A DNA stretch of 64,000 nucleotides from an uncultured Mucispirillum sp. GTDB lineage: Bacteria > Chrysiogenota > Deferribacteres > Deferribacterales > Mucispirillaceae. The DNA lies in NCBI GenBank assembly GCA_944324465.1, contig CALUWI010000014.1, forward strand, positions 1 through 64,000, in the 5' to 3' direction. The notes beneath the pieces were generated by a model. It worked only from the letters and a program-made list of their open reading frames with translations. It was not told the origin of the DNA and searched no databases. Positions 1-64,000 of this stretch are shown here, in pieces (position 1 is the first letter of the stretch; each line of letters opens with the position of its first letter). The translations under genes were made by a program, and so were the position numbers.

Positions 1-57
1 GTAGAAAATATATTTTATACAAAATTTTTGATTTAATTTGCTGGAATAAAATAATTT

Positions 58-89
58 GTATTGGTTAATATTATAATATTAACCAATAC
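58..89. terminator. 32-bp perfect palindrome, probable terminator of the leftward operon
   Basis: The stretch reads as a perfect inverted repeat with no spacer (two 16-base arms, GTATTGG at the left end, CCAATAC at the right). It lies 8 bases beyond the stop codon of the leftward methyltransferase gene, and on that strand it is followed by a T-rich stretch. It is most simply the terminator of the leftward biosynthetic operon. A perfect palindrome could also bind a dimeric regulator of whatever lies to the left. Confidence 0.55.
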
Positions 90-97
90 TGTAATTT

Positions 98-1000
98 TTA
101 TTTATGTCTTAAAATCATAGCCATTGCTCTTGGATTAAATCTTGTTGGCTTTGTGTTTGTTTTGCTGCTGCAGCTTATTAGTTTTTCAACTCGCAGTCCT
201 GCTTCTTCTGCCATTAAAATAGGTTCACTTTCATTATTAAACTCATATACATGGTCTTTTTGAAAAGATTCTAATGCTGTTGAAAAATAAATAATGCCAT
301 CTTCTGCCAAATGGTGTTTAAGAATTTTAAATAATATTTTAGGATTCTCTAAATGTTCTGCAAGCATTGCCGCAATGATTCCTTTGTATGAGCCGCCTTC
401 TGATGCCTTGCTTAAGTCAAGGGCATCTTTTACCTGAAATGACACTCTGTCCTGCATACCTGAAGCATCTAATAATTTATTGGCAATATTAATTGCTGGA
501 GCACTAATATCAAGTCCGTCAACATGAATATCTTTTCTATAGTCAGCTGCCAGCAATCCTAAAACACCATGTCCGCATGCTAGTTCAAGGACTTTGCCAT
601 TTTCTGCAACATTATTTAAAAATTCATCTCTAAAAAAAGGAATATGGGAAACCATAGAAGGCCAAAAAGCATATATTAAAATAGCTGCCCACATATATGG
701 AACCATATATTTTTCATCATCATATACAGTAGCTTTTATGGTATCAAGCAGTTCTGGCATATACCTGCCATTTTTTTCATAAATTGCCTGAGCTCTTGAT
801 ACATTAATGCTGTATTCAGCATATCCTTTTGCTGTTGCTAAGAAAATATCTTCTCCATATGCTTTTTCACTCCATCTTGCAAGCGGGTCTAAAAGCCAAG
901 AGCAGTCTTGATTGTGTTTATCACACACATCTTTTGCTCCAACACCTACCATTTTAACAGAGTTCATAAGACTATCTAAAAATTTCTTTCCTTCGTTCAT
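98..1000 (-). CDS. Class I SAM-dependent methyltransferase, last gene of leftward biosynthetic operon
   Basis: The 300-residue protein has a Rossmann-type methyltransferase domain in its second half. Motif I reads VLELACGHGVLGL at about residue 137, followed by an acidic residue in VDGLDIS. The first ~130 residues form a separate helical-looking domain that is also present in the gene just upstream (shared pattern YDDEKYM...FFRDEFLNNV), so the two are paralogues. The start ATG at 1000 has an AAGGTG ribosome site 7 bases away. Position in the operon suggests it methylates the product or an intermediate of the acyl pathway, but the substrate (O, N or C atom) cannot be told from sequence. The methyltransferase class is certain; the role is inference. 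Confidence 0.85.
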   Translation of the reverse strand: MNEGKKFLDSLMNSVKMVGVGAKDVCDKHNQDCSWLLDPLARWSEKAYGEDIFLATAKGYAEYSINVSRAQAIYEKNGRYMPELLDTIKATVYDDEKYMVPYMWAAILIYAFWPSMVSHIPFFRDEFLNNVAENGKVLELACGHGVLGLLAADYRKDIHVDGLDISAPAINIANKLLDASGMQDRVSFQVKDALDLSKASEGGSYKGIIAAMLAEHLENPKILFKILKHHLAEDGIIYFSTALESFQKDHVYEFNNESEPILMAEEAGLRVEKLISCSSKTNTKPTRFNPRAMAMILRHK

Positions 1001-1018
1001 TATCTAACACCTTATTTG

Positions 1019-1924
1019 TTATATTTTTCTGCATACATAAGCTAAACCAACACTTATATCTTTAGAATCAGGAAAATCATCCTGATTTCTTTGTATTGAT
1101 TTTGCCATAACTTTAAAGCCGGCTTTTTCAATCATTTCTTCTACATATTCAGATGATGGAAAATTGGTGATATGGTCCATATGATTGCTGTCTTTAACTG
1201 TGGATAAAAATAACAACCCATCTTTTTTGAGAACCCTTGCTAATTCACTTAATGCATCTTCTGGATTTGTAATATGTTCTATTACTTCTGCAATTACTGC
1301 AAAATCCATAGAGTTATCATCTAATGGAAGTTTTTTTCTTATATCGCCAATAGAAAGGGAGTATCTTTTTTCATCTATTCCTGCCTGCTTAAATAATCTT
1401 GGAGCAAATTTTAAAGAGTGAGTGCTTATATCAAAACCATAACATTTACTGTCTTTTATGTTTTCCAGTATTTCAAGCAGATAAAACCCTTCTCCAAAAC
1501 CAACATCAACACCTGCTGCACCTGGTTTAAGTTTATTTAAAAATTCATTAAAAAATAAATGGCATTTTGTATAAACAAGTATAGTAACTGCATGTGCTAA
1601 AATAAGCCCAGGCAGATAAATATTAAGCATCTTTTCTTCATTATCATATACAGCTTCTTGAATTTCTTCGTATGTTCCATTGCTGTAAGAACCTTTTTGA
1701 AGAAATTTCATCATGCCTTTTATATAATCAACCATGTAGTGCTTTGCCTGTTCAAATGTATTATAGCCTAAATCTTCAAGCAGTTTTAATAAACTTTCTG
1801 AAACTGAAAGATATTTTTCTCCATATCTTTCTTGGAGCATATCCATTTGTGTACTTATACCTATTGTCATAGGATTTGTTTTTAACTGCTGCTGCAATTC
1901 GTGAAATTTTATATATTTAGCCAT
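1019..1924 (-). CDS. Class I SAM-dependent methyltransferase, paralogue of its downstream neighbour
   Basis: This 301-residue protein carries motif I as GVDVGFGEGFYLLEIL and a motif IV-like stretch DFAVIAEVIEHITNPEDAL, typical of UbiE/Methyltransf_11-type enzymes. Its N-terminal ~130 residues match the neighbouring methyltransferase in pattern (YDNEEKM...FFNEFLNKL), which points to a tandem duplication followed by divergence. The start is the ATG at 1924, placed 6 bases after TAGGAG; an in-frame GTG one codon earlier is less well placed. It lies 13 bases after the radical SAM gene and 18 bases before the next methyltransferase, so the three are co-transcribed. Substrate unknown. Confidence 0.85.
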   Translation of the reverse strand: MAKYIKFHELQQQLKTNPMTIGISTQMDMLQERYGEKYLSVSESLLKLLEDLGYNTFEQAKHYMVDYIKGMMKFLQKGSYSNGTYEEIQEAVYDNEEKMLNIYLPGLILAHAVTILVYTKCHLFFNEFLNKLKPGAAGVDVGFGEGFYLLEILENIKDSKCYGFDISTHSLKFAPRLFKQAGIDEKRYSLSIGDIRKKLPLDDNSMDFAVIAEVIEHITNPEDALSELARVLKKDGLLFLSTVKDSNHMDHITNFPSSEYVEEMIEKAGFKVMAKSIQRNQDDFPDSKDISVGLAYVCRKI

Positions 1925-1937
1925 CACTTGCTCCTAT

Positions 1938-2930
1938 TTAATTATTTTCAAAAAATTCTTCTATAGGCACAGGTGACATAACAGAAGCATTTTGACTTAA
2001 ATATTTTTTTGCAAACTCTTTATTTTCTCCTGATAAACACTTATCTGTAAGAGTATTAAAATATTTATAGTTAAATCCATTTAATAAGATTTCTTTTAAT
2101 GGTTTTTCTTTTATATTACCCATTGTAGTATGGATATATACACATGGTAAAACATCTCCATAAGGATTAATATAGAAAAAGTTTACAGTAGGGCATCCAA
2201 CAACAAGCTCTTTCGTATTTAAAATATTCCAGTTATCTCTTATAATTTCTGGGTTATTTTTTCTTAATTCTTCTATTTTTTTACTATCTTCATCATTCAT
2301 CATAATATCGTAGTTACCTTTCCAAGCACCAGATGGAGATGCACAGTTTACAACAATACCAATATTTTTAGAGGCTGCAAATTTTGTAAAATCCTCTAGT
2401 TCTTTGCTTTGAGCATTATAGCTTCCTACTGTAATTGAAAAATATGCTCTCATTCCTGCCTTTTGAACATACTCTGCTGCTTTCATTGCTCTTTCATATA
2501 CACCTTTTCTGCCACGAAATTTATCGTGTTCTTCTGGTGTAAAACTGTCTATTGATATATCAACTTTATCAACACCAGCATCAGCTAATTTTTGAGCCAT
2601 TTGTTCATCAAGAAACCAGCCGTTTGTTGTAATATATGTATAAAAACGGGATGTATCAATAACCTCTAATATTTTAAATAAATCTTTATTCATTAAAGGT
2701 TCGCCACCTTGTATATCAAATTCATATACCCCTAGCTCATCAGCCTGGTCAGCAAGATTTTTTACATCATCAATAGTTAATGTTGGCTTGCCATAATCAC
2801 CAAGAGATGATTTTGTAAAACAATGCTGACATTTTAGATTACACTTATTATCATAATTTAATATAACAGACCATGGCGCAAATTCTTTTTGCCCCCCCCC
2901 CAATAAAGTTATTATTTTTATGTCTATCAT
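1938..2930 (-). CDS. Radical SAM enzyme, likely phase-variable; true start probably at 2979
   Basis: The radical SAM cluster motif is C-x3-C-x2-C (CNLKCQHC, residues 30-37 of this reading), followed by GGEPLMN and a C-terminal cysteine pair in VVGCPT...DVLPCVY, resembling a short SPASM/twitch region. The start at 2930 has no ribosome site. An ATG at 2979 is preceded by AGAGG 8 bases away, exactly where a start is expected after the upstream stop at 2992. Translation from 2979 runs into a run of ten G (2892-2901 on the plus strand) in the wrong frame and stops at 2851 after 42 codons. With nine or twelve G the frame would join and give about 346 residues. As sequenced the gene is probably off or weakly expressed from 2930. 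The reaction is unknown. Confidence 0.85.
   Translation of the reverse strand: MIDIKIITLLGGGQKEFAPWSVILNYDNKCNLKCQHCFTKSSLGDYGKPTLTIDDVKNLADQADELGVYEFDIQGGEPLMNKDLFKILEVIDTSRFYTYITTNGWFLDEQMAQKLADAGVDKVDISIDSFTPEEHDKFRGRKGVYERAMKAAEYVQKAGMRAYFSITVGSYNAQSKELEDFTKFAASKNIGIVVNCASPSGAWKGNYDIMMNDEDSKKIEELRKNNPEIIRDNWNILNTKELVVGCPTVNFFYINPYGDVLPCVYIHTTMGNIKEKPLKEILLNGFNYKYFNTLTDKCLSGENKEFAKKYLSQNASVMSPVPIEEFFENN
2892..2901. repeat. Run of ten C (ten G on coding strand), slippage tract in radical SAM gene
   Basis: Ten identical C:G pairs in very AT-rich DNA, lying between the well-placed start codon at 2979 and the radical SAM domain. The two sides are in different frames at the present length. Such runs in coding DNA are classic slipped-strand phase-variation tracts. 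Confidence 0.85.
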
Positions 2931-2991
2931 AATGTTTTTTAAATTTTTCCATCATTCGTGGTTTTTTACCAAAAATCATAATTATTACCTC

Positions 2992-4155
2992 TTAAATTAT
3001 ATCAATTACTCTTGAAAGTTCTTTTATAATATCATATCCATCCCATATAACATTCATATCAAGAGCCATACCTACAGGAACAATCCTGTCTACTCCTGAT
3101 ATGTTTTTATTAATAAGTGATAAAATGATTTTATTTTTATCTATACCAAAGTATGTTATTGTTTGGCATTTATCTCTAATAGTATCGGCAATTTCACTTA
3201 ATTCTTCAATAGAATATTCATAAAATAATCCAAATCTGCCATTTAAATTATCCTGTATTTTCTCAGTTTCAAGGCAGTATATTTCATTGCCATACATTTC
3301 TACTCTTTTTACATTATCTTGTATAATATTTGTAAGCATATCTGTATATTTATCAACTACTTTAATAGGTGCTAAATCATATTTTTCTGCAGAATGTTTT
3401 ATGCTGTTCCAAAATATATTTTTTGCTTTTTCTATATTTTCACCATACCAGAATATAATTTGTGGAGAAGAACATGCATTCTGGTCAAATAAGTATGTGT
3501 CATTATAAAATTTATCTGATAATTTTTGCAGTTCACTATCATTTAAATCAAGTACAGCATCACTGTTTAATATACATACAGAATACCTGTCTGCAAAAAC
3601 TATTTCTACACCTCTGATTTTAATTGGAAATTTTCGTATGTGAGTAATAGTTTTATCTCCGCCCCATATAACTCTGCCGTCAGAAACTGATGATATATAT
3701 GCAGTTATTTCATCAATATTAGAATATCTTATAAATGCATTAGTATCTTTAATTTGTTTAAATTTTTCTTCTTGGAAAAGTTGTTCTATTTCACTGCATA
3801 CAATGTTAACCTGTTCATATTCTTTGGACGAAATTTTAACAATATTTGTATTGCCTGATAAAAGACCAAAAAGAAAAGAGTAAGCAAAATTAATTGGAAC
3901 ATTAGATGGTGCTATATGAAAGATTAATCCTCTGCCTATTCTATAATGTTTATCTTCAAAGCTTTCTTTTAGTCTTAATATGTTTGCTTTTCTTATATAA
4001 AATCCAAAAGATACTATATCAGGATATTCTCTGTATTTCATTAAAGATTTAGAAAGACAATCTAAAAATTCTACTGCTGTATCGTTGTATGGCAGGGCAG
4101 GGCATACTGTTACATCTCCACCAGCCATATATTTAACATTATTCAAATGTATCAC
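2992..4155 (-). CDS. LuxC-like acyl-CoA/acyl-protein reductase (aldehyde-forming)
   Basis: The 387-residue protein matches the LuxC family, which reduces a fatty acyl group, carried as a thioester, to the aldehyde with NADPH. Seen directly are the conserved HIAPSNVPINFAY stretch (residues 80-92, nucleotide-binding side of the aldehyde-dehydrogenase-like fold) and the nucleophile cysteine in DQNACSSPQ (C228). It overlaps the LuxE-like gene upstream by 17 bases, as expected for a translationally coupled pair whose products form a complex. There is no luxAB in the window, so the aldehyde serves another purpose. LuxC-LuxE pairs outside light organs are known from lipid and polysaccharide gene clusters; the product here is unknown. 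Confidence 0.88.
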   Translation of the reverse strand: MIHLNNVKYMAGGDVTVCPALPYNDTAVEFLDCLSKSLMKYREYPDIVSFGFYIRKANILRLKESFEDKHYRIGRGLIFHIAPSNVPINFAYSFLFGLLSGNTNIVKISSKEYEQVNIVCSEIEQLFQEEKFKQIKDTNAFIRYSNIDEITAYISSVSDGRVIWGGDKTITHIRKFPIKIRGVEIVFADRYSVCILNSDAVLDLNDSELQKLSDKFYNDTYLFDQNACSSPQIIFWYGENIEKAKNIFWNSIKHSAEKYDLAPIKVVDKYTDMLTNIIQDNVKRVEMYGNEIYCLETEKIQDNLNGRFGLFYEYSIEELSEIADTIRDKCQTITYFGIDKNKIILSLINKNISGVDRIVPVGMALDMNVIWDGYDIIKELSRVIDII

Positions 4156-5185
4156 TGCAGCCCCTCACTTCAGCTTTTTTTATTCTGCCAATTATTTTAA
4201 ATGTTTTACCAAGCCTTCCACAAGGACAGTCATCTTCTCCAAGAAGAATACCTGCATCTTCACTTAATAAGATATGTCCTGGATAACTTTTTGGAATAAC
4301 AGACATTAGTTCAATATATCCTTCTTCACCAATACTGTTAATTGAAAAATCTCTGTAGTTTAATATATTAATATCAGAATAAATAGATGTATGAAACCGT
4401 CCATGCTCACATTCCATGAAAATAGAGCCTGTTTGTTCCACCATTCCATAATAATTATAGACTCTTTTAAAACCTGCTGTTTCTGCTAATGACTGTTTAA
4501 ATTCATCATTTGATACTGCCTGATTAATCAGCTTTTTCCAGCCTCCGCCATGAAGAATAAAACCATTATTTTTTGGTAAAGTAATATTTAATTCTAATAG
4601 TTTTTTGTAAAAAAACTCCCATATCATATATGTAAAACCAAAAATAAAAATATTTTCGTCTTTGTGTTTTTCATAGAATTTCTGAACTGTATCTATATCA
4701 AGATTCATATTTTCATCAAGAGCATAAGTAATATCTGTCCCAAACATAGAAAATCCAAGAATACCTGCACCTCTTGCTGAAAACATATTTCTATCTTTTA
4801 AAACAGCTTTAGTATCAATAATAAGCATAGGCATTCTTTTACCGCCAGTAAAGTCTGACATTATGGCTGCTAATACTTTTGTCTGCATTGCTGCAGTTTC
4901 TTTATCAAGAAATATTTTTGAAACTTTCTGGCCACTTGTTCCTGAAGAAGTCATTGTTTTTACAATATTTTCGCTGCTGACACTTTTTAATTCAAAATCT
5001 TTAAAAAGTCTTACCGGAATAAATGGCTTTTTATTGTTTAGAGCATCACATATTTTTCTATACTCATTACAATTTTCATAATGATAAAGAGATAATTCTG
5101 TAATAATATCGCCGAAAATTTTTTCTTTAGTTATTTTATCCAGTTGAAATGGCTTGTATTTAAAAAGTTCTTCTCTGCTAATCAT
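4139..5185 (-). CDS. LuxE-like acyl-protein synthetase/acyl transferase
   Basis: The protein (348 residues from the ATG at 5185) belongs to the LuxE branch of adenylate-forming enzymes. The ATP-binding loop TSSGTSGQK lies at about residues 79-87. LuxE activates a fatty acid with ATP and passes the acyl group to LuxC. The C-terminal end has the CPCGRLGK stretch and a last cysteine in RGCSD, where LuxE proteins carry their acyl-accepting cysteine; that correspondence is inferred. The ATG at 5185 follows AGG by 6 bases and is preferred to a TTG at 5191 that overlaps the stop of the ligase gene. It sits between the AMP ligase and LuxC-like genes in one operon. Confidence 0.87.
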   Translation of the reverse strand: MISREELFKYKPFQLDKITKEKIFGDIITELSLYHYENCNEYRKICDALNNKKPFIPVRLFKDFELKSVSSENIVKTMTSSGTSGQKVSKIFLDKETAAMQTKVLAAIMSDFTGGKRMPMLIIDTKAVLKDRNMFSARGAGILGFSMFGTDITYALDENMNLDIDTVQKFYEKHKDENIFIFGFTYMIWEFFYKKLLELNITLPKNNGFILHGGGWKKLINQAVSNDEFKQSLAETAGFKRVYNYYGMVEQTGSIFMECEHGRFHTSIYSDINILNYRDFSINSIGEEGYIELMSVIPKSYPGHILLSEDAGILLGEDDCPCGRLGKTFKIIGRIKKAEVRGCSDTFE

Positions 5186-5187
5186 AA

Positions 5188-6594
5188 TCAACCTAACAAA
5201 CTGTATTGTATTTTACCAGTAGAATTGCGTGGTATTTCTTTTATAATCTCAATACTGTATCCACTTGGATGAATGTCTAATGTATCTTTTAATAATAATG
5301 CAGCTTTATTTTTCATATCTTCTGAACATACATATATTTTTATTTTATCATCAACACCACTGCATGCACATAAACAGCCGTTTATATTTAATTTATTTTC
5401 AAGTTCATCAAGATTTATTCTGTTGCCAAAAACTTTTAAAAAGCGTTTTTTTCTGCCTGTAATATAGAAAAATCCATCTTTATCGTAGTATCCAATATCC
5501 CCTGTATGCAGAATACCGTTATTTTCATCACCAGTATGTAAATCGTAACAGCTTTCTGCATATCCCATACATACATTACTGCCTTTATAAATCAGTTCTC
5601 CAGTTTCATTGCTGCTTAGATAATTATTATTTTCATCAACTACAAATAACTCTCCATTTGGAATTGCTTTACCAATACTGTCTGTTTTTTCATATAAATA
5701 TTTTGGCTCTAAATAAGATATTCTTGCTGTTGCTTCAGTCTGTCCATACATTTTAAAAAATTGAATATTTTTTTTACTGCATTCTTCTAAAAAATATTGT
5801 GTAAGATTTGTATTTAATCTTCCACCAGCTTGAGTGATGTATGAAATGTTTGGAATATTCATTCTTTCAAATTTTAGCCTTTGCATCATCTCATAGGTAT
5901 ATGGCACTCCACCAAAGGTTGTTGCATTTGTTGCACTTAAAAGCTGCCAGAATTCTCGTTGAATAATAGAATATTCTGATAACATAATTGAAGCACCTGA
6001 TAATATATGTGTATTAATTATTGATAAGCCATAAGAGTAACTAAAAGGAAGTGTTGTAATAACTCTATCATTTTCTGAAATATTTAAATACTGTATAATT
6101 GATTGAGCATTAGAAAGTATATTCTTTTTTGACAGTCTTACATATTTGTTTGTTCCTGTTGAACCTGATGTTGTTAATAATATAGATAAATCATGGTGTA
6201 TATCATAATCTGTATCATATATGGTTTCTATAAGAGAGTAATCAAAAATAGAATATATTTGTTTAGAAGTAATATTTTTTATATTTTCATCAAAACTATC
6301 CTGAGTGCTTAGGAAAATATATTTAGGCTTATAATTATTGATTATAGAAAGAAGTTCTGTATTTTTTTTAGGCTTATTTACAAGCAATGCAGGAATATTA
6401 TGCTCAACTGCTGAAAGATAAGAAATAATAGTAGCTGCATTGTTCCCAGTTACTATAAGACATAAAATATTCTTAGTATAAAATTTATCTGCAAATTTTA
6501 TACCATATTCAATTATATCACTATAATTGCAGGTATTATTTTTTTCAATAAATGCGATATTATTTCTGAATTGGTTAAGCCTTTCAAAAATCAT
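5188..6594 (-). CDS. AMP-forming acyl/aryl-ACP or -CoA ligase (ANL superfamily)
   Basis: The 468-residue protein has the ANL phosphate-binding motif TSGSTGTNK (residues 142-150), the adenine-site motif YGQTEATARIS, the HTGDIGYYDKDG aspartate motif and the C-terminal lysine in RNSTGKIQ (K461). It therefore activates a carboxylic acid as an adenylate and transfers it to a thiol. The neighbouring ACP gene, 8 bases upstream, is the obvious acceptor. The stop of the gene overlaps the start region of the LuxE-like gene. No clear ribosome site precedes its ATG, so translation is probably coupled to the ACP. The acid substrate cannot be read from the sequence. Confidence 0.88.
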   Translation of the reverse strand: MIFERLNQFRNNIAFIEKNNTCNYSDIIEYGIKFADKFYTKNILCLIVTGNNAATIISYLSAVEHNIPALLVNKPKKNTELLSIINNYKPKYIFLSTQDSFDENIKNITSKQIYSIFDYSLIETIYDTDYDIHHDLSILLTTSGSTGTNKYVRLSKKNILSNAQSIIQYLNISENDRVITTLPFSYSYGLSIINTHILSGASIMLSEYSIIQREFWQLLSATNATTFGGVPYTYEMMQRLKFERMNIPNISYITQAGGRLNTNLTQYFLEECSKKNIQFFKMYGQTEATARISYLEPKYLYEKTDSIGKAIPNGELFVVDENNNYLSSNETGELIYKGSNVCMGYAESCYDLHTGDENNGILHTGDIGYYDKDGFFYITGRKKRFLKVFGNRINLDELENKLNINGCLCACSGVDDKIKIYVCSEDMKNKAALLLKDTLDIHPSGYSIEIIKEIPRNSTGKIQYSLLG

Positions 6595-6602
6595 AATAAA
6601 AA

Positions 6603-6845
6603 TTAATTAAAATCAACACCAAGCTTTGTAAGAATTTCTTTTCCTTTTTCATAGGAACTAAGGTCAATAATATCATCAATTTCAAACTGTACATTAAATG
6701 CTTCTTCTAAAGAAGCAATTAAATTCATATGTCCGATAGAATCCCAAAGAGGAATACCTTGAAATGTTAGTGTTGTAACATCAATACTGTCATCTAATTC
6801 AAAAACTTTTTTGTATGTGCTGCTGTATTTTTCTAAATTGGTCAT
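6603..6845 (-). CDS. Acyl carrier protein, first gene of leftward operon
   Basis: An 80-residue acidic protein with the phosphopantetheine site DSIGHM (serine 36), the ACP signature DSx. It is diverged from the primary fatty-acid ACP (which reads DSLD or similar) and belongs to the stand-alone ACPs of specialised pathways. It is first in the leftward operon, behind a recognisable promoter (6878-6905), with AGGAT 5 bases before its ATG. It likely receives the acid activated by the ligase encoded next to it. Confidence 0.88.
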   Translation of the reverse strand: MTNLEKYSSTYKKVFELDDSIDVTTLTFQGIPLWDSIGHMNLIASLEEAFNVQFEIDDIIDLSSYEKGKEILTKLGVDFN

Positions 6846-6877
6846 ATATATATCCTGTATTTTATAAATTAACTAAT

Positions 6878-6905
6878 ACTATAATTCCAATATTTAAAAA
6901 GTCAA
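6878..6905 (-). promoter_or_regulatory. Sigma-70-type promoter of leftward operon
   Basis: On the minus strand TTGACT (6905-6900) is separated by 16 bases from TATAGT (6883-6878), about 33 bases before the ACP start. This is the better of the two promoters in the 169-base divergent spacer. Confidence 0.6.
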
Positions 6906-6944
6906 GATAATTATTTTTACTTGTTTTTGATAAAATTATTGTAG

Positions 6945-6973
6945 TTGACTTTCATATAAAAAATTTGTAACTT
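6945..6973 (+). promoter_or_regulatory. Possible promoter of rightward operon
   Basis: TTGACT at 6945-6950 is followed after 17 bases by TAACTT, a weak -10, ahead of the first rightward gene. The -35 is identical to that of the opposing promoter, so the two operons may be co-regulated from this spacer. Confidence 0.35.
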
Positions 6974-7014
6974 ATGTAGTATTTAATGTATTTATTATAT
7001 GGAGATATTTTATT

Positions 7015-7875
7015 TTGAATTATCATTTAATTACAAGTATTAATGAAATAAAAGAATCAATAAGTAAAATTAAACAGCATACCAATACTTCTGTAAGTAA
7101 TTTGTTTATTTCAGATGATAAATTAAATCTATTTATTAGTAATCAGCTTTTATATTCTTTCCAAACAGATAAATCTGTATTTTTTTATTTAAAACTCCAT
7201 AATTATTTTAAATTATATTATATTTCACATTCTTATGAAGATTTATATAAAGACCTGCTTCATTTGCCAATGCCTGAAACTGTTATTACATGTGAAATAT
7301 TAGGCAGAGATAATTTAGAAAATGAACAAAAAATTTTGCAGCAGTGTGGTTTTAAGGAAAGAGGCAAACAAATCCATATAACTAAAAATATAAAACAGAA
7401 TACTTATAAAGATTATAAATTTCCAGACTGTATTTCCTTTGCTTCTATGGAAGATTATGAAGAAATAAAAAAACTTATATACAGCTTATTTGATAATTAT
7501 CTTGATTTATCTATTACAGATGCGGAATTAAAATATTATATACAAAATCAAACTGTACTTAAGCTTATGATTAATGGTAAACTTGCTGGAATTGCTGTGT
7601 ATGATATTAAAGGTATTAGAATTTATGGTATCCTTTTGGGTGTTCTTCCAGAGTATAAAGGTACTGTATACAGTATGATATTATGTGCAGTATCTGCTAA
7701 TTTACTTGATATTTACCAGATGCCGAAACTGTTTATGGGTTATGTTAGAGAAGATAATCCTTTAATATTAGATTATTATAAACGGATGAAATTTAAAGAA
7801 GATGGTTTAAAATCTATTATCTTTTATAAAGAAAATGGCGATATAATTGTTGATGAATTAAAACTGCTGAATTAA
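7015..7875 (+). CDS. GNAT-like acyltransferase domain protein of unknown substrate
   Basis: The 286-residue protein has a C-terminal half with the look of a GNAT N-acyltransferase: beta strands around KLAGIAVYDI and RIYGILLGVLPEYKGT (where the acyl-CoA loop is expected), and an ending LDYYKRMKFKEDG, the usual GNAT closing motif. The N-terminal ~130 residues are not recognised. It starts with TTG at 7015, 9 bases after GGAGA. It is the first gene of the rightward operon, 22 bases before the KAS III gene. It could transfer an acyl group made by the pathway, but the pyrophosphate loop is not textbook. Confidence 0.6.
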   Translation: MNYHLITSINEIKESISKIKQHTNTSVSNLFISDDKLNLFISNQLLYSFQTDKSVFFYLKLHNYFKLYYISHSYEDLYKDLLHLPMPETVITCEILGRDNLENEQKILQQCGFKERGKQIHITKNIKQNTYKDYKFPDCISFASMEDYEEIKKLIYSLFDNYLDLSITDAELKYYIQNQTVLKLMINGKLAGIAVYDIKGIRIYGILLGVLPEYKGTVYSMILCAVSANLLDIYQMPKLFMGYVREDNPLILDYYKRMKFKEDGLKSIIFYKENGDIIVDELKLLN

Positions 7876-7897
7876 ATAGTCATTTGGAGTAAATGCA

Positions 7898-8980
7898 ATG
7901 TTTTTTAAGTTTAAAAATAAAAAAATAACACAGATGCTTTCTATTGTTCCTGATAAAATAATAAAATTTGAAGATGAAGTAAAACAGTATAATTTCCCAG
8001 AAAAAAGAACTCTTAGAATGAAAGAGATAATGGGTTTTAATGAACACAGATTGTTTGATGAAGGTGTTATATTATCAGATGTTGCAGTGTTTGGCTTAAA
8101 ATATATGTTTGACAAAAAAATGATTAATCAGGATGATATTGATGCTCTTATTTATGTTTCAAATTCTCATGATTATATACTTCCACCAACTTCTAACATT
8201 ATACAGGGACGCCTTGGTTTAAAAACAGATATGATATGCCTTGATATTGAACAGGCTTGTGCAGGTTTTATTATAGGTCTTTTGCAGGCTTTTATGCTGC
8301 TTGATACTGGTGCAGTAAAAAAAGCAGTATTGATTACTGGAGATACTTTAAAAAGTAAAGTATCAAAAAAGGATAGAAACAGCTGGCCAATTGGTGGAGA
8401 ATCATGCAGTATTACTGTTATTGAAAATGGCGACAGCAGTGATATTTTTGCTTCTGTTTATATGGACGGTACAGGGTATGAAGCGTTAATTATCCCAGCA
8501 GGCGGGCTTCGTATGCCGTCAAATCAGGAAACAGCTAAAATGCGTATTTTAGAAGATGGCAATGAAAGGTCGCTGGACCATTTCCTTATGGATGGAAGTG
8601 GTGTTTTTAATTTTGTTCAAACAGTTGCTCCTGTTGAAATAAAAAAAGCAATGGATTTTGCAAATGTTACAGATAAAGATATTTTTGCATATTTATTTCA
8701 TCAGCCAAATAGATTTATGCTTGAAAAGCTGGCAGATAAAATGGGTATATCTATGAGTAAAATGCCTGCTAATGTAGTAGAAAATTTTGGAAATTCAAGT
8801 GGTGGAACAATACCTTTAGCTACCACCTTTAATTATAGTGATGTTTTTGTAAAAGAAAAACATAAAGTATGTTTTTCTGCATTCGGTGCAGGTCTTACTT
8901 GTGCATCTATTATAATGGATTTAGGTAAACTAGAGCATTGTGAGTTAATTGAATATGACAGTGATAGAAAAAGTAATTAA
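7898..8980 (+). CDS. 3-oxoacyl-ACP synthase III (KAS III, FabH-like)
   Basis: A complete KAS III of 360 residues with all three catalytic residues: C121 in QACAG, H268 in FHQPN and N299 in FGNSSGG. These enzymes condense an acyl-CoA or acyl-ACP starter with malonyl-ACP. It is a specialised copy rather than the housekeeping fabH. It sits next to its own ACP and reductases, and a second KAS III is encoded 1.7 kb downstream (similar around DALIYVS and GRLGL). GGAG precedes the ATG by 9 bases. The 3' end overlaps the MBL-fold gene by 26 bases. Starter preference is unknown. Confidence 0.9.
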   Translation: MFFKFKNKKITQMLSIVPDKIIKFEDEVKQYNFPEKRTLRMKEIMGFNEHRLFDEGVILSDVAVFGLKYMFDKKMINQDDIDALIYVSNSHDYILPPTSNIIQGRLGLKTDMICLDIEQACAGFIIGLLQAFMLLDTGAVKKAVLITGDTLKSKVSKKDRNSWPIGGESCSITVIENGDSSDIFASVYMDGTGYEALIIPAGGLRMPSNQETAKMRILEDGNERSLDHFLMDGSGVFNFVQTVAPVEIKKAMDFANVTDKDIFAYLFHQPNRFMLEKLADKMGISMSKMPANVVENFGNSSGGTIPLATTFNYSDVFVKEKHKVCFSAFGAGLTCASIIMDLGKLEHCELIEYDSDRKSN

Positions 8981-9590
8981 TGATAAATTTAAAGCAAATT
9001 CATATTTTTTTATAGAAAATAATGACTGTGTAATTATTGACTGCAATATTAAAACTATTGAATATTTATATAAAAATAAACTAAATCCTGCTTATATGTT
9101 TTTAACTCATGAACATTTTGACCACATAGAAGGAGTAATGCAAATAAAAAAGGAATATCCAAATATTCTTATAGTTTCATCATCTTTAACTGCAAATTTA
9201 ATAAAAGATAAAAAAAGCAATATGTCTTATTATTCAGATGGTATAGGATTTGAAGAAGACGGGGTTGATATTTATACAGAAGACAAATCAGCTTTTCATT
9301 TTAATAAGCATATTATTAATACATACAGCACTCCAGGTCATACTGAATGTGGAATAGTTATAGAAATAGGGCACTGCTTATTTACAGGCGATACTGTTTT
9401 AGATGTAAAAACACCAGCAACTCTTTTAAACTCATCAAAACAGCAGCTAATAGCAAGTCTTGATTTTATAGACAATCATTTTGATAATGATACAGTTTTT
9501 TATCAAGGACATGGTGAGCCTTTTCTAAAAAAAGACTGGAATAAAGATATATCTATTGGAACTAATAAAAAAATAAAAAATAATATTTGA
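8955..9590 (+). CDS. MBL-fold metallohydrolase (possible thioesterase)
   Basis: The 211-residue protein has a complete metallo-beta-lactamase metal site: THEHFDH (H52, H54, D56, H57), H129 in TPGHT, D146 in FTGDT and H186 in QGHGE. In this fold such proteins are glyoxalase II-like thioester hydrolases among other things. In the alkylquinolone pathway the MBL protein PqsE works beside the KAS III-like PqsD as a thioesterase, so a thioesterase releasing product from ACP is a reasonable guess here. The ATG at 8955 is preferred over a TTG at 8949; both overlap the end of the KAS III gene, implying coupling. Confidence 0.85.
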   Translation: MTVIEKVINDKFKANSYFFIENNDCVIIDCNIKTIEYLYKNKLNPAYMFLTHEHFDHIEGVMQIKKEYPNILIVSSSLTANLIKDKKSNMSYYSDGIGFEEDGVDIYTEDKSAFHFNKHIINTYSTPGHTECGIVIEIGHCLFTGDTVLDVKTPATLLNSSKQQLIASLDFIDNHFDNDTVFYQGHGEPFLKKDWNKDISIGTNKKIKNNI

Positions 9591-9600
9591 GAGGTTGTTA

Positions 9601-9819
9601 ATGAATAAGGAAGAATTTTTAGAGAAATTACAAGATGTTTTAGAAAGAGATGAAGAAATTACTGAAGATATGGTTTTAGAAGATATAGAAGAATGGGATT
9701 CTCTTTCTGCAATGGCTTTAATGGCTTTTTTTAATAATGTATTATCTATTACTTTACTACCTGCAGAAGTGAGAGAAATGAAAACTGTAGCAGATATTTT
9801 ACATAAAGCAGGCATATAA
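9601..9819 (+). CDS. Acyl carrier protein, second in the locus
   Basis: A 72-residue acidic protein with the phosphopantetheine site WDSLSAM (serine 34). It starts at the ATG at 9601, 6 bases after GAGG; a TTG at 9595 lies too close to the ribosome site. It is distinct from the ACP of the leftward operon, so the locus has one ACP per operon. Its neighbours (KAS III, SDR) suggest it carries the growing or condensing chain. Confidence 0.87.
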   Translation: MNKEEFLEKLQDVLERDEEITEDMVLEDIEEWDSLSAMALMAFFNNVLSITLLPAEVREMKTVADILHKAGI

Positions 9820-9835
9820 TCAGGGAATATTTTAT

Positions 9836-10594
9836 ATGGATGAAAAAAGTTATATAATAATTACTGGTGCATCTTCAGATATGGGTGCAGCATTATCTAA
9901 ACAGTTATTATCCGCACATAATTTAATACTGCTTGATATAAATGAAAATTCCATTTTAAATACAGTATCTATGCTTAAAAGTATAGATACACAAAGTAAA
10001 ATATTATATTTTTCAATTGATTTTAATGATATTTCTGCTGTTGGTAAAACTTTTCAAGATTTTTTAAAAAAACATGATATATCAAATATAAGCGGCTTAG
10101 TTCATATTGCAGGTATTGCTCCTGTTCTGCCTTTAAAATCAACAGAAATAGATGACTGGTATAAGATTTTTAATATTAACTTATTATCAGCAGTAGAGAT
10201 TATTAGAGTGTTGATGAAAAAACAGTATAAGCAGAGCATGAAATCTGTAGTATTAATTTCAAGTGTTGCAGCACATTTTGGTGTAAAAGCTCAGATAATG
10301 TATTCTGTTTCAAAAGCAGCAATAGAAGCATTTGTAAGAGGTGCTGCCGTTGAGCTTGCTCCAATAAGGGTTAATGCGATTGCTCCAGGCAGAGTAAAAA
10401 CAAACTCTATGGCAGTATTTATTGATGACACTGCAGAAAAATTTGAGAGTAAGCACCTTCTTGGTAGTGGAAGTGCAGAAAATATTGCTGATATCCTTTA
10501 TTTTCTTTTATCAGAAAAATCATCATGGATTACTGGCCAGACATATATTATAGATGGCGGCGTATCTGTAAATGCTCTAATGAATGAGAAATAA
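9836..10594 (+). CDS. Short-chain dehydrogenase/reductase, FabG-like
   Basis: A 252-residue classical SDR with the cofactor motif TGASSDMG (residues 10-17) and the catalytic set S142/S143, Y156 and K160 (MYSVSK), then NAIAPGRV and the C-terminal SSWITGQTYIIDGG typical of FabG. Between ACP and KAS III genes it most likely reduces a 3-oxoacyl-ACP to the 3-hydroxyacyl form. The cofactor loop has D and M where most FabG have G and I, a small departure. AGGGA lies 9 bases before the ATG. Confidence 0.87.
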   Translation: MDEKSYIIITGASSDMGAALSKQLLSAHNLILLDINENSILNTVSMLKSIDTQSKILYFSIDFNDISAVGKTFQDFLKKHDISNISGLVHIAGIAPVLPLKSTEIDDWYKIFNINLLSAVEIIRVLMKKQYKQSMKSVVLISSVAAHFGVKAQIMYSVSKAAIEAFVRGAAVELAPIRVNAIAPGRVKTNSMAVFIDDTAEKFESKHLLGSGSAENIADILYFLLSEKSSWITGQTYIIDGGVSVNALMNEK

Positions 10595-10657
10595 TAGTGA
10601 CTATAATTTTTGCATATCAAAATTTTATATATAGTTACAAGATTTGAGGAGGTAAAT

Positions 10658-11806
10658 ATGAAACAAAATCAATTTAGTCATGCTGTTATTAAGGGTATAA
10701 GTTATGTTATACCATCTAATATTCATAAAACATTAGACGATAAAATAGAATATTTTGGAAATGACAAAAAAAAATTAAATCGTGCATGTAAAATAATTGG
10801 ATATGGAGATACCTATATATCTCCTAATGGATTAACAGCAGTAGATATATGTGAATATGCAGCAAATGACCTGATAAAGAATATAAACATAGATATTTCT
10901 ACAATTGATGCAATCATATTTGTTTCACAGTCACCAGATTATAAAGCACCTTGTTCAGCACAAGTGTTACATGGTAGATTAGGATTATCTCAGAGTTGTA
11001 TTGCTATTGATATAAATCAAGGATGTACTGGTTATATTTATGGTTTACACACTTCATTTGCATATATTGAAAGTAAAGTTTGTCAAAGAGTTTTATTGTT
11101 GGTTGGAGATAATGCATCAGAAGATTATGTTAGTTCTGGGAATAAAACAATAAATTTATTATTTTCAAGTTCTGGTAGTGCAACTTTAATTGAGTATTCA
11201 GAAGAATGTCATCACTCTTATTTTACAATTGACACAATTGGAAAATATTACGATACTTTAATTGTTCCTGCTGGCGGAGAGAGAATACCTTTGAAGAATG
11301 GCTTATATGAACAGATTATATATGATAAAGATGGTAACCCTCATAGATTAACAGATGCATTTATAGATGGTTTATCAACATTTGATTTTACTATAACCAG
11401 TGTTCCAAAACATATTAAAGAATGTATTATGTATAGTAATATAAACAATATTGATTTTTTTGCAATTCATCAGGGGAACAAACAGATTGTAAAATCTATT
11501 GCATCAAAAGCAGATATAGATATTGACAAAATATTTCTTGATACATTTACAAGATATGGTAATACATCGAGTACTTCTTGTTTAAGTAATTTATTGGATA
11601 AATACGAGCCAGAATATCTAAATAATAATTCTTTAAACATTTGTTTTGTCAGTTTTGGAATAGGCTTATCTATAGCATCTGCAATTATCCGTCTTAATAA
11701 TATTTATTCATCTGGTATCATATTGCATCATTTTGATAATATTCAATCACAAGATGATGCTATTAAATTTTGGAAAGAAAAAATTGAGAATTACACAGCA
11801 GATTAA
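10658..11806 (+). CDS. Second 3-oxoacyl-ACP synthase III-like enzyme
   Basis: This KAS III-family protein (382 residues from the ATG at 10658) keeps the triad: C123 in QGCTG, H271 in AIHQGN and N302 in RYGNTSS. The start is set by a strong GAGGAGG 5 bases before the ATG; an in-frame reading back to 10610 adds only unlikely residues. It is paralogous to the KAS III at 7898-8980 but clearly diverged. It is set apart from its neighbours by 63 and 176 bases of AT-rich spacer, so it may have its own expression or a later arrival. It may run a second condensation or act as an acyl-transferring ketosynthase. Confidence 0.88.
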   Translation: MKQNQFSHAVIKGISYVIPSNIHKTLDDKIEYFGNDKKKLNRACKIIGYGDTYISPNGLTAVDICEYAANDLIKNINIDISTIDAIIFVSQSPDYKAPCSAQVLHGRLGLSQSCIAIDINQGCTGYIYGLHTSFAYIESKVCQRVLLLVGDNASEDYVSSGNKTINLLFSSSGSATLIEYSEECHHSYFTIDTIGKYYDTLIVPAGGERIPLKNGLYEQIIYDKDGNPHRLTDAFIDGLSTFDFTITSVPKHIKECIMYSNINNIDFFAIHQGNKQIVKSIASKADIDIDKIFLDTFTRYGNTSSTSCLSNLLDKYEPEYLNNNSLNICFVSFGIGLSIASAIIRLNNIYSSGIILHHFDNIQSQDDAIKFWKEKIENYTAD

Positions 11807-11982
11807 AATATTATACTATATAATTTGAATTGATTTATAATATATATAATATAATCATATATAATACATTAACAAAATACCTGTATAAACTAGGATATTA
11901 ATGTGATAAATTAACAATTACATTTTTATTATTTTAAATGAATATAGAGGTATTATATGTATAATGTAAATAGGAGTATTTA

Positions 11983-12741
11983 ATGATTTCCTTTTCAAAA
12001 GAAGATATTTTTTTAGTAACTGGTGCATCATCAGGTATTGGCAGAGCATCTGCTTTGCAGTTAAATGAACTTGGTGCATCTGTAATTATTACTGGTCGCA
12101 GGCAGGAAAAGCTGCAGGAAGTAAAAGATGAGGCAGTAAATTCTGAAAATATTTTTATTGAAAGTCGTGATTTAGCTGTAGATATTGACAGCCATGCAGA
12201 ATGGGTAATTGAGTTATCTAAAAAATATGGAAAATTAAAAGGTCTTGTTCTTTCTGCTGGTGTATCATTTGTAAAACCATTAAGCATAGTTGATTATTCA
12301 TCCTTAAAAACGGCACAGGATATTTTATTAAATGCACAGATTATGCTTATAAAAGGTTTTTCTAATCGTAAAGCACATACAGGGCAGTCTTCTGTTGTGA
12401 TAATTGCATCAGATGCAGCACTTTATGGTGTTAAAGGTTTACTTGAATATAGTTCTGCAAAAGCTGCATTGATTACTGCAGGAAAGGTTATGGCTAATGA
12501 ATTATATTCACGCTCAATTCGTGTGAATACAATATCTCCAGGTCTTATATTAACCCCTATGGTTGAAGAATCCGTAAAAAAAGGTGAAACAAATGCTGAT
12601 GCTGTTCAATATGCAGGTAAGCCTGAATATGTAGCTAATATGGTATCCTTTTTACTTTCAGAGAAAGCATGCTGGATAACAGGGCAGAATATTATTATTG
12701 ATGGCGGTAACTCTCTGCCAAATATACATAACAAATTCTAA
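11983..12741 (+). CDS. Short-chain dehydrogenase/reductase, second FabG-like enzyme
   Basis: A 252-residue classical SDR with canonical VTGASSGIG (residues 12-20), S143, Y156 and K160 (YSSAK), NTISPGLI, and the C-terminal ACWITGQNIIIDGG. It has the same length and same ending as the SDR at 9836-10594, so the two are paralogues. It is the last rightward gene before the housekeeping region, and AGGAG precedes the ATG. Two reductases with two synthases suggest either two reduction steps or two condensation cycles with different substrates. Confidence 0.87.
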   Translation: MISFSKEDIFLVTGASSGIGRASALQLNELGASVIITGRRQEKLQEVKDEAVNSENIFIESRDLAVDIDSHAEWVIELSKKYGKLKGLVLSAGVSFVKPLSIVDYSSLKTAQDILLNAQIMLIKGFSNRKAHTGQSSVVIIASDAALYGVKGLLEYSSAKAALITAGKVMANELYSRSIRVNTISPGLILTPMVEESVKKGETNADAVQYAGKPEYVANMVSFLLSEKACWITGQNIIIDGGNSLPNIHNKF

Positions 12742-12750
12742 TTTTTTTAC

Positions 12751-12779
12751 TTGACAAATCAATTAAAGTTATATATAAA
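12751..12779 (+). promoter_or_regulatory. Sigma-70 promoter for ffh operon
   Basis: TTGACA (12751-12756), a 17-base spacer, then TATAAA (12774-12779): a near-consensus promoter. The expected start of transcription (about 12786) falls inside the left arm of the terminator hairpin that follows. Confidence 0.7.
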
Positions 12780-12780
12780 G

Positions 12781-12816
12781 AATATCCCTGATTATTTTTA
12801 CAGGGATATTTTTATA
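12781..12816 (+). terminator. Rho-independent terminator of the biosynthetic locus
   Basis: Perfect 10-base arms (12781-12790 and 12801-12810, AATATCCCTG/CAGGGATATT) with a 10-base loop, followed by T-rich DNA. It closes the upstream operon. Because it overlaps the likely ffh start site, transcripts begun at the ffh promoter would lack most of the left arm and escape termination. Confidence 0.75.
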
Positions 12817-12845
12817 CAAAAGAATAGGACGCAGGAGATTGAAAC

Positions 12846-14201
12846 TTGTTTGCGGATTTAAATGAAAAGCTTTCTGGCGTTTTCAAACGCTTAAAAGGGG
12901 AAGCCCGCATTAGTGAAGCGAATATTGCAGAAGCTGTTAAGCAGGTTCGCATGGCTTTACTTGAAGCGGATGTTAACTATAAAGTTGTGAAATCATTTGT
13001 ATCAGGAGTGCAGGAAGCAGCTCTTGGTGAATCTGTTATTAAAAGTATATCTCCAGCTCAACAGTTTATCAAAATTGTTCACGATAATCTTGTGGATATT
13101 CTTGGCGGTAAAGATTATGAGCCGTCACTTCCATTACAGCCTATACCACCTACAATTATAATGCTTTCAGGTTTACAGGGTTCTGGTAAAACAACAAGTG
13201 CAGGTAAACTTGGCAGATATTTTGCCAAAGATGGTAAAAATGTATTATTAATTGCAGCAGATATTTACAGACCTGCAGCTATTGACCAGCTGGAAGTATT
13301 AGGTAAAAATTTAAATATAGATGTATATTCAGATAAATCTTCAAAAGATGCAGTAAAAATTGCCCGTGACGGTTTAGAATATGCAAAAAAAGCTGCAAAA
13401 GATGTTGTTATAGTGGATACTGCAGGCAGGCTTCATATTGATGAAGAACTTATGCAGGAAGTTGAGAATGTAAAAAAAGCAATAGCTCCACATTATACAT
13501 TTTTTGTTGCAGATGCTATGACAGGTCAGGATGCAGTTAATGCTGCCACAGAATTTAACAACCGTCTTGAAATTACTGGTGTTATTTTAACAAAAACAGA
13601 TGGTGATGCAAGAGGCGGTGCAGCACTTTCAATCAGATATGCAACAGGCAAGCCTTTAATGTTTATAGGTACTGGTGAGAAACCAGATGAATTTGAGCTT
13701 TTTCACCCAGACAGAATGGCTTCCCGTATTTTAGGTATGGGAGATATTGTATCTCTTGTTGAGCGTGCTCAGGAAGTTATTGATATAGAAGAAGCTGAAA
13801 GTATGGCAGACAAGATTAAAACTGGTCTTGACTATAACGACATATTAAAGCAGTTTTCTATGATGAATAAAATGGGCTCTCTTGAAAGCATATTAAAAAT
13901 GATACCTGGGCTTCCAAAAATAAATAGTGCAGATATTGATGAAAGCCGTATTAAACGCACACAGGCTATCATATACAGTATGACAAAAAGAGAACGCACA
14001 AAACAGGATGCATTAAACGGCAGCCGTAAAAAGCGTATTGCCCGTGGTGCTGGTGTTTCTGTTAATGAAGTTAATAAGTTAATAGACCAGCTTACTAATA
14101 TGAATAAAATGATGAAAAAAGTAAGCCGTAAAGTAGGCGGCAAAACGCCAGATATGAATATGAAAGATTTGGCAAAAATAATGAAAGGTATGAAGTTCTA
14201 A
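12846..14201 (+). CDS. ffh: Signal recognition particle GTPase Ffh (SRP54)
   Basis: A full-length 451-residue Ffh: N domain, then the G domain with GLQGSGKTTSAGKLG, DTAGR and TKTDGDARGG, then the methionine-rich M domain that binds SRP RNA and signal sequences. It targets membrane proteins co-translationally to FtsY at the membrane. It starts with TTG at 12846, 8 bases after AGGAG. It begins the classical ffh-rpsP-khpA-rimM-trmD-rplS gene order, though a 326-base repeat-rich gap separates it from rpsP. Confidence 0.97.
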   Translation: MFADLNEKLSGVFKRLKGEARISEANIAEAVKQVRMALLEADVNYKVVKSFVSGVQEAALGESVIKSISPAQQFIKIVHDNLVDILGGKDYEPSLPLQPIPPTIIMLSGLQGSGKTTSAGKLGRYFAKDGKNVLLIAADIYRPAAIDQLEVLGKNLNIDVYSDKSSKDAVKIARDGLEYAKKAAKDVVIVDTAGRLHIDEELMQEVENVKKAIAPHYTFFVADAMTGQDAVNAATEFNNRLEITGVILTKTDGDARGGAALSIRYATGKPLMFIGTGEKPDEFELFHPDRMASRILGMGDIVSLVERAQEVIDIEEAESMADKIKTGLDYNDILKQFSMMNKMGSLESILKMIPGLPKINSADIDESRIKRTQAIIYSMTKRERTKQDALNGSRKKRIARGAGVSVNEVNKLIDQLTNMNKMMKKVSRKVGGKTPDMNMKDLAKIMKGMKF

Positions 14202-14527
14202 GAACTTTATAATATAAAAATTTTTAATAAAAATTAAATAATAGGCACAGGATGTGCCGTCGCGAAGGGCGAACGCTTTTTGTGAGGACTGCCAATTTCC
14301 TGAGCGAATAGCGAAGAAACAGAAATTGCACAGGCTGTAAGCGATAGACGAATTTATTTCGTCAGAGCGTGGTTTAAAAATTTTAAGGACGAGTGAAGTT
14401 TACGAGAGCTGTTTTTCCCGCCTGAGTAGGAAGGAAAAAGAAAAACAGCTTTGGCAAATTTTTAATAAAAATTAAATAAAATTAAAAGAAAAAATAGACT
14501 AAAGTCTATATAATTTAGGAGGCATAA
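14202..14527. repeat. Hairpin-module repeat cluster between ffh and rpsP
   Basis: This 326-base gap has no gene. Seen in order: GGCAC/GTGCC arms around an AGGAT loop (14244-14258); a module with arms CAATTTC/GAAATTG (14293-14299, 14322-14328) around a 22-base core; GACGAA/TTCGTC around TTTAT (14347-14363); and an outer pair TTAAAAATTT (about 14374) / AAATTTTTAA (about 14456). The outer pair encloses a second 22-base-core module with perfect 11-base arms (14407-14417 and 14440-14450). The same cores recur near 31.6 and 45.2 kb with different but again complementary arms. A small ATAGACT/AGTCTAT inverted repeat (14494-14509) precedes the rpsP ribosome site. Confidence 0.7.
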
Positions 14528-14806
14528 GTGGCAACAAAAATTAGACTGATGCGTATGGGTCGTAAAAAACGTCCATTCTACCGTATAGTAGTTGCAGATT
14601 CAAGAACAAGACGTGATGGTGCTTTTATCGAAGTTATCGGTACATATAACCCATTACCAAATGAAGCTGAATTAAAAATTGATGAAGAAAAAGCATTAAA
14701 ATGGTTATCAGTAGGTGCAATTCCAACTGATACAGCTAAAAGCCTTATGAGCAAATTAGGCATCATTAAAAAATTTGCAGAAAATAAAGTAAAAGCTGGA
14801 AAATAA
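14528..14806 (+). CDS. rpsP: 30S ribosomal protein S16
   Basis: A 92-residue S16 with the family N-terminus [23 protein letters not shown] and the GTYNPLP motif. It starts with GTG at 14528 behind AGGAGG. First gene after the repeat-rich gap, followed 2 bases later by khpA. Confidence 0.97.
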
Positions 14807-14808
14807 AT

Positions 14809-15039
14809 ATGAAAGAATTAGTTAATTATATTGTTACATCAATAGTAGAATTCCCTGAACAAGTTAAAATTGAAGAAGGGGAAAATGAAAAAGGTAAAGT
14901 ATTAAAACTCTATGTTGCTGAAAGCGATTTAGGTAAAGTAATTGGCAAACAGGGAAGAACAGCAAAATCTATCCGTTCTATATTAGCTGCAGCTTCTGCT
15001 CGTAAAGGCGAACGCTACGGTTTAGAAATTGTTGAATAG
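14809..15039 (+). CDS. khpA: KH-domain RNA-binding protein KhpA
   Basis: A 76-residue single KH domain protein with the GKVIGKQGRTAKSIRSIL loop (GxxG is GKQG) that binds RNA. It always sits between rpsP and rimM in this gene order. In other bacteria it pairs with KhpB (Jag), which is encoded in this window at 53669-54361. Confidence 0.94.
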   Translation: MKELVNYIVTSIVEFPEQVKIEEGENEKGKVLKLYVAESDLGKVIGKQGRTAKSIRSILAAASARKGERYGLEIVE

Positions 15040-15059
15040 TACTTATCAGCAGGTATTAT

Positions 15060-15575
15060 ATGAAGTTTATTTCCATAGGCAGAATAGCAGGTACTTATGG
15101 GCTTGATGGCGAGCTTAAAATTAAGCCAAATACCAGCCATCCTGAACTTTTCAGCCAGATGGAATTTTTATTATTAACTCAAGATAACGAGTTAAAAAGG
15201 TCTTTGAAAATTGAAGATATAAGAGAGCATAACAATCTTTTGATTGTCCGTCTTAAAGGAATTGCTTCTGAAAGTGATGCTGCAAAGCTGAAAGGCTTAA
15301 ATGTATCAATCACAGAAGATATGCTGCCAAAAGCAGATGATGATGAAGTTTACTGGTTTGAAATAGAAAATCTTCCAGTAGTTACATCTGATAAAAAAGA
15401 GATTGGCAGACTTGTAGATGTTATGGAGTCAGGCTCAACTGATATATTCCGCATAGCATTGCAGGATGGCAGATATGCACTTATATCTAATAATAAAGAC
15501 CATGTGCTTGAAATAAATACAGAAGGTAGATATGTTGTCATATCAGAACAGGGGTTAGTATATGAAGACTTATAA
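15060..15575 (+). CDS. rimM: 16S rRNA processing/maturation factor RimM
   Basis: A 171-residue RimM with an N-terminal barrel (ISIGRIAGTYGLDGELKIKP) and a C-terminal PRC-barrel (YWFEIENLPV...IGRLVDVMESG). It helps assemble the 30S head and binds S19. It ends 14 bases inside trmD, so the two are translationally coupled. Confidence 0.95.
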   Translation: MKFISIGRIAGTYGLDGELKIKPNTSHPELFSQMEFLLLTQDNELKRSLKIEDIREHNNLLIVRLKGIASESDAAKLKGLNVSITEDMLPKADDDEVYWFEIENLPVVTSDKKEIGRLVDVMESGSTDIFRIALQDGRYALISNNKDHVLEINTEGRYVVISEQGLVYEDL

Positions 15576-16854
15576 TGTAATAACTATTTTTCCTGAGATG
15601 ATAGAATCTGTATTCAAGCAGGGTGTTGTATCAAAGGCTGTAGAAAAAGGAATTATCAGCATAAACCCTGTTAATTTAAGGGATTATGCCGAAGGCCGCC
15701 ATTTAGTTACTGATGATTATCAGTATGGTGGTGGGGCAGGGCTTGTAATGAAGCCAGAGCCTATATGTGAGGCTGTAGCTGCTCTTAAAGAAAAGTCAGA
15801 TACTTTTGTTGTACTTTTAGACCCACGCGGTGTAAAGTTTAATCAAAAGCAGGCTGAGAAATTTGCTGCAGATTATGATAATATAACATTTATATGCGGC
15901 AGATATGAAGGAGTAGATGAGCGTGTCAGACAGCTTGTTGTTGATATGGAGCTGTCTCTTGGTGATTTTATACTTACCGGTGGTGAGTTTGCTGCAATCA
16001 CTGCAATAGATTCCATTGCCCGTTTAGTCCCGGGGGTTCTTGGAGATGAAACAAGTGCAGATGATGAATCATTCACTACGGGGATGCTTGAGTATCCACA
16101 CTATACACGCCCGGTTGAATATAAAGGCTTAAAAGTGCCTGATGTACTTACTCAAGGCAACCATGCAGAAATTTTAAAATGGCGCAGGGATAAAGCCTTA
16201 GAGATTACTCGTAAAAACAGGCCTGATTTATTAGATATTTCTCTGCAAGATATAGAAAGCAGAAAAAAAATATGTGCAGAGAAGAAACGAGGTTTAAGTA
16301 AAAAACTTAAGCTGAATGTTGCTTTAATGCATTATCCAATGAGAGATAAACAAGGGGATATAGTTGCAACAGCTATAACAAACTTAGATTTGCACGATAT
16401 TTCCCGCAGCTGTAGAACATACAGTGTAGAAAAATATTATGTAGTAACACCAATAGAAGCCCAAAGGGAGATAGCTTCAAGAGTTATAAATCACTGGATG
16501 GATGGTTTTGGCTCTACCTATAACCCAAACAGAATGGAGGCTTTTTCTCATACTGAGATAAAGGAAAGTTTTTCTGAAAGTATACTTGATATAGAAAAAC
16601 GCCATAAACAGCGTCCATTAATTGTGGCAACAACTGCTAGACCCGACAGGGCAACAATTACAGCAAAGCAGTTAGGTGTTATAGCTGAGCAGCAGCCGGT
16701 TTTATTAATATTTGGTACAGGCTGGGGCTTTGCTGACGAAGTGCTTGAAACAGCAGATTATATAGTGGAACCTATTGAAGGTGTTGGTGAATTTAACCAT
16801 TTATCAGTCCGCAGTGCTGTTGCAATACTTCTTGATAGAATTACAGAAATATAA
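15562..16854 (+). CDS. trmD: tRNA (guanine37-N1)-methyltransferase TrmD fused to a second RNA methyltransferase domain
   Basis: Residues 1-245 are a complete TrmD (start [12 protein letters not shown], the [13 protein letters not shown] and GGEFA knot segments, the DDESF loop), which makes m1G37 in tRNA. Usual TrmD is about 240-250 residues; here the frame continues without a stop for ~183 more residues (from about 248, [13 protein letters not shown] to the end). That part resembles the SPOUT-like RNA methyltransferase family (PF09936 type), with [20 protein letters not shown] and [17 protein letters not shown]. In many delta-proteobacteria-like genomes this domain is a separate gene between trmD and rplS, so here the two are fused. 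The modification made by the second domain is unknown to me. Confidence 0.93.
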
Positions 16855-16874
16855 CATATTTCAGGAGGAATAAA

Positions 16875-17231
16875 ATGAAAAACAAAATCATCGAGGCGGT
16901 TGAGTCAGAATATATGGCTAAAGTTGTGCCATCATTCCGCTCAGGCGATACTGTTCGTGTAAACTTCCGCATCGTAGAAGGTAACAAAGAGCGTGTTCAG
17001 CCTTATGAAGGCGTTGTTATCAGAATCCATAGAGGAGGCGTAGGCAGCACTTTTACAGTTCGTAAAATTGTTGGTGATGTTGGTGTAGAAAGAACTTTCC
17101 CATTATATTCACCAAGAATAGACAGCATTGAGCTTAAAAGAACTGGTCGTGTTCGCAGGGCTAAACTTTTCTATCTCCGTGCATTACGTGGTAAAGCTAC
17201 TCGTATTAGAGAAAGGAAAAAAGGTTTCTAA
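16875..17231 (+). CDS. rplS: 50S ribosomal protein L19
   Basis: A 118-residue L19 ([26 protein letters not shown]-type core, ending RIRERKKGF). AGGAGG precedes the ATG. Last gene of the ffh-rplS group. Confidence 0.97.
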
Positions 17232-17272
17232 TATTATATTAGGGAAAATAAGGGAAAATTTAATGTTTTCTC

Positions 17273-17301
17273 TTGACAATGTTTAATATTTTATTTAAAA
17301 A
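17273..17301 (+). promoter_or_regulatory. Probable promoter of rplM-rpsI
   Basis: A consensus TTGACA (17273-17278) is followed 17 bases later by TAAAAA, a weak -10, in the 101-base gap before rplM. Confidence 0.4.
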
Positions 17302-17332
17302 AATCTAACGAATGAATGAGGATTTATAAACT

Positions 17333-17764
17333 ATGAAATCAACATGGGCTAAACCAGGTTCCTTTGAACAAAAATGGTATCTTTACGATGCAGAAAATGT
17401 TATCTTAGGTAGACTGGCTTCTAAAATTGCTATGACCCTTATGGGAAAAAACAAACCTATCTATACACCATCTATAGATACTGGTGATTTTGTTGTTGTT
17501 GTTAATGCTGATAAAATTGCTACAACAGGTAAATTTAAATCAAGAGATAAAAAATATTACTGGCATACAGGCTATCTTGGCGGTATTAAAGAACGTTCTT
17601 ATGCAGAAATGATGGATAGATGTCCTGAAGAAGTTCTTCGTCTTGCAGTAGAAAGAATGCTTCCTAAAACTCGTCTTGGCCGTAAAATGATAAAAAAATT
17701 AAAAATTTATGCAGGTGCAGAGCATCCTCATGCAGCTCAAATGCCTGTAAAAGTAGAAATGTAG
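17333..17764 (+). CDS. rplM: 50S ribosomal protein L13
   Basis: A 143-residue L13 with the family core ([47 protein letters not shown]). Paired with rpsI as in nearly all bacteria. Confidence 0.97.
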
Positions 17765-17777
17765 GAGGAGTTTGAAG

Positions 17778-18167
17778 ATGTCTAACTATAACTACGGAAC
17801 AGGTAGAAGAAAAACATCAGTTTCCCGTGTTTTCATCAAACCAGGAAAAGGTGATATTAAAATCAACAATAAAACACTTGAAGAATACTTTGAGCGCATG
17901 ACACTTCGTCAAATCGTATTACAACCACTTGCTTTATTAAATCAAGAAGGTAAATTCGATTTATACATTACAGTAGCTGGCGGCGGTAAATCTGGTCAGG
18001 CTGGTGCTGTTCGTCATGGTCTTGCAAGAGCATTAGAACAATTCAACCCAGAATTCCGTTCTGAAATGAAAAAAGCAGGCTTCTTGACTAGGGATTCTCG
18101 TATGGTTGAAAGAAAAAAATACGGGAAACCAAAAGCAAGAAAAAGCGACCAATACTCAAAACGTTAA
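17778..18167 (+). CDS. rpsI: 30S ribosomal protein S9
   Basis: A 129-residue S9 ([28 protein letters not shown], ending [11 protein letters not shown], the conserved tail reaching the P-site tRNA). The ATG at 17778 is set by AGGAGG; a TTG two codons earlier is too close to that site. Confidence 0.97.
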
Positions 18168-18667
18168 TCGCAGCGGGTATTCGCTTTTACGATATTTCTT
18201 ATCCTTGCCCTATATGTTTTATTATTCCTCTTGTAAAATATACAATGGGGCGGGGCATAATATTAAAAATATCACTGTTTATATATATTACGCCATTTGC
18301 TTATGCAGGTGGCGTTTTTTATTGCCTCTTTTACTTAATGAGTGTATAAAATATACTGCAGTACAAAAAAATATAAAGTTTTTCATTAAAAGCACAGTGC
18401 AGAAAATATTATATTAATTAAGTTTTATTATATCTGATAAACTTTTAAAATATTAATTTATAATTTTACCAGTTATAAACTTCATACAACAGGACTGGAA
18501 ATATATTTATAACTTCTGATTTCTGTTAATTTAAAGCATTGAATTTTTATTATATTATCATTTTTTCTTATCATGTAAAAAATAAGCGTATTTTCTTATA
18601 AAATGCTTGCATTTTATATATATTGCATATATTAATTAAAGATTAAATTACTATGTGGAGAAAGTTA
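18168..18667. other. 500-base non-coding gap after rpsI
   Basis: Apart from the terminator at 18290-18322 I see no gene. A 103-codon frame overlapping the end of rpsI (18106-18417) has no ribosome site and no protein-like composition. The rest is AT-rich. The last ~70 bases contain TTGCAT/TATATT-like promoter words before the TPR gene, with non-ideal spacing. Confidence 0.6.
18290..18322 (+). terminator. Rho-independent terminator of rplM-rpsI
   Basis: ACGCCATTTGC and GCAGGTGGCGT pair over 11 positions (two G-U) with a TTAT loop, followed by a run of T. Confidence 0.8.
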
Positions 18668-20248
18668 ATGAGTCTTATTACAGATACTCTTAATAAAATG
18701 AAAAAAGAGCAGGGCAGTGAAGAAAATGATGATAAAATGATGGCACCGCCTGCTTTGCGTAATGCTGTTGTTAATACAAAAAAATATCAAGAATTTGTTA
18801 AAAATGCAGAAATCAAAGATGTTAATGGTAATAAAGCTCCATTAAAAGGTTTTATTGTTGTTAGTATTATTTTAGTAGCTGTTATTGGTGCTGCTACAGC
18901 TTATTTTCTTAATAAAGAAGATGATACCCTTATTAAACAGGCAGGTATAGTATCAAATAACCAGCAGTCTGCACAGCCTGTAAATAACAGCAGTACAGTT
19001 AAATCTCTTGGAAAACCGTATAATCCTGATGCAAAAGTTGCACAGCAGGCAGCACCATCAGATACAGTTTCTAAACCTGCACCAGCTCAAACACAGACTG
19101 CTGAAAAATCTGTACAGGCAGCAGCAAAATCTGTAAATGTTCAGCCGATTAATAGTATGCAGGCAAGACAGACTCAGGCTCAAATGTCATCTATGCCTGG
19201 CAGCAGTCAGGATACAGCCACAAAAAAAGCAGGCAGTAAAACTGACTCTAAGCAGGGACCTGTTGATATTATTCCAGCTAATCAGCTTTTTGTAATTACA
19301 CCGCAGACTGCACCAGTAAATAATCAGCCAGTGAAACAGCCTGCACAAAAAACTACAGCTGCACCAGTTAAAAATAATGTACAGAATAATAAACCTGCAG
19401 TAGAAAAAAAAGATGCTGTATCTAAATCTCAGCCTGTAAACAGTAATGTGGGGGCAGGGAATATCAGCCAGGAAGAATTAAAAAAAGCTAATGAATATAC
19501 TCAAAAACAGGTAGAGGAAGAAAAAGCCCGTGCTTTAAAAAATGCTCAGGCAATACAGGCAAATTATGCTGAGCAGAGCCAAAATTCATCACCAAATAAA
19601 AGCAGTGTAAAAGATTATACTGATAAAACAGAAATAGCAGAAGTAAAAGCTATAAAAACAAAAGGCCCGCAAGGCACAGTTTCTGCAAGCACAATTTCAT
19701 TATATAACCAGTATGTAACAACCGGCAATAAAGCAAAAAACGAAGGCAGTTATGAAAGAGCTATAGAGTATTATACAAATGCACTTGCTTTAAATAAAAA
19801 TGATGTATTATCAGCTAATATTGCAAATATGTATTTAGAATTAAAAAATCCTAATATGGCATTTCAAGTAGTAGTAAGAAATGGTATGACTGATGCTAAA
19901 TTAATCAGTGCATTAGCTGTACGCATGATTAATTCTAAATATTTTCTTGAAAGCAATAAATTATTACAGTATGCAAATACATTAGAAAAATCATCATATA
20001 TTTTATTTGCCAGCGGCTACTATTCTCAGTCACAAGAGCAGTATGATGCAGCTGTTAAATTTTATAAAGATGCAATAACAGCAAACCCTGCAGATGTTAA
20101 TTCAGCTTACTATGCTGCATTATGTTTTGAAGAACAAGGAAAAAACAGTGAAGCTGCCACAATGTATAAATATATTATTAATAACAGTGCATCACCAGAA
20201 AATATGAAAAAACAGGCATCAGCAAGAGTTAAAAAACTTGGTAATTAA
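18668..20248 (+). CDS. Membrane-anchored TPR protein with Q/P/A-rich linker
   Basis: This protein (526 residues from the ATG at 18668, 8 bases after GGAG) has a short cytoplasmic N-terminus, one membrane segment (residues ~61-83, GFIVVSIILVAVIGAATAYFL), and then ~200 residues of low-complexity linker rich in Q, A, P, N, S and K. The C-terminal ~190 residues contain TPR-like helices (KNEGSYERAIEYYTNALALNKND; YDAAVKFYKDAITANPADVN). The layout resembles cell-envelope scaffold proteins such as MSHA/pilus-assembly TPR proteins of the MshN type, but I cannot assign it. It probably projects its TPR domain into the periplasm. Monocistronic by spacing. Confidence 0.75.
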   Translation: MSLITDTLNKMKKEQGSEENDDKMMAPPALRNAVVNTKKYQEFVKNAEIKDVNGNKAPLKGFIVVSIILVAVIGAATAYFLNKEDDTLIKQAGIVSNNQQSAQPVNNSSTVKSLGKPYNPDAKVAQQAAPSDTVSKPAPAQTQTAEKSVQAAAKSVNVQPINSMQARQTQAQMSSMPGSSQDTATKKAGSKTDSKQGPVDIIPANQLFVITPQTAPVNNQPVKQPAQKTTAAPVKNNVQNNKPAVEKKDAVSKSQPVNSNVGAGNISQEELKKANEYTQKQVEEEKARALKNAQAIQANYAEQSQNSSPNKSSVKDYTDKTEIAEVKAIKTKGPQGTVSASTISLYNQYVTTGNKAKNEGSYERAIEYYTNALALNKNDVLSANIANMYLELKNPNMAFQVVVRNGMTDAKLISALAVRMINSKYFLESNKLLQYANTLEKSSYILFASGYYSQSQEQYDAAVKFYKDAITANPADVNSAYYAALCFEEQGKNSEAATMYKYIINNSASPENMKKQASARVKKLGN

Positions 20249-20338
20249 TGAGTACTTTTAATTTTTTCTGTCTGCAAAAAAATAACTTGAAATTTATAGT
20301 ATAGTATGATAGAAATATCTACTATTTTATAAGGACTA

Positions 20339-20357
20339 TGACGGTCAGAAACCGTCA
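20339..20357 (+). promoter_or_regulatory. Leader hairpin before rpmE
   Basis: TGACGGT and ACCGTCA form a perfect 7-base stem with a 5-base loop, 22 bases upstream of rpmE. There is no T run, so it is not a terminator; it may be a translational or stability element in the rpmE leader. Confidence 0.4.
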
Positions 20358-20379
20358 AATATAATAAGGAGCCCTAATA

Positions 20380-20610
20380 ATGAAACAAGGAATTCATCCA
20401 GATTATCATGAAGTAGTATTTAAATGTGCTTGCGGAGCAGAGCATAAAACTCGTTCTACTACTACTAAAACATCTATTGCAATTTGCTCTAACTGCCACC
20501 CATTCTACACTGGCAAACAAAAATTTGTTGATACTGCTGGCAGAGTTGAAAAATTTATGCGTAAATACGAACAGGTGCAAAAACAAACTGATAAAAAAGG
20601 CAAAAAATAA
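20380..20610 (+). CDS. rpmE: 50S ribosomal protein L31, zinc-binding type
   Basis: A 76-residue L31 with the zinc cysteines C16, C18, C36 and C39 ([14 protein letters not shown]), so it is the zinc-containing form rather than the zinc-free paralogue. AAGGAG precedes the ATG. Confidence 0.97.
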
Positions 20611-20622
20611 TTTATTCTATAT

Positions 20623-20655
20623 AAATACAGCTTATAATTACTATAAGCTGTATTT
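20623..20655. terminator. Terminator after rpmE
   Basis: Perfect 14-base arms (20623-20636 and 20642-20655; AAATACAG.../...CTGTATTT) with a 5-base loop, A-rich on the left and T-rich on the right. Confidence 0.75.
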
Positions 20656-20687
20656 ATATTATTTATTAGTAGTAAGCAGGAAATTAA

Positions 20688-21404
20688 ATGCAAAAAAATA
20701 CAGAATTAAAAGTAGAACTTCTGCAGCATAATGCAGAACCTGAAATGATAGCAGCATTAGCAGCTAAACTTTGCTACTCTGGAGCAGAGCTTTCTGATTT
20801 ACAGGAAAAAGTTTCTAGTTCCGAGCAGACTGATTTTATACAAAAATTAATTGGTATGGGTCATTTTTCTGTATTTGAGCATGTTTCTTTTTCCTTTGGC
20901 ATAGAGGGTGTTTCTCGTGCCTTAACTCATCAGCTTGTCCGCCACAGGCTTGCAAGCTATTCACAAAAATCTCAGCGTTATGTTAAAGCAGGTACTGAGT
21001 TTCCTTATATTATACCTCATACTATCAAAGAAAACAGTGAGGCTCTTGAAATATTTAATAATGCAATGAGTCAGATTGCAGAATGTTACAATAAACTTTC
21101 TGCACTTGATATACCTGCAGAAGATGCAAGGTATGTGCTGCCTAATGCCTGCGAAACAAAGATTATTGTTACAATGAATGCTAGAGAACTTTTACATTTT
21201 TTTGCATTAAGGTCATGCAACAGAGCTCAATGGGAAATAAGAGAGCTTTCAGATAAAATGCTTGCTTTATGTTATGCTGTTGCACCTGCAATATTTGAAA
21301 AAGCAGGTCCAGGCTGTGTAAATAAAGGCTGTACAGAGGGAAAATTTACCTGTGGTCAGGCTGCACTTGTTCGCAAGCGTATTGCTGCTCTTAAAAAACA
21401 TTAG
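20688..21404 (+). CDS. thyX: Flavin-dependent thymidylate synthase ThyX
   Basis: A 238-residue ThyX with the diagnostic RHR-x7-S motif (RHRLASYSQKSQRY) and the substrate residues in ELLHFFALRSCNRAQWEIR. It makes dTMP from dUMP using FAD and methylene-tetrahydrofolate, and is independent of ThyA. It lies alone between rpmE and the DUF1385 gene. AGCAGGAA is about 6 bases before the ATG. Confidence 0.96.
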   Translation: MQKNTELKVELLQHNAEPEMIAALAAKLCYSGAELSDLQEKVSSSEQTDFIQKLIGMGHFSVFEHVSFSFGIEGVSRALTHQLVRHRLASYSQKSQRYVKAGTEFPYIIPHTIKENSEALEIFNNAMSQIAECYNKLSALDIPAEDARYVLPNACETKIIVTMNARELLHFFALRSCNRAQWEIRELSDKMLALCYAVAPAIFEKAGPGCVNKGCTEGKFTCGQAALVRKRIAALKKH

Positions 21405-21566
21405 CGTTCCTTATCCATTTCATATTATTATTCTTGAAGAAAAAGTGTCTTTTTCTAAATTAGGTATTTATTATTGTATTAATTCAGCTAATATTTAAAG
21501 TAAATTTTAAGAAACTGTAAAAAACAGACAGTAGATTTTAATAAAATAATAAAAAAGGTGAATAAA

Positions 21567-22499
21567 ATGAGTGAAGAAAAGAAAAATATAGGAGGACAGG
21601 CTGTTATTGAAGGCGTTATGATGAGAGCCCCAAGTAAGTTTGTAATAGCTGTCCGCCAGCCTAACGGCACAATTGCAGTTAAAAGAGATGATATTAAGCT
21701 CGATTCTAATAAAATATTAAAGAAGCCTATTCTTCGTGGTTTAATAGGTCTTTATGATGCATTAGTATTAGGTATAAAAGCCTTAAATTTTTCGGCAGAA
21801 AAGGCAATGCCTGATGAGTTTGAAAAAGAAGGTAAATCATCTAAATTAGAGACATTTTTTTCAATGGCATTAGGTCTGCTTTTAGGTATAGTTTTGTTTT
21901 TATATCTTCCTCTTCAGCTTACAGAATTATCTAAAAAATTATTCCCAATAGTTGAACATTCATTTTTAGTGTTTAATTTAGTTGATGGTGTATTAAGAAT
22001 AATATTTTTTGTACTTTATTTATTAATTATATCTCAGATGAAAGATATAAAAAGAGTATTTTCTTATCACGGAGCAGAGCATAAGTGTATATTTACTTAT
22101 GAAAAAGGTCAGGAATTAACAGTTGAAAATGCAAGAAAAATGAGCAGATTCCACCCAAGATGTGGTACAAGTTTTCTGCTTATTGTATTAATTGTTTCGA
22201 TTTTTGTATTTTCATTAATCCCAAAAGATTCTCACTTTTTAATAAAATTTGGTTCACGGATTATTTTTCTGCCTTTAATTGCTGGCATTAGTTATGAAAT
22301 ACTTAAATTAAGCGGCAGATATGCAGATAATTTTATAGTAAAAATATTAATAGCACCGGGGCTTTGGCTGCAAAGAATCACTACAAGAGAGCCAGATGAT
22401 TCTATGCTGGAAGTAGCTATTGTATCTATTAAAGAGGCTTTAAGAAAAGATGATGATGAAACATATCAAAAGCCTGAGAATGTAGAATATTGTAATTAA
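21567..22499 (+). CDS. DUF1385 membrane protein
   Basis: A 310-residue protein of the DUF1385 family: N-terminal [14 protein letters not shown], two or more hydrophobic segments ([37 protein letters not shown]), the motif [15 protein letters not shown], and [11 protein letters not shown] followed by further membrane segments. The function is unknown; it is regularly found directly before prfA and prmC as here. The ATG at 21567 follows AAAGGTG; an in-frame GTG at 21558 is part of that site. Confidence 0.88.
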
Positions 22500-22516
22500 T
22501 TAGGAGATATGAGAAG

Positions 22517-23584
22517 ATGTATGATAAGTTAGAAGAAGTAGCAAAAAGGTATGATGAATTAACAGCAATGCTTTCTGACCCTGAAATATTAAAAGACCAG
22601 GCAGCTTTTGCAAAATATTCAAAAGAGCATGCTGAAAAAAGACCGATTGTAGAAACATTTTTAAAATTAAAGGAAGTAAAACAGGCTGTAGATGATGCTC
22701 ACGAAATATTAAAAGGCGATGATAAAGAATTAAAAGAGCTTGCAGAAATGGAAATAGAGGAAGCAAAAGAAACTATTCCTGCATTAGAGCATGAATTAAA
22801 ACTTCTTCTTTTACCAAAAGACCCTTATGCAGATAAAAACATATATCTTGAAATCAGAGCCGGAACAGGCGGCGATGAAGCATCACTTTTTGCTGCAAAC
22901 CTTTTTAGAATGTATACAAGATATGCAGAGCTTAACAGATGGAAATTTGAAATTGTTGAAATGAATGAAACAGGTGTTGGCGGTTATAAAGAGATAATTG
23001 TAGCAATCCGTGGTAAATCTGTATACAGCAAATTAAAATATGAAAGCGGCGGCCACCGTGTTCAGCGTATTCCAGATACAGAATCTTCTGGCAGAATACA
23101 TACTTCTGCCTGTACTGTAGCAGTTCTTCCTGAAGCAGATGATGTGGAAGTGCAGATTGAGCCAAAAGATTTGCGTATTGATGTATACCGTTCAGGCGGT
23201 GCAGGCGGTCAGCATGTAAATACTACTGACTCAGCAGTTCGTATTACTCACCTGCCTACAAATATAGTTGTTACATGTCAGGATGAAAGAAGCCAGATAA
23301 AAAATAAAGAAAAAGCTATGAAATTATTAAAATCAAGGCTTTTAGAAGAAGAAATAAGGAAAGCAGAAACTGAGCGTTCTGAAGAAAGAAGGCTTCAGGT
23401 TGGTTCTGGAGACCGTTCTGAAAGGATAAGAACATATAACTTTCCACAGAACAGGCTTACAGACCACAGAATAAACTTAACAGTTTACAGCCTTGATAAA
23501 GTAATGGAAGGGGAGCTGGAAGAAATTTTAGAAGCACTGGCAGCTTATGACCAGGCTGAAAGATTAAAAAGTGCTGGATTATAA
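22517..23584 (+). CDS. prfA: Peptide chain release factor 1
   Basis: A 355-residue RF1 with the GGQ motif in [20 protein letters not shown] and the anticodon-like region [14 protein letters not shown]. It ends translation at UAA and UAG. It is modified on the GGQ glutamine by PrmC, encoded 2 bases downstream. Confidence 0.96.
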
Positions 23585-23586
23585 TT

Positions 23587-24411
23587 TTGACAGTAAATCA
23601 GTTTATAAAAAGGGCAGAAAAATATAATCTGCCCATTTCTCAAGTTTATGATTTAATAGCATTTATGCTGAATATTGATTATTCAGAGGCAAAATATGCC
23701 TGTGATAAAGAAATAGATAATGAAGTGGCAGATAATGTATTATGCCAGCTTGAAAATAAAGAGCCTTGTGCATATATAACAGGCAGGCGTGAATTTTACG
23801 GCAGAGAATTTACAGTAAATCATAATACTCTTATACCACGAGTAGAAACTGAGATATTAGTTGAAGAAGTAATAAAAAGATATAGAAATACAGAAAATAT
23901 TGAGCTTATTGATATATGTTCTGGAAGCGGAGCTATAGGCTTAACACTTATGCAGGAGCTTAATATATCTTTTTTAACACTTTTAGATATAGATAAGAAA
24001 GCATTAGAAGTATCAAAGCAGAATGCAGAAAAATTTAATATTATAAAAAATATAGAATTTGTGTGCAGTGATATATTAAACTATACTAGTGAAAAAAAAT
24101 ATGATATAGTAGTCTGCAATCCGCCGTATATCGCAGAAAATGAGTATGCAGGACTGCAGGAAGAAGTAAAAAAAGAGCCGTATCATGCATTAGTTGCAGA
24201 AGATAATGGACTTATTTTTTATAAAAAAATATTGAGTAATTTTGAAATATTGTGTAAAAGTAACGGAGTAATATTTTTTGAAATAGGAGCATATCAGGCT
24301 TGTAGTGTTCTTGATTATGCTGCTGCATGCAGTCTTTATGCAGAATGTGTTAAAGATTACAGCGGTAATGATAGAGTAATTATAGTTAAAAACAGTAAAA
24401 GAGGTATTTAA
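23587..24411 (+). CDS. prmC: Release factor glutamine methyltransferase PrmC
   Basis: A 274-residue protein with the N-terminal helical domain and a Rossmann methyltransferase domain: LIDICSGSGAIGLTL (SAM site) and the NPPY catalytic motif in VVCNPPYIAENEY. It methylates the GGQ glutamine of RF1 and RF2. It starts with TTG at 23587 immediately after the prfA stop without a clear ribosome site, indicating coupling. Its stop overlaps the murA ATG. Confidence 0.95.
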   Translation: MTVNQFIKRAEKYNLPISQVYDLIAFMLNIDYSEAKYACDKEIDNEVADNVLCQLENKEPCAYITGRREFYGREFTVNHNTLIPRVETEILVEEVIKRYRNTENIELIDICSGSGAIGLTLMQELNISFLTLLDIDKKALEVSKQNAEKFNIIKNIEFVCSDILNYTSEKKYDIVVCNPPYIAENEYAGLQEEVKKEPYHALVAEDNGLIFYKKILSNFEILCKSNGVIFFEIGAYQACSVLDYAAACSLYAECVKDYSGNDRVIIVKNSKRGI

Positions 24412-25673
24412 TGGAAAAACTGATTATAGAAAGCTGTCCAGCATTACATGGGGAAGTAGTAATAAGCGGTGCAAAAAATTCATCACTGCCTATTCTTGCT
24501 GCAACAATTTTAGCAGCAGGTTCATACCATATAAGCAATATCCCTGCATTAAGAGATATAAGAACAATGTTCAAACTGCTTAAAAATGTTGGTATAGATT
24601 CCAGCTTTGAAAATAACAGTGCTGTTTTAACAAATAATGATAGTGAAGAATTTGAAGCACCTTATGAGCTTGTAAAAACTATGCGGGCATCTATTTTAGT
24701 TTTAGGTCCGCTGCTTGCTAAAAAAGGCAGAGCAAAAGTATCACTGCCTGGCGGATGTGCAATTGGAGAAAGACCTGTTGATTTACATATTGCAGCTCTT
24801 GAAAAAATGGGTGCAAAAATAGAAGTAAAAGACGGCTATATATTTGCAGAATGTGATAAATTAACAGGCAAAGAAATTATATTTGATAAAGTAACAGTTA
24901 CAGGTACAGAAAATATTATGATGGCTGCAGCAATAGCTGAAGGCACTACCATATTAAAAAATGCTGCACAGGAACCAGAAGTGCAGGATTTAGCAGATTT
25001 TCTTCGTAAAATGGGCGCTCAGATTGAAGGTGACGGCACAAATACTATAACTATTCATGGTGTAGAGAAACTGCACAGTGCAGACCATGAAGTTATGGCA
25101 GACAGAATTGAAGCAGGTACATTTTTATGTGCAGTAGCTGGTGTTGGCGGCGATATTACATTAAAAAAATGCCCAGTGTATGCTCTTGATGCTGTAATAG
25201 AAAAACTGCGTCATGCAGGGCTTGAAATAAACATTATTGATGATGAAACAATTAATGCAAAAATGAGTGGAAAAATAAAAGCAGTAAATGTGCAGACTGC
25301 ACCATATCCTGCTTTTCCAACTGATATGCAGGCTCAGTTTATGGCAGTAATGCTAAAAAGTGATGGTGTATCGGTAATAAATGAATCTATTTTTGAAAAC
25401 AGATTTATGCATGTTCCAGAACTTAAAAGAATGGGTGCAGATATATCGTTAAATGATTCAAATGCAGTAGTAAAAGGTGTTCCACATTTCAGCGGTGCAC
25501 CAGTTATGGCTTCTGATTTAAGAGCAAGTGCAGGCCTTGTTATTGCAGCACTTATGGCAGACCATACAAGTTCAGTGCATAGAATATATCATTTAGACAG
25601 AGGTTATGAAGGTTTTGAGAAAAAACTTAATAAACTTGGTGCAAAAATAGTCAGGGCAGAAGATAATGAATAA
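24411..25673 (+). CDS. murA: UDP-N-acetylglucosamine 1-carboxyvinyltransferase MurA
   Basis: A full-length 420-residue MurA. The active-site cysteine (fosfomycin target) is in LPGGCAIGERPVDLH. Also seen are SGAKNSSLP at the N-terminus and the FPTDMQAQFMA stretch. It commits UDP-GlcNAc to peptidoglycan by adding enolpyruvate from PEP. It overlaps prmC by one base and hisG by 8. Confidence 0.97.
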   Translation: MEKLIIESCPALHGEVVISGAKNSSLPILAATILAAGSYHISNIPALRDIRTMFKLLKNVGIDSSFENNSAVLTNNDSEEFEAPYELVKTMRASILVLGPLLAKKGRAKVSLPGGCAIGERPVDLHIAALEKMGAKIEVKDGYIFAECDKLTGKEIIFDKVTVTGTENIMMAAAIAEGTTILKNAAQEPEVQDLADFLRKMGAQIEGDGTNTITIHGVEKLHSADHEVMADRIEAGTFLCAVAGVGGDITLKKCPVYALDAVIEKLRHAGLEINIIDDETINAKMSGKIKAVNVQTAPYPAFPTDMQAQFMAVMLKSDGVSVINESIFENRFMHVPELKRMGADISLNDSNAVVKGVPHFSGAPVMASDLRASAGLVIAALMADHTSSVHRIYHLDRGYEGFEKKLNKLGAKIVRAEDNE

Positions 25674-26289
25674 TACAATACGAGTAGCTTTGCCAAAAGG
25701 CAGGCTGGCAGAAGAAACTCTTGAATTATTTATAAAAAAAGGCATCTGCAGAAATGATGTTGTAGATTTTAATTCAAGAAAACTGATTTTTACAGATGAA
25801 GAAAATGATATAAGTTTTCTTCTTATAAGGAATACAGATATACCTGCTTATGTAGAGTATGGTGCTGCAGATTTTGGTGTTGCAGGTAAAGATGTGCTTG
25901 CAGAAAGTAAAAGTCCTCTTTATGAGTTTATGGATTTAGGGTTTGGATACTGCAGGCTTTGTTCTGCTGGTATTGCTGGCAGAGATAATTCTTACAGACA
26001 GAATATGAAAATAGCTACCAAATATCCACATATAACTAAAGAATATTTTGCCAAAAAAGGTATTATGGTGGATATTATTAAACTTTACGGCTCAATAGAG
26101 ATAGCACCTATTGCAGGCCTTTCTGATTTGATTGTTGATTTAGTATCAACTGGAGAAACAATGAAGAAAAACGGCCTTTGTGAAATAGAAACAATTATGG
26201 AATCAACTGCAAGGCTTGTTGCAAATAAAAGTTTATCAAGAGCCAAACATTTAAGAATAAAAGAGATTTTAAACTTACTGGAGCAGTAA
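25666..26289 (+). CDS. hisG: ATP phosphoribosyltransferase, short form (HisG)
   Basis: A 207-residue HisG lacking the ~80-residue C-terminal regulatory domain of the long form. Motifs seen are ALPKGRLAEE, EYGAADFGVAGKDVL and APIAGLSDLIVDLVSTGETMKKNGL. Short HisG works with the HisRS-like subunit HisZ, which must be elsewhere in the genome. It catalyses the first step of histidine synthesis. hisF and hisE lie at 58.5-59.5 kb on the other strand. Confidence 0.95.
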   Translation: MNNTIRVALPKGRLAEETLELFIKKGICRNDVVDFNSRKLIFTDEENDISFLLIRNTDIPAYVEYGAADFGVAGKDVLAESKSPLYEFMDLGFGYCRLCSAGIAGRDNSYRQNMKIATKYPHITKEYFAKKGIMVDIIKLYGSIEIAPIAGLSDLIVDLVSTGETMKKNGLCEIETIMESTARLVANKSLSRAKHLRIKEILNLLEQ

Positions 26290-26294
26290 TTATA

Positions 26295-28571
26295 ATGATG
26301 AAAAGAATATGCCTTATTTTTCTTACGGCTGTTATTGCAATAACATCTTTTAATATAAATAATATTTACGCGGCTGTTATAGATGAAGTTCGTTTTGAAG
26401 GAAATAAACGGATACCTGATACAAGGATTACTCCATATCTTGTAAAAGCTGGTAAAGAGTTTGATATTAAAGAATTTAATGACAGTATTAAAAAATTATA
26501 CGGCACAGGTCTTTTCTTAAATATAGATGGTGATTTATCTGTTGACGGCGATAAATTCGTTTTAACATATATGCTTGAAGAAATGCCTATTGTAGGAAGT
26601 ATTATATTTAAGGGCAATAAAGAAGTAAAAAACTCTAAATTGAAGGAAGATTTTCCTTTTAAAACTGGCTCTGTCTTAAGTTTTTCAAGTCTTGAAAAAG
26701 CTCTTTCAAAAATCAAAACAGTTTATGAGGAAGAAAATAGATACGGCACTCAGGTTAATTTCAGAATAGAGCCAAGAACAGTAAACAGTGTTGATATTTA
26801 TTTTGATATAGAAGAAAAACCAAAAGCAAAAATTTATAATATTTATATATACGGTAATGATAATATTACACGGGATGCAATAGTTGCGGCTATTCCAACA
26901 AAAGAGCGTGGTTTCTGGTCGTTCATTACAAGCAGTGGTAAAATATCTCAGGAAATGATGGATGCAGACAGGGAATTAATCAGAATGTTATACCTTGAAA
27001 AAGGTTATGCAAAAGTATCTGTTGGTCATCCTGAATTAGTATATGAAAAAGATGCTCCAGACAGAGCAAGCCTTTATTTCAGAGTGCAGGAAAATGACCA
27101 GTATTTTGTCCGCTCAGTAGATATTATGGGCAATGAAAAGCTGTCAAAGGATGAGCTTTCAAAATATATCAGCCTGAAACCAAAAGATGTATTTAATATT
27201 CGTAAATATCAGGAAGATATTGCAAAACTTACAGAAGCATATACTTCTATTGGTTATGCTTATGCCAATGTTGAACCTGTAATAAACCTTGATGATGAAA
27301 CAAAAGAAGTAGATATTACCTATAAAGTGGAAGAAAGTTTCCTTGTGCATATCGGTAGAATTAATATTAAAGGCAACACAGTTACAAATGACCGTGTAAT
27401 CAGACGCCAGATTGACCAAATGGAAGGTGCACTTTATAACAGCCGTCTTATCCGTGAAGCAAAAGCCAACACTATGGGAACAGGTTACTTTGAAAATGTG
27501 CAGATTGCTGAAAGAAATGTTACAAAAGATGTGGTAGATTTAGATGTAACTGTTAAAGAGCAGTCTACAGGTACATTCAGCTTAGGTGCAGCCTATTCTA
27601 CAATAGACGGTCTTTTAGGTATGGTGCAGTTATCTCGTAATAACTTTATGGGCTGGGGACATTCTCTTTCATTAAGAGCAGAAATATCTCAGGAAAGAAT
27701 GGACTTTTATTTCAGCTATACAGACCCTTGGCTTTTTGACTGGCCAGTATCTGCAGGTATTGACTTATTCTCTCTTGAAAGGGAATGGTATGAATACAGC
27801 AGGCGTTCTGTTGGTGGTGCATTACGCTTAGGACATTCTATTATAAAACGAAGACTTTTTATGAACTACAGATTTTCTGTTTATACTGTAGATATATTTG
27901 ATATACAAGATGATGCATCTGATTATGTAAGGCAGCAGCAGGGTATGCTTGAAACACACAGCTTTTCTCCATCTATTATGTGGAACAGCCTTGATAACCC
28001 TATGGACCCTACAAGAGGAAACAAAAGCCAGCTTTATTTTGATTTTGCGGGCAGTTTCTTAGGCGGTGATGCTCAGTTCTTTAAAATAGGTGCTGAAACT
28101 ACTCAGTATTTCCCAATAGCTTTTAATGGAGCATTAGGCTTTATGCTGCATGGTGAAGCGGGTTATATTACATCTATTAAAGAAGGTGTACCTCTGCCTG
28201 TTGATGAAAGGTTCCGTCTTGGTGGTATTAACAGTGTCCGTGGTTATGATTATGGTGATATAAGCCCGATTGATAAAGACGGCCACAGATATGGCGGCGA
28301 TGCATATTATCAAGTAAATGCAGAGTTTATTTTCCCTATTAAACAGGATATTAAATTAAAAGGTGTAATCTTTGTGGATATGGGGCAGGCTGTAGATACA
28401 AAAAATGAAGACTATTTTAGTAAAATGCCCCTTTTTACTGCTGGTGTAGGTTTAAGATGGGTTACTCCAATGGGACCATTTAGAATTGAATGGGGTTATA
28501 AGCTGAATAGAGAATCGCATGATACTTCACAGCCGTATAAATTTGAATTTTCTATTGGTGGAACATTCTAA
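26295..28571 (+). CDS. bamA: Outer membrane assembly factor BamA
   Basis: A 758-residue Omp85 protein: signal peptide (KRICLIFLTAVIAITSF...YAA), five POTRA-like repeats to about residue 345 (recurring ...VKIGNI/IKGN... patterns), and a 16-stranded barrel. The conserved RLGGINSVRGYDYGD and FRIEWGYKLN segments and a terminal aromatic (GGTF) are present. It inserts beta-barrel proteins in the outer membrane. It lies 5 bases after hisG and heads the bamA-skp-lpxD-fabZ-lpxA group. Confidence 0.95.
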   Translation: MMKRICLIFLTAVIAITSFNINNIYAAVIDEVRFEGNKRIPDTRITPYLVKAGKEFDIKEFNDSIKKLYGTGLFLNIDGDLSVDGDKFVLTYMLEEMPIVGSIIFKGNKEVKNSKLKEDFPFKTGSVLSFSSLEKALSKIKTVYEEENRYGTQVNFRIEPRTVNSVDIYFDIEEKPKAKIYNIYIYGNDNITRDAIVAAIPTKERGFWSFITSSGKISQEMMDADRELIRMLYLEKGYAKVSVGHPELVYEKDAPDRASLYFRVQENDQYFVRSVDIMGNEKLSKDELSKYISLKPKDVFNIRKYQEDIAKLTEAYTSIGYAYANVEPVINLDDETKEVDITYKVEESFLVHIGRINIKGNTVTNDRVIRRQIDQMEGALYNSRLIREAKANTMGTGYFENVQIAERNVTKDVVDLDVTVKEQSTGTFSLGAAYSTIDGLLGMVQLSRNNFMGWGHSLSLRAEISQERMDFYFSYTDPWLFDWPVSAGIDLFSLEREWYEYSRRSVGGALRLGHSIIKRRLFMNYRFSVYTVDIFDIQDDASDYVRQQQGMLETHSFSPSIMWNSLDNPMDPTRGNKSQLYFDFAGSFLGGDAQFFKIGAETTQYFPIAFNGALGFMLHGEAGYITSIKEGVPLPVDERFRLGGINSVRGYDYGDISPIDKDGHRYGGDAYYQVNAEFIFPIKQDIKLKGVIFVDMGQAVDTKNEDYFSKMPLFTAGVGLRWVTPMGPFRIEWGYKLNRESHDTSQPYKFEFSIGGTF

Positions 28572-28687
28572 GATAATTAAGAAATTAGTTTTCTTAAATC
28601 TTGCCTGTAGAGAAGATTTGTGCTATAACTATTAAAATTATTTTATAAAAATAAATAAATTACAACATAAAAAAATAGGAGATTACA

Positions 28688-29215
28688 ATGAAAAAATCTT
28701 TATTATTAGTAGTTTTATTTTGCTTTTTAGCAGCTAACACTGTTTTTGCGCAAGGAAAAATAGCAATCATTGATGTACAGGCTATTACTTTCCAGTCTAA
28801 AGCAGGTAAAAAATCAATTGAAGAATTAAAAGCTTTAGAACAAACAGCTTTGAAAAAAATAGAAGCAAAAAGAGCTGAAGTTAAAAAATTAGCTGATAGT
28901 ATTAATAATCAAAAAGCTTCTCTTTCTCCATCAGCATTACAAGACAAAAACCTTGAATTAAATAGAAAAAGTGTAGAACTTGAAAGACTTGAAAAAGATT
29001 TACAGGCAGAGTTTCAAACAGCACAGGCTAAAAAATGGGACGGTATCTTAAAAGAAGTTGAACCAGTTATTAATGATTATGCAAAAGAAAAAGGCTTTGA
29101 TTTAGTGTTTATTGTTCAGCCTGGTATATTAGCTTATGCTAACCCTGCTGTTGATATAACAAAAGAAATTATTTCAAGATTTGATATTAAATGGTCAAAA
29201 AAAGGCACTAAATAA
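28688..29215 (+). CDS. skp: Periplasmic chaperone Skp/OmpH
   Basis: A 175-residue OmpH-family protein: signal peptide (KKSLLLVVLFCFLAANTVFAQ), a short beta region (KIAIIDVQAI), a long charged coiled coil (~residues 40-125), and the closing IVQPGILAYANPAVDITKEII. It holds unfolded outer-membrane proteins on the way to BamA. GGAG precedes the ATG. A weak 8-base hairpin (28577-28597) lies between it and bamA. Confidence 0.9.
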   Translation: MKKSLLLVVLFCFLAANTVFAQGKIAIIDVQAITFQSKAGKKSIEELKALEQTALKKIEAKRAEVKKLADSINNQKASLSPSALQDKNLELNRKSVELERLEKDLQAEFQTAQAKKWDGILKEVEPVINDYAKEKGFDLVFIVQPGILAYANPAVDITKEIISRFDIKWSKKGTK

Positions 29216-29228
29216 AAGGTAGCTTTTT

Positions 29229-30239
29229 ATGGCACATCATAATATAAAAGTTAAGTTATCTAATATAGCCGCTCTTTTAGGCGGCTTTTTACAAGGGGAT
29301 GATATTGAGATTACTGGTTTTTGTACTCCAGAAAATCAGGAAAATGGCTCAATATGTATAATTTCAGCAAAACAGTATATTCAGTACACAAAAGAAGGTC
29401 AGGCTGCAGCATATATTGTTACAGAGGGTTTAAATGTAGAAACAGATAAACCATTAGTAATTGTAAAAGATGCAAGACCTGCACTTGTTAAAATATTATC
29501 TTATATTTATCCTGCAGAACCAGTTAAAGAATATGTTTCAAAATTTGCAGCAGTAGATGAAAGTGCTGTTATTGAACATCCATGCCATATAGATAATTTT
29601 GTATCAGTTGGTAAAAATGTTCGTATTGGTAAAAATACAAAAATCTACCCTAATGTAGTTATCGGCGATAATGTTACAATAGGCGAAAACTGTATTATAT
29701 ATGGTAATGTTACAATATATGAAAATATTACTGTTGGAAATAATGTAATTATTCATGCTGGAGCAGTTATTGGTGCAGACGGCTTTGGCTTTATACCGGG
29801 CGAAAATCCTACAAAAATACCACAAAAAGGTACTGTTATATTACATGACTTTGTAGAAATTGGTGCAAATGCATGTATAGACAGAGCTACAATAGGCTCA
29901 ACAGAAATAGGCTTCGGTACAAAACTTGATGATTTAGTTATGGTTGGACATAATACTCATCTTGGTAAAGCATGTTTAATTGCTAGTCAGGTAGGCTTCA
30001 GCGGCAGTATTAAAGCTGGAGATTTTATTGTTGCAGGTGGTCAGGTTGGTTTTGCTGACCATATAACTATAGCATCTGGTTCAATGTTTGGCGGTCAAAG
30101 TGGAGTGCCAAGCAGTATTGATAAAAAAGGTATGTATCTTGGTTCACCTTGTATGGAGTTTGGCAAGTTTGCTAAATCTCATGCAGTATTTCAGGAGCTG
30201 CCAGAATTAAAACGGAGGGTTAGAGACCTTGGAAAATAG
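29229..30239 (+). CDS. lpxD: UDP-3-O-(3-hydroxyacyl)glucosamine N-acyltransferase LpxD
   Basis: A 336-residue LpxD with the uridine-binding N-terminal domain (to ~residue 100) and a left-handed beta-helix of hexapeptide repeats ([20 protein letters not shown] and following), then the catalytic histidine region MVGHNTHLG. It adds the N-linked acyl chain in lipid A synthesis. It overlaps fabZ by 11 bases. Confidence 0.95.
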
Positions 30240-30675
30240 AGTTATAGAAATAGATGAAATAAAACAAATACTTCCACACAGATATCCTTTTTTACTTGTA
30301 GATAGAGTTACTGAAATATTTGATAATAAAATTATAGGTTACAAAAATGTAACTGTAAATGAAGAATTTTTTAACGGCCATTTTCCAGATTTTCCTGTTA
30401 TGCCTGGTGTATTAATCGTTGAAGCACTTGCTCAGATTTCAGGTATATTTGGTATTTTAAAAATGAAAGAAGACGGCACATATAAAGACGGACTTAAAAC
30501 ATTATTTACAGGTATAAATAATGTAAAATTTTCACATCCTGTAAGACCGGGCGACAGACTTACACTGGAAGCTGAATTTGTAAAACAGAAAATGGGCATC
30601 TGGTGGTTTAATGTTTGTGCAAAAGTTGATGATAAAATAGCAGTAAAAGCAGAATTATCTGCAGCATTAAAGTAA
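30229..30675 (+). CDS. fabZ: 3-hydroxyacyl-ACP dehydratase FabZ
   Basis: A 148-residue hotdog-fold FabZ with [13 protein letters not shown] and the catalytic histidine in [21 protein letters not shown]. It starts with TTG at 30229, 10 bases after GGAGG inside lpxD. The lpxD-fabZ-lpxA order is standard and balances fatty acid and lipid A synthesis. Confidence 0.96.
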
Positions 30676-30690
30676 TATAAGGGGGAATAT

Positions 30691-31467
30691 ATGGCAATAC
30701 ACCCAAGTGCTGAAGTACATAAAAGTGCAATCGTAGCAGAAAGTGCAGAGATAGGCAGAAATGCTTATGTAGGACCACATTGTGTCATAGGTGAAAATGT
30801 AAAAATAGGCATGAATGCTATTGTAGAATGTTACACAGAAATAGGTGACAGAACTATTTTAGCACCAAATGCACATGTGGGTGGTGCGCCGCAGGATTAT
30901 TCCTTTAAAAATGAAGATACAAAATTAATCATTGGAACAGACTGTCTTATAAGAGAGTTTGCTCCAATTCACAGAGCCACAACAAAAGAAGACTGGAAAA
31001 CAGTAATCGGTAATGGCTGTTTAATTATGGCTTTATCTCATATTGGTCATGACTGCAAATTTGGTAATAATGTTACACTTGTAGCATCTATGATACCAGG
31101 TCATGTTCATGTTGATGATTATGCTTTAATTTCAGGCTATGCTGGCATACATCAGGGTGTACATATTGGTACAATGGCAATGGTTGCAGGTATGAGCCAC
31201 ATATCATTAGATGTACCGCCATACTGTATTGCAGCAAATCCAGTTAAAGGCAGAATTGCTGGTCTTAATGTAGTTGGCTTAAAAAGGCGTGGTGTATCAA
31301 GCGAAGCAAGACGAGAGCTTGCTCGTGCTTTAAAAATCTTTCTTGACAGGTCTTATACATTAGATGCTGCCAAAGAAAAATTAAAAGAATTAGAGCAGTT
31401 TGATGAAGTTGTTACTTTTAGAAACTTTATAGAAGAATCTTCACGCAGAGGCATAACAAGAGTTTAG
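30691..31467 (+). CDS. lpxA: UDP-N-acetylglucosamine O-acyltransferase LpxA
   Basis: A 258-residue LpxA: beta-helix of hexapeptide repeats (IGRNAYVGPHCVIGENVKIG), GGAPQDYSFKNEDT, the catalytic His in LSHIGHDCKFG, and a helical C-terminus. It is the first step of lipid A synthesis. Last gene before the repeat-rich gap. Confidence 0.96.
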   Translation: MAIHPSAEVHKSAIVAESAEIGRNAYVGPHCVIGENVKIGMNAIVECYTEIGDRTILAPNAHVGGAPQDYSFKNEDTKLIIGTDCLIREFAPIHRATTKEDWKTVIGNGCLIMALSHIGHDCKFGNNVTLVASMIPGHVHVDDYALISGYAGIHQGVHIGTMAMVAGMSHISLDVPPYCIAANPVKGRIAGLNVVGLKRRGVSSEARRELARALKIFLDRSYTLDAAKEKLKELEQFDEVVTFRNFIEESSRRGITRV

Positions 31468-31500
31468 TAATATATGCTGAACTGTTAGATTGTATTCATT

Positions 31501-31546
31501 AGAGCGTTAGTTATAAAAAAACAGGACGTTTTTTTATATAGAGAGG
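31501..31546 (+). repeat. 46-bp direct repeat, left copy
   Basis: It is identical over 46 bases to 31786-31831. It contains an A/T-armed hairpin (ATAAAAAAAC 31513-31522, loop AGGAC, GTTTTTTTAT 31528-31537) and ends with GAGAGG, which in the right copy is the ribosome site of the next gene. Confidence 0.85.
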
Positions 31547-31785
31547 CGAGCGTTTTTTGCGAGGACAATATTTCCCGACCGAATAGGGAGGAATCAGAAA
31601 TATTGGCTGGGGAGCGTTTTTTGCGAGGACAATATTTCCCGACCGAATAGGCGAGTGATGTTTACGAGGACAATATTTTCCGAGTGTGTAGCGAGGAATC
31701 AGAAATATTGGCTGGGTTTATAGAGAGATAAAAGCCACAGGAAGTGGCGTCGCGAAGCGAGAGCGATAGGCGAATTTATTTCGCC
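31547..31785. repeat. Hairpin-module block between the 46-bp direct repeats
   Basis: There is no gene in these 239 bases. Contents: a module with arms AATATTTC/GAAATATT (31567-31574, 31597-31604) around a 22-base core; a partial copy of the same module from about 31625; a third copy with a 21-base core (31672-31709); GCCAC/GTGGC arms around AGGAA (31734-31748); and GGCGAA/TTCGCC around TTTAT (31769-31785). The same modules occur at 14.2-14.5 and 44.9-45.2 kb. Confidence 0.75.
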
Positions 31786-31831
31786 AGAGCGTTAGTTATA
31801 AAAAAACAGGACGTTTTTTTATATAGAGAGG
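31786..31831 (+). repeat. 46-bp direct repeat, right copy
   Basis: Perfect copy of 31501-31546, 285 bases further on. Its last bases (GAGAGG) serve as the ribosome site for the oxidoreductase gene starting at 31837, so the original spacer was probably a single copy that was duplicated around the module block. Confidence 0.85.
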
Positions 31832-31836
31832 TTAAT

Positions 31837-32808
31837 ATGTTAAATGTCGGTTTAATCGGACTAGGTAAAATGGGAAAATATCACTTAAATTTATACAGTG
31901 ATATTAGAGATGTAAAATTAATGGGTATTTGTGATGCAAATCCTGAAGTAGTTAATGAATTATCAGAAAAAACAGGTGTGCAGGGCTATACTAATTATAA
32001 AGAAATGTTTCCTTATGTTGATGCAATAACAATTGCTGCACCTACAAGATTTCACTATGAAATAGCTCGTGAATGTCTGCTTGCTGGCAAACATTTACTT
32101 GTGGAAAAACCTATAACTACAGACTATGACCAGGCAAGGGAACTTTTTGATATTGCAATATCTAAAAATCTGGTTCTTCATATTGGCCATGTAGAGCGTT
32201 TTAATGGAGCAGTGCAGGAAATTAGAAAAATTGCAGAAAATCCAAGATTTGTAGAATCAAAAAGGGTTGCTCAGTTTAATCCTAACTTTAAGGCAGACAG
32301 TATTGTTCTTGATTTAATGATACATGATATAGATATAGTATTAAATTTAATAGGCAGTCCTGTAAAAGCTATTCAAGCTATGGGCTCAAAAGTTCACACA
32401 GAGCTGGCAGATTTTGCAACAGTTAATATTGCTTTTGAAAATAATGCTGTAGCAAATTTATATGTAAGCCGTATGAGCCAGATAAAAGAAAGGTTTATGA
32501 CAGTTTATGAAGACCATGCTCTTTATAAACTTGATTTTACTACTCAGGATATTAATATTTACCGTCAGGGTCAGACTCAGCAGACTATCAGTGAAAAAGA
32601 ATTAAGATATAAAAACGAATTTATACAAGAAAGATTATTTGTATATAAAGAAAATCCATTAAAAAGTGAAATAATGCACTTTATTAACTGTGTAACAGGT
32701 AAAACAAAAAGAACAGTTACTGTTGAGCATGATTTACTTTCATTAAATGTTGCTCTTAAAACAGATGAACTTTTACGCAAAGGCATATTTGGGCAAGTAG
32801 AGTTATAG
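31837..32808 (+). CDS. Gfo/Idh/MocA-family NAD(P)-dependent oxidoreductase
   Basis: A protein of 323 residues from the ATG at 31837, with the Rossmann motif GLIGLGKMGKYH, the EKP motif (LLVEKPITTDYDQ) and a later DLMIHDIDIVLNL segment, all typical of Gfo/Idh/MocA enzymes acting on sugars or sugar nucleotides. It follows lpxA, where several bacteria keep GnnA, which oxidises UDP-GlcNAc for 3-amino lipid A. No partner aminotransferase (GnnB) gene is adjacent, so that role is only a possibility. The frame is open further upstream through the repeat, but GAGAGG 5 bases before the ATG sets the start. Confidence 0.88.
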   Translation: MLNVGLIGLGKMGKYHLNLYSDIRDVKLMGICDANPEVVNELSEKTGVQGYTNYKEMFPYVDAITIAAPTRFHYEIARECLLAGKHLLVEKPITTDYDQARELFDIAISKNLVLHIGHVERFNGAVQEIRKIAENPRFVESKRVAQFNPNFKADSIVLDLMIHDIDIVLNLIGSPVKAIQAMGSKVHTELADFATVNIAFENNAVANLYVSRMSQIKERFMTVYEDHALYKLDFTTQDINIYRQGQTQQTISEKELRYKNEFIQERLFVYKENPLKSEIMHFINCVTGKTKRTVTVEHDLLSLNVALKTDELLRKGIFGQVEL

Positions 32809-32815
32809 CAAATAT

Positions 32816-33280
32816 ATGGAGCATAATCAACAGGCACCAATAACAGCTGGCAGTTATTCAAAAGCAAAGCCGGATAAAAAAATATTAGCCGATGCTGCTT
32901 TTGGATATTATATCAGTAAAGAGATAGGAAGAAATGACGCAGGTCAGACTGTTGTTGTAAAAAATAACTCTATAATGGCGGTGGAAGCATTTGAAGGCAG
33001 ATTAGATACTATCAGCAGAGGCTGCCATTTTGCAAACGGCAAAGCTGTTATAGTTATTTCAGGTAAATATTCTAAAAGTGATGAAAGTGTAAATCCCTTA
33101 ATAGATTTATCTCTTTTAAAATATGCTGTAGAGTGCGGCGGCAAAGCCATAGCTTTAGAAGCTGAAAAAGTTAATGTATTAAATATTAAAGACTGTATGA
33201 ATTATGCATCAAAAAGCGGGCTTGTGTTTTTTGCATTTAACGGCACTGATTTATTAAAGTATATGAAAAAAGGCAGCTGA
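32816..33280 (+). CDS. Half-length LpxI-like protein (C-terminal domain only)
   Basis: The 154 residues resemble the C-terminal catalytic domain of LpxI (UDP-2,3-diacylglucosamine pyrophosphatase; DUF1009): IGRNDAGQTVVVKNNSIMAVEAFEG, then a PLIDLSLLKYAVECGGKAIALEAEKV stretch. Normal LpxI is about 270 residues, with an N-terminal domain missing here, and there is no room for it: the gene starts 8 bases after the oxidoreductase. Where LpxI has EGTD with its key aspartate, this protein reads EGRLD. It may therefore be a reduced but working enzyme, or a diverged relative. Position after lpxA and the oxidoreductase is as expected for lpxI. Its stop overlaps the next start. Confidence 0.7.
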   Translation: MEHNQQAPITAGSYSKAKPDKKILADAAFGYYISKEIGRNDAGQTVVVKNNSIMAVEAFEGRLDTISRGCHFANGKAVIVISGKYSKSDESVNPLIDLSLLKYAVECGGKAIALEAEKVNVLNIKDCMNYASKSGLVFFAFNGTDLLKYMKKGS

Positions 33281-34071
33281 TGGATATATTATCAATTATT
33301 TTTATTGGCATTATTGGTTTAGTTTTTGGCAGTTTTATGAATGTATTAATAATGCGTGTGCCAAAAAATATCAGTATAGTAAAGCCATCTTCATTCTGCC
33401 CTCAGTGTATGGAAGATATAGCCTGGAAAGATAACATTCCTGTAATCAGCTATATTTTATTAAAAGGCAGGTGCAGGCACTGTAAAAAAACTATACCTAT
33501 AATGTATCCGATGACGGAAATTTTAACAGCTCTTTTATTTGTTGTTATTTATTTAAAGTTTGGCTTAACTTTACTATTTTTTAAGTATGTTATATTTATA
33601 TTTTTAGTTCTTACTGTTTCATTAACAGATATATATACATCAGCTGATGAAAATTTTGAAACAGGTATGATACCAACAGTTTATATTGCCTTAGGAATAC
33701 TTGCTGGGCTTATTTTTGGTTTAATTGAGGGCTTTTTTGCTTATTATCTTGCAGGAATTGCTGCTGGATATTTAATTCTTTTCTTTCCAGCTTATCTTTA
33801 TTCTAAAATAAGACATAAAGAGGGTATGGGAGAGGGTGATTTTATGTTTTTTGCCATGATTGGAGCTTTTACAGGTCTTGGCTCAATAGCTGCTGTATTA
33901 ACATTTGCCGCATTTTTTGGCATAGTGGCAGGAATTATAGTAATTATAATAACGAAAGATAAAAATTATCCGATACCTTTTGCACCTATGCTTGGTGTAT
34001 CGGCAATTATATATGTATTTTTTGAGGAACTGCTTAACAGTTATAACTGGAGCAGTTTTATAATAAATTAA
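33280..34071 (+). CDS. pilD: Type IV prepilin peptidase/N-methyltransferase
   Basis: A 263-residue polytopic membrane protein. The N-terminal domain has the FGSFMNVLIMRVP start and two CxxC pairs (CPQC, CRHC) of the zinc-binding methylase loop. The peptidase aspartates are in SLTDIYT and GEGDFMFFA. It cleaves and N-methylates type IV pilin-like leaders, so the organism should make type IV pili or a type II secretion pseudopilus, though none is encoded here. It shares TGATG with the upstream stop. Confidence 0.93.
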   Translation: MDILSIIFIGIIGLVFGSFMNVLIMRVPKNISIVKPSSFCPQCMEDIAWKDNIPVISYILLKGRCRHCKKTIPIMYPMTEILTALLFVVIYLKFGLTLLFFKYVIFIFLVLTVSLTDIYTSADENFETGMIPTVYIALGILAGLIFGLIEGFFAYYLAGIAAGYLILFFPAYLYSKIRHKEGMGEGDFMFFAMIGAFTGLGSIAAVLTFAAFFGIVAGIIVIIITKDKNYPIPFAPMLGVSAIIYVFFEELLNSYNWSSFIIN

Positions 34072-34088
34072 TTTAGTGAGGATTGCTC

Positions 34089-35267
34089 ATGCAGGATATT
34101 GAAAGCCAGTTAGAGCTTATAAAACGCGGCACAGCAGAAATTATTTCAGAGGAAGATTTAATTGCAAAATTAAAACAAAACAGACCTCTTAATGTAAAAG
34201 CAGGCTTTGACCCAACAGCACCAGATTTACATTTAGGTCATACAGTAGTGCTGCAGAAAATGAAACATTTTCAAGAACTTGGTCATAATGTTACATTTTT
34301 AATCGGTGATTTTACTGGTATGATTGGTGACCCTACTGGCAAATCAGAAACAAGAAAACCGCTTACAAAAGAGCAGGTTTTAGCAAATGCAGAAACATAT
34401 AAAGAACAGGTTTTTAAAATATTAGACCCTGAAAAAACTAAAATATGCTTTAACTCTGCATGGCTTGAGCCATTAACTATGAAAGAAACATTATCTTTAA
34501 TGGCAAAATTTACAGTCGCAAGAATTATAGAAAGAGATGATTTCCAAAAAAGATATAAAGCTGGCGAACCTATTGGTATGCATGAATTTATGTATCCAAT
34601 AATGCAGGGTTTTGACTCTGTAAATATGAATACAGATATAGAGCTTGGCGGTACAGACCAGAAATTTAATCTGCTTGTAGGCAGAGATTTATTAAGACAG
34701 TATGGCAAAGAAGCTCAGGTTGCAATCACTATGCCTATTATTGAAGGTCTTGACGGCGTTCAAAAAATGAGTAAATCTCTTGGCAACTATGTAGGTATTT
34801 CTGAAAGTCCAAAAGATATGTTTGGAAAGCTGATGTCTATCACTGATGAATTAATGTTTAGATATTATACATTATTAAGTGATATGAGCTTAAAAGACAT
34901 AGAAAAAATGAAGCAGGATATAGAAACTGGTGATTTTCACCCAATGACAGCTAAGAAAAACTTAGCAAAAGAAATAGTTTCTCGCTACCATGGCACAAAA
35001 GCAGGTATAGAAGCAGAAGAAGAATTTGTTAGAGTATTTTCAAATAAAAATATTCCAACAGATATTCAAGAATATAAAATACAAGGCTGCTTTTTAGATA
35101 TAATATTAGCATTAAATTTTGCATCATCAAAATCTGAAGCTAGAAGGCTTGCAGAGCAGGGCGGCGTTCATTTTGAAAATGAAAAAGTGTACGATTTAAC
35201 TCTTACACCAGAGCATGAAGGAATATTAAAAGTTGGCAAAAGAAAATTTGCTAAATTAATAAAATAA
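34089..35267 (+). CDS. tyrS: Tyrosyl-tRNA synthetase
   Basis: 392 residues from the ATG at 34089 (GAGGA 6 bases before). Class I signature [13 protein letters not shown] (HLGH as the HIGH motif) and KMSKSLGNY (KMSKS), then an S4-like C-terminal domain. It belongs to the TyrZ-like branch found in many Gram-negatives. Confidence 0.96.
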
Positions 35268-35392
35268 ACGAATCTAGGCAAAATATACTTGTAATGATTA
35301 TCTTAATATGATAAAAAGACAGGTGATGTTTAGATTATATAGATTAAAGAAATCTAATTTTAATTTTTAGCTTTATAGCAGGAGGCAATACT

Positions 35393-36652
35393 GTGGCTAT
35401 AGTTAGGCCTTTTAGAGGCGTAAGATATAATACTGAACAAGTGTTATTAAAAAATGTTATTACACCACCTTACGATGTTATTACACCAGAAATGAGAGCA
35501 GCTTATGTGGCTAAATCTCCTTACAATGTGGCATTAATTGATTTACCAGTTGGCGGAGATGACAGATATGCTGTTGCTGGCAATCTATATCGTAAATGGA
35601 AAGATGAAGGCATATTAGTGAAAGATAAAGATAAATCTTTCTACCTTTATGAACAGGTGTATGAATACGGCGGTAAAACTTATGTCCGTTCTGGGTTTGT
35701 TGGGGCATTAAAATTATCAGAATTTGGAAAAGGTCAGGTTTACCCGCATGAAAAAACACTTTCAGGTCCAAAAGCTGATAGATATGAGCTTATGAAAGCA
35801 TCAAAAGCTAATTTCTCACAAATTTTTGGCTTATATCAGGATAATGAAAACAGGCTTTCAGCATTATTTAATGATGTTAAAAAAACAATGCCTTCCGCAT
35901 CAGCTATTGATGAAGCAGGAGTAAAACATTCTGTATGGGCTATATCTGATGAAGAAGATATTACTAAAATAGAGAGCTTTATGAGAGATAAAGCTATATA
36001 TATCGCAGACGGCCACCATAGATATGAAACAGCATTAAAATACAGAGATGATATGCGTGCCCAAGAAGGTTTAACAGAAGGGGAAGAGCGTAACTATGAT
36101 TATGTGATGATGATGTTTGTAAACTTTATGGATGAAGGTTTAAAAGTATTCCCTACTCACAGGGTTATAGATGTGGCAGATAATTTTGAAGATAAAGAGT
36201 TTCTTGACTATGCTGCATCATTATTTGAAGTTCATAAATTAGAAGATAGGGAAAGTGCTGATAAATTCTTAAAAGAAAATGTAAATCATCCTGGCGCATG
36301 GGTATTCTATGGCAAACAAGGAATATACAGTATGAGTTTATTACAGGAAGCAGTTGAAAACCAGCACCCAGTTTACAGGAAAGTAAGCACTTATCTTTTA
36401 GAAGATTTAGTATTAAAAGGCTATTTTAAATACAGCGATGAAAGGTTACTTGCAAAAGCAGGAATCCACTTTCTCCAAAGCTGGGAAGAAATAGATGAAT
36501 ATAGAAAAGACCATTCAGCAGTTGCATTTATATTAAACGGGGAAAATATGGAATCTATTAGAGATGTTTCTGAAAGCGGTCTTGTTATGCCTCAAAAATC
36601 AACTTATTTCTATCCAAAATTAGCAACAGGATTATTATTTAACGATTTATAA
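35393..36652 (+). CDS. DUF1015 family protein
   Basis: A 419-residue DUF1015 (COG4198) protein: VRPFRGVRYN, TPPYDVITPE near the N-terminus and the hallmark DGHHRYETALKYRDD in the middle. Members are soluble and often called ParB-like or SerK-like, but no activity can be asserted here. It starts with GTG at 35393 behind AGGAGG. Closed by a strong terminator. Confidence 0.88.
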   Translation: MAIVRPFRGVRYNTEQVLLKNVITPPYDVITPEMRAAYVAKSPYNVALIDLPVGGDDRYAVAGNLYRKWKDEGILVKDKDKSFYLYEQVYEYGGKTYVRSGFVGALKLSEFGKGQVYPHEKTLSGPKADRYELMKASKANFSQIFGLYQDNENRLSALFNDVKKTMPSASAIDEAGVKHSVWAISDEEDITKIESFMRDKAIYIADGHHRYETALKYRDDMRAQEGLTEGEERNYDYVMMMFVNFMDEGLKVFPTHRVIDVADNFEDKEFLDYAASLFEVHKLEDRESADKFLKENVNHPGAWVFYGKQGIYSMSLLQEAVENQHPVYRKVSTYLLEDLVLKGYFKYSDERLLAKAGIHFLQSWEEIDEYRKDHSAVAFILNGENMESIRDVSESGLVMPQKSTYFYPKLATGLLFNDL

Positions 36653-36659
36653 AATAAAA

Positions 36660-36698
36660 ATGCCCCTGACTGTAATTAATCAGGGGCATATTATTTTC
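36660..36698 (+). terminator. Rho-independent terminator after DUF1015 gene
   Basis: ATGCCCCTGA and TCAGGGGCAT form a perfect 10-base stem (36660-36669, 36680-36689) followed by ATTATTTT. The rest of the 246-base gap before yebC holds no convincing gene. Confidence 0.8.
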
Positions 36699-36898
36699 AA
36701 AAAATATTTTCATATTAAAATCATTTTAAAATTAAGTATTATTCTAATCTGCTTATTAATGCAGACAGGCTGTTACAGCATCAAATATGGCAAATTTTTT
36801 CAACTTTTAAATAATATTATTGATTTTAATTTCTATATAGGGTATCTTTTATAGTCTATAATTTAAAAAAGTGAAATATATAATGGAGGACTAAAACT

Positions 36899-37642
36899 AT
36901 GGCAGGACATAGTAAGTGGGCGAATATTAAGCATAGAAAAGAAGCTCAGGATAATAAAAAAGGTAAAATTTTTACTAAAATAGCAAGAGAATTAACTGTT
37001 GCTGCAAAAATCGGCGGCGGTGACCCTGCGTCTAACTCTCGTCTTCGTTTAGCTTTAGATAAAGCTCGTTCTGCAAATATGCCAAAAGATAATGTGGAAA
37101 GAGCTATCAAAAAAGGAACTGGCGAAGGTAACGACCAGGTATTTGAAGATATTACTTATGAAGGATACGCTCCCGGCGGTGTTGGTATTTTAGTAAAAAC
37201 TCTTACAGATAACAGAAACAGAACTATTATGGAAGTGCGCACTGTTATTACTAAAAGAGGCGGTTCTATGGCTGAAGCTGGCTCAGTTGCATGGCAGTTT
37301 GAAAATAAAGGTATTATAGAAGTACCTGTAACTGCATGTTCAGAAGATGATATTATGAACTATGCATTAGAAGCAGGTGCAGAAGATGTGGTAACTGACG
37401 GCGATGTTTATTCTATTACTACAGAGCCTTCTGAATTTGAAAATGTAAAAAAACATTTAGAAGATAATAATATTCAAATAGATTTTGCAGAGCTTTCTAT
37501 GAAACCTAAAACTACAATAGATGTAGAAGGCGAAGCAGCTAAAAAATTAATTGCACTTGTTGAAGCATTAGAAGATTTAGATGATGTTCAGGAAGTTTAC
37601 GGCAATTATAAAATAGATGATTCTGTATTTGATGAGCTTTAA
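36899..37642 (+). CDS. yebC: YebC/PmpR family protein
   Basis: A 247-residue YebC protein (AGHSKWANIKHRKEAQDNKKGKIF at the start). Family members have been described both as transcriptional regulators of the ruv region and as translation factors that relieve ribosome stalling at polyproline. It is placed directly before ruvC-ruvA-ruvB, its commonest neighbourhood. GGAGGA precedes the ATG. Confidence 0.94.
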   Translation: MAGHSKWANIKHRKEAQDNKKGKIFTKIARELTVAAKIGGGDPASNSRLRLALDKARSANMPKDNVERAIKKGTGEGNDQVFEDITYEGYAPGGVGILVKTLTDNRNRTIMEVRTVITKRGGSMAEAGSVAWQFENKGIIEVPVTACSEDDIMNYALEAGAEDVVTDGDVYSITTEPSEFENVKKHLEDNNIQIDFAELSMKPKTTIDVEGEAAKKLIALVEALEDLDDVQEVYGNYKIDDSVFDEL

Positions 37643-37648
37643 TATATT

Positions 37649-38137
37649 ATGATTTTTATGGGTATAGACCCAGGGCTTAATAAGACTGGTGTGGGCATTG
37701 TATATGCTGATAAGTCAAAGGTAGAATATGTTGCCCACCGTCTTATAAAAACAAAAGCCAGTGACCCGCTGCCATTTCGTCTTGGAGCATTAATCAGCGG
37801 TGTGGCAGAGCTTGCTTTAGAATATAAGCCTGATATGGGTGCAGTAGAAGATATTTTCCATTCAGTTAATGCAAAAAGTGCATTGCTTTTAGGTCAGGCA
37901 CGCGGTGCTTTAATTGCTGCTATGATAGCTCACGATATTCCAGTGAAAGAATTTACTGCATTACAGATAAAAAAAGCTGTTACAGGCTACGGCAAGGCAG
38001 AAAAAGAGCAGGTAAAAAAGCTGGTAGAGTTACAGTTAAATATTGTAGTAAAAGGCGGCGTGCCTTTAGATGTAACTGATGCTCTTGCATGTGCTGTGTG
38101 TCTTGCCTATAATGAAACAAGAAGTATTATAATATAA
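37649..38137 (+). CDS. ruvC: Holliday junction endonuclease RuvC
   Basis: A 162-residue RuvC with the catalytic acids in MGIDPGLNKTG (D7), AVEDIFHS and DVTDALACA. It cuts Holliday junctions bound by RuvAB. A second possible ATG three codons on gives the more usual N-terminus. Confidence 0.95.
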   Translation: MIFMGIDPGLNKTGVGIVYADKSKVEYVAHRLIKTKASDPLPFRLGALISGVAELALEYKPDMGAVEDIFHSVNAKSALLLGQARGALIAAMIAHDIPVKEFTALQIKKAVTGYGKAEKEQVKKLVELQLNIVVKGGVPLDVTDALACAVCLAYNETRSIII

Positions 38138-38158
38138 AGTATAAAGGGGGTATTCCTT

Positions 38159-38731
38159 TTGATTTACAAAATAAAAGGGGTAATACTAGAAAAAGATACA
38201 AATATGATTGTTGTAGATACTGGCGGTATAGCTTATGAAGCTATGTGCTCACTTGCTACATATTCATCTGTTGGAAATATAGGTGAAATATGTGAGCTTT
38301 ATACATATATGGCTGTTAGAGAAGACGGCGTATATTTATATGGATTTGCAACAAAAGAAGAAAAGCGTTTATTTTTAATGCTTACATCAGTTTCCAGTAT
38401 TGGTCCTAAAATGGCAGTAAAAATATTAGGCGGTATAGGATGCGAAAGTCTTATTTCTGCCATATCTTCATCAGACCATCAAATGCTTGCCACAATTCCT
38501 GGCATAGGCAAAAAAACTGCTGAAAGAATAGTTGTAGAATTAAAAGATAAATTTGAAAGCCAGCAGATAACATATTCACCGCAGGATGTTCGCGAAGAAG
38601 TGGTAGGTGCATTAGTAAACTTAGGCTATAAAGTGCCAGAAAGCAGAAAAGCTGTGGAAAAATCAAGCCCTAGTGATGATTTTGAAACAGTTTTAAAAAA
38701 TGCTCTGCAGCTTTTATCAGGTAAAAAATAA
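38159..38731 (+). CDS. ruvA: Holliday junction branch migration protein RuvA
   Basis: A 190-residue RuvA: OB-fold N-domain, two helix-hairpin-helix motifs ([31 protein letters not shown]) and the flexible linker to the RuvB-binding domain III. It starts with TTG at 38159 behind AAGGGGG. It overlaps ruvB by one base. Confidence 0.95.
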
Positions 38732-39759
38732 TGAAAGAAACAGATATATACAGCATTTCAGAAACAACTGAAGATAAACTTGGTGCACTGCGTCCAGAAT
38801 CTTTTGATGACTATACAGGACAGAAAAAAGTTATAGAAAACTTAAAGGTCTATGTGAAAGCAGCAAGAGAGCGGGGCGACAGCCTTGACCACTGTCTTTT
38901 TTACGGTCCTCCAGGTCTTGGTAAAACTACTCTTGCCAATATTATTGCCCATGAGCTTGGTGTAAATATTACTGTAACAAGTGGACCGGCTATAGAAAAA
39001 TCTGGCGATTTAGCAGCACTTTTAACTAACCTTTCACCAAGGCAGGTGCTTTTTATAGATGAAATACACAGGCTTCATTCCAGTGTAGAAGAAATATTAT
39101 ATCCTGCTATGGAAGATTTTAAGCTGGATTTATTAATAGGTCAGGGTCCAGGTGCTAGAAGTATGCGCATAGATTTGCCAAAGTTTACTCTTGTTGGAGC
39201 AACTACCCGTGCAGGTCTTTTAACTTCTCCCCTTAGGGACAGGTTTGGCATGATTATCCGCCTTGAATTTTACAGTGATGAAGAACTTGCACAAATTATT
39301 ACCCGTGGTGCAGGTCTTTTAAATACACCTATTGAAAAAGCGGCAGCCTTAGAAATAGCAAAATGCAGCAGAGGTACACCTAGGATAGCTCATAGAATAC
39401 TTAGAAGAATGAGAGATTTTGCCCATGTATTTAATAACGGGATAATATCATTAGATATTGCAAAAGACGGTCTTAAACGCCTTGAAATAGATAATGCAGG
39501 ATTAGATGCAAACGACAGACGGCTTTTAATGACTATAATAGAAAAATATGACGGCGGCCCTGTCGGTTTAGAAACACTGGCTGCAGCCACAAGTGAAGAA
39601 AAAGACACTATAGAAGATGTAATAGAGCCATTTTTAATATATAAAGGGTTTATTAAAAAAACTCCGCGAGGCAGAGTAGCTTCTAAAATGACTTATGACC
39701 ATTTAGGTATCCGTTATAATCATAAAACTTCTATTGAAGAATTTTTGGAAGATGAATAA
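38731..39759 (+). CDS. ruvB: Holliday junction helicase motor RuvB
   Basis: A 342-residue AAA+ ATPase with Walker [12 protein letters not shown], Walker B DEIHRL, sensor [18 protein letters not shown], and a C-terminal winged helix ([16 protein letters not shown]). It overlaps ruvA and radA by one base each, giving a tight repair operon. Confidence 0.97.
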
Positions 39760-41102
39760 TGGCAAAATTAAAAACAACTTATGTATGCCAAAACTGTGGG
39801 GCAGTTCAGTCTAAATGGATGGGAAAATGCCCAGAATGTAATCAGTGGAACACATTAGTAGAAGAAGTTATTGAAAAACAGCCGTCATCAAAATCAAATT
39901 ATACACAAAACTACATTCCTAAAAATACACCTGTAGCATTATCAAATGTTACAGGTATAGAAACTCACCGTTTTGCAACAGGTATAAGGGAGCTGGACCA
40001 GGTATTAGGCGGCGGAATAGTAAAAGGCTCTGTAGTTTTAATAGGCGGTGAGCCAGGTATTGGTAAATCTACAGTTATTTTGCAGGTAGCAGGCATTCTT
40101 AATAAGCAGAATAAAAAAGTGCTTTATGTATCTGGGGAAGAATCTCCATCACAAATTCGCATGCGTGCAGACAGGCTTAATGTAAAAGCAGAAAATTTAG
40201 AACTGCTTGCAACAACTTCCTTTGAAGATGTACTTTCAGCATCATCATTAAAACAGTACGATTATTTAATAATAGATTCTATCCAGACAATAACAAGTGA
40301 AGAAATTATTTCAGGCGGCGGTGCTGTAGGGCAGATTCGCCATGTAACATACAGACTTGTTGAGCTTGCAAAAAGCACTGGTCTTACAGTTTTTATTATA
40401 GGCCAGGTTACAAAAGACGGAAATATTGCAGGTCCTAAAGTTTTAGAGCATTTAGTAGATACTGTTCTTTATTTTGAAGGCGATTACTCAAGAGGTGTGC
40501 GTATTCTGCGTTCGGTAAAAAACAGGTTTGGCTCAACTGATGAAGTAGGTATTTTTGAAATGAGCCAGTCCGGCTTAATAGAAGCAGGGGACAGAGCATT
40601 TTTTGATAAAGACAGCATAGAAGCAAGCGGTAAAGTTATATGCCCTGTATTAGAAGGTACAAGGCCATTTTTAATAGAAATACAGGCACTTGTTGCACCA
40701 ACATTTTTCCAGTACCCTAAAAGAAATGCTACAGGCTATGATAACAACAGGCTTGCAATGCTTATAGCTATTTTAGAAAAAAAAGGCGGTTTAAATTTAT
40801 CTGGAGCAGATATTTATTTAAATATTGCAGGCGGTATTAAAATAAATGAGCCAAGTGCAGATTTAGCAGTATGTGCTGCACTTATTTCATCTTTTAAAGA
40901 TAAACCAGTACCATATACAATGGCTTTTGCGGGAGAAGTAGGCTTAACTGGCGAAATCCGTGCAGTTTCAAATTTACAGGGCAGAATAAATGAGTGTGCC
41001 AGATTTGGTGTTGAAACTTTATATGCTAATATAAAAGATGAAAAAAGCAAAAATATAAAGTTAGTTAATGTAAAAAATATTTCAGATTTATTAAAGCATT
41101 AA
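39759..41102 (+). CDS. radA: DNA repair protein RadA
   Basis: A 447-residue RadA: C4 zinc finger (C10, C13, C24, C27), RecA-like core with GGEPGIGKST, the KNRFG motif, and a Lon-protease-like C-terminal domain. It promotes branch migration in recombination. It is followed 10 bases later by the restriction locus. Confidence 0.96.
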   Translation: MAKLKTTYVCQNCGAVQSKWMGKCPECNQWNTLVEEVIEKQPSSKSNYTQNYIPKNTPVALSNVTGIETHRFATGIRELDQVLGGGIVKGSVVLIGGEPGIGKSTVILQVAGILNKQNKKVLYVSGEESPSQIRMRADRLNVKAENLELLATTSFEDVLSASSLKQYDYLIIDSIQTITSEEIISGGGAVGQIRHVTYRLVELAKSTGLTVFIIGQVTKDGNIAGPKVLEHLVDTVLYFEGDYSRGVRILRSVKNRFGSTDEVGIFEMSQSGLIEAGDRAFFDKDSIEASGKVICPVLEGTRPFLIEIQALVAPTFFQYPKRNATGYDNNRLAMLIAILEKKGGLNLSGADIYLNIAGGIKINEPSADLAVCAALISSFKDKPVPYTMAFAGEVGLTGEIRAVSNLQGRINECARFGVETLYANIKDEKSKNIKLVNVKNISDLLKH

Positions 41103-41112
41103 GGAGGGATAA

Positions 41113-42678
41113 ATGGATAATAAAAAAGAGCAGGAACGAGCAGAACTACATAAAATAATATGGAATATTGCCGATGATTTGCGAGGCACTGTTGATGGCT
41201 GGGATTTTAAGCAGTATGTATTAGGAATGCTTTTTTATAGATATATATCTGAGAATATAACAGAATATATAAATAAAATAGAGCATGAAGCAGAAAATTA
41301 TAGATTTGATTATAAAAATTTTTCTGATGATGAAATAAATGATGAAATAAGAAATGATTTAATTGATACAATAGGTTATTTTATTAAACCAAGCCAGCTT
41401 TTTTATAATGTGTATATAAATGCAAAAAATGATGAAAATCTAAATGAGACTTTAAGTAGTGTTTTTAAGGAGATTGAAAATTCTGCAATAGGCAGCAAAA
41501 GTGAAGATAATTTTAAAGGTTTATTTGATGATTTTGATGTAAACAGTAAAAAACTAGGTGCATCAGTTAAAGAAAGGGTTGAGAAATTAAATAAAATAAT
41601 GAAAGGTATAGCTTCTATGAATTTAGGTAGCTATGGAGAAAATACAATAGATATTTTTGGTGATGCTTATGAATTTTTAATGGGTATGTATGCATCAAAT
41701 GCTGGTAAAAGTGGTGGTGAGTATTACACACCACAGGAAGTATCAGAGCTTTTAACAAGATTAACTTTGATAGGTAAAAAAGAAGTAAATAAAGTATATG
41801 ACCCAGCTTGTGGTAGTGGTTCTTTATTATTAAAATATGCAAAAATTTTAGGACATAGTAATGTGCGAATAGGTTTTTTTGGACAGGAAACCAATATAAC
41901 AACATATAACTTATGCCGTATTAATATGTTTTTGCATAATATACCTTATGATAAATTTAATATAGCCCATGGGGATACATTAACTAACCCGCAGCATGAT
42001 GATTTTGAGCCTTTTGAAGCAATAGTTTCTAATCCGCCTTATTCTACAAAATGGAAAGGTGATGATGACCCTGTGCTGATTAATGACCATAGGTATTCAC
42101 CAGCTGGTGTGTTAGCCCCTAAATCAAAAGCAGATTTTGCTTTTATAATGCACAGCCTTTCTTGGCTTGCAGGCAGTGGCACAGCTGCAATAGTGTGTTT
42201 TCCGGGTATTTTTTACCGTGGCGGAGCAGAACAGAAAATACGAAAATATTTAGTTGATAATAACTTTATTGATTGCATTATACAGATGCCGGAAAATCTT
42301 TTTTACGGCACTTCTATTGCAACCTGTGTAATGGTGCTAAAAAAGAATAAACAAGATAGTAGTATATTTTTTATAAATGCATCAAAAGAATTTGTAAAAG
42401 TTACAAATAATAATAAATTAACACAGGATAATATCAATAATATTTTAAAATACTATGAAGAAAGAAGAGATGTAGAATATATTTCATCACTTGTAAAGTA
42501 TGAGAAAGTTGTAGAAGAAAATTATAATTTATCAGTAAATACTTATGTGGAAATAGAAGATACAAGAGAAAAAATAGATATAAATATATTAAATAAAGAG
42601 ATAGACGAAATAGTAAAAAAACAACAGGTGTTAAGGGATAATATTGATAAAATAGTTGTAGAACTTGGAGATATTTAA
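41113..42678 (+). CDS. hsdM: Type I restriction-modification methyltransferase subunit HsdM
   Basis: A 521-residue N6-adenine methylase: helical N-terminal domain, SAM motif DPACGSGSLLL (from residue 230), catalytic NPPYS (N307), and a helical C-terminus for HsdS contact. It methylates adenines in the site chosen by HsdS. AAGGAGGG precedes the ATG. It overlaps rhuM by one base, so hsdM-rhuM-hsdS form an operon. Together with the ELTA repeats in hsdS this points to a type IC-like (EcoR124-family) system. Confidence 0.96.
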   Translation: MDNKKEQERAELHKIIWNIADDLRGTVDGWDFKQYVLGMLFYRYISENITEYINKIEHEAENYRFDYKNFSDDEINDEIRNDLIDTIGYFIKPSQLFYNVYINAKNDENLNETLSSVFKEIENSAIGSKSEDNFKGLFDDFDVNSKKLGASVKERVEKLNKIMKGIASMNLGSYGENTIDIFGDAYEFLMGMYASNAGKSGGEYYTPQEVSELLTRLTLIGKKEVNKVYDPACGSGSLLLKYAKILGHSNVRIGFFGQETNITTYNLCRINMFLHNIPYDKFNIAHGDTLTNPQHDDFEPFEAIVSNPPYSTKWKGDDDPVLINDHRYSPAGVLAPKSKADFAFIMHSLSWLAGSGTAAIVCFPGIFYRGGAEQKIRKYLVDNNFIDCIIQMPENLFYGTSIATCVMVLKKNKQDSSIFFINASKEFVKVTNNNKLTQDNINNILKYYEERRDVEYISSLVKYEKVVEENYNLSVNTYVEIEDTREKIDINILNKEIDEIVKKQQVLRDNIDKIVVELGDI

Positions 42679-43688
42679 TGACACCAGTGGAATTTATATT
42701 ATATAAAGATATATCAGAAAGTATATCGGTAGATGTAGTTATAAAAAATGAAACGCTATGGCTTACCCAAAAATCTATGGCGGAATTATTTGGAGTTGAT
42801 TTATCTACAATAGCTAGACATTTAAAAAATATATTTTCAGAAGGCGAATTAACAGAAGAACTGGTTATTGCAAAAATTGCAATAACCACTCAACATGGAG
42901 CAATAGCAGGAAAAGAGCAGACAAGGCAGGTAAATTTTTATAATCTTGATGCTGTAATTTCTGTTGGTTATCGTGTAAATTCATCAAAAGCCACTAAATT
43001 TAGAATATGGGCAACTGGTGTTCTAAAAGAGTTTATACAGAAAGGTTTTGTTTTAGATGATGAAAGATTAAAGCAGGGTAAAACTGTTTTTGGTAAAGAT
43101 TATTTTAAAGAACTTTTAGAAAGAGTTCGCTCAATAAGAGCAAGTGAAAGAAGAATATGGCAGCAGATAACAGATATTTTTGCAGAATGTTCAATAGATT
43201 ATAATAAAAATTCTAATATAACAAAAGAATTTTTTGCAACTATTCAAAATAAATTTCACTATGCAATTACTCATCAAACAGCTGCAGAAATAATATATAA
43301 TAATGCTGACAGCAAAAAAGAAAATATGGGGCTTACAACTTGGAAAAATGCACCTGATGGAAGAATATTAAAATCAGATGTATTGATTGCTAAAAATTAT
43401 TTATCAGAAAAAGAAATAAGACAGCTGGAAAGAGCAGTAACTGGTTATTTTGATTATATTGAAGATTTAATAGAGCGGGAAAATACTTTTACAATGGAAG
43501 AATTTTTTGCAAGTGTATCAGAATTTTTAAATTTTAGAAGATATGAAATATTGCATGATAAGGGAAGTATATCAATGGATAAGGCAAAAGATAAAGCAGA
43601 GCAGGAATATAATGTTTTTAATAAACATCAGAAAATTAATTCTGATTTTGATAAATTCAGCCAGAAACTGCTGAAAGATAAGGATTAA
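42678..43688 (+). CDS. rhuM: RhuM family protein within the hsd operon
   Basis: A 336-residue RhuM-family protein. Near the N-terminus a helix-turn-helix-like segment (LWLTQKSMAELFGVDLSTIARHLKNIF) is followed by the family motif FYNLDAVISVGYRVNSSKATKFRIWAT (given in part) and a C-terminal FYNxD/Fic-DOC-partner-like region. RhuM was named from a Salmonella pathogenicity island, but its activity is not established. Homologues commonly sit between hsdM and hsdS, as here, with one-base overlap and 3-base spacing. It may modulate the restriction system or be an associated defence factor. Confidence 0.88.
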   Translation: MTPVEFILYKDISESISVDVVIKNETLWLTQKSMAELFGVDLSTIARHLKNIFSEGELTEELVIAKIAITTQHGAIAGKEQTRQVNFYNLDAVISVGYRVNSSKATKFRIWATGVLKEFIQKGFVLDDERLKQGKTVFGKDYFKELLERVRSIRASERRIWQQITDIFAECSIDYNKNSNITKEFFATIQNKFHYAITHQTAAEIIYNNADSKKENMGLTTWKNAPDGRILKSDVLIAKNYLSEKEIRQLERAVTGYFDYIEDLIERENTFTMEEFFASVSEFLNFRRYEILHDKGSISMDKAKDKAEQEYNVFNKHQKINSDFDKFSQKLLKDKD

Positions 43689-43691
43689 ACA

Positions 43692-44879
43692 ATGAATAAA
43701 ATAGAAAAAATGATAAAAGAATTATGCCCTAACGGAGTAGAATGGAAGAATATTACAGATATTGCAGACACTTTTATTGGATTAGTGACTACAATGACAA
43801 AATATTATTCTAATACTGGAACACCATTGATATTTAATTCATCAATTAAAGAAAATAAGTTTGTTTTTAATAAAATGATATTTTTAGATACTAAATTTGC
43901 AATGAAACATAAAAATAAAATGCATAAAAAAGGTGATATTATAACAGTTCATACTGGAGATGTAGGAACATCTGCAATTATTGATGATTTATTGGATGGA
44001 AGTCTTGGTTTTGCAACAATAGTCAGCAGAATAAAAAATAATTCAAAAGTAGATAATAAGTATGTATGTTATTTTCTAAACTCTGGTATAGCAAAATTTC
44101 AAATATATAATAGAATAAAAGGCGATAGGGACAATCTTAATTTAAAAGATTTTAATCAAATTCTTATCCCTATTCCGCCGCTTGCGGTGCAAGCGGAAAT
44201 TGTCAAGATACTTGACAATTTTACCGAGCTAACCGCCGAGCTAACCGCCGAGCTAACCGCCGAGCTAACCGCTAGAAAAAAGCAGTATGAATATTACAGA
44301 GATAAACTTTTATCTCTTGATAACATTCTAAAACGGGGGGGGGTAACTAAAAAATTAGGGGAAGTGTGTGAGTTTGTAGTAGGTGGAGATATACCTAAAA
44401 ATAAAATTTCTAAACATAAAACAGATAATTATAATATTCCTGTTTATAGTAACGGAACAGATAAAAATATGTTGTATGGATACACAGGTATAGCAAAAAT
44501 AAATAGAAAATGTGTTTCTATCTCTGCTAGGGGAACGATAGGATACTGTCATTTGCATGTAACTCCTTTTTATCCTATTGTTAGGTTAATATGTGCTATT
44601 CCAAATGAAAATATTTTAATAGCAGATTATTTAAAATATAGTTTAGATTGTATTAACATAAAAGGGACTAATTCTGGCATTCCACAATTGACTACACCAA
44701 TGGTTAATAATATCCAAATCCCTATTCCACCCCTTGAAGTGCAGCAAGAGATAGTTGATATATTAGATAAATTTGAAAGTATGTGTAATAGTTTAACAGA
44801 AGGCTTGCCAGCAGAGATTGAAGCGAGAAAAAAGCAATATGAATATTATAGGGATAAGTTATTAAGTTTTACAAATTAA
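43692..44879 (+). CDS. hsdS: Type I specificity subunit HsdS with two slippage elements
   Basis: A 395-residue HsdS with two target-recognition domains (roughly residues 15-150 and 220-350). Each is followed by a conserved helical spacer ending in RKKQYEYYRDKLLS. The first spacer holds four ELTA units (residues 179-194) coded by perfect 12-bp repeats. Right after it lie residues R215-G216-G217 coded by a run of nine G. Loss or gain of one G gives a stop at once (TAA) or after two further codons, leaving a one-domain protein of about 217-219 residues. Repeat-number change would alter the spacing between the half-sites, as in EcoR124I versus EcoR124II. As sequenced the gene is full length. Confidence 0.95.
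   Translation: MNKIEKMIKELCPNGVEWKNITDIADTFIGLVTTMTKYYSNTGTPLIFNSSIKENKFVFNKMIFLDTKFAMKHKNKMHKKGDIITVHTGDVGTSAIIDDLLDGSLGFATIVSRIKNNSKVDNKYVCYFLNSGIAKFQIYNRIKGDRDNLNLKDFNQILIPIPPLAVQAEIVKILDNFTELTAELTAELTAELTARKKQYEYYRDKLLSLDNILKRGGVTKKLGEVCEFVVGGDIPKNKISKHKTDNYNIPVYSNGTDKNMLYGYTGIAKINRKCVSISARGTIGYCHLHVTPFYPIVRLICAIPNENILIADYLKYSLDCINIKGTNSGIPQLTTPMVNNIQIPIPPLEVQQEIVDILDKFESMCNSLTEGLPAEIEARKKQYEYYRDKLLSFTN
44199..44221. repeat. Inverted repeat in hsdS spacer
   Basis: AATTGTCAAG and CTTGACAATT are perfect 10-base arms around ATA, just before the 12-bp repeats. It encodes EIVKILDNF. Together with the GC-rich repeats this patch looks foreign to the surrounding base composition. Confidence 0.6.
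44226..44273 (+). repeat. Four 12-bp tandem repeats (ELTA) in hsdS
   Basis: GAGCTAACCGCC occurs four times in a row (last copy ends in T). The unit is 8/12 G+C in an AT-rich gene. Unit length is a multiple of three, so copy-number change lengthens the spacer by four residues without a frameshift. Confidence 0.95.
44335..44343 (+). repeat. Run of nine G in hsdS
   Basis: A homopolymer at codons 215-218. Nine G keeps the frame open; eight G gives an immediate TAA, ten G gives a stop two codons later. A phase-variation tract like the one in the radical SAM gene. Confidence 0.9.
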
Positions 44880-44950
44880 AAGGCAAGCCTGATTAAAGGG
44901 CAGGAAGCCCGCCTTTAGTAAGCACCTAAACGAATTTATTTCGTAGGTGC
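44802..44950 (+). repeat. 149-bp direct repeat, first copy (hsdS 3' end)
   Basis: The last 78 bases of hsdS plus downstream DNA, identical over 149 bases to 44996-45144 (period 194). Similarity continues with two mismatches for about 20 more bases. Confidence 0.9.
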
Positions 44951-44955
44951 ATTTG

Positions 44956-44984
44956 AATAAAAAGTCTAGGATGGACTTTTTATT
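44956..44984. repeat. Hairpin with 7-nt loop (empty-site form)
   Basis: AATAAAAAGTC and GACTTTTTATT, 11-base perfect arms, loop TAGGATG. Compare 45150-45241. Confidence 0.8.
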
Positions 44985-44995
44985 ATGGATAATAG

Positions 44996-45073
44996 GGCTT
45001 GCCAGCAGAGATTGAAGCGAGAAAAAAGCAATATGAATATTATAGGGATAAGTTATTAAGTTTTACAAATTAA
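44996..45073 (+). pseudogene. Duplicated 3' fragment of hsdS
   Basis: A 78-base copy of the hsdS end, coding LPAEIEARKKQYEYYRDKLL plus four residues and a stop. It has no start or recognition domain. It arises from the 149-bp duplication and could act as homology for recombination with another hsdS cassette. Confidence 0.85.
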
Positions 45074-45144
45074 AAGGCAAGCCTGATTAAAGGGCAGGAA
45101 GCCCGCCTTTAGTAAGCACCTAAACGAATTTATTTCGTAGGTGC
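44996..45144 (+). repeat. 149-bp direct repeat, second copy
   Basis: Perfect match of 44802-44950. The downstream copy of the next hairpin differs from the first by a 63-base expansion of its loop. Confidence 0.9.
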
Positions 45145-45149
45145 GTCTG

Positions 45150-45241
45150 AATAAAAAGTCTAGGACGAGCTTGCGAGGACTGCCAAATTCCCGAGTGAGT
45201 AGCGAGGAATTAGAATTTGCACAGGCTTAGGACTTTTTATT
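45150..45241. repeat. Same hairpin with 70-nt loop containing a module (filled-site form)
   Basis: The identical 11-base arms (45150-45160 and 45231-45241) enclose 70 instead of 7 bases. The added DNA includes GAGGAC, arms CAAATTC/GAATTTG (45184-45190, 45213-45219) and the 22-base core also found at 14.3, 14.4 and 31.6 kb. Confidence 0.8.
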
Positions 45242-45287
45242 ATAGATAAAAAGATAAGCTATTAAGTTTTGAACACAATTAAACATA

Positions 45288-45385
45288 TGTCACTCAGAGG
45301 GAGCTTGCGACCGAAGAGTCTATAAATTTCACTAACTAGAGTGTTATAAGATTCTTCGTCTGCTTACAACAGGCTCTGAATGACA
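45288..45385. repeat. 98-bp imperfect inverted repeat upstream of hsdR
   Basis: TGTCACTCAGAG at the left end pairs with CTCTGAATGACA at the right (one G-T-type mismatch). Inside, CGAAGAGTCTATAA pairs imperfectly with TTATAAGATTCTTCG. It resembles the dispersed GTCATTCTGAGC...GAAGAATCT palindromes seen in many gut bacterial genomes. No open frame. Confidence 0.65.
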
Positions 45386-45451
45386 AAAGTAGAAAGATAG
45401 GGCTACTTAGAATAACAAAAGTATTTATTACCAATATTTAAGGATTTATTT

Positions 45452-48400
45452 ATGGATTACGATATTTTATATGAAACAGATTATGAAACAGTTGTTGCAA
45501 AATATGAAGATAAAAGAACAGGTAATAAATCTTATCAGTCTGAAAAAGAGCTTGAAATAGAATTAATAGAAAATTTAAAAAAACTGGGCTATGAATATAT
45601 TAATATAAAAAATGAAAAAGAGCTTATTGATAATTTTAAAAACCAGCTTGAAAGACTGAATAATTATAAATTTGAGAATGATGAATGGAATATATTTTTT
45701 AAAAAAGAGATACAAAAAGAAGGTGTTTTAGAAAAAGCAAAAATAATACATAATGATGACTGTCTAACAACAACTATTAATAATAAAGGAATATCCAAAA
45801 ATATTAAACTAATAGACAAAAGTAATATTCATGAAAATAAATTACAGGTTATAAACCAATACAGAGAAGAGAAAGGGACATATAAATCACGATACGATGT
45901 AACAATTTTAATTAATGGGCTTCCACTTATACATATTGAACTTAAAAGGAGAGGGGTTGCATTAGAGCAGGCTTTTAATCAGATTACTAGATATCAGCGA
46001 AATAGTTTTTGGGCGGGAAGCTCATTATTTGAATTTGTGCAGATATTTGTTATATCAAATGGAACTCATACAAAATATTATTCAAATACCACAAGGCTTA
46101 ATAGTGCAAATCATCATAAAAAAACAAATAATACTTTTGAGTTTACTATATTTTTTGCAGATGCAGAAAATAGGCGGATAACTGATTTAGTAAATTTTAC
46201 AAATTACTTTTTTGCCCGTCATACTATATTAAATATTCTAACTAAATATTGTGTATTAACTGAAGATAATAATCTTTTAGTAATGCGACCTTATCAAATT
46301 GTGGCTTGTGAAAGAATATTAAATAAAATAAAATATGCAGAAAATAAAAATATATATGGTAAAATAGAAGCAGGGGGATATATTTGGCATACAACAGGAA
46401 GTGGAAAAACTTTAACTTCTTTTAAAACATCACTGCTAGCTTCAAAAACAGATTATATTGATAAAGTGCTTTTTGTAGTAGATAGAAAAGATTTAGATTA
46501 TCAGACAATAAAAGAATATGAAAAATATAAAAAGGGCTGTGTATCATCTAATAAAAGCACTAAGATTTTGCAAGAACAAATAGAAAATGATAATAAAATT
46601 ATAGTTACAACTATTCAAAAGCTTTCTACATTTATTAAAAAAAATAAAGTTCATAATATTTATAATAAAAAAGTAGTTATTATATTTGATGAATGCCACA
46701 GGTCTCAGTTTGGAGAAATGCATACAAATATAACTAAACATTTTAAAAAATACGCTATATTTGGCTTTACTGGCACTCCTATTTTTAAAGAAAATGCGTC
46801 AAATATTAATAAACTTCAAGGAAAAACCACACCACAGGTATTTGGCGATAAACTGCATACTTATACAATAGTAGATGCAATACATGATGAAACTGTTCTT
46901 CCTTTTAAAGTAGAATATCATAATACTTTTAAAAATAAAGATGAAATAGAAGATAAAAAAGTGCCAGCTATTAATAAAGAAGAAGTTTTTTTATATGAAA
47001 AAAGGCTTACTAATATAGTAGCTTATATATTGCAAAATTTTGATATTAAAACAAAAAGAAATAGTTTGTATAACTTATCTGGAAAAAGAGTAAATGGGTT
47101 TAATTCAATATTAGCAGTAAGCAGTATTGAAGCAGCCATAAAATATTATAATATTTTTAAAAAATTAAATACAGGTAGTGAACTATTAAGAATTGCTACA
47201 ATATTTAGCTTTAACCCTAATGAAGAAGAAAATGGATATATTGATGATGAAAGCATAGATACAGAAAATCTTGATGTAGGCAGTAGAGAGTTTTTAGATA
47301 GTGCAATAGCTGATTATAATAATATATTTAATACATCTTTTGACACAAGCAGCGAAAAATTTGAAAATTATTATAAAGATATTTCTCAAAGAATGAAAAA
47401 TAAAGAGATTGATTTATTAATAGTTGTAAATATGTTTTTAACTGGGTTTGATGCTAAAACATTAAATACCTTGTGGGTAGATAAAAATTTAAAATATCAT
47501 TCATTGATTCAGGCTTTTTCAAGAACTAATAGAATATTAAATTCAGTAAAAACTTTTGGAAATATAATATGTTTTAGAAATCTTGTAAAAGATGTAGAAA
47601 ATGCCATTGCTTTATTTGGTAATAAAGATGCTGAAAATATTGTATTATTAAAAAGTTTTAACAGCTATTTTTATGGATATGATGAAAATGGGGAACATAT
47701 TTTTGGATATATTGATTATCTAAATAAACTTTATGATAAATACCCACTAAATAGTGAAATTATAACAGAACAAGATATAAAAGAATTTATTAAATTATTT
47801 GGTGTAATTTTAAAATTTAGAAATATATTATCAACTTTTGAAGAATTTATAGTAAATGACCCATTTATAAAAGAAAATAAAGAAAGAGATTTACAAGATT
47901 ATCAAAGTATATATATTGATTTATACAGTAAATTTGTAAAAAAAGAAGAAAGTGAGAAAGAAAGTATATTAGATGATATAGTATTTGAAATAGAGCTTAT
48001 TAAACAGGTGGAAGTAAATATTGATTATATTTTAAAACTTGTTATGCAGTATTTATTAAATAATAAAAAAGATGAAGAGCTTTCTGTAAAAATTTATAAA
48101 ACAATAGATTCTACTATACAATTAAGAAACAAAAAGGAGCTGATAGAACAGTTTATTAATTCTACACATATTGAAAGTGAAGAAGATGGCTATATCCGTT
48201 GGCAAAACTATATAGAAAATGAAAAAGAGAAAGAAATTACAAATATAATAAATGAAGAAAAACTAAAAGAAGAAGAAACTAAAACTTTTATTAATAATGC
48301 TTTTAGAGATGGAGAAATAAAAACAAGTGGTGTTGATTTTGATAAACTGCTACCACCAATTTCAAGGTTTAGTAAAACAGAAAATCGGCAGGAAAAGAAA

Positions 48401-48457
48401 AATAAAATTGCTGAAAAATTAACAACATTTTTTGAAAAGTTTTTCAATATCAGTTAA
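45452..48457 (+). CDS. hsdR: Type I restriction endonuclease subunit HsdR
   Basis: A 1001-residue HsdR. The N-terminal PD-ExK nuclease shows YDVTILINGLPLIHIELKRRG (E163, K165 region) and QITRYQRNSFW. Then comes a superfamily 2 motor with Walker A TTGSGKTLTSF (from ~314), DECH (413-416), FGFTGTP, and the motif VI stretch LIQAFSRTNRI. The C-terminal helical domain binds HsdM/HsdS. It cleaves DNA unmethylated at the HsdS site after translocation. Complete and uninterrupted, so restriction can be active. AAGGA precedes the ATG. Confidence 0.96.
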   Translation: MDYDILYETDYETVVAKYEDKRTGNKSYQSEKELEIELIENLKKLGYEYINIKNEKELIDNFKNQLERLNNYKFENDEWNIFFKKEIQKEGVLEKAKIIHNDDCLTTTINNKGISKNIKLIDKSNIHENKLQVINQYREEKGTYKSRYDVTILINGLPLIHIELKRRGVALEQAFNQITRYQRNSFWAGSSLFEFVQIFVISNGTHTKYYSNTTRLNSANHHKKTNNTFEFTIFFADAENRRITDLVNFTNYFFARHTILNILTKYCVLTEDNNLLVMRPYQIVACERILNKIKYAENKNIYGKIEAGGYIWHTTGSGKTLTSFKTSLLASKTDYIDKVLFVVDRKDLDYQTIKEYEKYKKGCVSSNKSTKILQEQIENDNKIIVTTIQKLSTFIKKNKVHNIYNKKVVIIFDECHRSQFGEMHTNITKHFKKYAIFGFTGTPIFKENASNINKLQGKTTPQVFGDKLHTYTIVDAIHDETVLPFKVEYHNTFKNKDEIEDKKVPAINKEEVFLYEKRLTNIVAYILQNFDIKTKRNSLYNLSGKRVNGFNSILAVSSIEAAIKYYNIFKKLNTGSELLRIATIFSFNPNEEENGYIDDESIDTENLDVGSREFLDSAIADYNNIFNTSFDTSSEKFENYYKDISQRMKNKEIDLLIVVNMFLTGFDAKTLNTLWVDKNLKYHSLIQAFSRTNRILNSVKTFGNIICFRNLVKDVENAIALFGNKDAENIVLLKSFNSYFYGYDENGEHIFGYIDYLNKLYDKYPLNSEIITEQDIKEFIKLFGVILKFRNILSTFEEFIVNDPFIKENKERDLQDYQSIYIDLYSKFVKKEESEKESILDDIVFEIELIKQVEVNIDYILKLVMQYLLNNKKDEELSVKIYKTIDSTIQLRNKKELIEQFINSTHIESEEDGYIRWQNYIENEKEKEITNIINEEKLKEEETKTFINNAFRDGEIKTSGVDFDKLLPPISRFSKTENRQEKKNKIAEKLTTFFEKFFNIS

Positions 48458-48549
48458 ATAGTGCATTTACTTAAAAAAACTCTTGCTATTTTGCAGATTA
48501 CAAGTATATTGGCTAATTATAATTAATTTAAATCATAAAGGTGCGTTCT

Positions 48550-49314
48550 ATGGGTATTTTAGAAGGTAAAAAAGCTTTAGTTTTCGGTGTTGCAAGTAAT
48601 TTAAGTATTGCTTACGGTATTGCAAAACAGTTAAAGGCAGAAGGTGCAGATGTTGCATTATCTTATGCTGCAGTTCATGAAAAACGAGTAAAACCTATTG
48701 CAGAAGAATTAGGTGCTGCATTTGTTGAAGAATGTGACTTATCAAATGATGAGGCAATAGAAAGCCTTGTAAATAAATATGAAGAAAAATTCGGTAAAAT
48801 TGATATTATAGTTCACTCTGTTGCTTTTGCTTCAAGAGAAGCACTTTCTGGCAGATTTATGGAAGTTACAAGAGATGATTTCCTTGTTGCTATGAATATC
48901 AGTGTTTACACATTAATTGCTGTTGTGAAAAAATTTGAAAGAATTATGAGTGATGATGCAAGTGTTATCACATTAACATACTACGGCAGTGAAAAGGTTG
49001 TTCCTAACTACAATGTTATGGGTGTAGCAAAAGCAGCACTTGAAGCAACTGTTCGTTATTTAGCTGTAGATTTAGGTAAAACTGGCAAAAGAATTAATGC
49101 TGTTTCAGCAGGTCCTATCAAAACATTATCTGCTGCTGGTATTTCTGGTTTTAAATCAATGCTTTCATCAAATGAACCACGCATACCGCTTGGCAGAAAT
49201 GTAGATATTGATGACTGCGGTAATTTAGCAGCATTTCTTTTAAGCCCAAAAGCTAAAAATATTACAGGCTCAATAGTTTATGTAGATGGTGGCTTTAATA
49301 TTACAGCAATGTAA
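48550..49314 (+). CDS. fabI: Enoyl-ACP reductase FabI
   Basis: 254 residues from the ATG at 48550 (AAAGGTG before it; an upstream GTG is part of that site). FabI pattern: GVASNLSIAYGIAKQL, the catalytic tyrosines and lysine Y144, Y154 and K161 in LTYYGSEKVVPNYNVMGVAKA, and the closing GSIVYVDGGFNITAM. It does the last reduction of fatty acid elongation and is the triclosan target in this family. Confidence 0.95.
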   Translation: MGILEGKKALVFGVASNLSIAYGIAKQLKAEGADVALSYAAVHEKRVKPIAEELGAAFVEECDLSNDEAIESLVNKYEEKFGKIDIIVHSVAFASREALSGRFMEVTRDDFLVAMNISVYTLIAVVKKFERIMSDDASVITLTYYGSEKVVPNYNVMGVAKAALEATVRYLAVDLGKTGKRINAVSAGPIKTLSAAGISGFKSMLSSNEPRIPLGRNVDIDDCGNLAAFLLSPKAKNITGSIVYVDGGFNITAM

Positions 49315-49331
49315 AAATTAATCAGCATATT

Positions 49332-49358
49332 AAGGCGATTATTTAAATCGCCTTTAAA
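49332..49358 (+). terminator. Terminator after fabI
   Basis: AAGGCGATT/AATCGCCTT stem with ATTTA loop, followed by TTAAATT. Confidence 0.7.
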
Positions 49359-49542
49359 TTGTGGAAAAATATTTTTTCCACAATTTCCTGCCAGCCTGAC
49401 AATGCTCATCCGCATTTATCAGGCAGCAAAGAGAACTAAACATAGATACACGCTCTAAGTTTAGTTCGTCAAATTAATTTATAATATATTATTGTAAATA
49501 TTATTTTGTATTTAAATTAATTATGACTTTTTAACAGTCTAT

Positions 49543-49568
49543 GGCGATTATTTAAATCGCCTTTTTTA
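49543..49568 (+). terminator. Second copy of the same terminator hairpin
   Basis: The same GGCGATT/AATCGCC stem and loop, now followed by TTTTTTAAT, 27 bases before the next start codon. It would end read-through into, or attenuate, the next gene. Confidence 0.65.
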
Positions 49569-49594
49569 ATATTATATAAAAAGGATTATACTAT

Positions 49595-51238
49595 ATGGTA
49601 AATAACTGGCTGTCTGCAATACAAAAAGCGTTTCCAGCATTAAAAAAAGAAAATATAAATAAGACTAACTTAAAATTTAATTTAATAGAAAATATTGATG
49701 ATACAGAAATAACCATAGAAGCTGCAGCAGATAATGGTATATGCTTTTCATGGGTTGATAATGCAAACCATTATTTATTATCTGTAATGGAAGCAGAAGG
49801 CTGCACACAATATGAAATACAGGACAAACTGGAAATCGTTTTTGACAGTCTTTTTGATAATTCATCATCTGAGCTTTATGCTGCAAGGAATGTTATAATT
49901 GATGATATGTATGGTCTTGAAGTTCTTGGCGGTAATGAAATCAGTGATAATAAATATGATATTTTTTATGGCTTATACTTAAGTGATGGAAAAGAAGGAT
50001 ATGTTATTACAGGCTTTGGTGATGATGAAGTAGAGTTTGTATTTGAAAAATTAACTGGTGCATCCAGACTTTTTTACAGAAAAGATGAGCCGGCATTAAT
50101 AAATAAAGGTAAATCACAGGATAAAGAAATAGCTGCTTTAAGAAAATTATCAGCAAAATTAATGGTAGATTATGACTTAAACTGGCAGATATTAAACTGT
50201 ACATTTGCTGTAAAAGACGGCAGGCTTGATACAAAAGAGGAAACATCATTTTTAATGCTTTCTGAAAATGGTGTAGAAGAAATGGATTTTTCAGAAATAT
50301 ATAAAGAAGATAAAACATTTATAAATGAAATTAATGAGCTTTTATCAAGCATTTCAGCTTATGATATATCAGGCTTTACAGTTACTCTTTTTAAAGACGG
50401 CAGATACGGCATAACATATTACCCTGTAGAAGAAGATGAATTTGACGAAGAACACGAGCATATTCATGATGAAAACTGTCATCATGAGCATTATTATGAT
50501 GATGAAGATAATGATTATTTCCCAGAACATGGTAATGAAAAAGAGTATGCTTTAAATTATATGAATAAACTTCATTCTGATATTTTAAGCCCTGTGGCAA
50601 AATGGGATAACGGTATGGTGCTTATCCAAAATACAGAAAATTTTACAATGGTTTATCCATACTATAATACTGCAGGCAATCCATTTATAGAAGTAAATAT
50701 TATAGAAGATACTCTTGAAGATATAAATGATGAAAGCTATATGGAAGAATTAGGCTCTCAGTATGGTAAATATTATCCAGCAATGTATGACTACTTTGGA
50801 GAGAAAGTAGACGAGCTTAATTTATTTTCTGTATTATTTTACTTTAAAAATAATGGAGAAAATCAGACAGATTCATCATCACTTGCTTATAAAGAATTTG
50901 TTTTTGATATTTTCTGTGCTGTAGAAGATGGTGATGAAAGTGCAGAAGCAGTCAGCTTAATTGCTGCAGCAGATGCCTTTGAGCAGGAATTTGCTCATAA
51001 ACCATTAATGTATATAACTTTTGATGTATCAAATAATGATGATGTTTTATCATTATGCAGTAAAGTAACAGGTTTATCTGTAAATGGTGAAGAAGTGCTT
51101 GATAACTGTAATGACACAGTAAAAAATATATTAAGCAGCCTGCAGGTAGTATTTGATAACAGGAAATACAGTAATGGCAGTAAAACAGGCAGATTTACAG
51201 TATTTCCAAATGGAAAAATTGGTGTGCAGTTTATATAA
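49595..51238 (+). CDS. Large acidic protein of unknown function with His-rich segment
   Basis: 547 residues, no signal peptide or membrane segment, strongly acidic. It contains a His/Asp/Glu-rich stretch near residues 285-305 (EHEHIHDENCHHEHYY) that could bind metal. Two similar strand pairs, FTVTLFKDGRYGITYYP (middle) and GRFTVFPNGKIGVQF (end), recall the closing strands of YezG/DUF600-type proteins, some of which are toxin immunity proteins. The region before each (acidic, alternating helix and strand) also fits, so the protein may hold two or three copies of one domain. This likeness is by eye only. It stands alone between fabI and rpmH. Confidence 0.7.
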   Translation: MVNNWLSAIQKAFPALKKENINKTNLKFNLIENIDDTEITIEAAADNGICFSWVDNANHYLLSVMEAEGCTQYEIQDKLEIVFDSLFDNSSSELYAARNVIIDDMYGLEVLGGNEISDNKYDIFYGLYLSDGKEGYVITGFGDDEVEFVFEKLTGASRLFYRKDEPALINKGKSQDKEIAALRKLSAKLMVDYDLNWQILNCTFAVKDGRLDTKEETSFLMLSENGVEEMDFSEIYKEDKTFINEINELLSSISAYDISGFTVTLFKDGRYGITYYPVEEDEFDEEHEHIHDENCHHEHYYDDEDNDYFPEHGNEKEYALNYMNKLHSDILSPVAKWDNGMVLIQNTENFTMVYPYYNTAGNPFIEVNIIEDTLEDINDESYMEELGSQYGKYYPAMYDYFGEKVDELNLFSVLFYFKNNGENQTDSSSLAYKEFVFDIFCAVEDGDESAEAVSLIAAADAFEQEFAHKPLMYITFDVSNNDDVLSLCSKVTGLSVNGEEVLDNCNDTVKNILSSLQVVFDNRKYSNGSKTGRFTVFPNGKIGVQFI

Positions 51239-51285
51239 AAAAAACAGCAATTTAATAGAAATTTTAAAAAGATTTAAAATTTTAT

Positions 51286-51314
51286 TTGACAATTTTATAT
51301 AAAATTCTTATTAT
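51286..51314 (+). promoter_or_regulatory. Strong sigma-70 promoter of rpmH operon
   Basis: TTGACA (51286-51291), a 17-base spacer, and TATTAT (51309-51314), about 70 bases before rpmH. Confidence 0.75.
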
Positions 51315-51383
51315 CATTTTTCATTATATAAAAAGTGGGTCTGAAATATCAGACATTCTCTTATAAATTTATGGAGGCAAAAG

Positions 51384-51524
51384 ATGGCACAGCTTACTCT
51401 GGCAAAGCGTACCAACTTAAAAAAAGTTCGCAAACAAGGTTTTCGTGCAAGAATGGCTACTAAAGGTGGCAGACTTGTTATCAAAAGAAGACGTGCAAAA
51501 GGTCGTAAACGCCTTGCAATTTAA
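51384..51524 (+). CDS. rpmH: 50S ribosomal protein L34
   Basis: A 46-residue, very basic L34 ([19 protein letters not shown]...[17 protein letters not shown]). The ATG at 51384 follows GGAGG. It heads the rpmH-rnpA-yidD-yidC-jag operon. The rnpA frame begins inside it. Confidence 0.96.
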
Positions 51525-51885
51525 ACCTGAATGTTTTCCCCGTAGCCTGCATATTTGTAAATCAAAAGAATTTACAGCAATATATACGGGGAAACGAGTT
51601 TCAGGCTCAATGTTTATAATATATTATAATATATTGGGCAGTATAGGCAAAGCAGGTTTTACAGTCAGTAAAAAAGTTAGTAAATCAGCAGTTGAGCGTA
51701 ACAAGCTTAAACGAAGATTAAGAGAAATATACAGGCGAAATAAAAATTTACTGCCTGCGAATGTATCTATAATTATACGAGTGCTGCCGCAAGCCGCAGG
51801 AGCTGATTTTAATGAAATTAAAAATGAAGTTCTTTCGCTTTTTAAAGTTATTGCATCCAAAGAATATAGCAGTAATGCTGATTAA
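51514..51885 (+). CDS. rnpA: Ribonuclease P protein component
   Basis: The RNase P protein, which assists the P RNA in trimming tRNA 5' ends. The conserved RNR motif is [16 protein letters not shown], and [14 protein letters not shown] gives the N-terminal strand. The frame is open back to a GTG at 51445 inside rpmH, but a TTG at 51514 gives the normal length (123 residues) and lies ~11 bases after AAAAGGT. Either way the gene overlaps rpmH in another frame (11 bases from the TTG). It also overlaps yidD by 74 bases. Confidence 0.88.
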
Positions 51886-52066
51886 ATGCTATAAATATTG
51901 TATTTCTCCCTATCTAGGCAATCACTGCCGTTTTTATCCAAGCTGCTCAAGTTATGCTATAGATGCTTTTCAAAAAAAGGGTTTTATTAAAGGATTTATC
52001 TTAACTGTATGGCGTATTCTGCGTTGCAATCCATTCTGTAAGGGTGGTTATGACCCTGTTAAATAG
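51812..52066 (+). CDS. yidD: Membrane protein insertion efficiency factor YidD
   Basis: An 84-residue YidD: amphipathic N-terminus and the family core CRFYPSCSSYAIDAFQKKG, then RCNPFCKGGYDPV. AGGAG lies 9 bases before the ATG at 51812, which supports this long overlap with rnpA; an ATG at 51875 would give a shorter form. Confidence 0.92.
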   Translation: MKLKMKFFRFLKLLHPKNIAVMLIKCYKYCISPYLGNHCRFYPSCSSYAIDAFQKKGFIKGFILTVWRILRCNPFCKGGYDPVK

Positions 52067-52098
52067 GGAATATTAAAATAATTAAGGATTTTTTATAT

Positions 52099-53631
52099 AT
52101 GGATAAAAGAACCGTTATAGCTTTTGTGCTTAGTTTTGTAGTATTAATCGGCTGGACTTACTTTATAGCACCTATGTTTGCACCTGTTCAGACTGAAATA
52201 GATAATACAACAGTTTCCAAAATGCCACAGGCACCAGCCCAAAATGCAGCAGTTGATAATGTAACACCAGTTAATATTAATCAAGGACTGCAGGCTTCAG
52301 CTCCAGAAGAATTAACACTTGAAAAATCTAAATTAATGGAAGTAACTTTTAATACTACAACAGGTGATATTAGAAGTGTTGCTTTACCTGCCTGGGCAGA
52401 TACTGAAGGCGGATTTGTTACTTTTAACAAAAACGGTACATCAGATTATGCTAAAATCTTAACACCAGTAACGACTGGTTATACAAAAAAAGTAATGCAT
52501 TTAGAAGACAGCAAAGTAATTACTTTTACAGCTCAAAGCGGCTCTTTAATTATTAATAAGTCATACCAGTTATATGATAATTCTTATTTAATAAAATCTA
52601 CAATTGATGTTACAAATACAGGTACTAACTCATTAAATGTTCCTGTTAAAATAAATATAGGTCCAAAACTTGGCTCTGGTTTTGAAGATGCAACTTATGT
52701 ATTTGAAGGTGCTGTTATTTCTAACGGTGGCAAAACATACAGAGTAAAAATGAATGATACTGACAGTGAAGTTTTAGATAAAGCTGTATGGGCTGGTTAT
52801 ACTTCTAAATATTTCTTATTTGCTGCTGCAAGTAATGATTTATTTAAAAAAGCAGAAATTTTTCCAGAAGATAAATCAGCAGTAGCATCTATTAATACTG
52901 ACTTTATTGTAAACCCTGGCAGCAGACATCAGGCTTCCTTTGATTTTTATGTTGGTCCTAAATATTATGACCAGTTAAAAGATTTAGGTCTTTCTCTGCA
53001 AAAAAGTATGGATTACGGCTGGTTTTATTTTATAGCTATTCCTATGCTTTATATATTAAATTTCTTAAATGGTATATTCCATAATTATGGTATTGCCATT
53101 ATTATACTTACTATTATTGTAAAAGTATTAACATTACCACTTACATTAAAAAGTATGGTATCAATGAAAGAGATGACTAAAATACAGCCAAAAGTTTTAG
53201 AATTAAGGGAAAAATATAAAAATGACCCTGCAAAACTTAATCAGGCTACAATGGATTTATACAAAGAGCATAATGTAAACCCATTAAGCGGCTGTTTCCC
53301 ACTGCTTTTACAAATACCAATATTTTTTGCATTATATAAAGCACTGCTTTTATCTTTAGAATTAAAAGGTGCACCATTCTTTGGCTGGATTGTAGACTTA
53401 TCTGCAAAAGACCCATACTATATTACACCTATTATTATGGGTATAACTATGTTTATTCAGCAGAAAATGACACCATCTACTGCAGACCCTATGCAGCAGA
53501 AAATATTTTTAGCTATGCCTGTTATATTTACATTTTTATTTATAAACTTCCAGTCAGGTCTTGTACTTTACTGGCTTACAAACAATGTGCTGTCTATTAT
53601 TCAGCAGTATATAATTAACAAGCGAAAATAG
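52099..53631 (+). CDS. yidC: Membrane protein insertase YidC
   Basis: A 510-residue YidC of the Gram-negative type: N-terminal membrane helix, a large periplasmic beta domain (~residues 60-310), then five helices including LTIIVKVLTLPLTLKSMVSMKEM and CFPLLLQIPIFFALYKAL. It inserts membrane proteins with or without Sec. Confidence 0.96.
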   Translation: MDKRTVIAFVLSFVVLIGWTYFIAPMFAPVQTEIDNTTVSKMPQAPAQNAAVDNVTPVNINQGLQASAPEELTLEKSKLMEVTFNTTTGDIRSVALPAWADTEGGFVTFNKNGTSDYAKILTPVTTGYTKKVMHLEDSKVITFTAQSGSLIINKSYQLYDNSYLIKSTIDVTNTGTNSLNVPVKINIGPKLGSGFEDATYVFEGAVISNGGKTYRVKMNDTDSEVLDKAVWAGYTSKYFLFAAASNDLFKKAEIFPEDKSAVASINTDFIVNPGSRHQASFDFYVGPKYYDQLKDLGLSLQKSMDYGWFYFIAIPMLYILNFLNGIFHNYGIAIIILTIIVKVLTLPLTLKSMVSMKEMTKIQPKVLELREKYKNDPAKLNQATMDLYKEHNVNPLSGCFPLLLQIPIFFALYKALLLSLELKGAPFFGWIVDLSAKDPYYITPIIMGITMFIQQKMTPSTADPMQQKIFLAMPVIFTFLFINFQSGLVLYWLTNNVLSIIQQYIINKRK

Positions 53632-53668
53632 TGAAAGAACAAACTAGTATTTAATACGAGGTTATATT

Positions 53669-54361
53669 ATGAGAATTTTTGAAGTGGAAGGAGATAGTGT
53701 AGAGGAGATTATCTCCCAGTTTACAAAACAGCAGAATGTTCCTGCTGATTACATCAGCTATGAAGTGATTGAACAAGGCTCTAAAGGGCTTTTTGGTATT
53801 GGCAAAAAAAATGCAAAAGTAAAAATAACTTATAATGAATTAGAATATGTTAAAAAGAAAGCAAAACTTATGCTTAATGAGCTTTTAGAAAAAGCAGGCT
53901 TTGCAGATGCTCATGTTAGTGCAGAAGAAAGTGATAACAGACTTTTATTAAATATAGAAACAGAAACGCCAGAATTATTAATAGGCAAATCTGCTCAAAC
54001 TCTTGATGCTTTGCAGTATGTATTTGATAAAATGATAAATTTACCAGAAGACAGCGAAATAAGCCTTATTGTAGATGTTGGCTTTTACAGAAAACGCAGA
54101 GTAGAAGAAAATGTTGCAAAAGCACTTGCAATGGCAGAAAAAGTTAAAAAATCAGGCAGACCATTTAAACTTGCTCCAATGAGCAGTATATTAAGAAAAG
54201 AAATACATATAGCATTAAAAAATGTGCCTGGTGTTACAACTATTTCTACAGGTGAAGGCCCATTAAAACAGGTATCTATTGTGCCTGATAAACCAAGAAA
54301 CAGTAAAGGCAGATTTAATAATAGAAGAAATCATAGATATAATAATAGAGAAGAAAACTAA
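53669..54361 (+). CDS. khpB: Jag/KhpB RNA-binding protein
   Basis: A 230-residue Jag: the Jag-N domain (EVEGDSVEEIISQFTKQQ ... GSKGLFGIGKKNAKV), a KH domain (LLIGKSAQTLDALQYV) and an R3H domain (LAPMSSILRKEIHIAL), ending in a basic N/R-rich tail. The partner KhpA is encoded at 14809-15039. It overlaps the next gene by one base. Confidence 0.94.
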   Translation: MRIFEVEGDSVEEIISQFTKQQNVPADYISYEVIEQGSKGLFGIGKKNAKVKITYNELEYVKKKAKLMLNELLEKAGFADAHVSAEESDNRLLLNIETETPELLIGKSAQTLDALQYVFDKMINLPEDSEISLIVDVGFYRKRRVEENVAKALAMAEKVKKSGRPFKLAPMSSILRKEIHIALKNVPGVTTISTGEGPLKQVSIVPDKPRNSKGRFNNRRNHRYNNREEN

Positions 54362-54621
54362 TGGTTGCAAAAGTTTTTGTTCTGACTGCAATACTTGCTG
54401 CTATTTATTTCTTTTTTAAAATAAAAGATAAAAAACAGGATGAGCAGAAGTATGCAGATGATAATGAAGAAGTAAAAGCTGTTGAAATGAAACAGGATGC
54501 TGTCTGTGGCTCTTATGTAGAAGAAACTACTAAATATAAAGTAAGGCTGCATGATAAAATATATTATTTCTGTTCAGAAGAATGTAAAAATAAGTTTATA
54601 GACGAAAATACAAATCGTTAG
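54361..54621 (+). CDS. Membrane-anchored YHS-domain protein
   Basis: 86 residues: one membrane helix at the N-terminus (KVFVLTAILAAIYFFF), a charged linker, then a YHS/TRASH-type metal-binding domain (DAVCGSYVEETTKYKV...YYFCSEECKNKF). The cysteines probably bind a metal ion. Role unknown. Confidence 0.8.
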   Translation: MVAKVFVLTAILAAIYFFFKIKDKKQDEQKYADDNEEVKAVEMKQDAVCGSYVEETTKYKVRLHDKIYYFCSEECKNKFIDENTNR

Positions 54622-54636
54622 GATTTAGGAGATATA

Positions 54637-55356
54637 ATGTATACATTATTGATAGGTTTATTAGTTGGTGTTGTTACTGGTTATTTAGGTTTTTTAATAT
54701 ATCCAAGTTATGTACTTGCAAGTTTAACATTTGTTGCAGGTGTATTAGTGTTTAATTTTTTCATGGGTCGTCACTTTATGAAAAAATTAACAGAAATATT
54801 TAACTCTACTGAAAAAGACATTAAATCAGGCAAAACAGATATAGCAATAGAAAAATTAAAAACAGGCTATAAATATTCTAAATGGCAGTTTTTAGTTAAA
54901 GAGCAGATAGATTCTCAAATCGGTATAATATTATATGCTAATAAAAGGTTTGATGAAGCACTGCCTTATCTTAAAAAAGCTATGAAAAGCAACTGGATGG
55001 CAATGAGTATGCTTGCTGCATATTACTACCGTCAGAAAGATTATGCTAATATGAAAGCTGTTATGGAAAAATCATCTAAAGCTAATAAAAAAGACAGTTT
55101 TACTCAATGTCTTTATGCTTATTTCTTATCAGAAACTGGCGATGTTGATGGTGCTATTGCTGTACTTGCAAAAGCTATGAAAAAACTGCCGTCAGATGAA
55201 AGACTGCAGAATGCAAGTGATGCACTTAAAAACAGAAAGAAAATAAAAATGCAGGCTTACAATACTTTATGGCTGCAGCTTCATTTAGCAAAAATGCCTG
55301 AAGGTATAAAACAGTATCAAACATTAATAGGTAGACAAAAAATAACTAGAAGATAA
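54637..55356 (+). CDS. Membrane-anchored TPR protein
   Basis: 239 residues with two hydrophobic N-terminal segments (residues ~1-45), then TPR-like helices (IAIEKLKTGYKYSKW; FDEALPYLKKAMKSN; GDVDGAIAVLAKAMKKLPSDE). Probably a cytoplasmic-face or periplasmic adaptor; the partner is not known. GGAG precedes the ATG. Confidence 0.75.
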   Translation: MYTLLIGLLVGVVTGYLGFLIYPSYVLASLTFVAGVLVFNFFMGRHFMKKLTEIFNSTEKDIKSGKTDIAIEKLKTGYKYSKWQFLVKEQIDSQIGIILYANKRFDEALPYLKKAMKSNWMAMSMLAAYYYRQKDYANMKAVMEKSSKANKKDSFTQCLYAYFLSETGDVDGAIAVLAKAMKKLPSDERLQNASDALKNRKKIKMQAYNTLWLQLHLAKMPEGIKQYQTLIGRQKITRR

Positions 55357-55365
55357 GTAGAATTT

Positions 55366-56139
55366 ATGCTTGAAGATATACAAAGCTCAAAAGATACAAG
55401 AAATATAGATATAGACCAGGTAGGCATAAAAGATATTGTCTACCCTATATCTTTAAAAGACAGAAATAAAGGTGTTCAAAACACTACTGCAAAAATCACT
55501 ATGAGTGTTATGCTGCCGCATCAGTATAAAGGCACTCATATGTCCAGATTTGTAGAAATCTTAAACAAACATAAAGATAATATGGATATCCATAATGTAG
55601 GCTCTATTCTGCAGGATATGCGTGAAAGACTTGCCTCTGATTCATCTTTTATCTCATTATCATTTCCTTACTTTATGGAAAAAACGGCTCCAGTATCTAA
55701 AATGAAATCACTTATGGACTATAATTGTGAGTTTTCTGGAAGCTGTTCAGAAAACGGTCTTGATTTTGTATTAAAAGTAAAAGTTCCTGTTCAGTCATTA
55801 TGTCCATGTTCTAAGGAAATATCAGAATATGGAGCACATAACCAAAGAAGTATAGCTTCTATATCTGTCCGTTTCAATAAAACTGTATGGATAGAAGATT
55901 TAATAGAGATTGCAGAAAGCTCAGCAAGTTCATCTATTTATTCACTTTTAAAAAGAGAAGATGAAAAATATGTTACAGAATATGCTTATGACAACCCTGC
56001 ATTTGTAGAAGATATTGTCCGTAGTTTAGCTGAAAAGCTGATGAAAGATGACAGAATCACATGGTTTGAAGTAGAATGTGAAAATATGGAATCAATTCAT
56101 AACCATAATGCCTGGGCAAGAATTGAAAGGCACAAATAA
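55366..56139 (+). CDS. folE2: GTP cyclohydrolase FolE2 (type IB)
   Basis: 257 residues with the FolE2 signature SLCPCSKEISEYGAHNQRS, whose cysteine and histidine coordinate the metal. It makes dihydroneopterin triphosphate for folate (and 7-deazapurines) and replaces FolE in many bacteria, often tolerating low zinc. Confidence 0.94.
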   Translation: MLEDIQSSKDTRNIDIDQVGIKDIVYPISLKDRNKGVQNTTAKITMSVMLPHQYKGTHMSRFVEILNKHKDNMDIHNVGSILQDMRERLASDSSFISLSFPYFMEKTAPVSKMKSLMDYNCEFSGSCSENGLDFVLKVKVPVQSLCPCSKEISEYGAHNQRSIASISVRFNKTVWIEDLIEIAESSASSSIYSLLKREDEKYVTEYAYDNPAFVEDIVRSLAEKLMKDDRITWFEVECENMESIHNHNAWARIERHK

Positions 56140-56159
56140 TATTCTATTTAATATAAAAA

Positions 56160-56198
56160 AAGTGCAAAACTTTATAGAGCTTTGCACTTGCACTTTTC
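56160..56198. terminator. Bidirectional terminator between convergent genes
   Basis: AAGTGCAAA and TTTGCACTT form a 9-base stem (56160-56168, 56181-56189), A-rich to the left and T-rich to the right, between folE2 and the opposing lipoprotein gene. Confidence 0.75.
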
Positions 56199-56220
56199 TT
56201 TTAAATCTTTAATTTTTCAT

Positions 56221-57108
56221 TTACTTGCATGCAGAAACAGATATTTTTTTAGATTCTTTTTTATCTCTTATAGTAGTTAGTTTAAAATCAACACATTTAT
56301 TATCTTTTGTACTGTATCTAAATAATTCCACATCTACCTGCTGTATAAACTTATCTTTGCCATTTGTTGTAATATAAACATTATATTTTGGATTGTTTTT
56401 TTCTTTATCCCATGTAAGTACAATATCATTACCGTTGCGGCGGACTACAATATTCTGTGGCGGCAGGTTTAACTTACTTGTATCTCTTTTGAAATCCTGC
56501 CTATATGGTATGCCTGTATTATTATCATAATCATAAGGTATAGCCATAACAGAAAGTGTTGCAGAATTTACAGGAAGGTCATCAAAGCATGTTTTAATGC
56601 CGTTTTTAGCTTCGCCCATTTTTGTGCCGTTAATAGTTACAATTGTATTTGCTACAACATCACTAAGTCCTGGATATACACATACTCTTTTATTTCTTTC
56701 ATAAGTTATTTTAATAATAGAGTGTTTTATAGGGCTGTAATATTTAATAGTTTTCATTAATGCTGGTGAATATGTTTTCACTTTTCCATAATAATGGCGA
56801 AATCTGTATTTATATACTCTGTTATTTACAACATCAGTATCAGTATAAGTCTGTTTAGGGTTAATTAAAGCAACACGCTTAAAGCCTGCCAGATTAAAAA
56901 AGCCTATACTTTCATCAGCTTTTTCAACAAATAATGTATAGTTATCACTGCCGTTATAAATAGCTACACCATCACTGTTTATTGCATAGTCAATAGCTGT
57001 AGGGTATGGAATATCCAGCGTACCTTTTGGCACAGGGTTGGATTTTAACCCGCAGGCATAAAGCATAAATACTGTGATTAAAAGAGCAGTATATTTATAA
57101 ATTGTCAT
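56221..57108 (-). CDS. Predicted lipoprotein with fibronectin III-like repeats
   Basis: 295 residues: lipoprotein signal peptide with lipobox LYAC (cysteine at ~19), then [10 protein letters not shown], the start seen in small lipoproteins encoded near argH/lysA. The rest is beta-rich with patterns like fibronectin III domains ([46 protein letters not shown]). It overlaps argH by 14 bases and is last in the his/arg operon. Likely periplasmic-facing; function unknown. Confidence 0.75.
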
Positions 57109-58480
57109 CTAAAAAGCTCTTAGCAAGTTTCACTTGAGTCATAACTGATTCTGCTGATGTGCCGCCGTAAGAATTTCTGCTGTTTACAGACGCATCAAGA
57201 GTAATATAGTTATAAACATCATTTTCTATAAATTTAGAAAACATCTGCATTTCATTAATAGATAAGTCTTCTAAATTTTTATTATTATCAATAGCATAAG
57301 CAACAGTTTTGCCTACTATATGGTGAGCTTCTCTAAAAGGGATACCTTTGCGGACAAGATAGTCTGCTAAATCTGTAGCTGTAGAATATCCTTTACCAGC
57401 TGACTGACGCATTTTATCTACATTCACATTCATTTTTTCTATCATTGGTGCAAATACTTTCAGTGAAGCAAGTAATGTATCAACTGCATCAAAAAGCGGC
57501 TCTTTATCTTCCTGCATATCTTTATTGTATGCAAGTGGAAGGCCTTTCATAATAGTAAGCATAGTAACAAGTGAACCATATACTCTGCCAGTTTTACCGC
57601 GGATAAGTTCTGGAATATCAGGATTTTTTTTCTGCGGCATGATAGATGAACCTGTACAGTAGTCATCTGTTAATGTGATAAAATTAACATCTGGGTTAGA
57701 AAAAAGTATGATTTCTTCAGAAAATCTTGATAAGTGCATCATACATATACTTGCTGCTGATAAAAACTCTATTACAAAATCTCTGTCAGAAACAGAATCT
57801 ATACTGTTTTCTGTAGGTCCGTAAAATCCAAGAGTATTTGCTGTATAGTTTCTATCTATTGGGAATGTAGTTCCTGCAAGAGCACCAGCACCTAATGGGC
57901 AGTAGTTTGCTCTAATCATTAAGTCATTTATTCTCTGGAAATCTCTTTTAAACATCTGGAAATAAGCCATTAAGTAGTGTGAAAATAAAATAGGCTGCCC
58001 AGTCTGCAGGTGAGTAAAGCCAGGCATAACAACGCCTATATGGTTAATAGCTTTATCCACAAGTACTCTTATAAGGTTAATAAGGTATGCTTTTACAGTT
58101 TCTGCTTCATACATAATATACATTCTAACATCAACTGCCACCTGGTCATTTCTGCTGCGTGCAGTGTGCAGTTTACCGCCAACAGGACCTACTATTTCTG
58201 TAAGTCTTTTTTCAACTGCCATATGTATATCTTCATCACCAATATCAAAATGAAATTCGCCTTTTTCTATTTCATCAAGAACCTGTTCAAGTCCAGCAAC
58301 TATTGCTCTTGCTTCGCTTTCTGCAATAATTCCCTGACGGCTGAGCATTGTAGCATGTGCTATACTTCCTTTAATATCAAATTTATATAATCTTTTATCA
58401 AAGTAGATTGATGCATTAAATTCTTCAACAAATTTATCTGTAGGCAGGTTAAATCTGCCAGCCCATGGTTTTTCACTCAT
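57095..58480 (-). CDS. argH: Argininosuccinate lyase
   Basis: A 461-residue ArgH with the fumarase-superfamily signature [12 protein letters not shown] and [15 protein letters not shown]. It splits argininosuccinate to arginine and fumarate. Shares one base with hisE. Confidence 0.97.
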
Positions 58481-58776
58481 TATTTATCTCCTTTTGGTGC
58501 ATGTCTTTTTTCAAGTTCTTTTAAAACTTCTGTAAAATCTATACCTTTAAAACGAAGTGCAACCATTAAGTGATATATATAATCGGCTGCTTCTGCTGCT
58601 GTTTCATAAGGCGGTTCAGTTAAAAATGCTTTAATAAATTCAGCATTTTCTTCACCAAGTTTTTTTATGATTTTGTTAGCGCCCCCTTCAAGTAATGTGG
58701 TAGTGTAAGAAGCAGGGCTTGGGTTTTGCTGTCTTTCTTTAATTGTTTCATTTAATATAAGCAGTATATTTTCCAT
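58480..58776 (-). CDS. hisE: Phosphoribosyl-ATP pyrophosphatase HisE
   Basis: A 98-residue all-helical MazG-like protein ([24 protein letters not shown]...[13 protein letters not shown]). A stand-alone HisE, not fused to HisI. Second step of histidine synthesis. Confidence 0.95.
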
Positions 58777-58784
58777 ATTATCCT

Positions 58785-59543
58785 CTATAATCTAACAGGT
58801 ATATTTTTATTTTTTAAGTATTCTTTTACTTCTAATATAGTCATTTCTTGGAAATGAAATACACTTGCAGCAAGGGCAGCATCTGCAAGTCCGTATTTAA
58901 AGCCTTCATAAAAATGCTCCATAGTGCCAACGCCGCCTGATGCTATTACTGGTATTGTTACAGCCTGGCTTACTGCTTTTGTAAGCTCTATGTCATAGCC
59001 TGTTTTCATACCGTCTTTATCCATACTTGTAAGCAGTATTTCACCAGCACCAAAATCTTCCATAGTTTTTGCCCAGCTTACAGCATCAAGACCTGTTCTT
59101 TTTCTGCCGCCTGCAATAACTACTTCCCATGAGCCATCTTCTGTAGATTTTGCATCTATTGCAGCAATAACCGCCTGCGAGCCGAATTTATTTGCTGCTT
59201 CTTTTATAAAATCAGGGTTTTTTACAGCTTCTGAGTTTATAGATACTTTATCAGCTCCAGCTGCAAAAAGACTGCGTATATCTTCAATAGTTCTTATACC
59301 GCCGCCAACAGTGATAGGCATAAAAACATTTTCTGCTGCTTTTTCAATAACATTTATCATAATGTTTCTTTTTTCATGAGTGGCTGTAATATCTAGGAAT
59401 GCTATTTCATCAGCACCCTGTTTTTCATACTCTATTGCAGCTTCTACAGGGTCGCCTGCATCTCTAATATTAACGAAATTTACACCTTTTACTACTCTGC
59501 CGTCTTTTATATCAAGGCATGGGATAATGCGTTTTGCAAGCAT
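58785..59543 (-). CDS. hisF: Imidazole glycerol phosphate synthase cyclase subunit HisF
   Basis: A 252-residue TIM barrel with catalytic aspartates in [13 protein letters not shown] (D11) and AIDAKS (~D130), and phosphate loops GGGIRT and ASGGVG. Works with HisH, not present here. First gene of the leftward his/arg operon; the divergent 105-base spacer before 59649 is very AT-rich. Confidence 0.97.
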
Positions 59544-59648
59544 ACTTTCTCCAGTTTAAACAAATTTAAATTTTTATAACATATAAATACTTAAAAGTTA
59601 AATAAAAAATTATTTAAATTTAAATAAAAATATGGTAAAAGAAATATT

Positions 59649-61697
59649 ATGAGAAAAACATTACTTATTACAATATTTATTTTTTATTCATTTTTTACCT
59701 GTTTTGCAGAAGAAGTAAAAACTGTTGCCGATATTTTTCCTAAAGCAGCAGATATGAAAGGCGGTTCTTCTTCATGGATTGTAACAGGTGTGCAGACAGA
59801 AAAACGGGACAGATGCACTGTTTATGAAAATACTTATGCTTATTATTCTACTAAAAAAGAAAAAATATTAGATATTGAGCGTGAAAATACTTATGTGGTT
59901 TCTGCCCGTATATTTGAATGTGATAATTTTGCTGTCGCTTTGAAAAACTATAAAGAGCTTGCAGATATTTCTAAAAAACATGCAAAGCGTAAACAGGTTG
60001 CTCCAGTTCCTTTTGGTGAGCAGGGTATAATGGTTGCACTGCCTTTGCAGAAAAAACAGGGTAAAAGTCAGCAGGCTAATTTCTATGTTACCTATATTTT
60101 TAGAAACTTTGTAATACAGGTATATTCTGATGATGGCTTTGCTCAAATGGATATGTCTGGTGCTATTGAAAGCAATATATATAAATACCTTAAAACAAAA
60201 GGCATAAATTATGCAGTAAACAGAATAAACTTAAAAGTAGAAACAGGCACTGCATTATATATGGACAGCCTTTCTTTCACAGGGGATAAAATAGCTTCAG
60301 TTTTAATAAGCGGTATAGTGCTTGATGCTAATAATAAACCTGTGCCTGATGCTAAAATTACAGCAGTAGAAACAAATCAAAGCACAGTAAGTGATAAATC
60401 TGGAAAATTCAGCATCAATGTTACTTCTGGAAAAGGTAAATCTATTTCTATGGTTAAAACTGTAATGCTTCCATTTCCTATTCATGGAGAAAGGCTTGCA
60501 TTATCAACAGGTTTTTATCCTATAGAAGTAAAAAATAAAGATAAGGAAGTATTCAGTGGATTACTTAATATTCTTGTTAAAAATAACAGGGTATCAGGAT
60601 ACCTTATAGATACAAATCTTAATAAAAGATTTCCTGTTACAGGTTATGTAAGGGGCGATAATGTTACAATAGATACAGACTGTACAGAGCCCGGTTCTGC
60701 ATTAAACTGCCGTAAAATATTTAAAGGCAGCCTTGTTTCTGATTATGTAGTGCAGGGTAAGGCTATTGGTGTTGGCAGTGGTGATTTTACTATAGATAAA
60801 AATAAATTTACTGTTATTACAGAAAGTCCGTATATTAGAGATACTGGTATAACATTAAATCTTTCTGTGCTGCAAAATGGAGTGCAGAAATACAGCAGCC
60901 AAAACAATATGCCTCTTAATGCAGGCACTGCTAATAAAAGCTATCTTGAACTTAAAACAAATGACTTTATCGGTAAAGATATGCTTTATTTTAAAGAAGC
61001 ATATTTAAAACTGAATGTACTTGGCTTAAATATTAAAAATAAAGCAGAAATTGTACTTTTTAAAAGAGTGGTGGATAAAAGCGGTAATGTTTCTATGCAG
61101 AGAATTGCACCACTTAAAACAGTTACAAAAGATGATACAAATGAAATAAGTCTTGATATTTCAAGCCAAATCCGTCAGCCAAATGAGCAGGGTTATTTTA
61201 TAGGTTTAATAGGCGATGAGAAAGACTATATCATTTTTAACGGCAATACTATCCGCACAGATTTAAGTTATTATGGAGATGCATCATCATATAAACCTCG
61301 CAAAATTTTAAACATTGCACTTAAAGACTTTGACGGTATTGATATGGTTGCTAATAAAGGCTATATTGAAAAAGACGGTCAGCAGGATATTATTCTTTCA
61401 TTAAGTGTATCTGCCCGCGGAAGAAATTTAGAGCAGATAGAAGTTATTGCTGATGCTGATACAAGAAGGGTGTGGAACACTGTAACAGATGACATTTACC
61501 CAGCAATAGCAGTTCTTCAAAATGGTGGCATTTTAAACGAAGATGATTCTTCAATTAATATACCTTTAAAATCAGATGATGAAATATTTGATTTACATTT
61601 ATACAAAGGCTCGTTAAAAGAAGATAATATTAAGAAAATTACAGTTAAGGCAGTTATTGACGGCAAACTGTATGAAAATTTTATATCATTAAAATAG
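59649..61697 (+). CDS. Large exported protein with carboxypeptidase-regulatory-like domain, function unknown
   Basis: 682 residues with a signal peptide (RKTLLITIFIFYSFFTCFAEE). Residues ~25-200 resemble DUF6599-type domains (ADIFPKAADMKGGSSSW...YENTYAYYSTKKEK). At ~220-265 there is a CarboxypepD_reg-like domain (ISGIVLDANNKPVPDAKITA...SDKSGKFSINV). The remaining ~400 residues are beta-rich and unrecognised. Presumably periplasmic or surface. kdsA follows 8 bases later, so they are co-transcribed. No clear ribosome site. Confidence 0.75.
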   Translation: MRKTLLITIFIFYSFFTCFAEEVKTVADIFPKAADMKGGSSSWIVTGVQTEKRDRCTVYENTYAYYSTKKEKILDIERENTYVVSARIFECDNFAVALKNYKELADISKKHAKRKQVAPVPFGEQGIMVALPLQKKQGKSQQANFYVTYIFRNFVIQVYSDDGFAQMDMSGAIESNIYKYLKTKGINYAVNRINLKVETGTALYMDSLSFTGDKIASVLISGIVLDANNKPVPDAKITAVETNQSTVSDKSGKFSINVTSGKGKSISMVKTVMLPFPIHGERLALSTGFYPIEVKNKDKEVFSGLLNILVKNNRVSGYLIDTNLNKRFPVTGYVRGDNVTIDTDCTEPGSALNCRKIFKGSLVSDYVVQGKAIGVGSGDFTIDKNKFTVITESPYIRDTGITLNLSVLQNGVQKYSSQNNMPLNAGTANKSYLELKTNDFIGKDMLYFKEAYLKLNVLGLNIKNKAEIVLFKRVVDKSGNVSMQRIAPLKTVTKDDTNEISLDISSQIRQPNEQGYFIGLIGDEKDYIIFNGNTIRTDLSYYGDASSYKPRKILNIALKDFDGIDMVANKGYIEKDGQQDIILSLSVSARGRNLEQIEVIADADTRRVWNTVTDDIYPAIAVLQNGGILNEDDSSINIPLKSDDEIFDLHLYKGSLKEDNIKKITVKAVIDGKLYENFISLK

Positions 61698-61705
61698 GAA
61701 AATTT

Positions 61706-62494
61706 ATGACATTATATGAAACATTAAAAAATAATTTATTTATCATGGCTGGTCCATGTGTTATAGAAAGTAAAGATATATGTTTTGAAATCGCAGAGCG
61801 TGCAAAGGAAGCATCAGAAAAATACGGCTTTACATATATTTTTAAAGCATCTTTTGATAAAGCAAACAGAACATCTGCATCCAGCTTCCGTGGCACAGGT
61901 CTTGAAAAAGGTTTAGAAGTATTACAGGCTGTTAAAGATAAATTTAATGTGCCTATCGTTACAGATATCCATGAAAGCTATCAGGCAGAGCCAGTTGGAA
62001 ATATATGCGACATAATACAAATACCAGCATTTTTATGCAGACAGACTGATTTATTATTAGCAGCTGCAGCAACTAAAAAAATAGTAAATATTAAAAAAGC
62101 TCAGTTTTTAAGCGGATTAGATATGAAATATCCACTTGAAAAAGTATATACAGCAGATAATAAACAGGTAATGCTTACAGAAAGGGGCACGATGTTTGGA
62201 TATGGCAACCTTGTTGTAGATTTCCGCAACCTTATAGATATGCAGCAGTTTAATGTTCCTGTTATTATGGACTTAACTCACTCTACACAAAAGCCTGGTG
62301 CACTAGATGGCAAAAGTGGCGGCAACCCGGAATATGCTCCATATCTTGCAGCAGCTGCCAGTGCCTGCGGCATTCGCGGTTTTTTTGCAGAAACTCACCC
62401 AGAGCCAGCAAAAGCATTATCTGACGGAGCTAATATGGTAAATCTTGATGATTTTCCAAAGCTGCTTGAAAATATTAAAAAACACAGCATTTAA
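61706..62494 (+). CDS. kdsA: KDO-8-phosphate synthase
   Basis: A 262-residue KdsA: MAGPCVIES, KASFDKANRTSASSFRG, VTDIHE and DLTHSTQKPG. It condenses PEP with arabinose 5-phosphate for the LPS core sugar KDO. Confidence 0.97.
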   Translation: MTLYETLKNNLFIMAGPCVIESKDICFEIAERAKEASEKYGFTYIFKASFDKANRTSASSFRGTGLEKGLEVLQAVKDKFNVPIVTDIHESYQAEPVGNICDIIQIPAFLCRQTDLLLAAAATKKIVNIKKAQFLSGLDMKYPLEKVYTADNKQVMLTERGTMFGYGNLVVDFRNLIDMQQFNVPVIMDLTHSTQKPGALDGKSGGNPEYAPYLAAAASACGIRGFFAETHPEPAKALSDGANMVNLDDFPKLLENIKKHSI

Positions 62495-62506
62495 TCGGAG
62501 AATATA

Positions 62507-62761
62507 ATGGGAGAAAGATTTAAAAAGTTTTCTAGGTATTTTGGCGGCGAGTATATGAAGTACTGGTATATTGCTTTTGCAGTAACAGTATTATTAATGC
62601 TTGCTTTTTCTATTGCTGATGCAAAAGTAGATAAATTTAAATTTACAGTATATAATGAAGACGGCTCAATACAGTCTGAGCAGATTATTTCTAAAGAAGA
62701 AGTAGATATTAGAGCCCGTTCTGCTCATTCCCGCTCAATTGTTCCAGAAAAAATATTTTAA
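62507..62761 (+). CDS. Small single-pass membrane protein of unknown function
   Basis: 84 residues: basic N-terminus, one membrane helix (WYIAFAVTVLLMLAFSIADA), then a ~45-residue polar tail. GGAG precedes the ATG. It follows kdsA where LPS-transport genes often sit, but it is too short for LptC and shows no LptC features. Confidence 0.6.
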   Translation: MGERFKKFSRYFGGEYMKYWYIAFAVTVLLMLAFSIADAKVDKFKFTVYNEDGSIQSEQIISKEEVDIRARSAHSRSIVPEKIF

Positions 62762-62773
62762 TTTTTATACAAT

Positions 62774-62808
62774 ATTACTGCCTTTTTTATAAGGGCAGTA
62801 ATTTTTTA
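62774..62808 (+). terminator. Rho-independent terminator
   Basis: ATTACTGCC and GGCAGTAAT arms (62774-62782, 62794-62802) followed by a T run; it ends the kdsA operon 11 bases before the MFS gene. Confidence 0.75.
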
Positions 62809-62818
62809 AAGAGTAGAT

Positions 62819-63973
62819 ATGGCAGTTCTTCTTTCTGTAATCTTTTTATCCTTTATTGGTCTTGGACTACCAGATACCATATTAGGCAGTATATGGCCTG
62901 TTATACAAAAAGATATTAATGCACCAATATACAGTGCCGGCATTATTATTTTAATTGTACAGGCAGGCACTGTTATTTCAAGCCTTTTCAGCTCAAAGCT
63001 GGTTTATAAATATTCTACTCAAATGGTTACTTTTTTTAGTATTCTATTAACTTCTATTGCTTTAATAATCTTTGCTTTTTCTGAAAATGTATTTTTTCTC
63101 TTTGCAGCTGCTGTTCCTTTAGGGTTAGGGGCAGGAAGTGTTGATGCTGCACTTAATGGATATGTGGCTAATAACTTTAAATCAAATATTATGAATTTTC
63201 TTCACGGATTTTGGGGAGTAGGTGCATTTTTAGGACCTTTTACAATGATTTTTTTTATAAAATCAGATTACGGCTGGAGAGCAGGATATATTTTTACTGC
63301 CATTATACTGTGCTTTATAGCTTTAACAGTGTTTTTATCAAGAAAAATATGGATAAATAAAGGAAACAGCAGTGAAGAAAAAGTATATATATCAAATAAA
63401 GAAGCATTAAAAATACCGCTTGTAAAAACTGCATTAATTACATTTTCATTTTTCAGCTACATAGAGCTTACAACAGGACTTTGGATAAGCAGTTATTTTG
63501 TTTACGGATTAGGAATATCTAAATATTATGCAGCATTAATTACTGCATTTTTTTACGGCTCAATTACTGCAGGAAGAATAATAACAGGGCTTTTTTCAAA
63601 TAACTTTGAAAACTATAAAATAATAAGAGCAGGTGAAATGGCAATTATTGCTGGCTGTATTCTTATGATATTTGGAGATATGTATTTATCGGTTGCAGGG
63701 GCATTTATTATAGGTATAGGCTCATCACCTGTTTATCCTGCTATGCTTCATGAAACACCAAGACGGTTTGGTGAAAAAGCCTCTCTTACTGTTATGGGAC
63801 TGCAGATGTCAGTATCTTATACAGGCGGGGCATTAGCTCCACTGATATTTGGTATGCTTGCAGATAAGTTTTCTTTTAATCTGCTGCCATATTATATATT
63901 ATTTGGTGCTGTAATTATATTTATATCTTCAGAATATTTAAACCGCAGTTTAAAAAAATATAAAACTATATAA
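62819..63973 (+). CDS. Major facilitator superfamily transporter
   Basis: 384 residues with about twelve membrane segments (start GLGLPDTILGSIWPVIQKDI; mid-protein charged loop near residues 178-200). It resembles the FucP/sugar-type MFS group, and GFWGVGAFLGPF matches that group's helix 5 pattern. Substrate unknown. Confidence 0.8.
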   Translation: MAVLLSVIFLSFIGLGLPDTILGSIWPVIQKDINAPIYSAGIIILIVQAGTVISSLFSSKLVYKYSTQMVTFFSILLTSIALIIFAFSENVFFLFAAAVPLGLGAGSVDAALNGYVANNFKSNIMNFLHGFWGVGAFLGPFTMIFFIKSDYGWRAGYIFTAIILCFIALTVFLSRKIWINKGNSSEEKVYISNKEALKIPLVKTALITFSFFSYIELTTGLWISSYFVYGLGISKYYAALITAFFYGSITAGRIITGLFSNNFENYKIIRAGEMAIIAGCILMIFGDMYLSVAGAFIIGIGSSPVYPAMLHETPRRFGEKASLTVMGLQMSVSYTGGALAPLIFGMLADKFSFNLLPYYILFGAVIIFISSEYLNRSLKKYKTI

Positions 63974-63987
63974 TTACAGGTTTATTT

Positions 63988-64000
63988 ATGGCAGTATCTG
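63988..64000 (+). CDS. Start of a further gene, cut by window end
   Basis: An ATG at 63988, 12 bases after the MFS stop, begins MAVS... before the window ends. Too short to identify. Confidence 0.3.

Follow-up and report, generated by a model that had tools for sequence, protein, structure and literature searches.

The closest described counterparts of the locus considered here are the poly-G contingency genes of Campylobacter, from which a switch on a radical SAM gene is already known in kind. To our knowledge, Campylobacter lacks a mismatch repair pathway. In the sections of PMC6321876 considered, the core phasome of C. fetus includes two radical SAM genes with poly-G tracts (CFT03427_1545 and _1558), Campylobacter poly-G lengths peak at 9 and then at 10, and the DUF2172/M28 proteins of the Cj1295 group are phase-variable and known or putative flagella-modifying factors (table 1 of that paper). 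A second counterpart is the acyl cassette of flagellin glycosylation islands, which in the parts of the source papers considered consists of genes for an acyl carrier protein (ACP) and an AMP-dependent synthetase, followed by luxE and luxC (Aeromonas group II, PMC7874193; Enterobacteriaceae, PMC4875605); the term "radical SAM" does not occur in the available text of either paper. Among the matches listed from the open-access literature, for which some of the searches were weak on this subject, no paper was found on phase variation in Mucispirillum or Deferribacterota, and none on a Mucispirillum tract set with respiratory-enzyme targets. The words "phase" and "homopolymer" are absent from the main text of the M. 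schaedleri genome paper (PMC5285517).

The window, i.e., the whole analyzed stretch of 64,000 nucleotides, belongs to a Mucispirillum sp. genome (G000), and G003 is another species of the same genus; L-numbers denote poly-G tract places and C-numbers denote contigs of the respective genome. At the start of the window lies an operon with the gene order ACP, AMP-forming ligase, LuxE, LuxC, radical SAM, methyltransferase, methyltransferase, together with a divergent block of acyl-biosynthesis genes:

98..1000, minus strand, methyltransferase 2, the last gene before the contig start
1019..1927, minus strand, methyltransferase 1, assigned by profile search
1938..2930, minus strand, radical SAM/SPASM frame as sequenced from the internal ATG 2930, 330 aa
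2851..2979, minus strand, frame as sequenced from the ATG 2979 preceded by a ribosome site, 42 codons, with its stop beyond the tract
2892..2901, minus strand, G10 homopolymer tract, 26 codons past ATG 2979; G9 at the same site in G003
2988..2993, minus strand, ribosome site AAGAGG, overlapping the luxC stop (2994-2992) and conserved in G003
2992..4155, minus strand, LuxC-type acyl-CoA reductase (PF05893, E 1.2e-29)
4139..5191, minus strand, LuxE-type acyl-protein synthetase (PF04443, E 2.1e-53)
5188..6594, minus strand, AMP-forming acyl ligase (PF00501, E 4.8e-39)
6603..6845, minus strand, acyl carrier protein, first operon gene (PF00550, at its cut-off)
7898..12741, plus strand, divergent acyl-biosynthesis block (two KAS III, MBL-fold hydrolase, ACP-like and two SDR genes)
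7898 and 10610, plus strand, KAS III genes of the block
8949, plus strand, MBL-fold hydrolase of the block
9595, plus strand, ACP-like gene, assigned by eye
9836 and 11983, plus strand, SDR genes, the latter assigned by eye

The locus shares with Campylobacter, as far as PMC6321876 was considered, a poly-G run of 9-10 in a radical SAM gene and the same length peak, and the Campylobacter core phasome likewise contains methyltransferases, an SDR, and the DUF2172/M28 Cj1295 group. However, it belongs to another phylum and to a genome having both mutS and mutL, and the radical SAM genes are alike in family name. The order ACP, synthetase or ligase, luxE, luxC is identical to that of the island cassette in the part of PMC7874193 considered, and the islands are likewise described there as having highly variable genes beside luxC, although in them luxC is followed by the glycosyltransferase fgi-1, whereas here it is followed by the radical SAM gene. 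A further difference is that the operon shares no contig with flagellin or maf-like genes: six Flagellin_N matches in G000 fall on C8, C9, C16, and C20 and a single maf-like match on C2, whereas the operon lies on C14, at a contig end, with no flagellin or maf gene nearby. The G003 operon block occupies the same place, beside ffh, but in the opposite orientation, and adjoins a DUF4910/DUF2172/M28 gene, a methyltransferase, and an acetyltransferase; the divergent block has no match in the G003 stretches compared. Since the cassette gene order and the DUF2172/M28 neighbor in G003 resemble flagellar-modification systems, our best guess for the operon is acyl-type tailoring of a surface glycan, of which flagellin would be the likeliest carrier.

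The radical SAM domain (PF04055, E 4.5e-29) covers residues 28-184 of the 330-aa frame, so that the entire catalytic domain is encoded downstream of the tract, and the CxxxCxxC motif reads CNLKCQHC. The SPASM match (PF13186, E 3.6e-7) is over its cut-off and covers only profile positions 7-52 of 67. The protein has the CxxxCxxC motif and the C-terminal SPASM match in common with the SPASM-type enzymes NirJ/AhbD, MoaA, SkfB, and PqqE; unlike these, it scores far below every NCBIfam cut-off listed, and a PDB sequence search returned only general radical SAM relatives. The operon genes are packed too closely to accommodate a precursor peptide gene between them, and no tRNA, tmRNA, or Rfam family reached the gathering score in the window.

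The sequence-only reading had proposed that this gene is phase-variable, with the only well-placed start leading into a run of ten G and out of the radical SAM frame. Exactly ten G are indeed present on the minus strand, from 2901 down to 2892, and the frame entered at ATG 2979 behind AAGAGG runs through them to a stop at 2853-2851. With AAGAGG overlapping the luxC stop, ATG 2979 is placed for translational coupling. Upstream of the core, the radical SAM frame as sequenced contains, apart from ATG 2930, only a TTG at 2903. Duplex energies were calculated with an assumed 16S tail sequence rather than one read from G000, against a background of 770 internal ATGs from 23 window genes. The energy at ATG 2979 (-7.1 kcal/mol) is equaled or bettered by 1.6% of these, and that at ATG 2930 (-3.3 kcal/mol) by 23%; the latter is thus ordinary for a chance ATG, and this in-frame codon has no clear ribosome site, in agreement with the earlier reading. 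The tract itself is not a product of chance, since nine-G words occur three times in the window vs. 0.01 expected from shuffles; G or C runs of 6 to 8 are absent from the window.

Among 39 genomes of the order, a protein search found the radical SAM protein at high identity only in G000 and G003 (one of nine congeners), the other 37 having merely distant radical SAM proteins. LuxE is confined to the same two of 20 genomes, and a database search for further orthologs gave a single distant match (28% identity). The tract comparison is therefore one of two species, each represented by one assembly. In G003 the tract has nine G, and a 345-residue frame is open from the counterpart of ATG 2979, in agreement with the prediction that one G fewer would join the good start to the radical SAM frame; the counterpart of ATG 2930 lies in another frame, which soon meets a stop. 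The one-G difference is the sole internal gap in a 240-base alignment of the luxC end and the gene start, with two substitutions between the ATG and the tract. After the tract, the cores share 72% amino acid identity with a dN/dS of 0.213, which indicates purifying selection, albeit the weakest in the operon (81-98% identity and dN/dS 0.02-0.17 for the six other genes). In the six aligned operon coding regions, with the radical SAM gene represented by the part after the tract only, none of the 14 glycine codon pairs having GGG on at least one side has it on both (0/14). All three GGG codons of the tract are kept in G000 and G003, which would not be expected from drift alone.

Runs of this kind are numerous in the genome. 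G000 contains 35 runs of at least eight G, with two, 24, eight, and one of 8, 9, 10, and 11, respectively, and seven runs of six; seven-G runs are absent, because the 113 heptamer matches exactly fill the 35 longer runs. Runs of at least eight number 37 in G003 and 49 in G006. At a threshold of at least nine, 29, 31, and 34 runs were counted in G001, G005, and G007, 64 in G011 from another genus of the family, 3, 0, and 4 in three genomes of a third genus, and 0 to 7 in ten genomes of other families of the order. A thirty-G run near a contig start in G013 (C87:59-88) is probably an assembly artifact. A single mechanical rule, applied to the unaltered sequences, places 10 of the 35 G000 tracts in frame, 10 out of frame, and 5 near a 3' end, with 10 being noncoding or short; the corresponding numbers for the 37 tracts of G003 are 13, 7, 2, and 15. 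Since the rule demands an SD-like motif, a few coding tracts are counted as short. Fifteen tracts could be paired between G000 and G003 by alignments reaching the tract from both sides. Net length differs in four of the pairs (by 1 for radical SAM, 1 for L058, 2 for L065, and 3 for L064 at 4405). The pair L052/L089 (G9/G10) was rejected as a length change, as a substitution beside the tract accounts for it with no net change.

The radical SAM tract is very probably a poly-G contingency locus with slipped-strand on/off switching, a reading that the genome comparison supports well, short of proof. It is a coding-frame run of at least eight G, far above chance; whether the well-placed start and the downstream frame are joined depends on its length; and this length differs at the same site (G10 in G000 vs. 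G9 in G003). The proposed switch is supported in that G003 shows the predicted other state and the genome holds many like tracts, many of them out of frame. Slipped-strand mispairing would alter the number of G, and this number would join or separate start 2979 and the radical SAM core, the assembled ten-G state being predicted to be off or nearly off for the enzyme. The tract would presumably change length at a high rate within populations, and initiation at ATG 2930 would be negligible. That one tailoring step of the pathway is switched, as had also been suggested, fits the operon context, with the product being the conjectural part: the operon may make an acyl-type surface-glycan decoration, most likely carried by flagellin or another glycoconjugate, one variant of which would need the radical SAM enzyme. 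Counting against a switch, 11 of the 15 tract pairs show no net length change, and an in-frame ATG 2930 precedes a core entirely beyond the tract, so leaky expression is possible. Loss of mismatch repair was ruled out as the source of tract instability, as both the MutS1 and MutL models are over cut-off in G000; general hypermutability therefore does not explain the tracts.

Several other explanations of the ten-G sequence can be weighed against a switch. The gene might be expressed as sequenced from ATG 2930 or TTG 2903, yielding an enzyme whose N-terminus differs, and the tract would then affect no more than the initial residues or the quantity of enzyme; the 330 residues open from 2930, with the catalytic domain starting at residue 28, would allow this. 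We nevertheless consider it improbable, as the ribosome site at 2930 is no better than that of many chance ATGs, the G003 counterpart is out of frame, ribosomes from 2979 pass over the codon, and it arises from the main-frame codons TAT GAT and need not be a start. Still less probable is a fixed level of expression through slippage of RNA polymerase or ribosomal frameshifting at the run, with no switching at the DNA level. Ten-G runs can be slippery for both polymerase and ribosome, but the length in G003 is a plain in-frame one, and half of the other assessable tracts of the genome are in frame and do not need recoding.

The sequence could also differ from the true gene, which would then have nine G and be always on: it comes from a single assembly, and homopolymers are error-prone on some platforms. 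We regard the chance of such an error as very small, because 9 and 10 are the peak tract lengths in three genomes (G000, G003, and G006), and because the pairs L055/L106 and L069/L088 have equal tract lengths in G000 and G003 and are out of frame in both, which random error would not give; even with nine true G, the tract would remain a likely switch. The lowest probability of all is assigned to a decaying pseudogene in which the tract length is a simple disabling mutation. The frame is broken from the good start, and the core is the most divergent in the operon (72% vs. 81-98% identity), yet it is without stops, retains intact radical SAM and SPASM matches at a dN/dS of 0.21, and is preceded by a tract that is preserved while GGG codons elsewhere are not.

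Apart from the radical SAM gene, G000 has 34 tract places, of which 20 plus 3 were subjected to Pfam scans and 11 were noncoding, short, or left out. Among the matches are molybdopterin oxidoreductases, in several of which a Tat signal precedes the tract. The remaining matches are to N6/N4 DNA methylases, HsdS, MBOAT acyltransferases, glycosyltransferases, rhamnan synthesis proteins, a sulfatase, and a DUF4910/DUF2172/acetyltransferase fusion; for several tract genes, Pfam gave no match. The molybdopterin oxidoreductases (~1000 residues) carry the poly-G near the start, often just past the Tat signal:

L052, L055, L066, L069, L075, and L076, molybdopterin oxidoreductase tracts of G000, in frame in 2/6
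L087, L088, L089, L091, L094, L096, and L106, molybdopterin oxidoreductase tracts of G003, in frame in 2/7 (L089 assigned by a 96% DNA match to L052, without a Pfam scan)

The N6/N4 DNA methylase genes with poly-G are found at L053 and L073, one of them being in frame and the other not. At L064 (G000:C9:108600-127070), seven poly-G tracts occur within 18 kb together with glycan genes (FdtA, RgpF, GT2, GT9, and MBOAT). The acetyltransferase/DUF4910/DUF2172 fusion (L063, tract at G000:C8:118990) lies ~4 kb from a flagellin match at C8:122706.

A further set of tracts, read as poly-C on the other strand, is located between a TTGACA and a TATAAT-like box (22/121 tracts: 5/35 in G000, 8/37 in G003, and 9/49 in G006):

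L054, L060, L071, L072, and L074 in G000, plus 17 in G003 and G006, poly-C promoter-spacer tracts

The rule allowed one mismatch in TTGACA, within 4 bases of the tract, and up to two in the TATAAT-like box; under a looser rule, 355 of 127,920 window positions match. The spacer is mostly 15 bases at C9. Nineteen of the 22 tracts are followed within 400 bases by an ORF of 100 or more codons that has an SD-like motif, and many of the starts are lipoprotein-like. Neisseria porA is controlled by a promoter-spacing switch, which the poly-C between -35 and -10 boxes resembles here.

We lean toward the view that Mucispirillum-like gut Deferribacterota have a full, undescribed phasome of ~35-50 poly-G/C tracts per genome. 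Some of its tracts would act through the reading frame, namely those in the genes for the radical SAM enzyme, glycan enzymes, DNA methylases, HsdS, and a family of Tat-exported molybdopterin oxidoreductases, in which the run directly follows the signal. Others, as poly-C separating the -35 and -10 boxes in the promoters of lipoprotein-like genes, would act through promoter spacing. If so, the radical SAM switch would be one bet among several concerning surface chemistry and respiratory electron acceptors, and a Campylobacter-like contingency system would be placed in a gut bacterium of another phylum having mismatch repair genes. Were the molybdopterin oxidoreductases to switch too, cells of one mucus population would differ randomly in the electron acceptors they can use.

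The window contains a second tract gene, for an HsdS-like specificity subunit (43692-44879), with an in-frame G9 at 44335-44343 between two target recognition domains and, close by, a 12-base repeat in four copies (44224-44272) encoding TAEL units. Variation in the tract and in the TAEL repeat could each change specificity. The tract is kept between G000 and G003, while large portions of the recognition-domain sequence cannot be aligned. A nearly perfect 194-base direct repeat (44802-45165) extends over the end of hsdS.

Follow-up and report, generated by a model that had tools for sequence, protein, structure and literature searches.

The hsdS gene of an uncultured Mucispirillum species is, in all likelihood, an intact Type IC specificity gene that carries two independent slippage switches: a 12-bp tandem repeat inside the helix between its two target recognition domains (TRDs) and a run of nine Gs in the linker that leads into the second of them (Table 1). 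The gene lies in a 64,000-nucleotide stretch of DNA, which we analyzed as a whole and call the window.

A Type IC specificity gene with two repeat tracts

Judged by its genes, the locus is an intact Type IC (EcoR124 family) restriction-modification system. It contains intact hsdM, hsdS and hsdR and is flanked by radA and fabI, as read from the neighboring proteins. HsdR has an EcoR124-type C-terminal domain (EcoR124_C, PF12008, 9.5e-57) and a T1R_D3-like match (1.9e-60). HsdS contains two Methylase_S stretches (PF01420, E 6.5e-42), and its best PDB sequence match is the HsdS of EcoR124II (7bst, E 7.8e-38). It also has two similar conserved regions as well as TAEL-type repeats. The distal conserved region repeats the central one directly (D2, 83% over 42 nt), and an alignment of 31 sequences places a QYEYYRD-type motif in both. 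Elsewhere in the genome, on a different contig, there is a single further HsdS match, at 33% identity. In each of the three Mucispirillum copies of the locus, a RhuM-family gene separates hsdM from hsdS.

Table 1. Positions in the window of the hsd genes and of the features of hsdS
Feature	Position	Strand	Basis
hsdM, methyltransferase subunit, 521 aa, intact	41113..42678	+	N6_Mtase 3.6e-115; HsdM_N 2.3e-21; TIGR00497 hsdM 742 bits
RhuM-family gene, 336 aa, between hsdM and hsdS	42678..43688	+	PF13310 1.1e-104; PADLOC candidate defense PDC-S05
hsdS, specificity subunit, 395 aa in the 9-G state	43692..44879	+	PF01420 twice
First target recognition domain, about residues 17-155	43740..44156	+	Pfam stretch 16-193 in half protein; model secondary structure
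Central conserved region helix, residues 164-206, holds the repeat	44181..44309	+	AlphaFold2 model, pLDDT 85.5
12-bp tandem repeat, putative spacer switch	44224..44272	+	TRF: period 12, 4.1 copies, 100%, score 98
G9 tract, codes Gly-Gly of the inter-domain linker	44335..44343	+	Frames at 8, 9 and 10 G; linker coil 215-217 in model
Second target recognition domain, about residues 218-340	44343..44711	+	Pfam stretch 219-378; model
Distal conserved region helices, residues 348-390	44733..44861	+	Model; direct repeat D2 with central region
Tandem duplication, period 194, of hsdS 3' end and intergenic DNA, non-coding relic	44802..45172	+	TRF 44802-45165, 98%
hsdR, restriction/translocase subunit, 1001 aa, intact	45452..48457	+	EcoR124_C, T1R_D3-like, HSDR_N; TIGR00348

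The preliminary description had noticed four 12-bp repeats coding for ELTA, and the perfect copies found by TRF bear this out. The unit, CCGAGCTAACCG, is base-identical throughout the array and codes for (ELTA)n, which in the counting used for EcoR124 amounts to three TAEL plus TA. According to the alignment, this is one TAEL more than in the EcoR124 chain of 7bst, and by analogy with EcoR124 the present allele would belong to the longer-spacer class. Only one other exact 12-mer tandem, of two copies, occurs in the 64-kb window.

Only two G/C runs of at least 6 are found in the window, the hsdS tract among them, and both are at least 9 long, while a first-order Markov model predicts 0.016 runs of at least 9 in 64 kb. 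Moving the tract to 8 Gs makes the frame end in RGG-stop, and 10 Gs make it end in RGGGN-stop, so the protein is cut as had been proposed, with a stop within two codons and with one recognition domain and the helix left. Lengths of 9±3n give the full-length protein again. The two tracts are not in adjacent codons, as had been thought, but are separated by 62 nt, or about 21 codons.

An AlphaFold2 model of HsdS built from 31 homologues (mean pLDDT 85.5) places both tracts in the protein. A Foldseek search with the model retrieved known structures of HsdS, among them EcoR124 (7bst) and a Type I complex subunit (5ybb), both at probability 1.00. In the model, the long helix of residues 164-206 holds the repeat and is followed by a short helix, the Gly-Gly coil and the strand that opens the second domain. 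Because the repeat lies within the long helix, a change in repeat number is predicted to alter the helix that sets the distance between them. The G-run, for its part, is modeled at a position where an extra glycine is tolerable and where a stop leaves the whole domain plus the helix.

Sister species and G-runs elsewhere in the genome

The same hsd locus occupies the same genomic site in two Mucispirillum sister species, G003 and G006; in the other Mucispirillum genomes examined, no HsdM was close to this one. In the near relative G003 (uncultured Mucispirillum sp., contig CALVEY010000008.1), the flanking genes match those of the window at 93-99% and the central region (44160-44363) at 95%, whereas neither recognition domain has a DNA match. 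We conclude from this contrast that the recognition domains were swapped around a switch region that was kept. The G003 gene has an identical repeat array of four units, a G9 tract and a full-length HsdS. G006, a single-contig genome, instead has G8. The first half of its hsdS codes for 207 aa and ends in RGG-stop, the second half is open for 200 codons in another frame, and the gene is thus split exactly as the frame prediction for G8 has it. The tetrapeptide repeat of G006 is degenerate (LSTNLQAELQA), with no exact 12-bp array, and the repeat switch is therefore not kept in all species. With one genome per species, repeat number is the same in G003 and the window, and G006 has no exact array to count.

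Long G-runs are also abundant in the genome at large. It contains 33 distinct G-runs of at least 9, compared to 0.6 expected, and A/T runs of at least 8 are fewer than expected in the 64-kb window, which argues that the G-runs are being kept. Several of them lie in or near genes that, read from their translations, resemble glycosyltransferases and oxidoreductases, as well as a DNA methylase. This profile suggests that phase-variable genes are numerous in the genome. Several runs of at least 9 cluster on contig C9 (111-125 kb) near glycosyltransferase-like genes.

In the window itself, positions 2892-2901 form a G10 (C10 on the + strand) early in a radical SAM/SPASM gene on the minus strand (1938-2930), which adjoins LuxC- and LuxE-like genes. 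Because it is in frame at ten Gs, this gene is probably another phase-variable one. Elsewhere in the genome, on contig C1, an N6_N4_Mtase gene (L132:152-1790, minus strand) is cut by a G10 near its 5' end into a first frame of 99 aa and a second of 455 aa. It looks like a switched-off phase-variable methyltransferase, perhaps a Type III mod.

Known systems and the spread of the arrangement

The combination of a repeat and a poly-G tract in one hsdS has already been described for NgoAV, a Type IC system of Neisseria gonorrhoeae, and the Mucispirillum gene is a further example. NgoAV has tetrapeptide repeats in the central region followed by poly-G (PMC6789123, PMC9577141), and the length of its poly-G determines whether a full-length HsdS or a half of about 208 aa is made, the same design as in the window. 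Here, too, the poly-G follows the first conserved region, a change of one G truncates the protein after the first TRD, and a split allele exists in G006. The preliminary description had cited NgoAV as a precedent for the G-tract. The literature agrees and brings in the repeats as well: across 25 gonococcal strains, the methylated motif (GACN6TGC, GACN7TGC or GCAN8TGC) is associated with the number of LEAT repeats (0-3) in combination with the poly-G behind them (PMC6789123). The tract ranges from 6 to 9 Gs among 92 gonococcal strains (PMC9577141). The two systems differ in their TRDs and in their repeats, LEAT in one and TAEL in the other, the latter from a GC-rich 12-mer in a Mucispirillum genome of 32% GC. 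Furthermore, only the Mucispirillum locus, known here from sequence alone, has a RhuM gene between hsdM and hsdS, and the gonococcal FA1090 allele is truncated whereas the window allele is full-length.

EcoR124I and EcoR124II share with the window gene the Type IC subunits and a 12-bp TAEL repeat in the central region, and the number of TAEL units sets the gap in their recognition sequence (2013 review, PMC3874165). Their TRDs differ from those of the window, however, and for them a G-run switch is unreported in the literature searched. The EcoDXXI half-subunit, generated by a Tn5 insertion, likewise consists of a first TRD and the conserved helix, and it acts as a homodimer on a palindrome (PMC3874165); there the truncation is an experimental or transposon-made one, whereas in the window it would be a reversible frame change at the G-run. 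The same review states that truncated EcoDXXI and NgoAV subunits both read palindromes. Inverting hsdS loci such as pneumococcal SpnIII also switch Type I specificity while keeping activity. The window locus is unlike those: it lacks a second hsdS, long inverted repeats and a recombinase gene. We accordingly rule out an inverting (shufflon-type) locus, since no second hsdS is nearby and long inverted repeats are absent.

To see how common the arrangement is, we scanned about 85,000 species genomes, one per species, for G-runs of at least 7 within 8-38 nt of a QYxYYRD-type motif. The scan returned 94 stretches with such a run behind the HsdS helix motif, from dozens of species in many phyla, and it undercounts because the pattern demands a particular motif and at least 7 Gs. 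After we added the window and G006 and removed three genes with the run behind the stop and the cases in the second conserved region, 88 CR1-type hsdS genes with at least 7 Gs remained. Fifty-six are in the fused phase and 27 are split; the other 5 could not be assigned, mostly at contig ends. Downstream decay was seen in none of the 27 split genes, a class that is defined by an open second frame and hence biased toward the argument for reversibility. At least two exact 12-bp tandem units precede the run in 52 of the 81 genes with enough upstream sequence, and the double switch is therefore a widespread arrangement. In REBASE, about 10% of the Type I systems have simple repeats (PMC7394358). 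In 58% of the G-run genes, both other frames reach a stop no more than about 9 codons from the tract, compared to 25% at random positions in the same reading frames. This enrichment is suggestive, and since the linker is a special place it is no proof.

Several genes in the scan depart from the common form. L028, L031 and L097 are three hsdS genes of one Desulfovibrionaceae MAG in which a G7 lies just behind the stop codon, outside the gene. In a Treponema MAG, L063:2519-4288 (plus strand) codes for a 590-aa HsdS with three Methylase_S stretches and with G9 and G10 after its first and second conserved regions, respectively. Three recognition modules with two poly-G joints also occur in L053 and L080, both on minus strands, and in L080 a G8 separates the first module from the rest. 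In L042 and L016, a third module is in another frame, behind a G8/G9 tract. We found no description of a three-module HsdS with two poly-G joints in the literature searched. Finally, HsdS ORFs of about 600-690 aa stand behind poly-G in L065:1777-3843 (plus strand), L077, L094 and L105, and the L065 protein has three Methylase_S stretches.

Predicted consequences of slippage, and a relic at the 3' end of hsdS

If both tracts slip independently, each would alter HsdS in its own way. Gain or loss of a 12-bp unit would lengthen or shorten the central helix by four residues and, by analogy with EcoR124, change the spacing of the half-sites. One G more or fewer in the G9 tract would shift the frame at the linker, and translation would stop once the first recognition domain and its helix are made; two copies of such a half-subunit, as with EcoDXXI and NgoAV, would then assemble with two HsdM and recognize an interrupted palindrome built from the first half-site. 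The spacing effect and the activity of the half-subunit are thus expectations drawn from EcoR124, EcoDXXI and NgoAV, and repeat and G-run lengths, seen here in a single genome of the species, presumably vary within it. The division of labor first suggested for the two tracts, with spacing governed by repeat number and full or half subunits by the G-run, agrees by analogy with the anatomy of the gene, the Type IC family, the sister species and the literature.

The G-run could also be a plain ON/OFF switch, with a half-subunit that is unstable or has no activity and with methylation and restriction confined to the 9-G form. The majority of phase-variable methyltransferases work that way, the fused state is above chance in the genome scan (56 vs. 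27), and no active protein is reported from the second half of NgoAV, with many NgoAV alleles inactive (PMC9577141). Against this, truncation in the window leaves a complete TRD and the conserved helix, the same cut as in the active half-subunits of NgoAV and EcoDXXI, and we regard a plain ON/OFF switch as a serious possibility though not a probable one. That both repeats are an evolutionary residue, hardly varying in this organism, would fit the one fixed sequence in a single genome and the equal lengths in G003 (four units, G9). We consider it unlikely given the excess of long G-runs in the genome alongside the deficit of A/T runs in the window, the different G length of G006 with its predicted split and the base-identical repeat units.

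The remaining alternatives concern the G9 tract as it stands. Homopolymer slippage by the polymerase or ribosome is possible in principle, and nine Gs with stops right behind them in both other frames would yield clean half-subunits, so that one genotype could make full-length and half subunits together and have mixed specificities; we think this quite unlikely. An error in the assembled length is highly improbable: some sequencing methods are error-prone at homopolymers, but the tract recurs at the same position in three Mucispirillum genomes and dozens of unrelated species, and the nine Gs of the window keep a 395-aa protein in frame.

With two independent switches as our preferred reading, the NgoAV design extends beyond the gonococcus to Mucispirillum and, judging from the scan, to dozens of species across many phyla. 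This breadth implies that the few phase-variable hsdS genes reported as proven are likely a small sample. In one clone, such genes can produce several methylation patterns, affecting phage defense, gene uptake and possibly gene expression, and Mucispirillum offers a test ground outside the classical pathogens. A wider scheme, which we consider rather doubtful, is that the two tracts of the gene run as clocks at different speeds and, together with the other G-tract genes (including the G-run-interrupted DNA methylase), make up a multi-state methylation program in this genus of gut commensals. On a larger scale, poly-G linkers that follow the conserved HsdS helices might be a general means of joining and separating recognition modules, up to the three-module, two-G-tract HsdS of Treponema MAGs.

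Downstream of the switch region, the 3' end of hsdS is duplicated together with intergenic DNA (direct repeat D1, 177 nt, 97%). We considered whether the copy could be a spare recombination cassette and rejected the idea: it spans only about 26 codons, contains an in-frame stop and lacks a TRD, and is therefore a relic. The duplication is missing from the intergenic region of G003. In the window, an extra 18-nt copy lies at 45253, and other sites in the genome match parts of the intergenic sequence at 72-89%.
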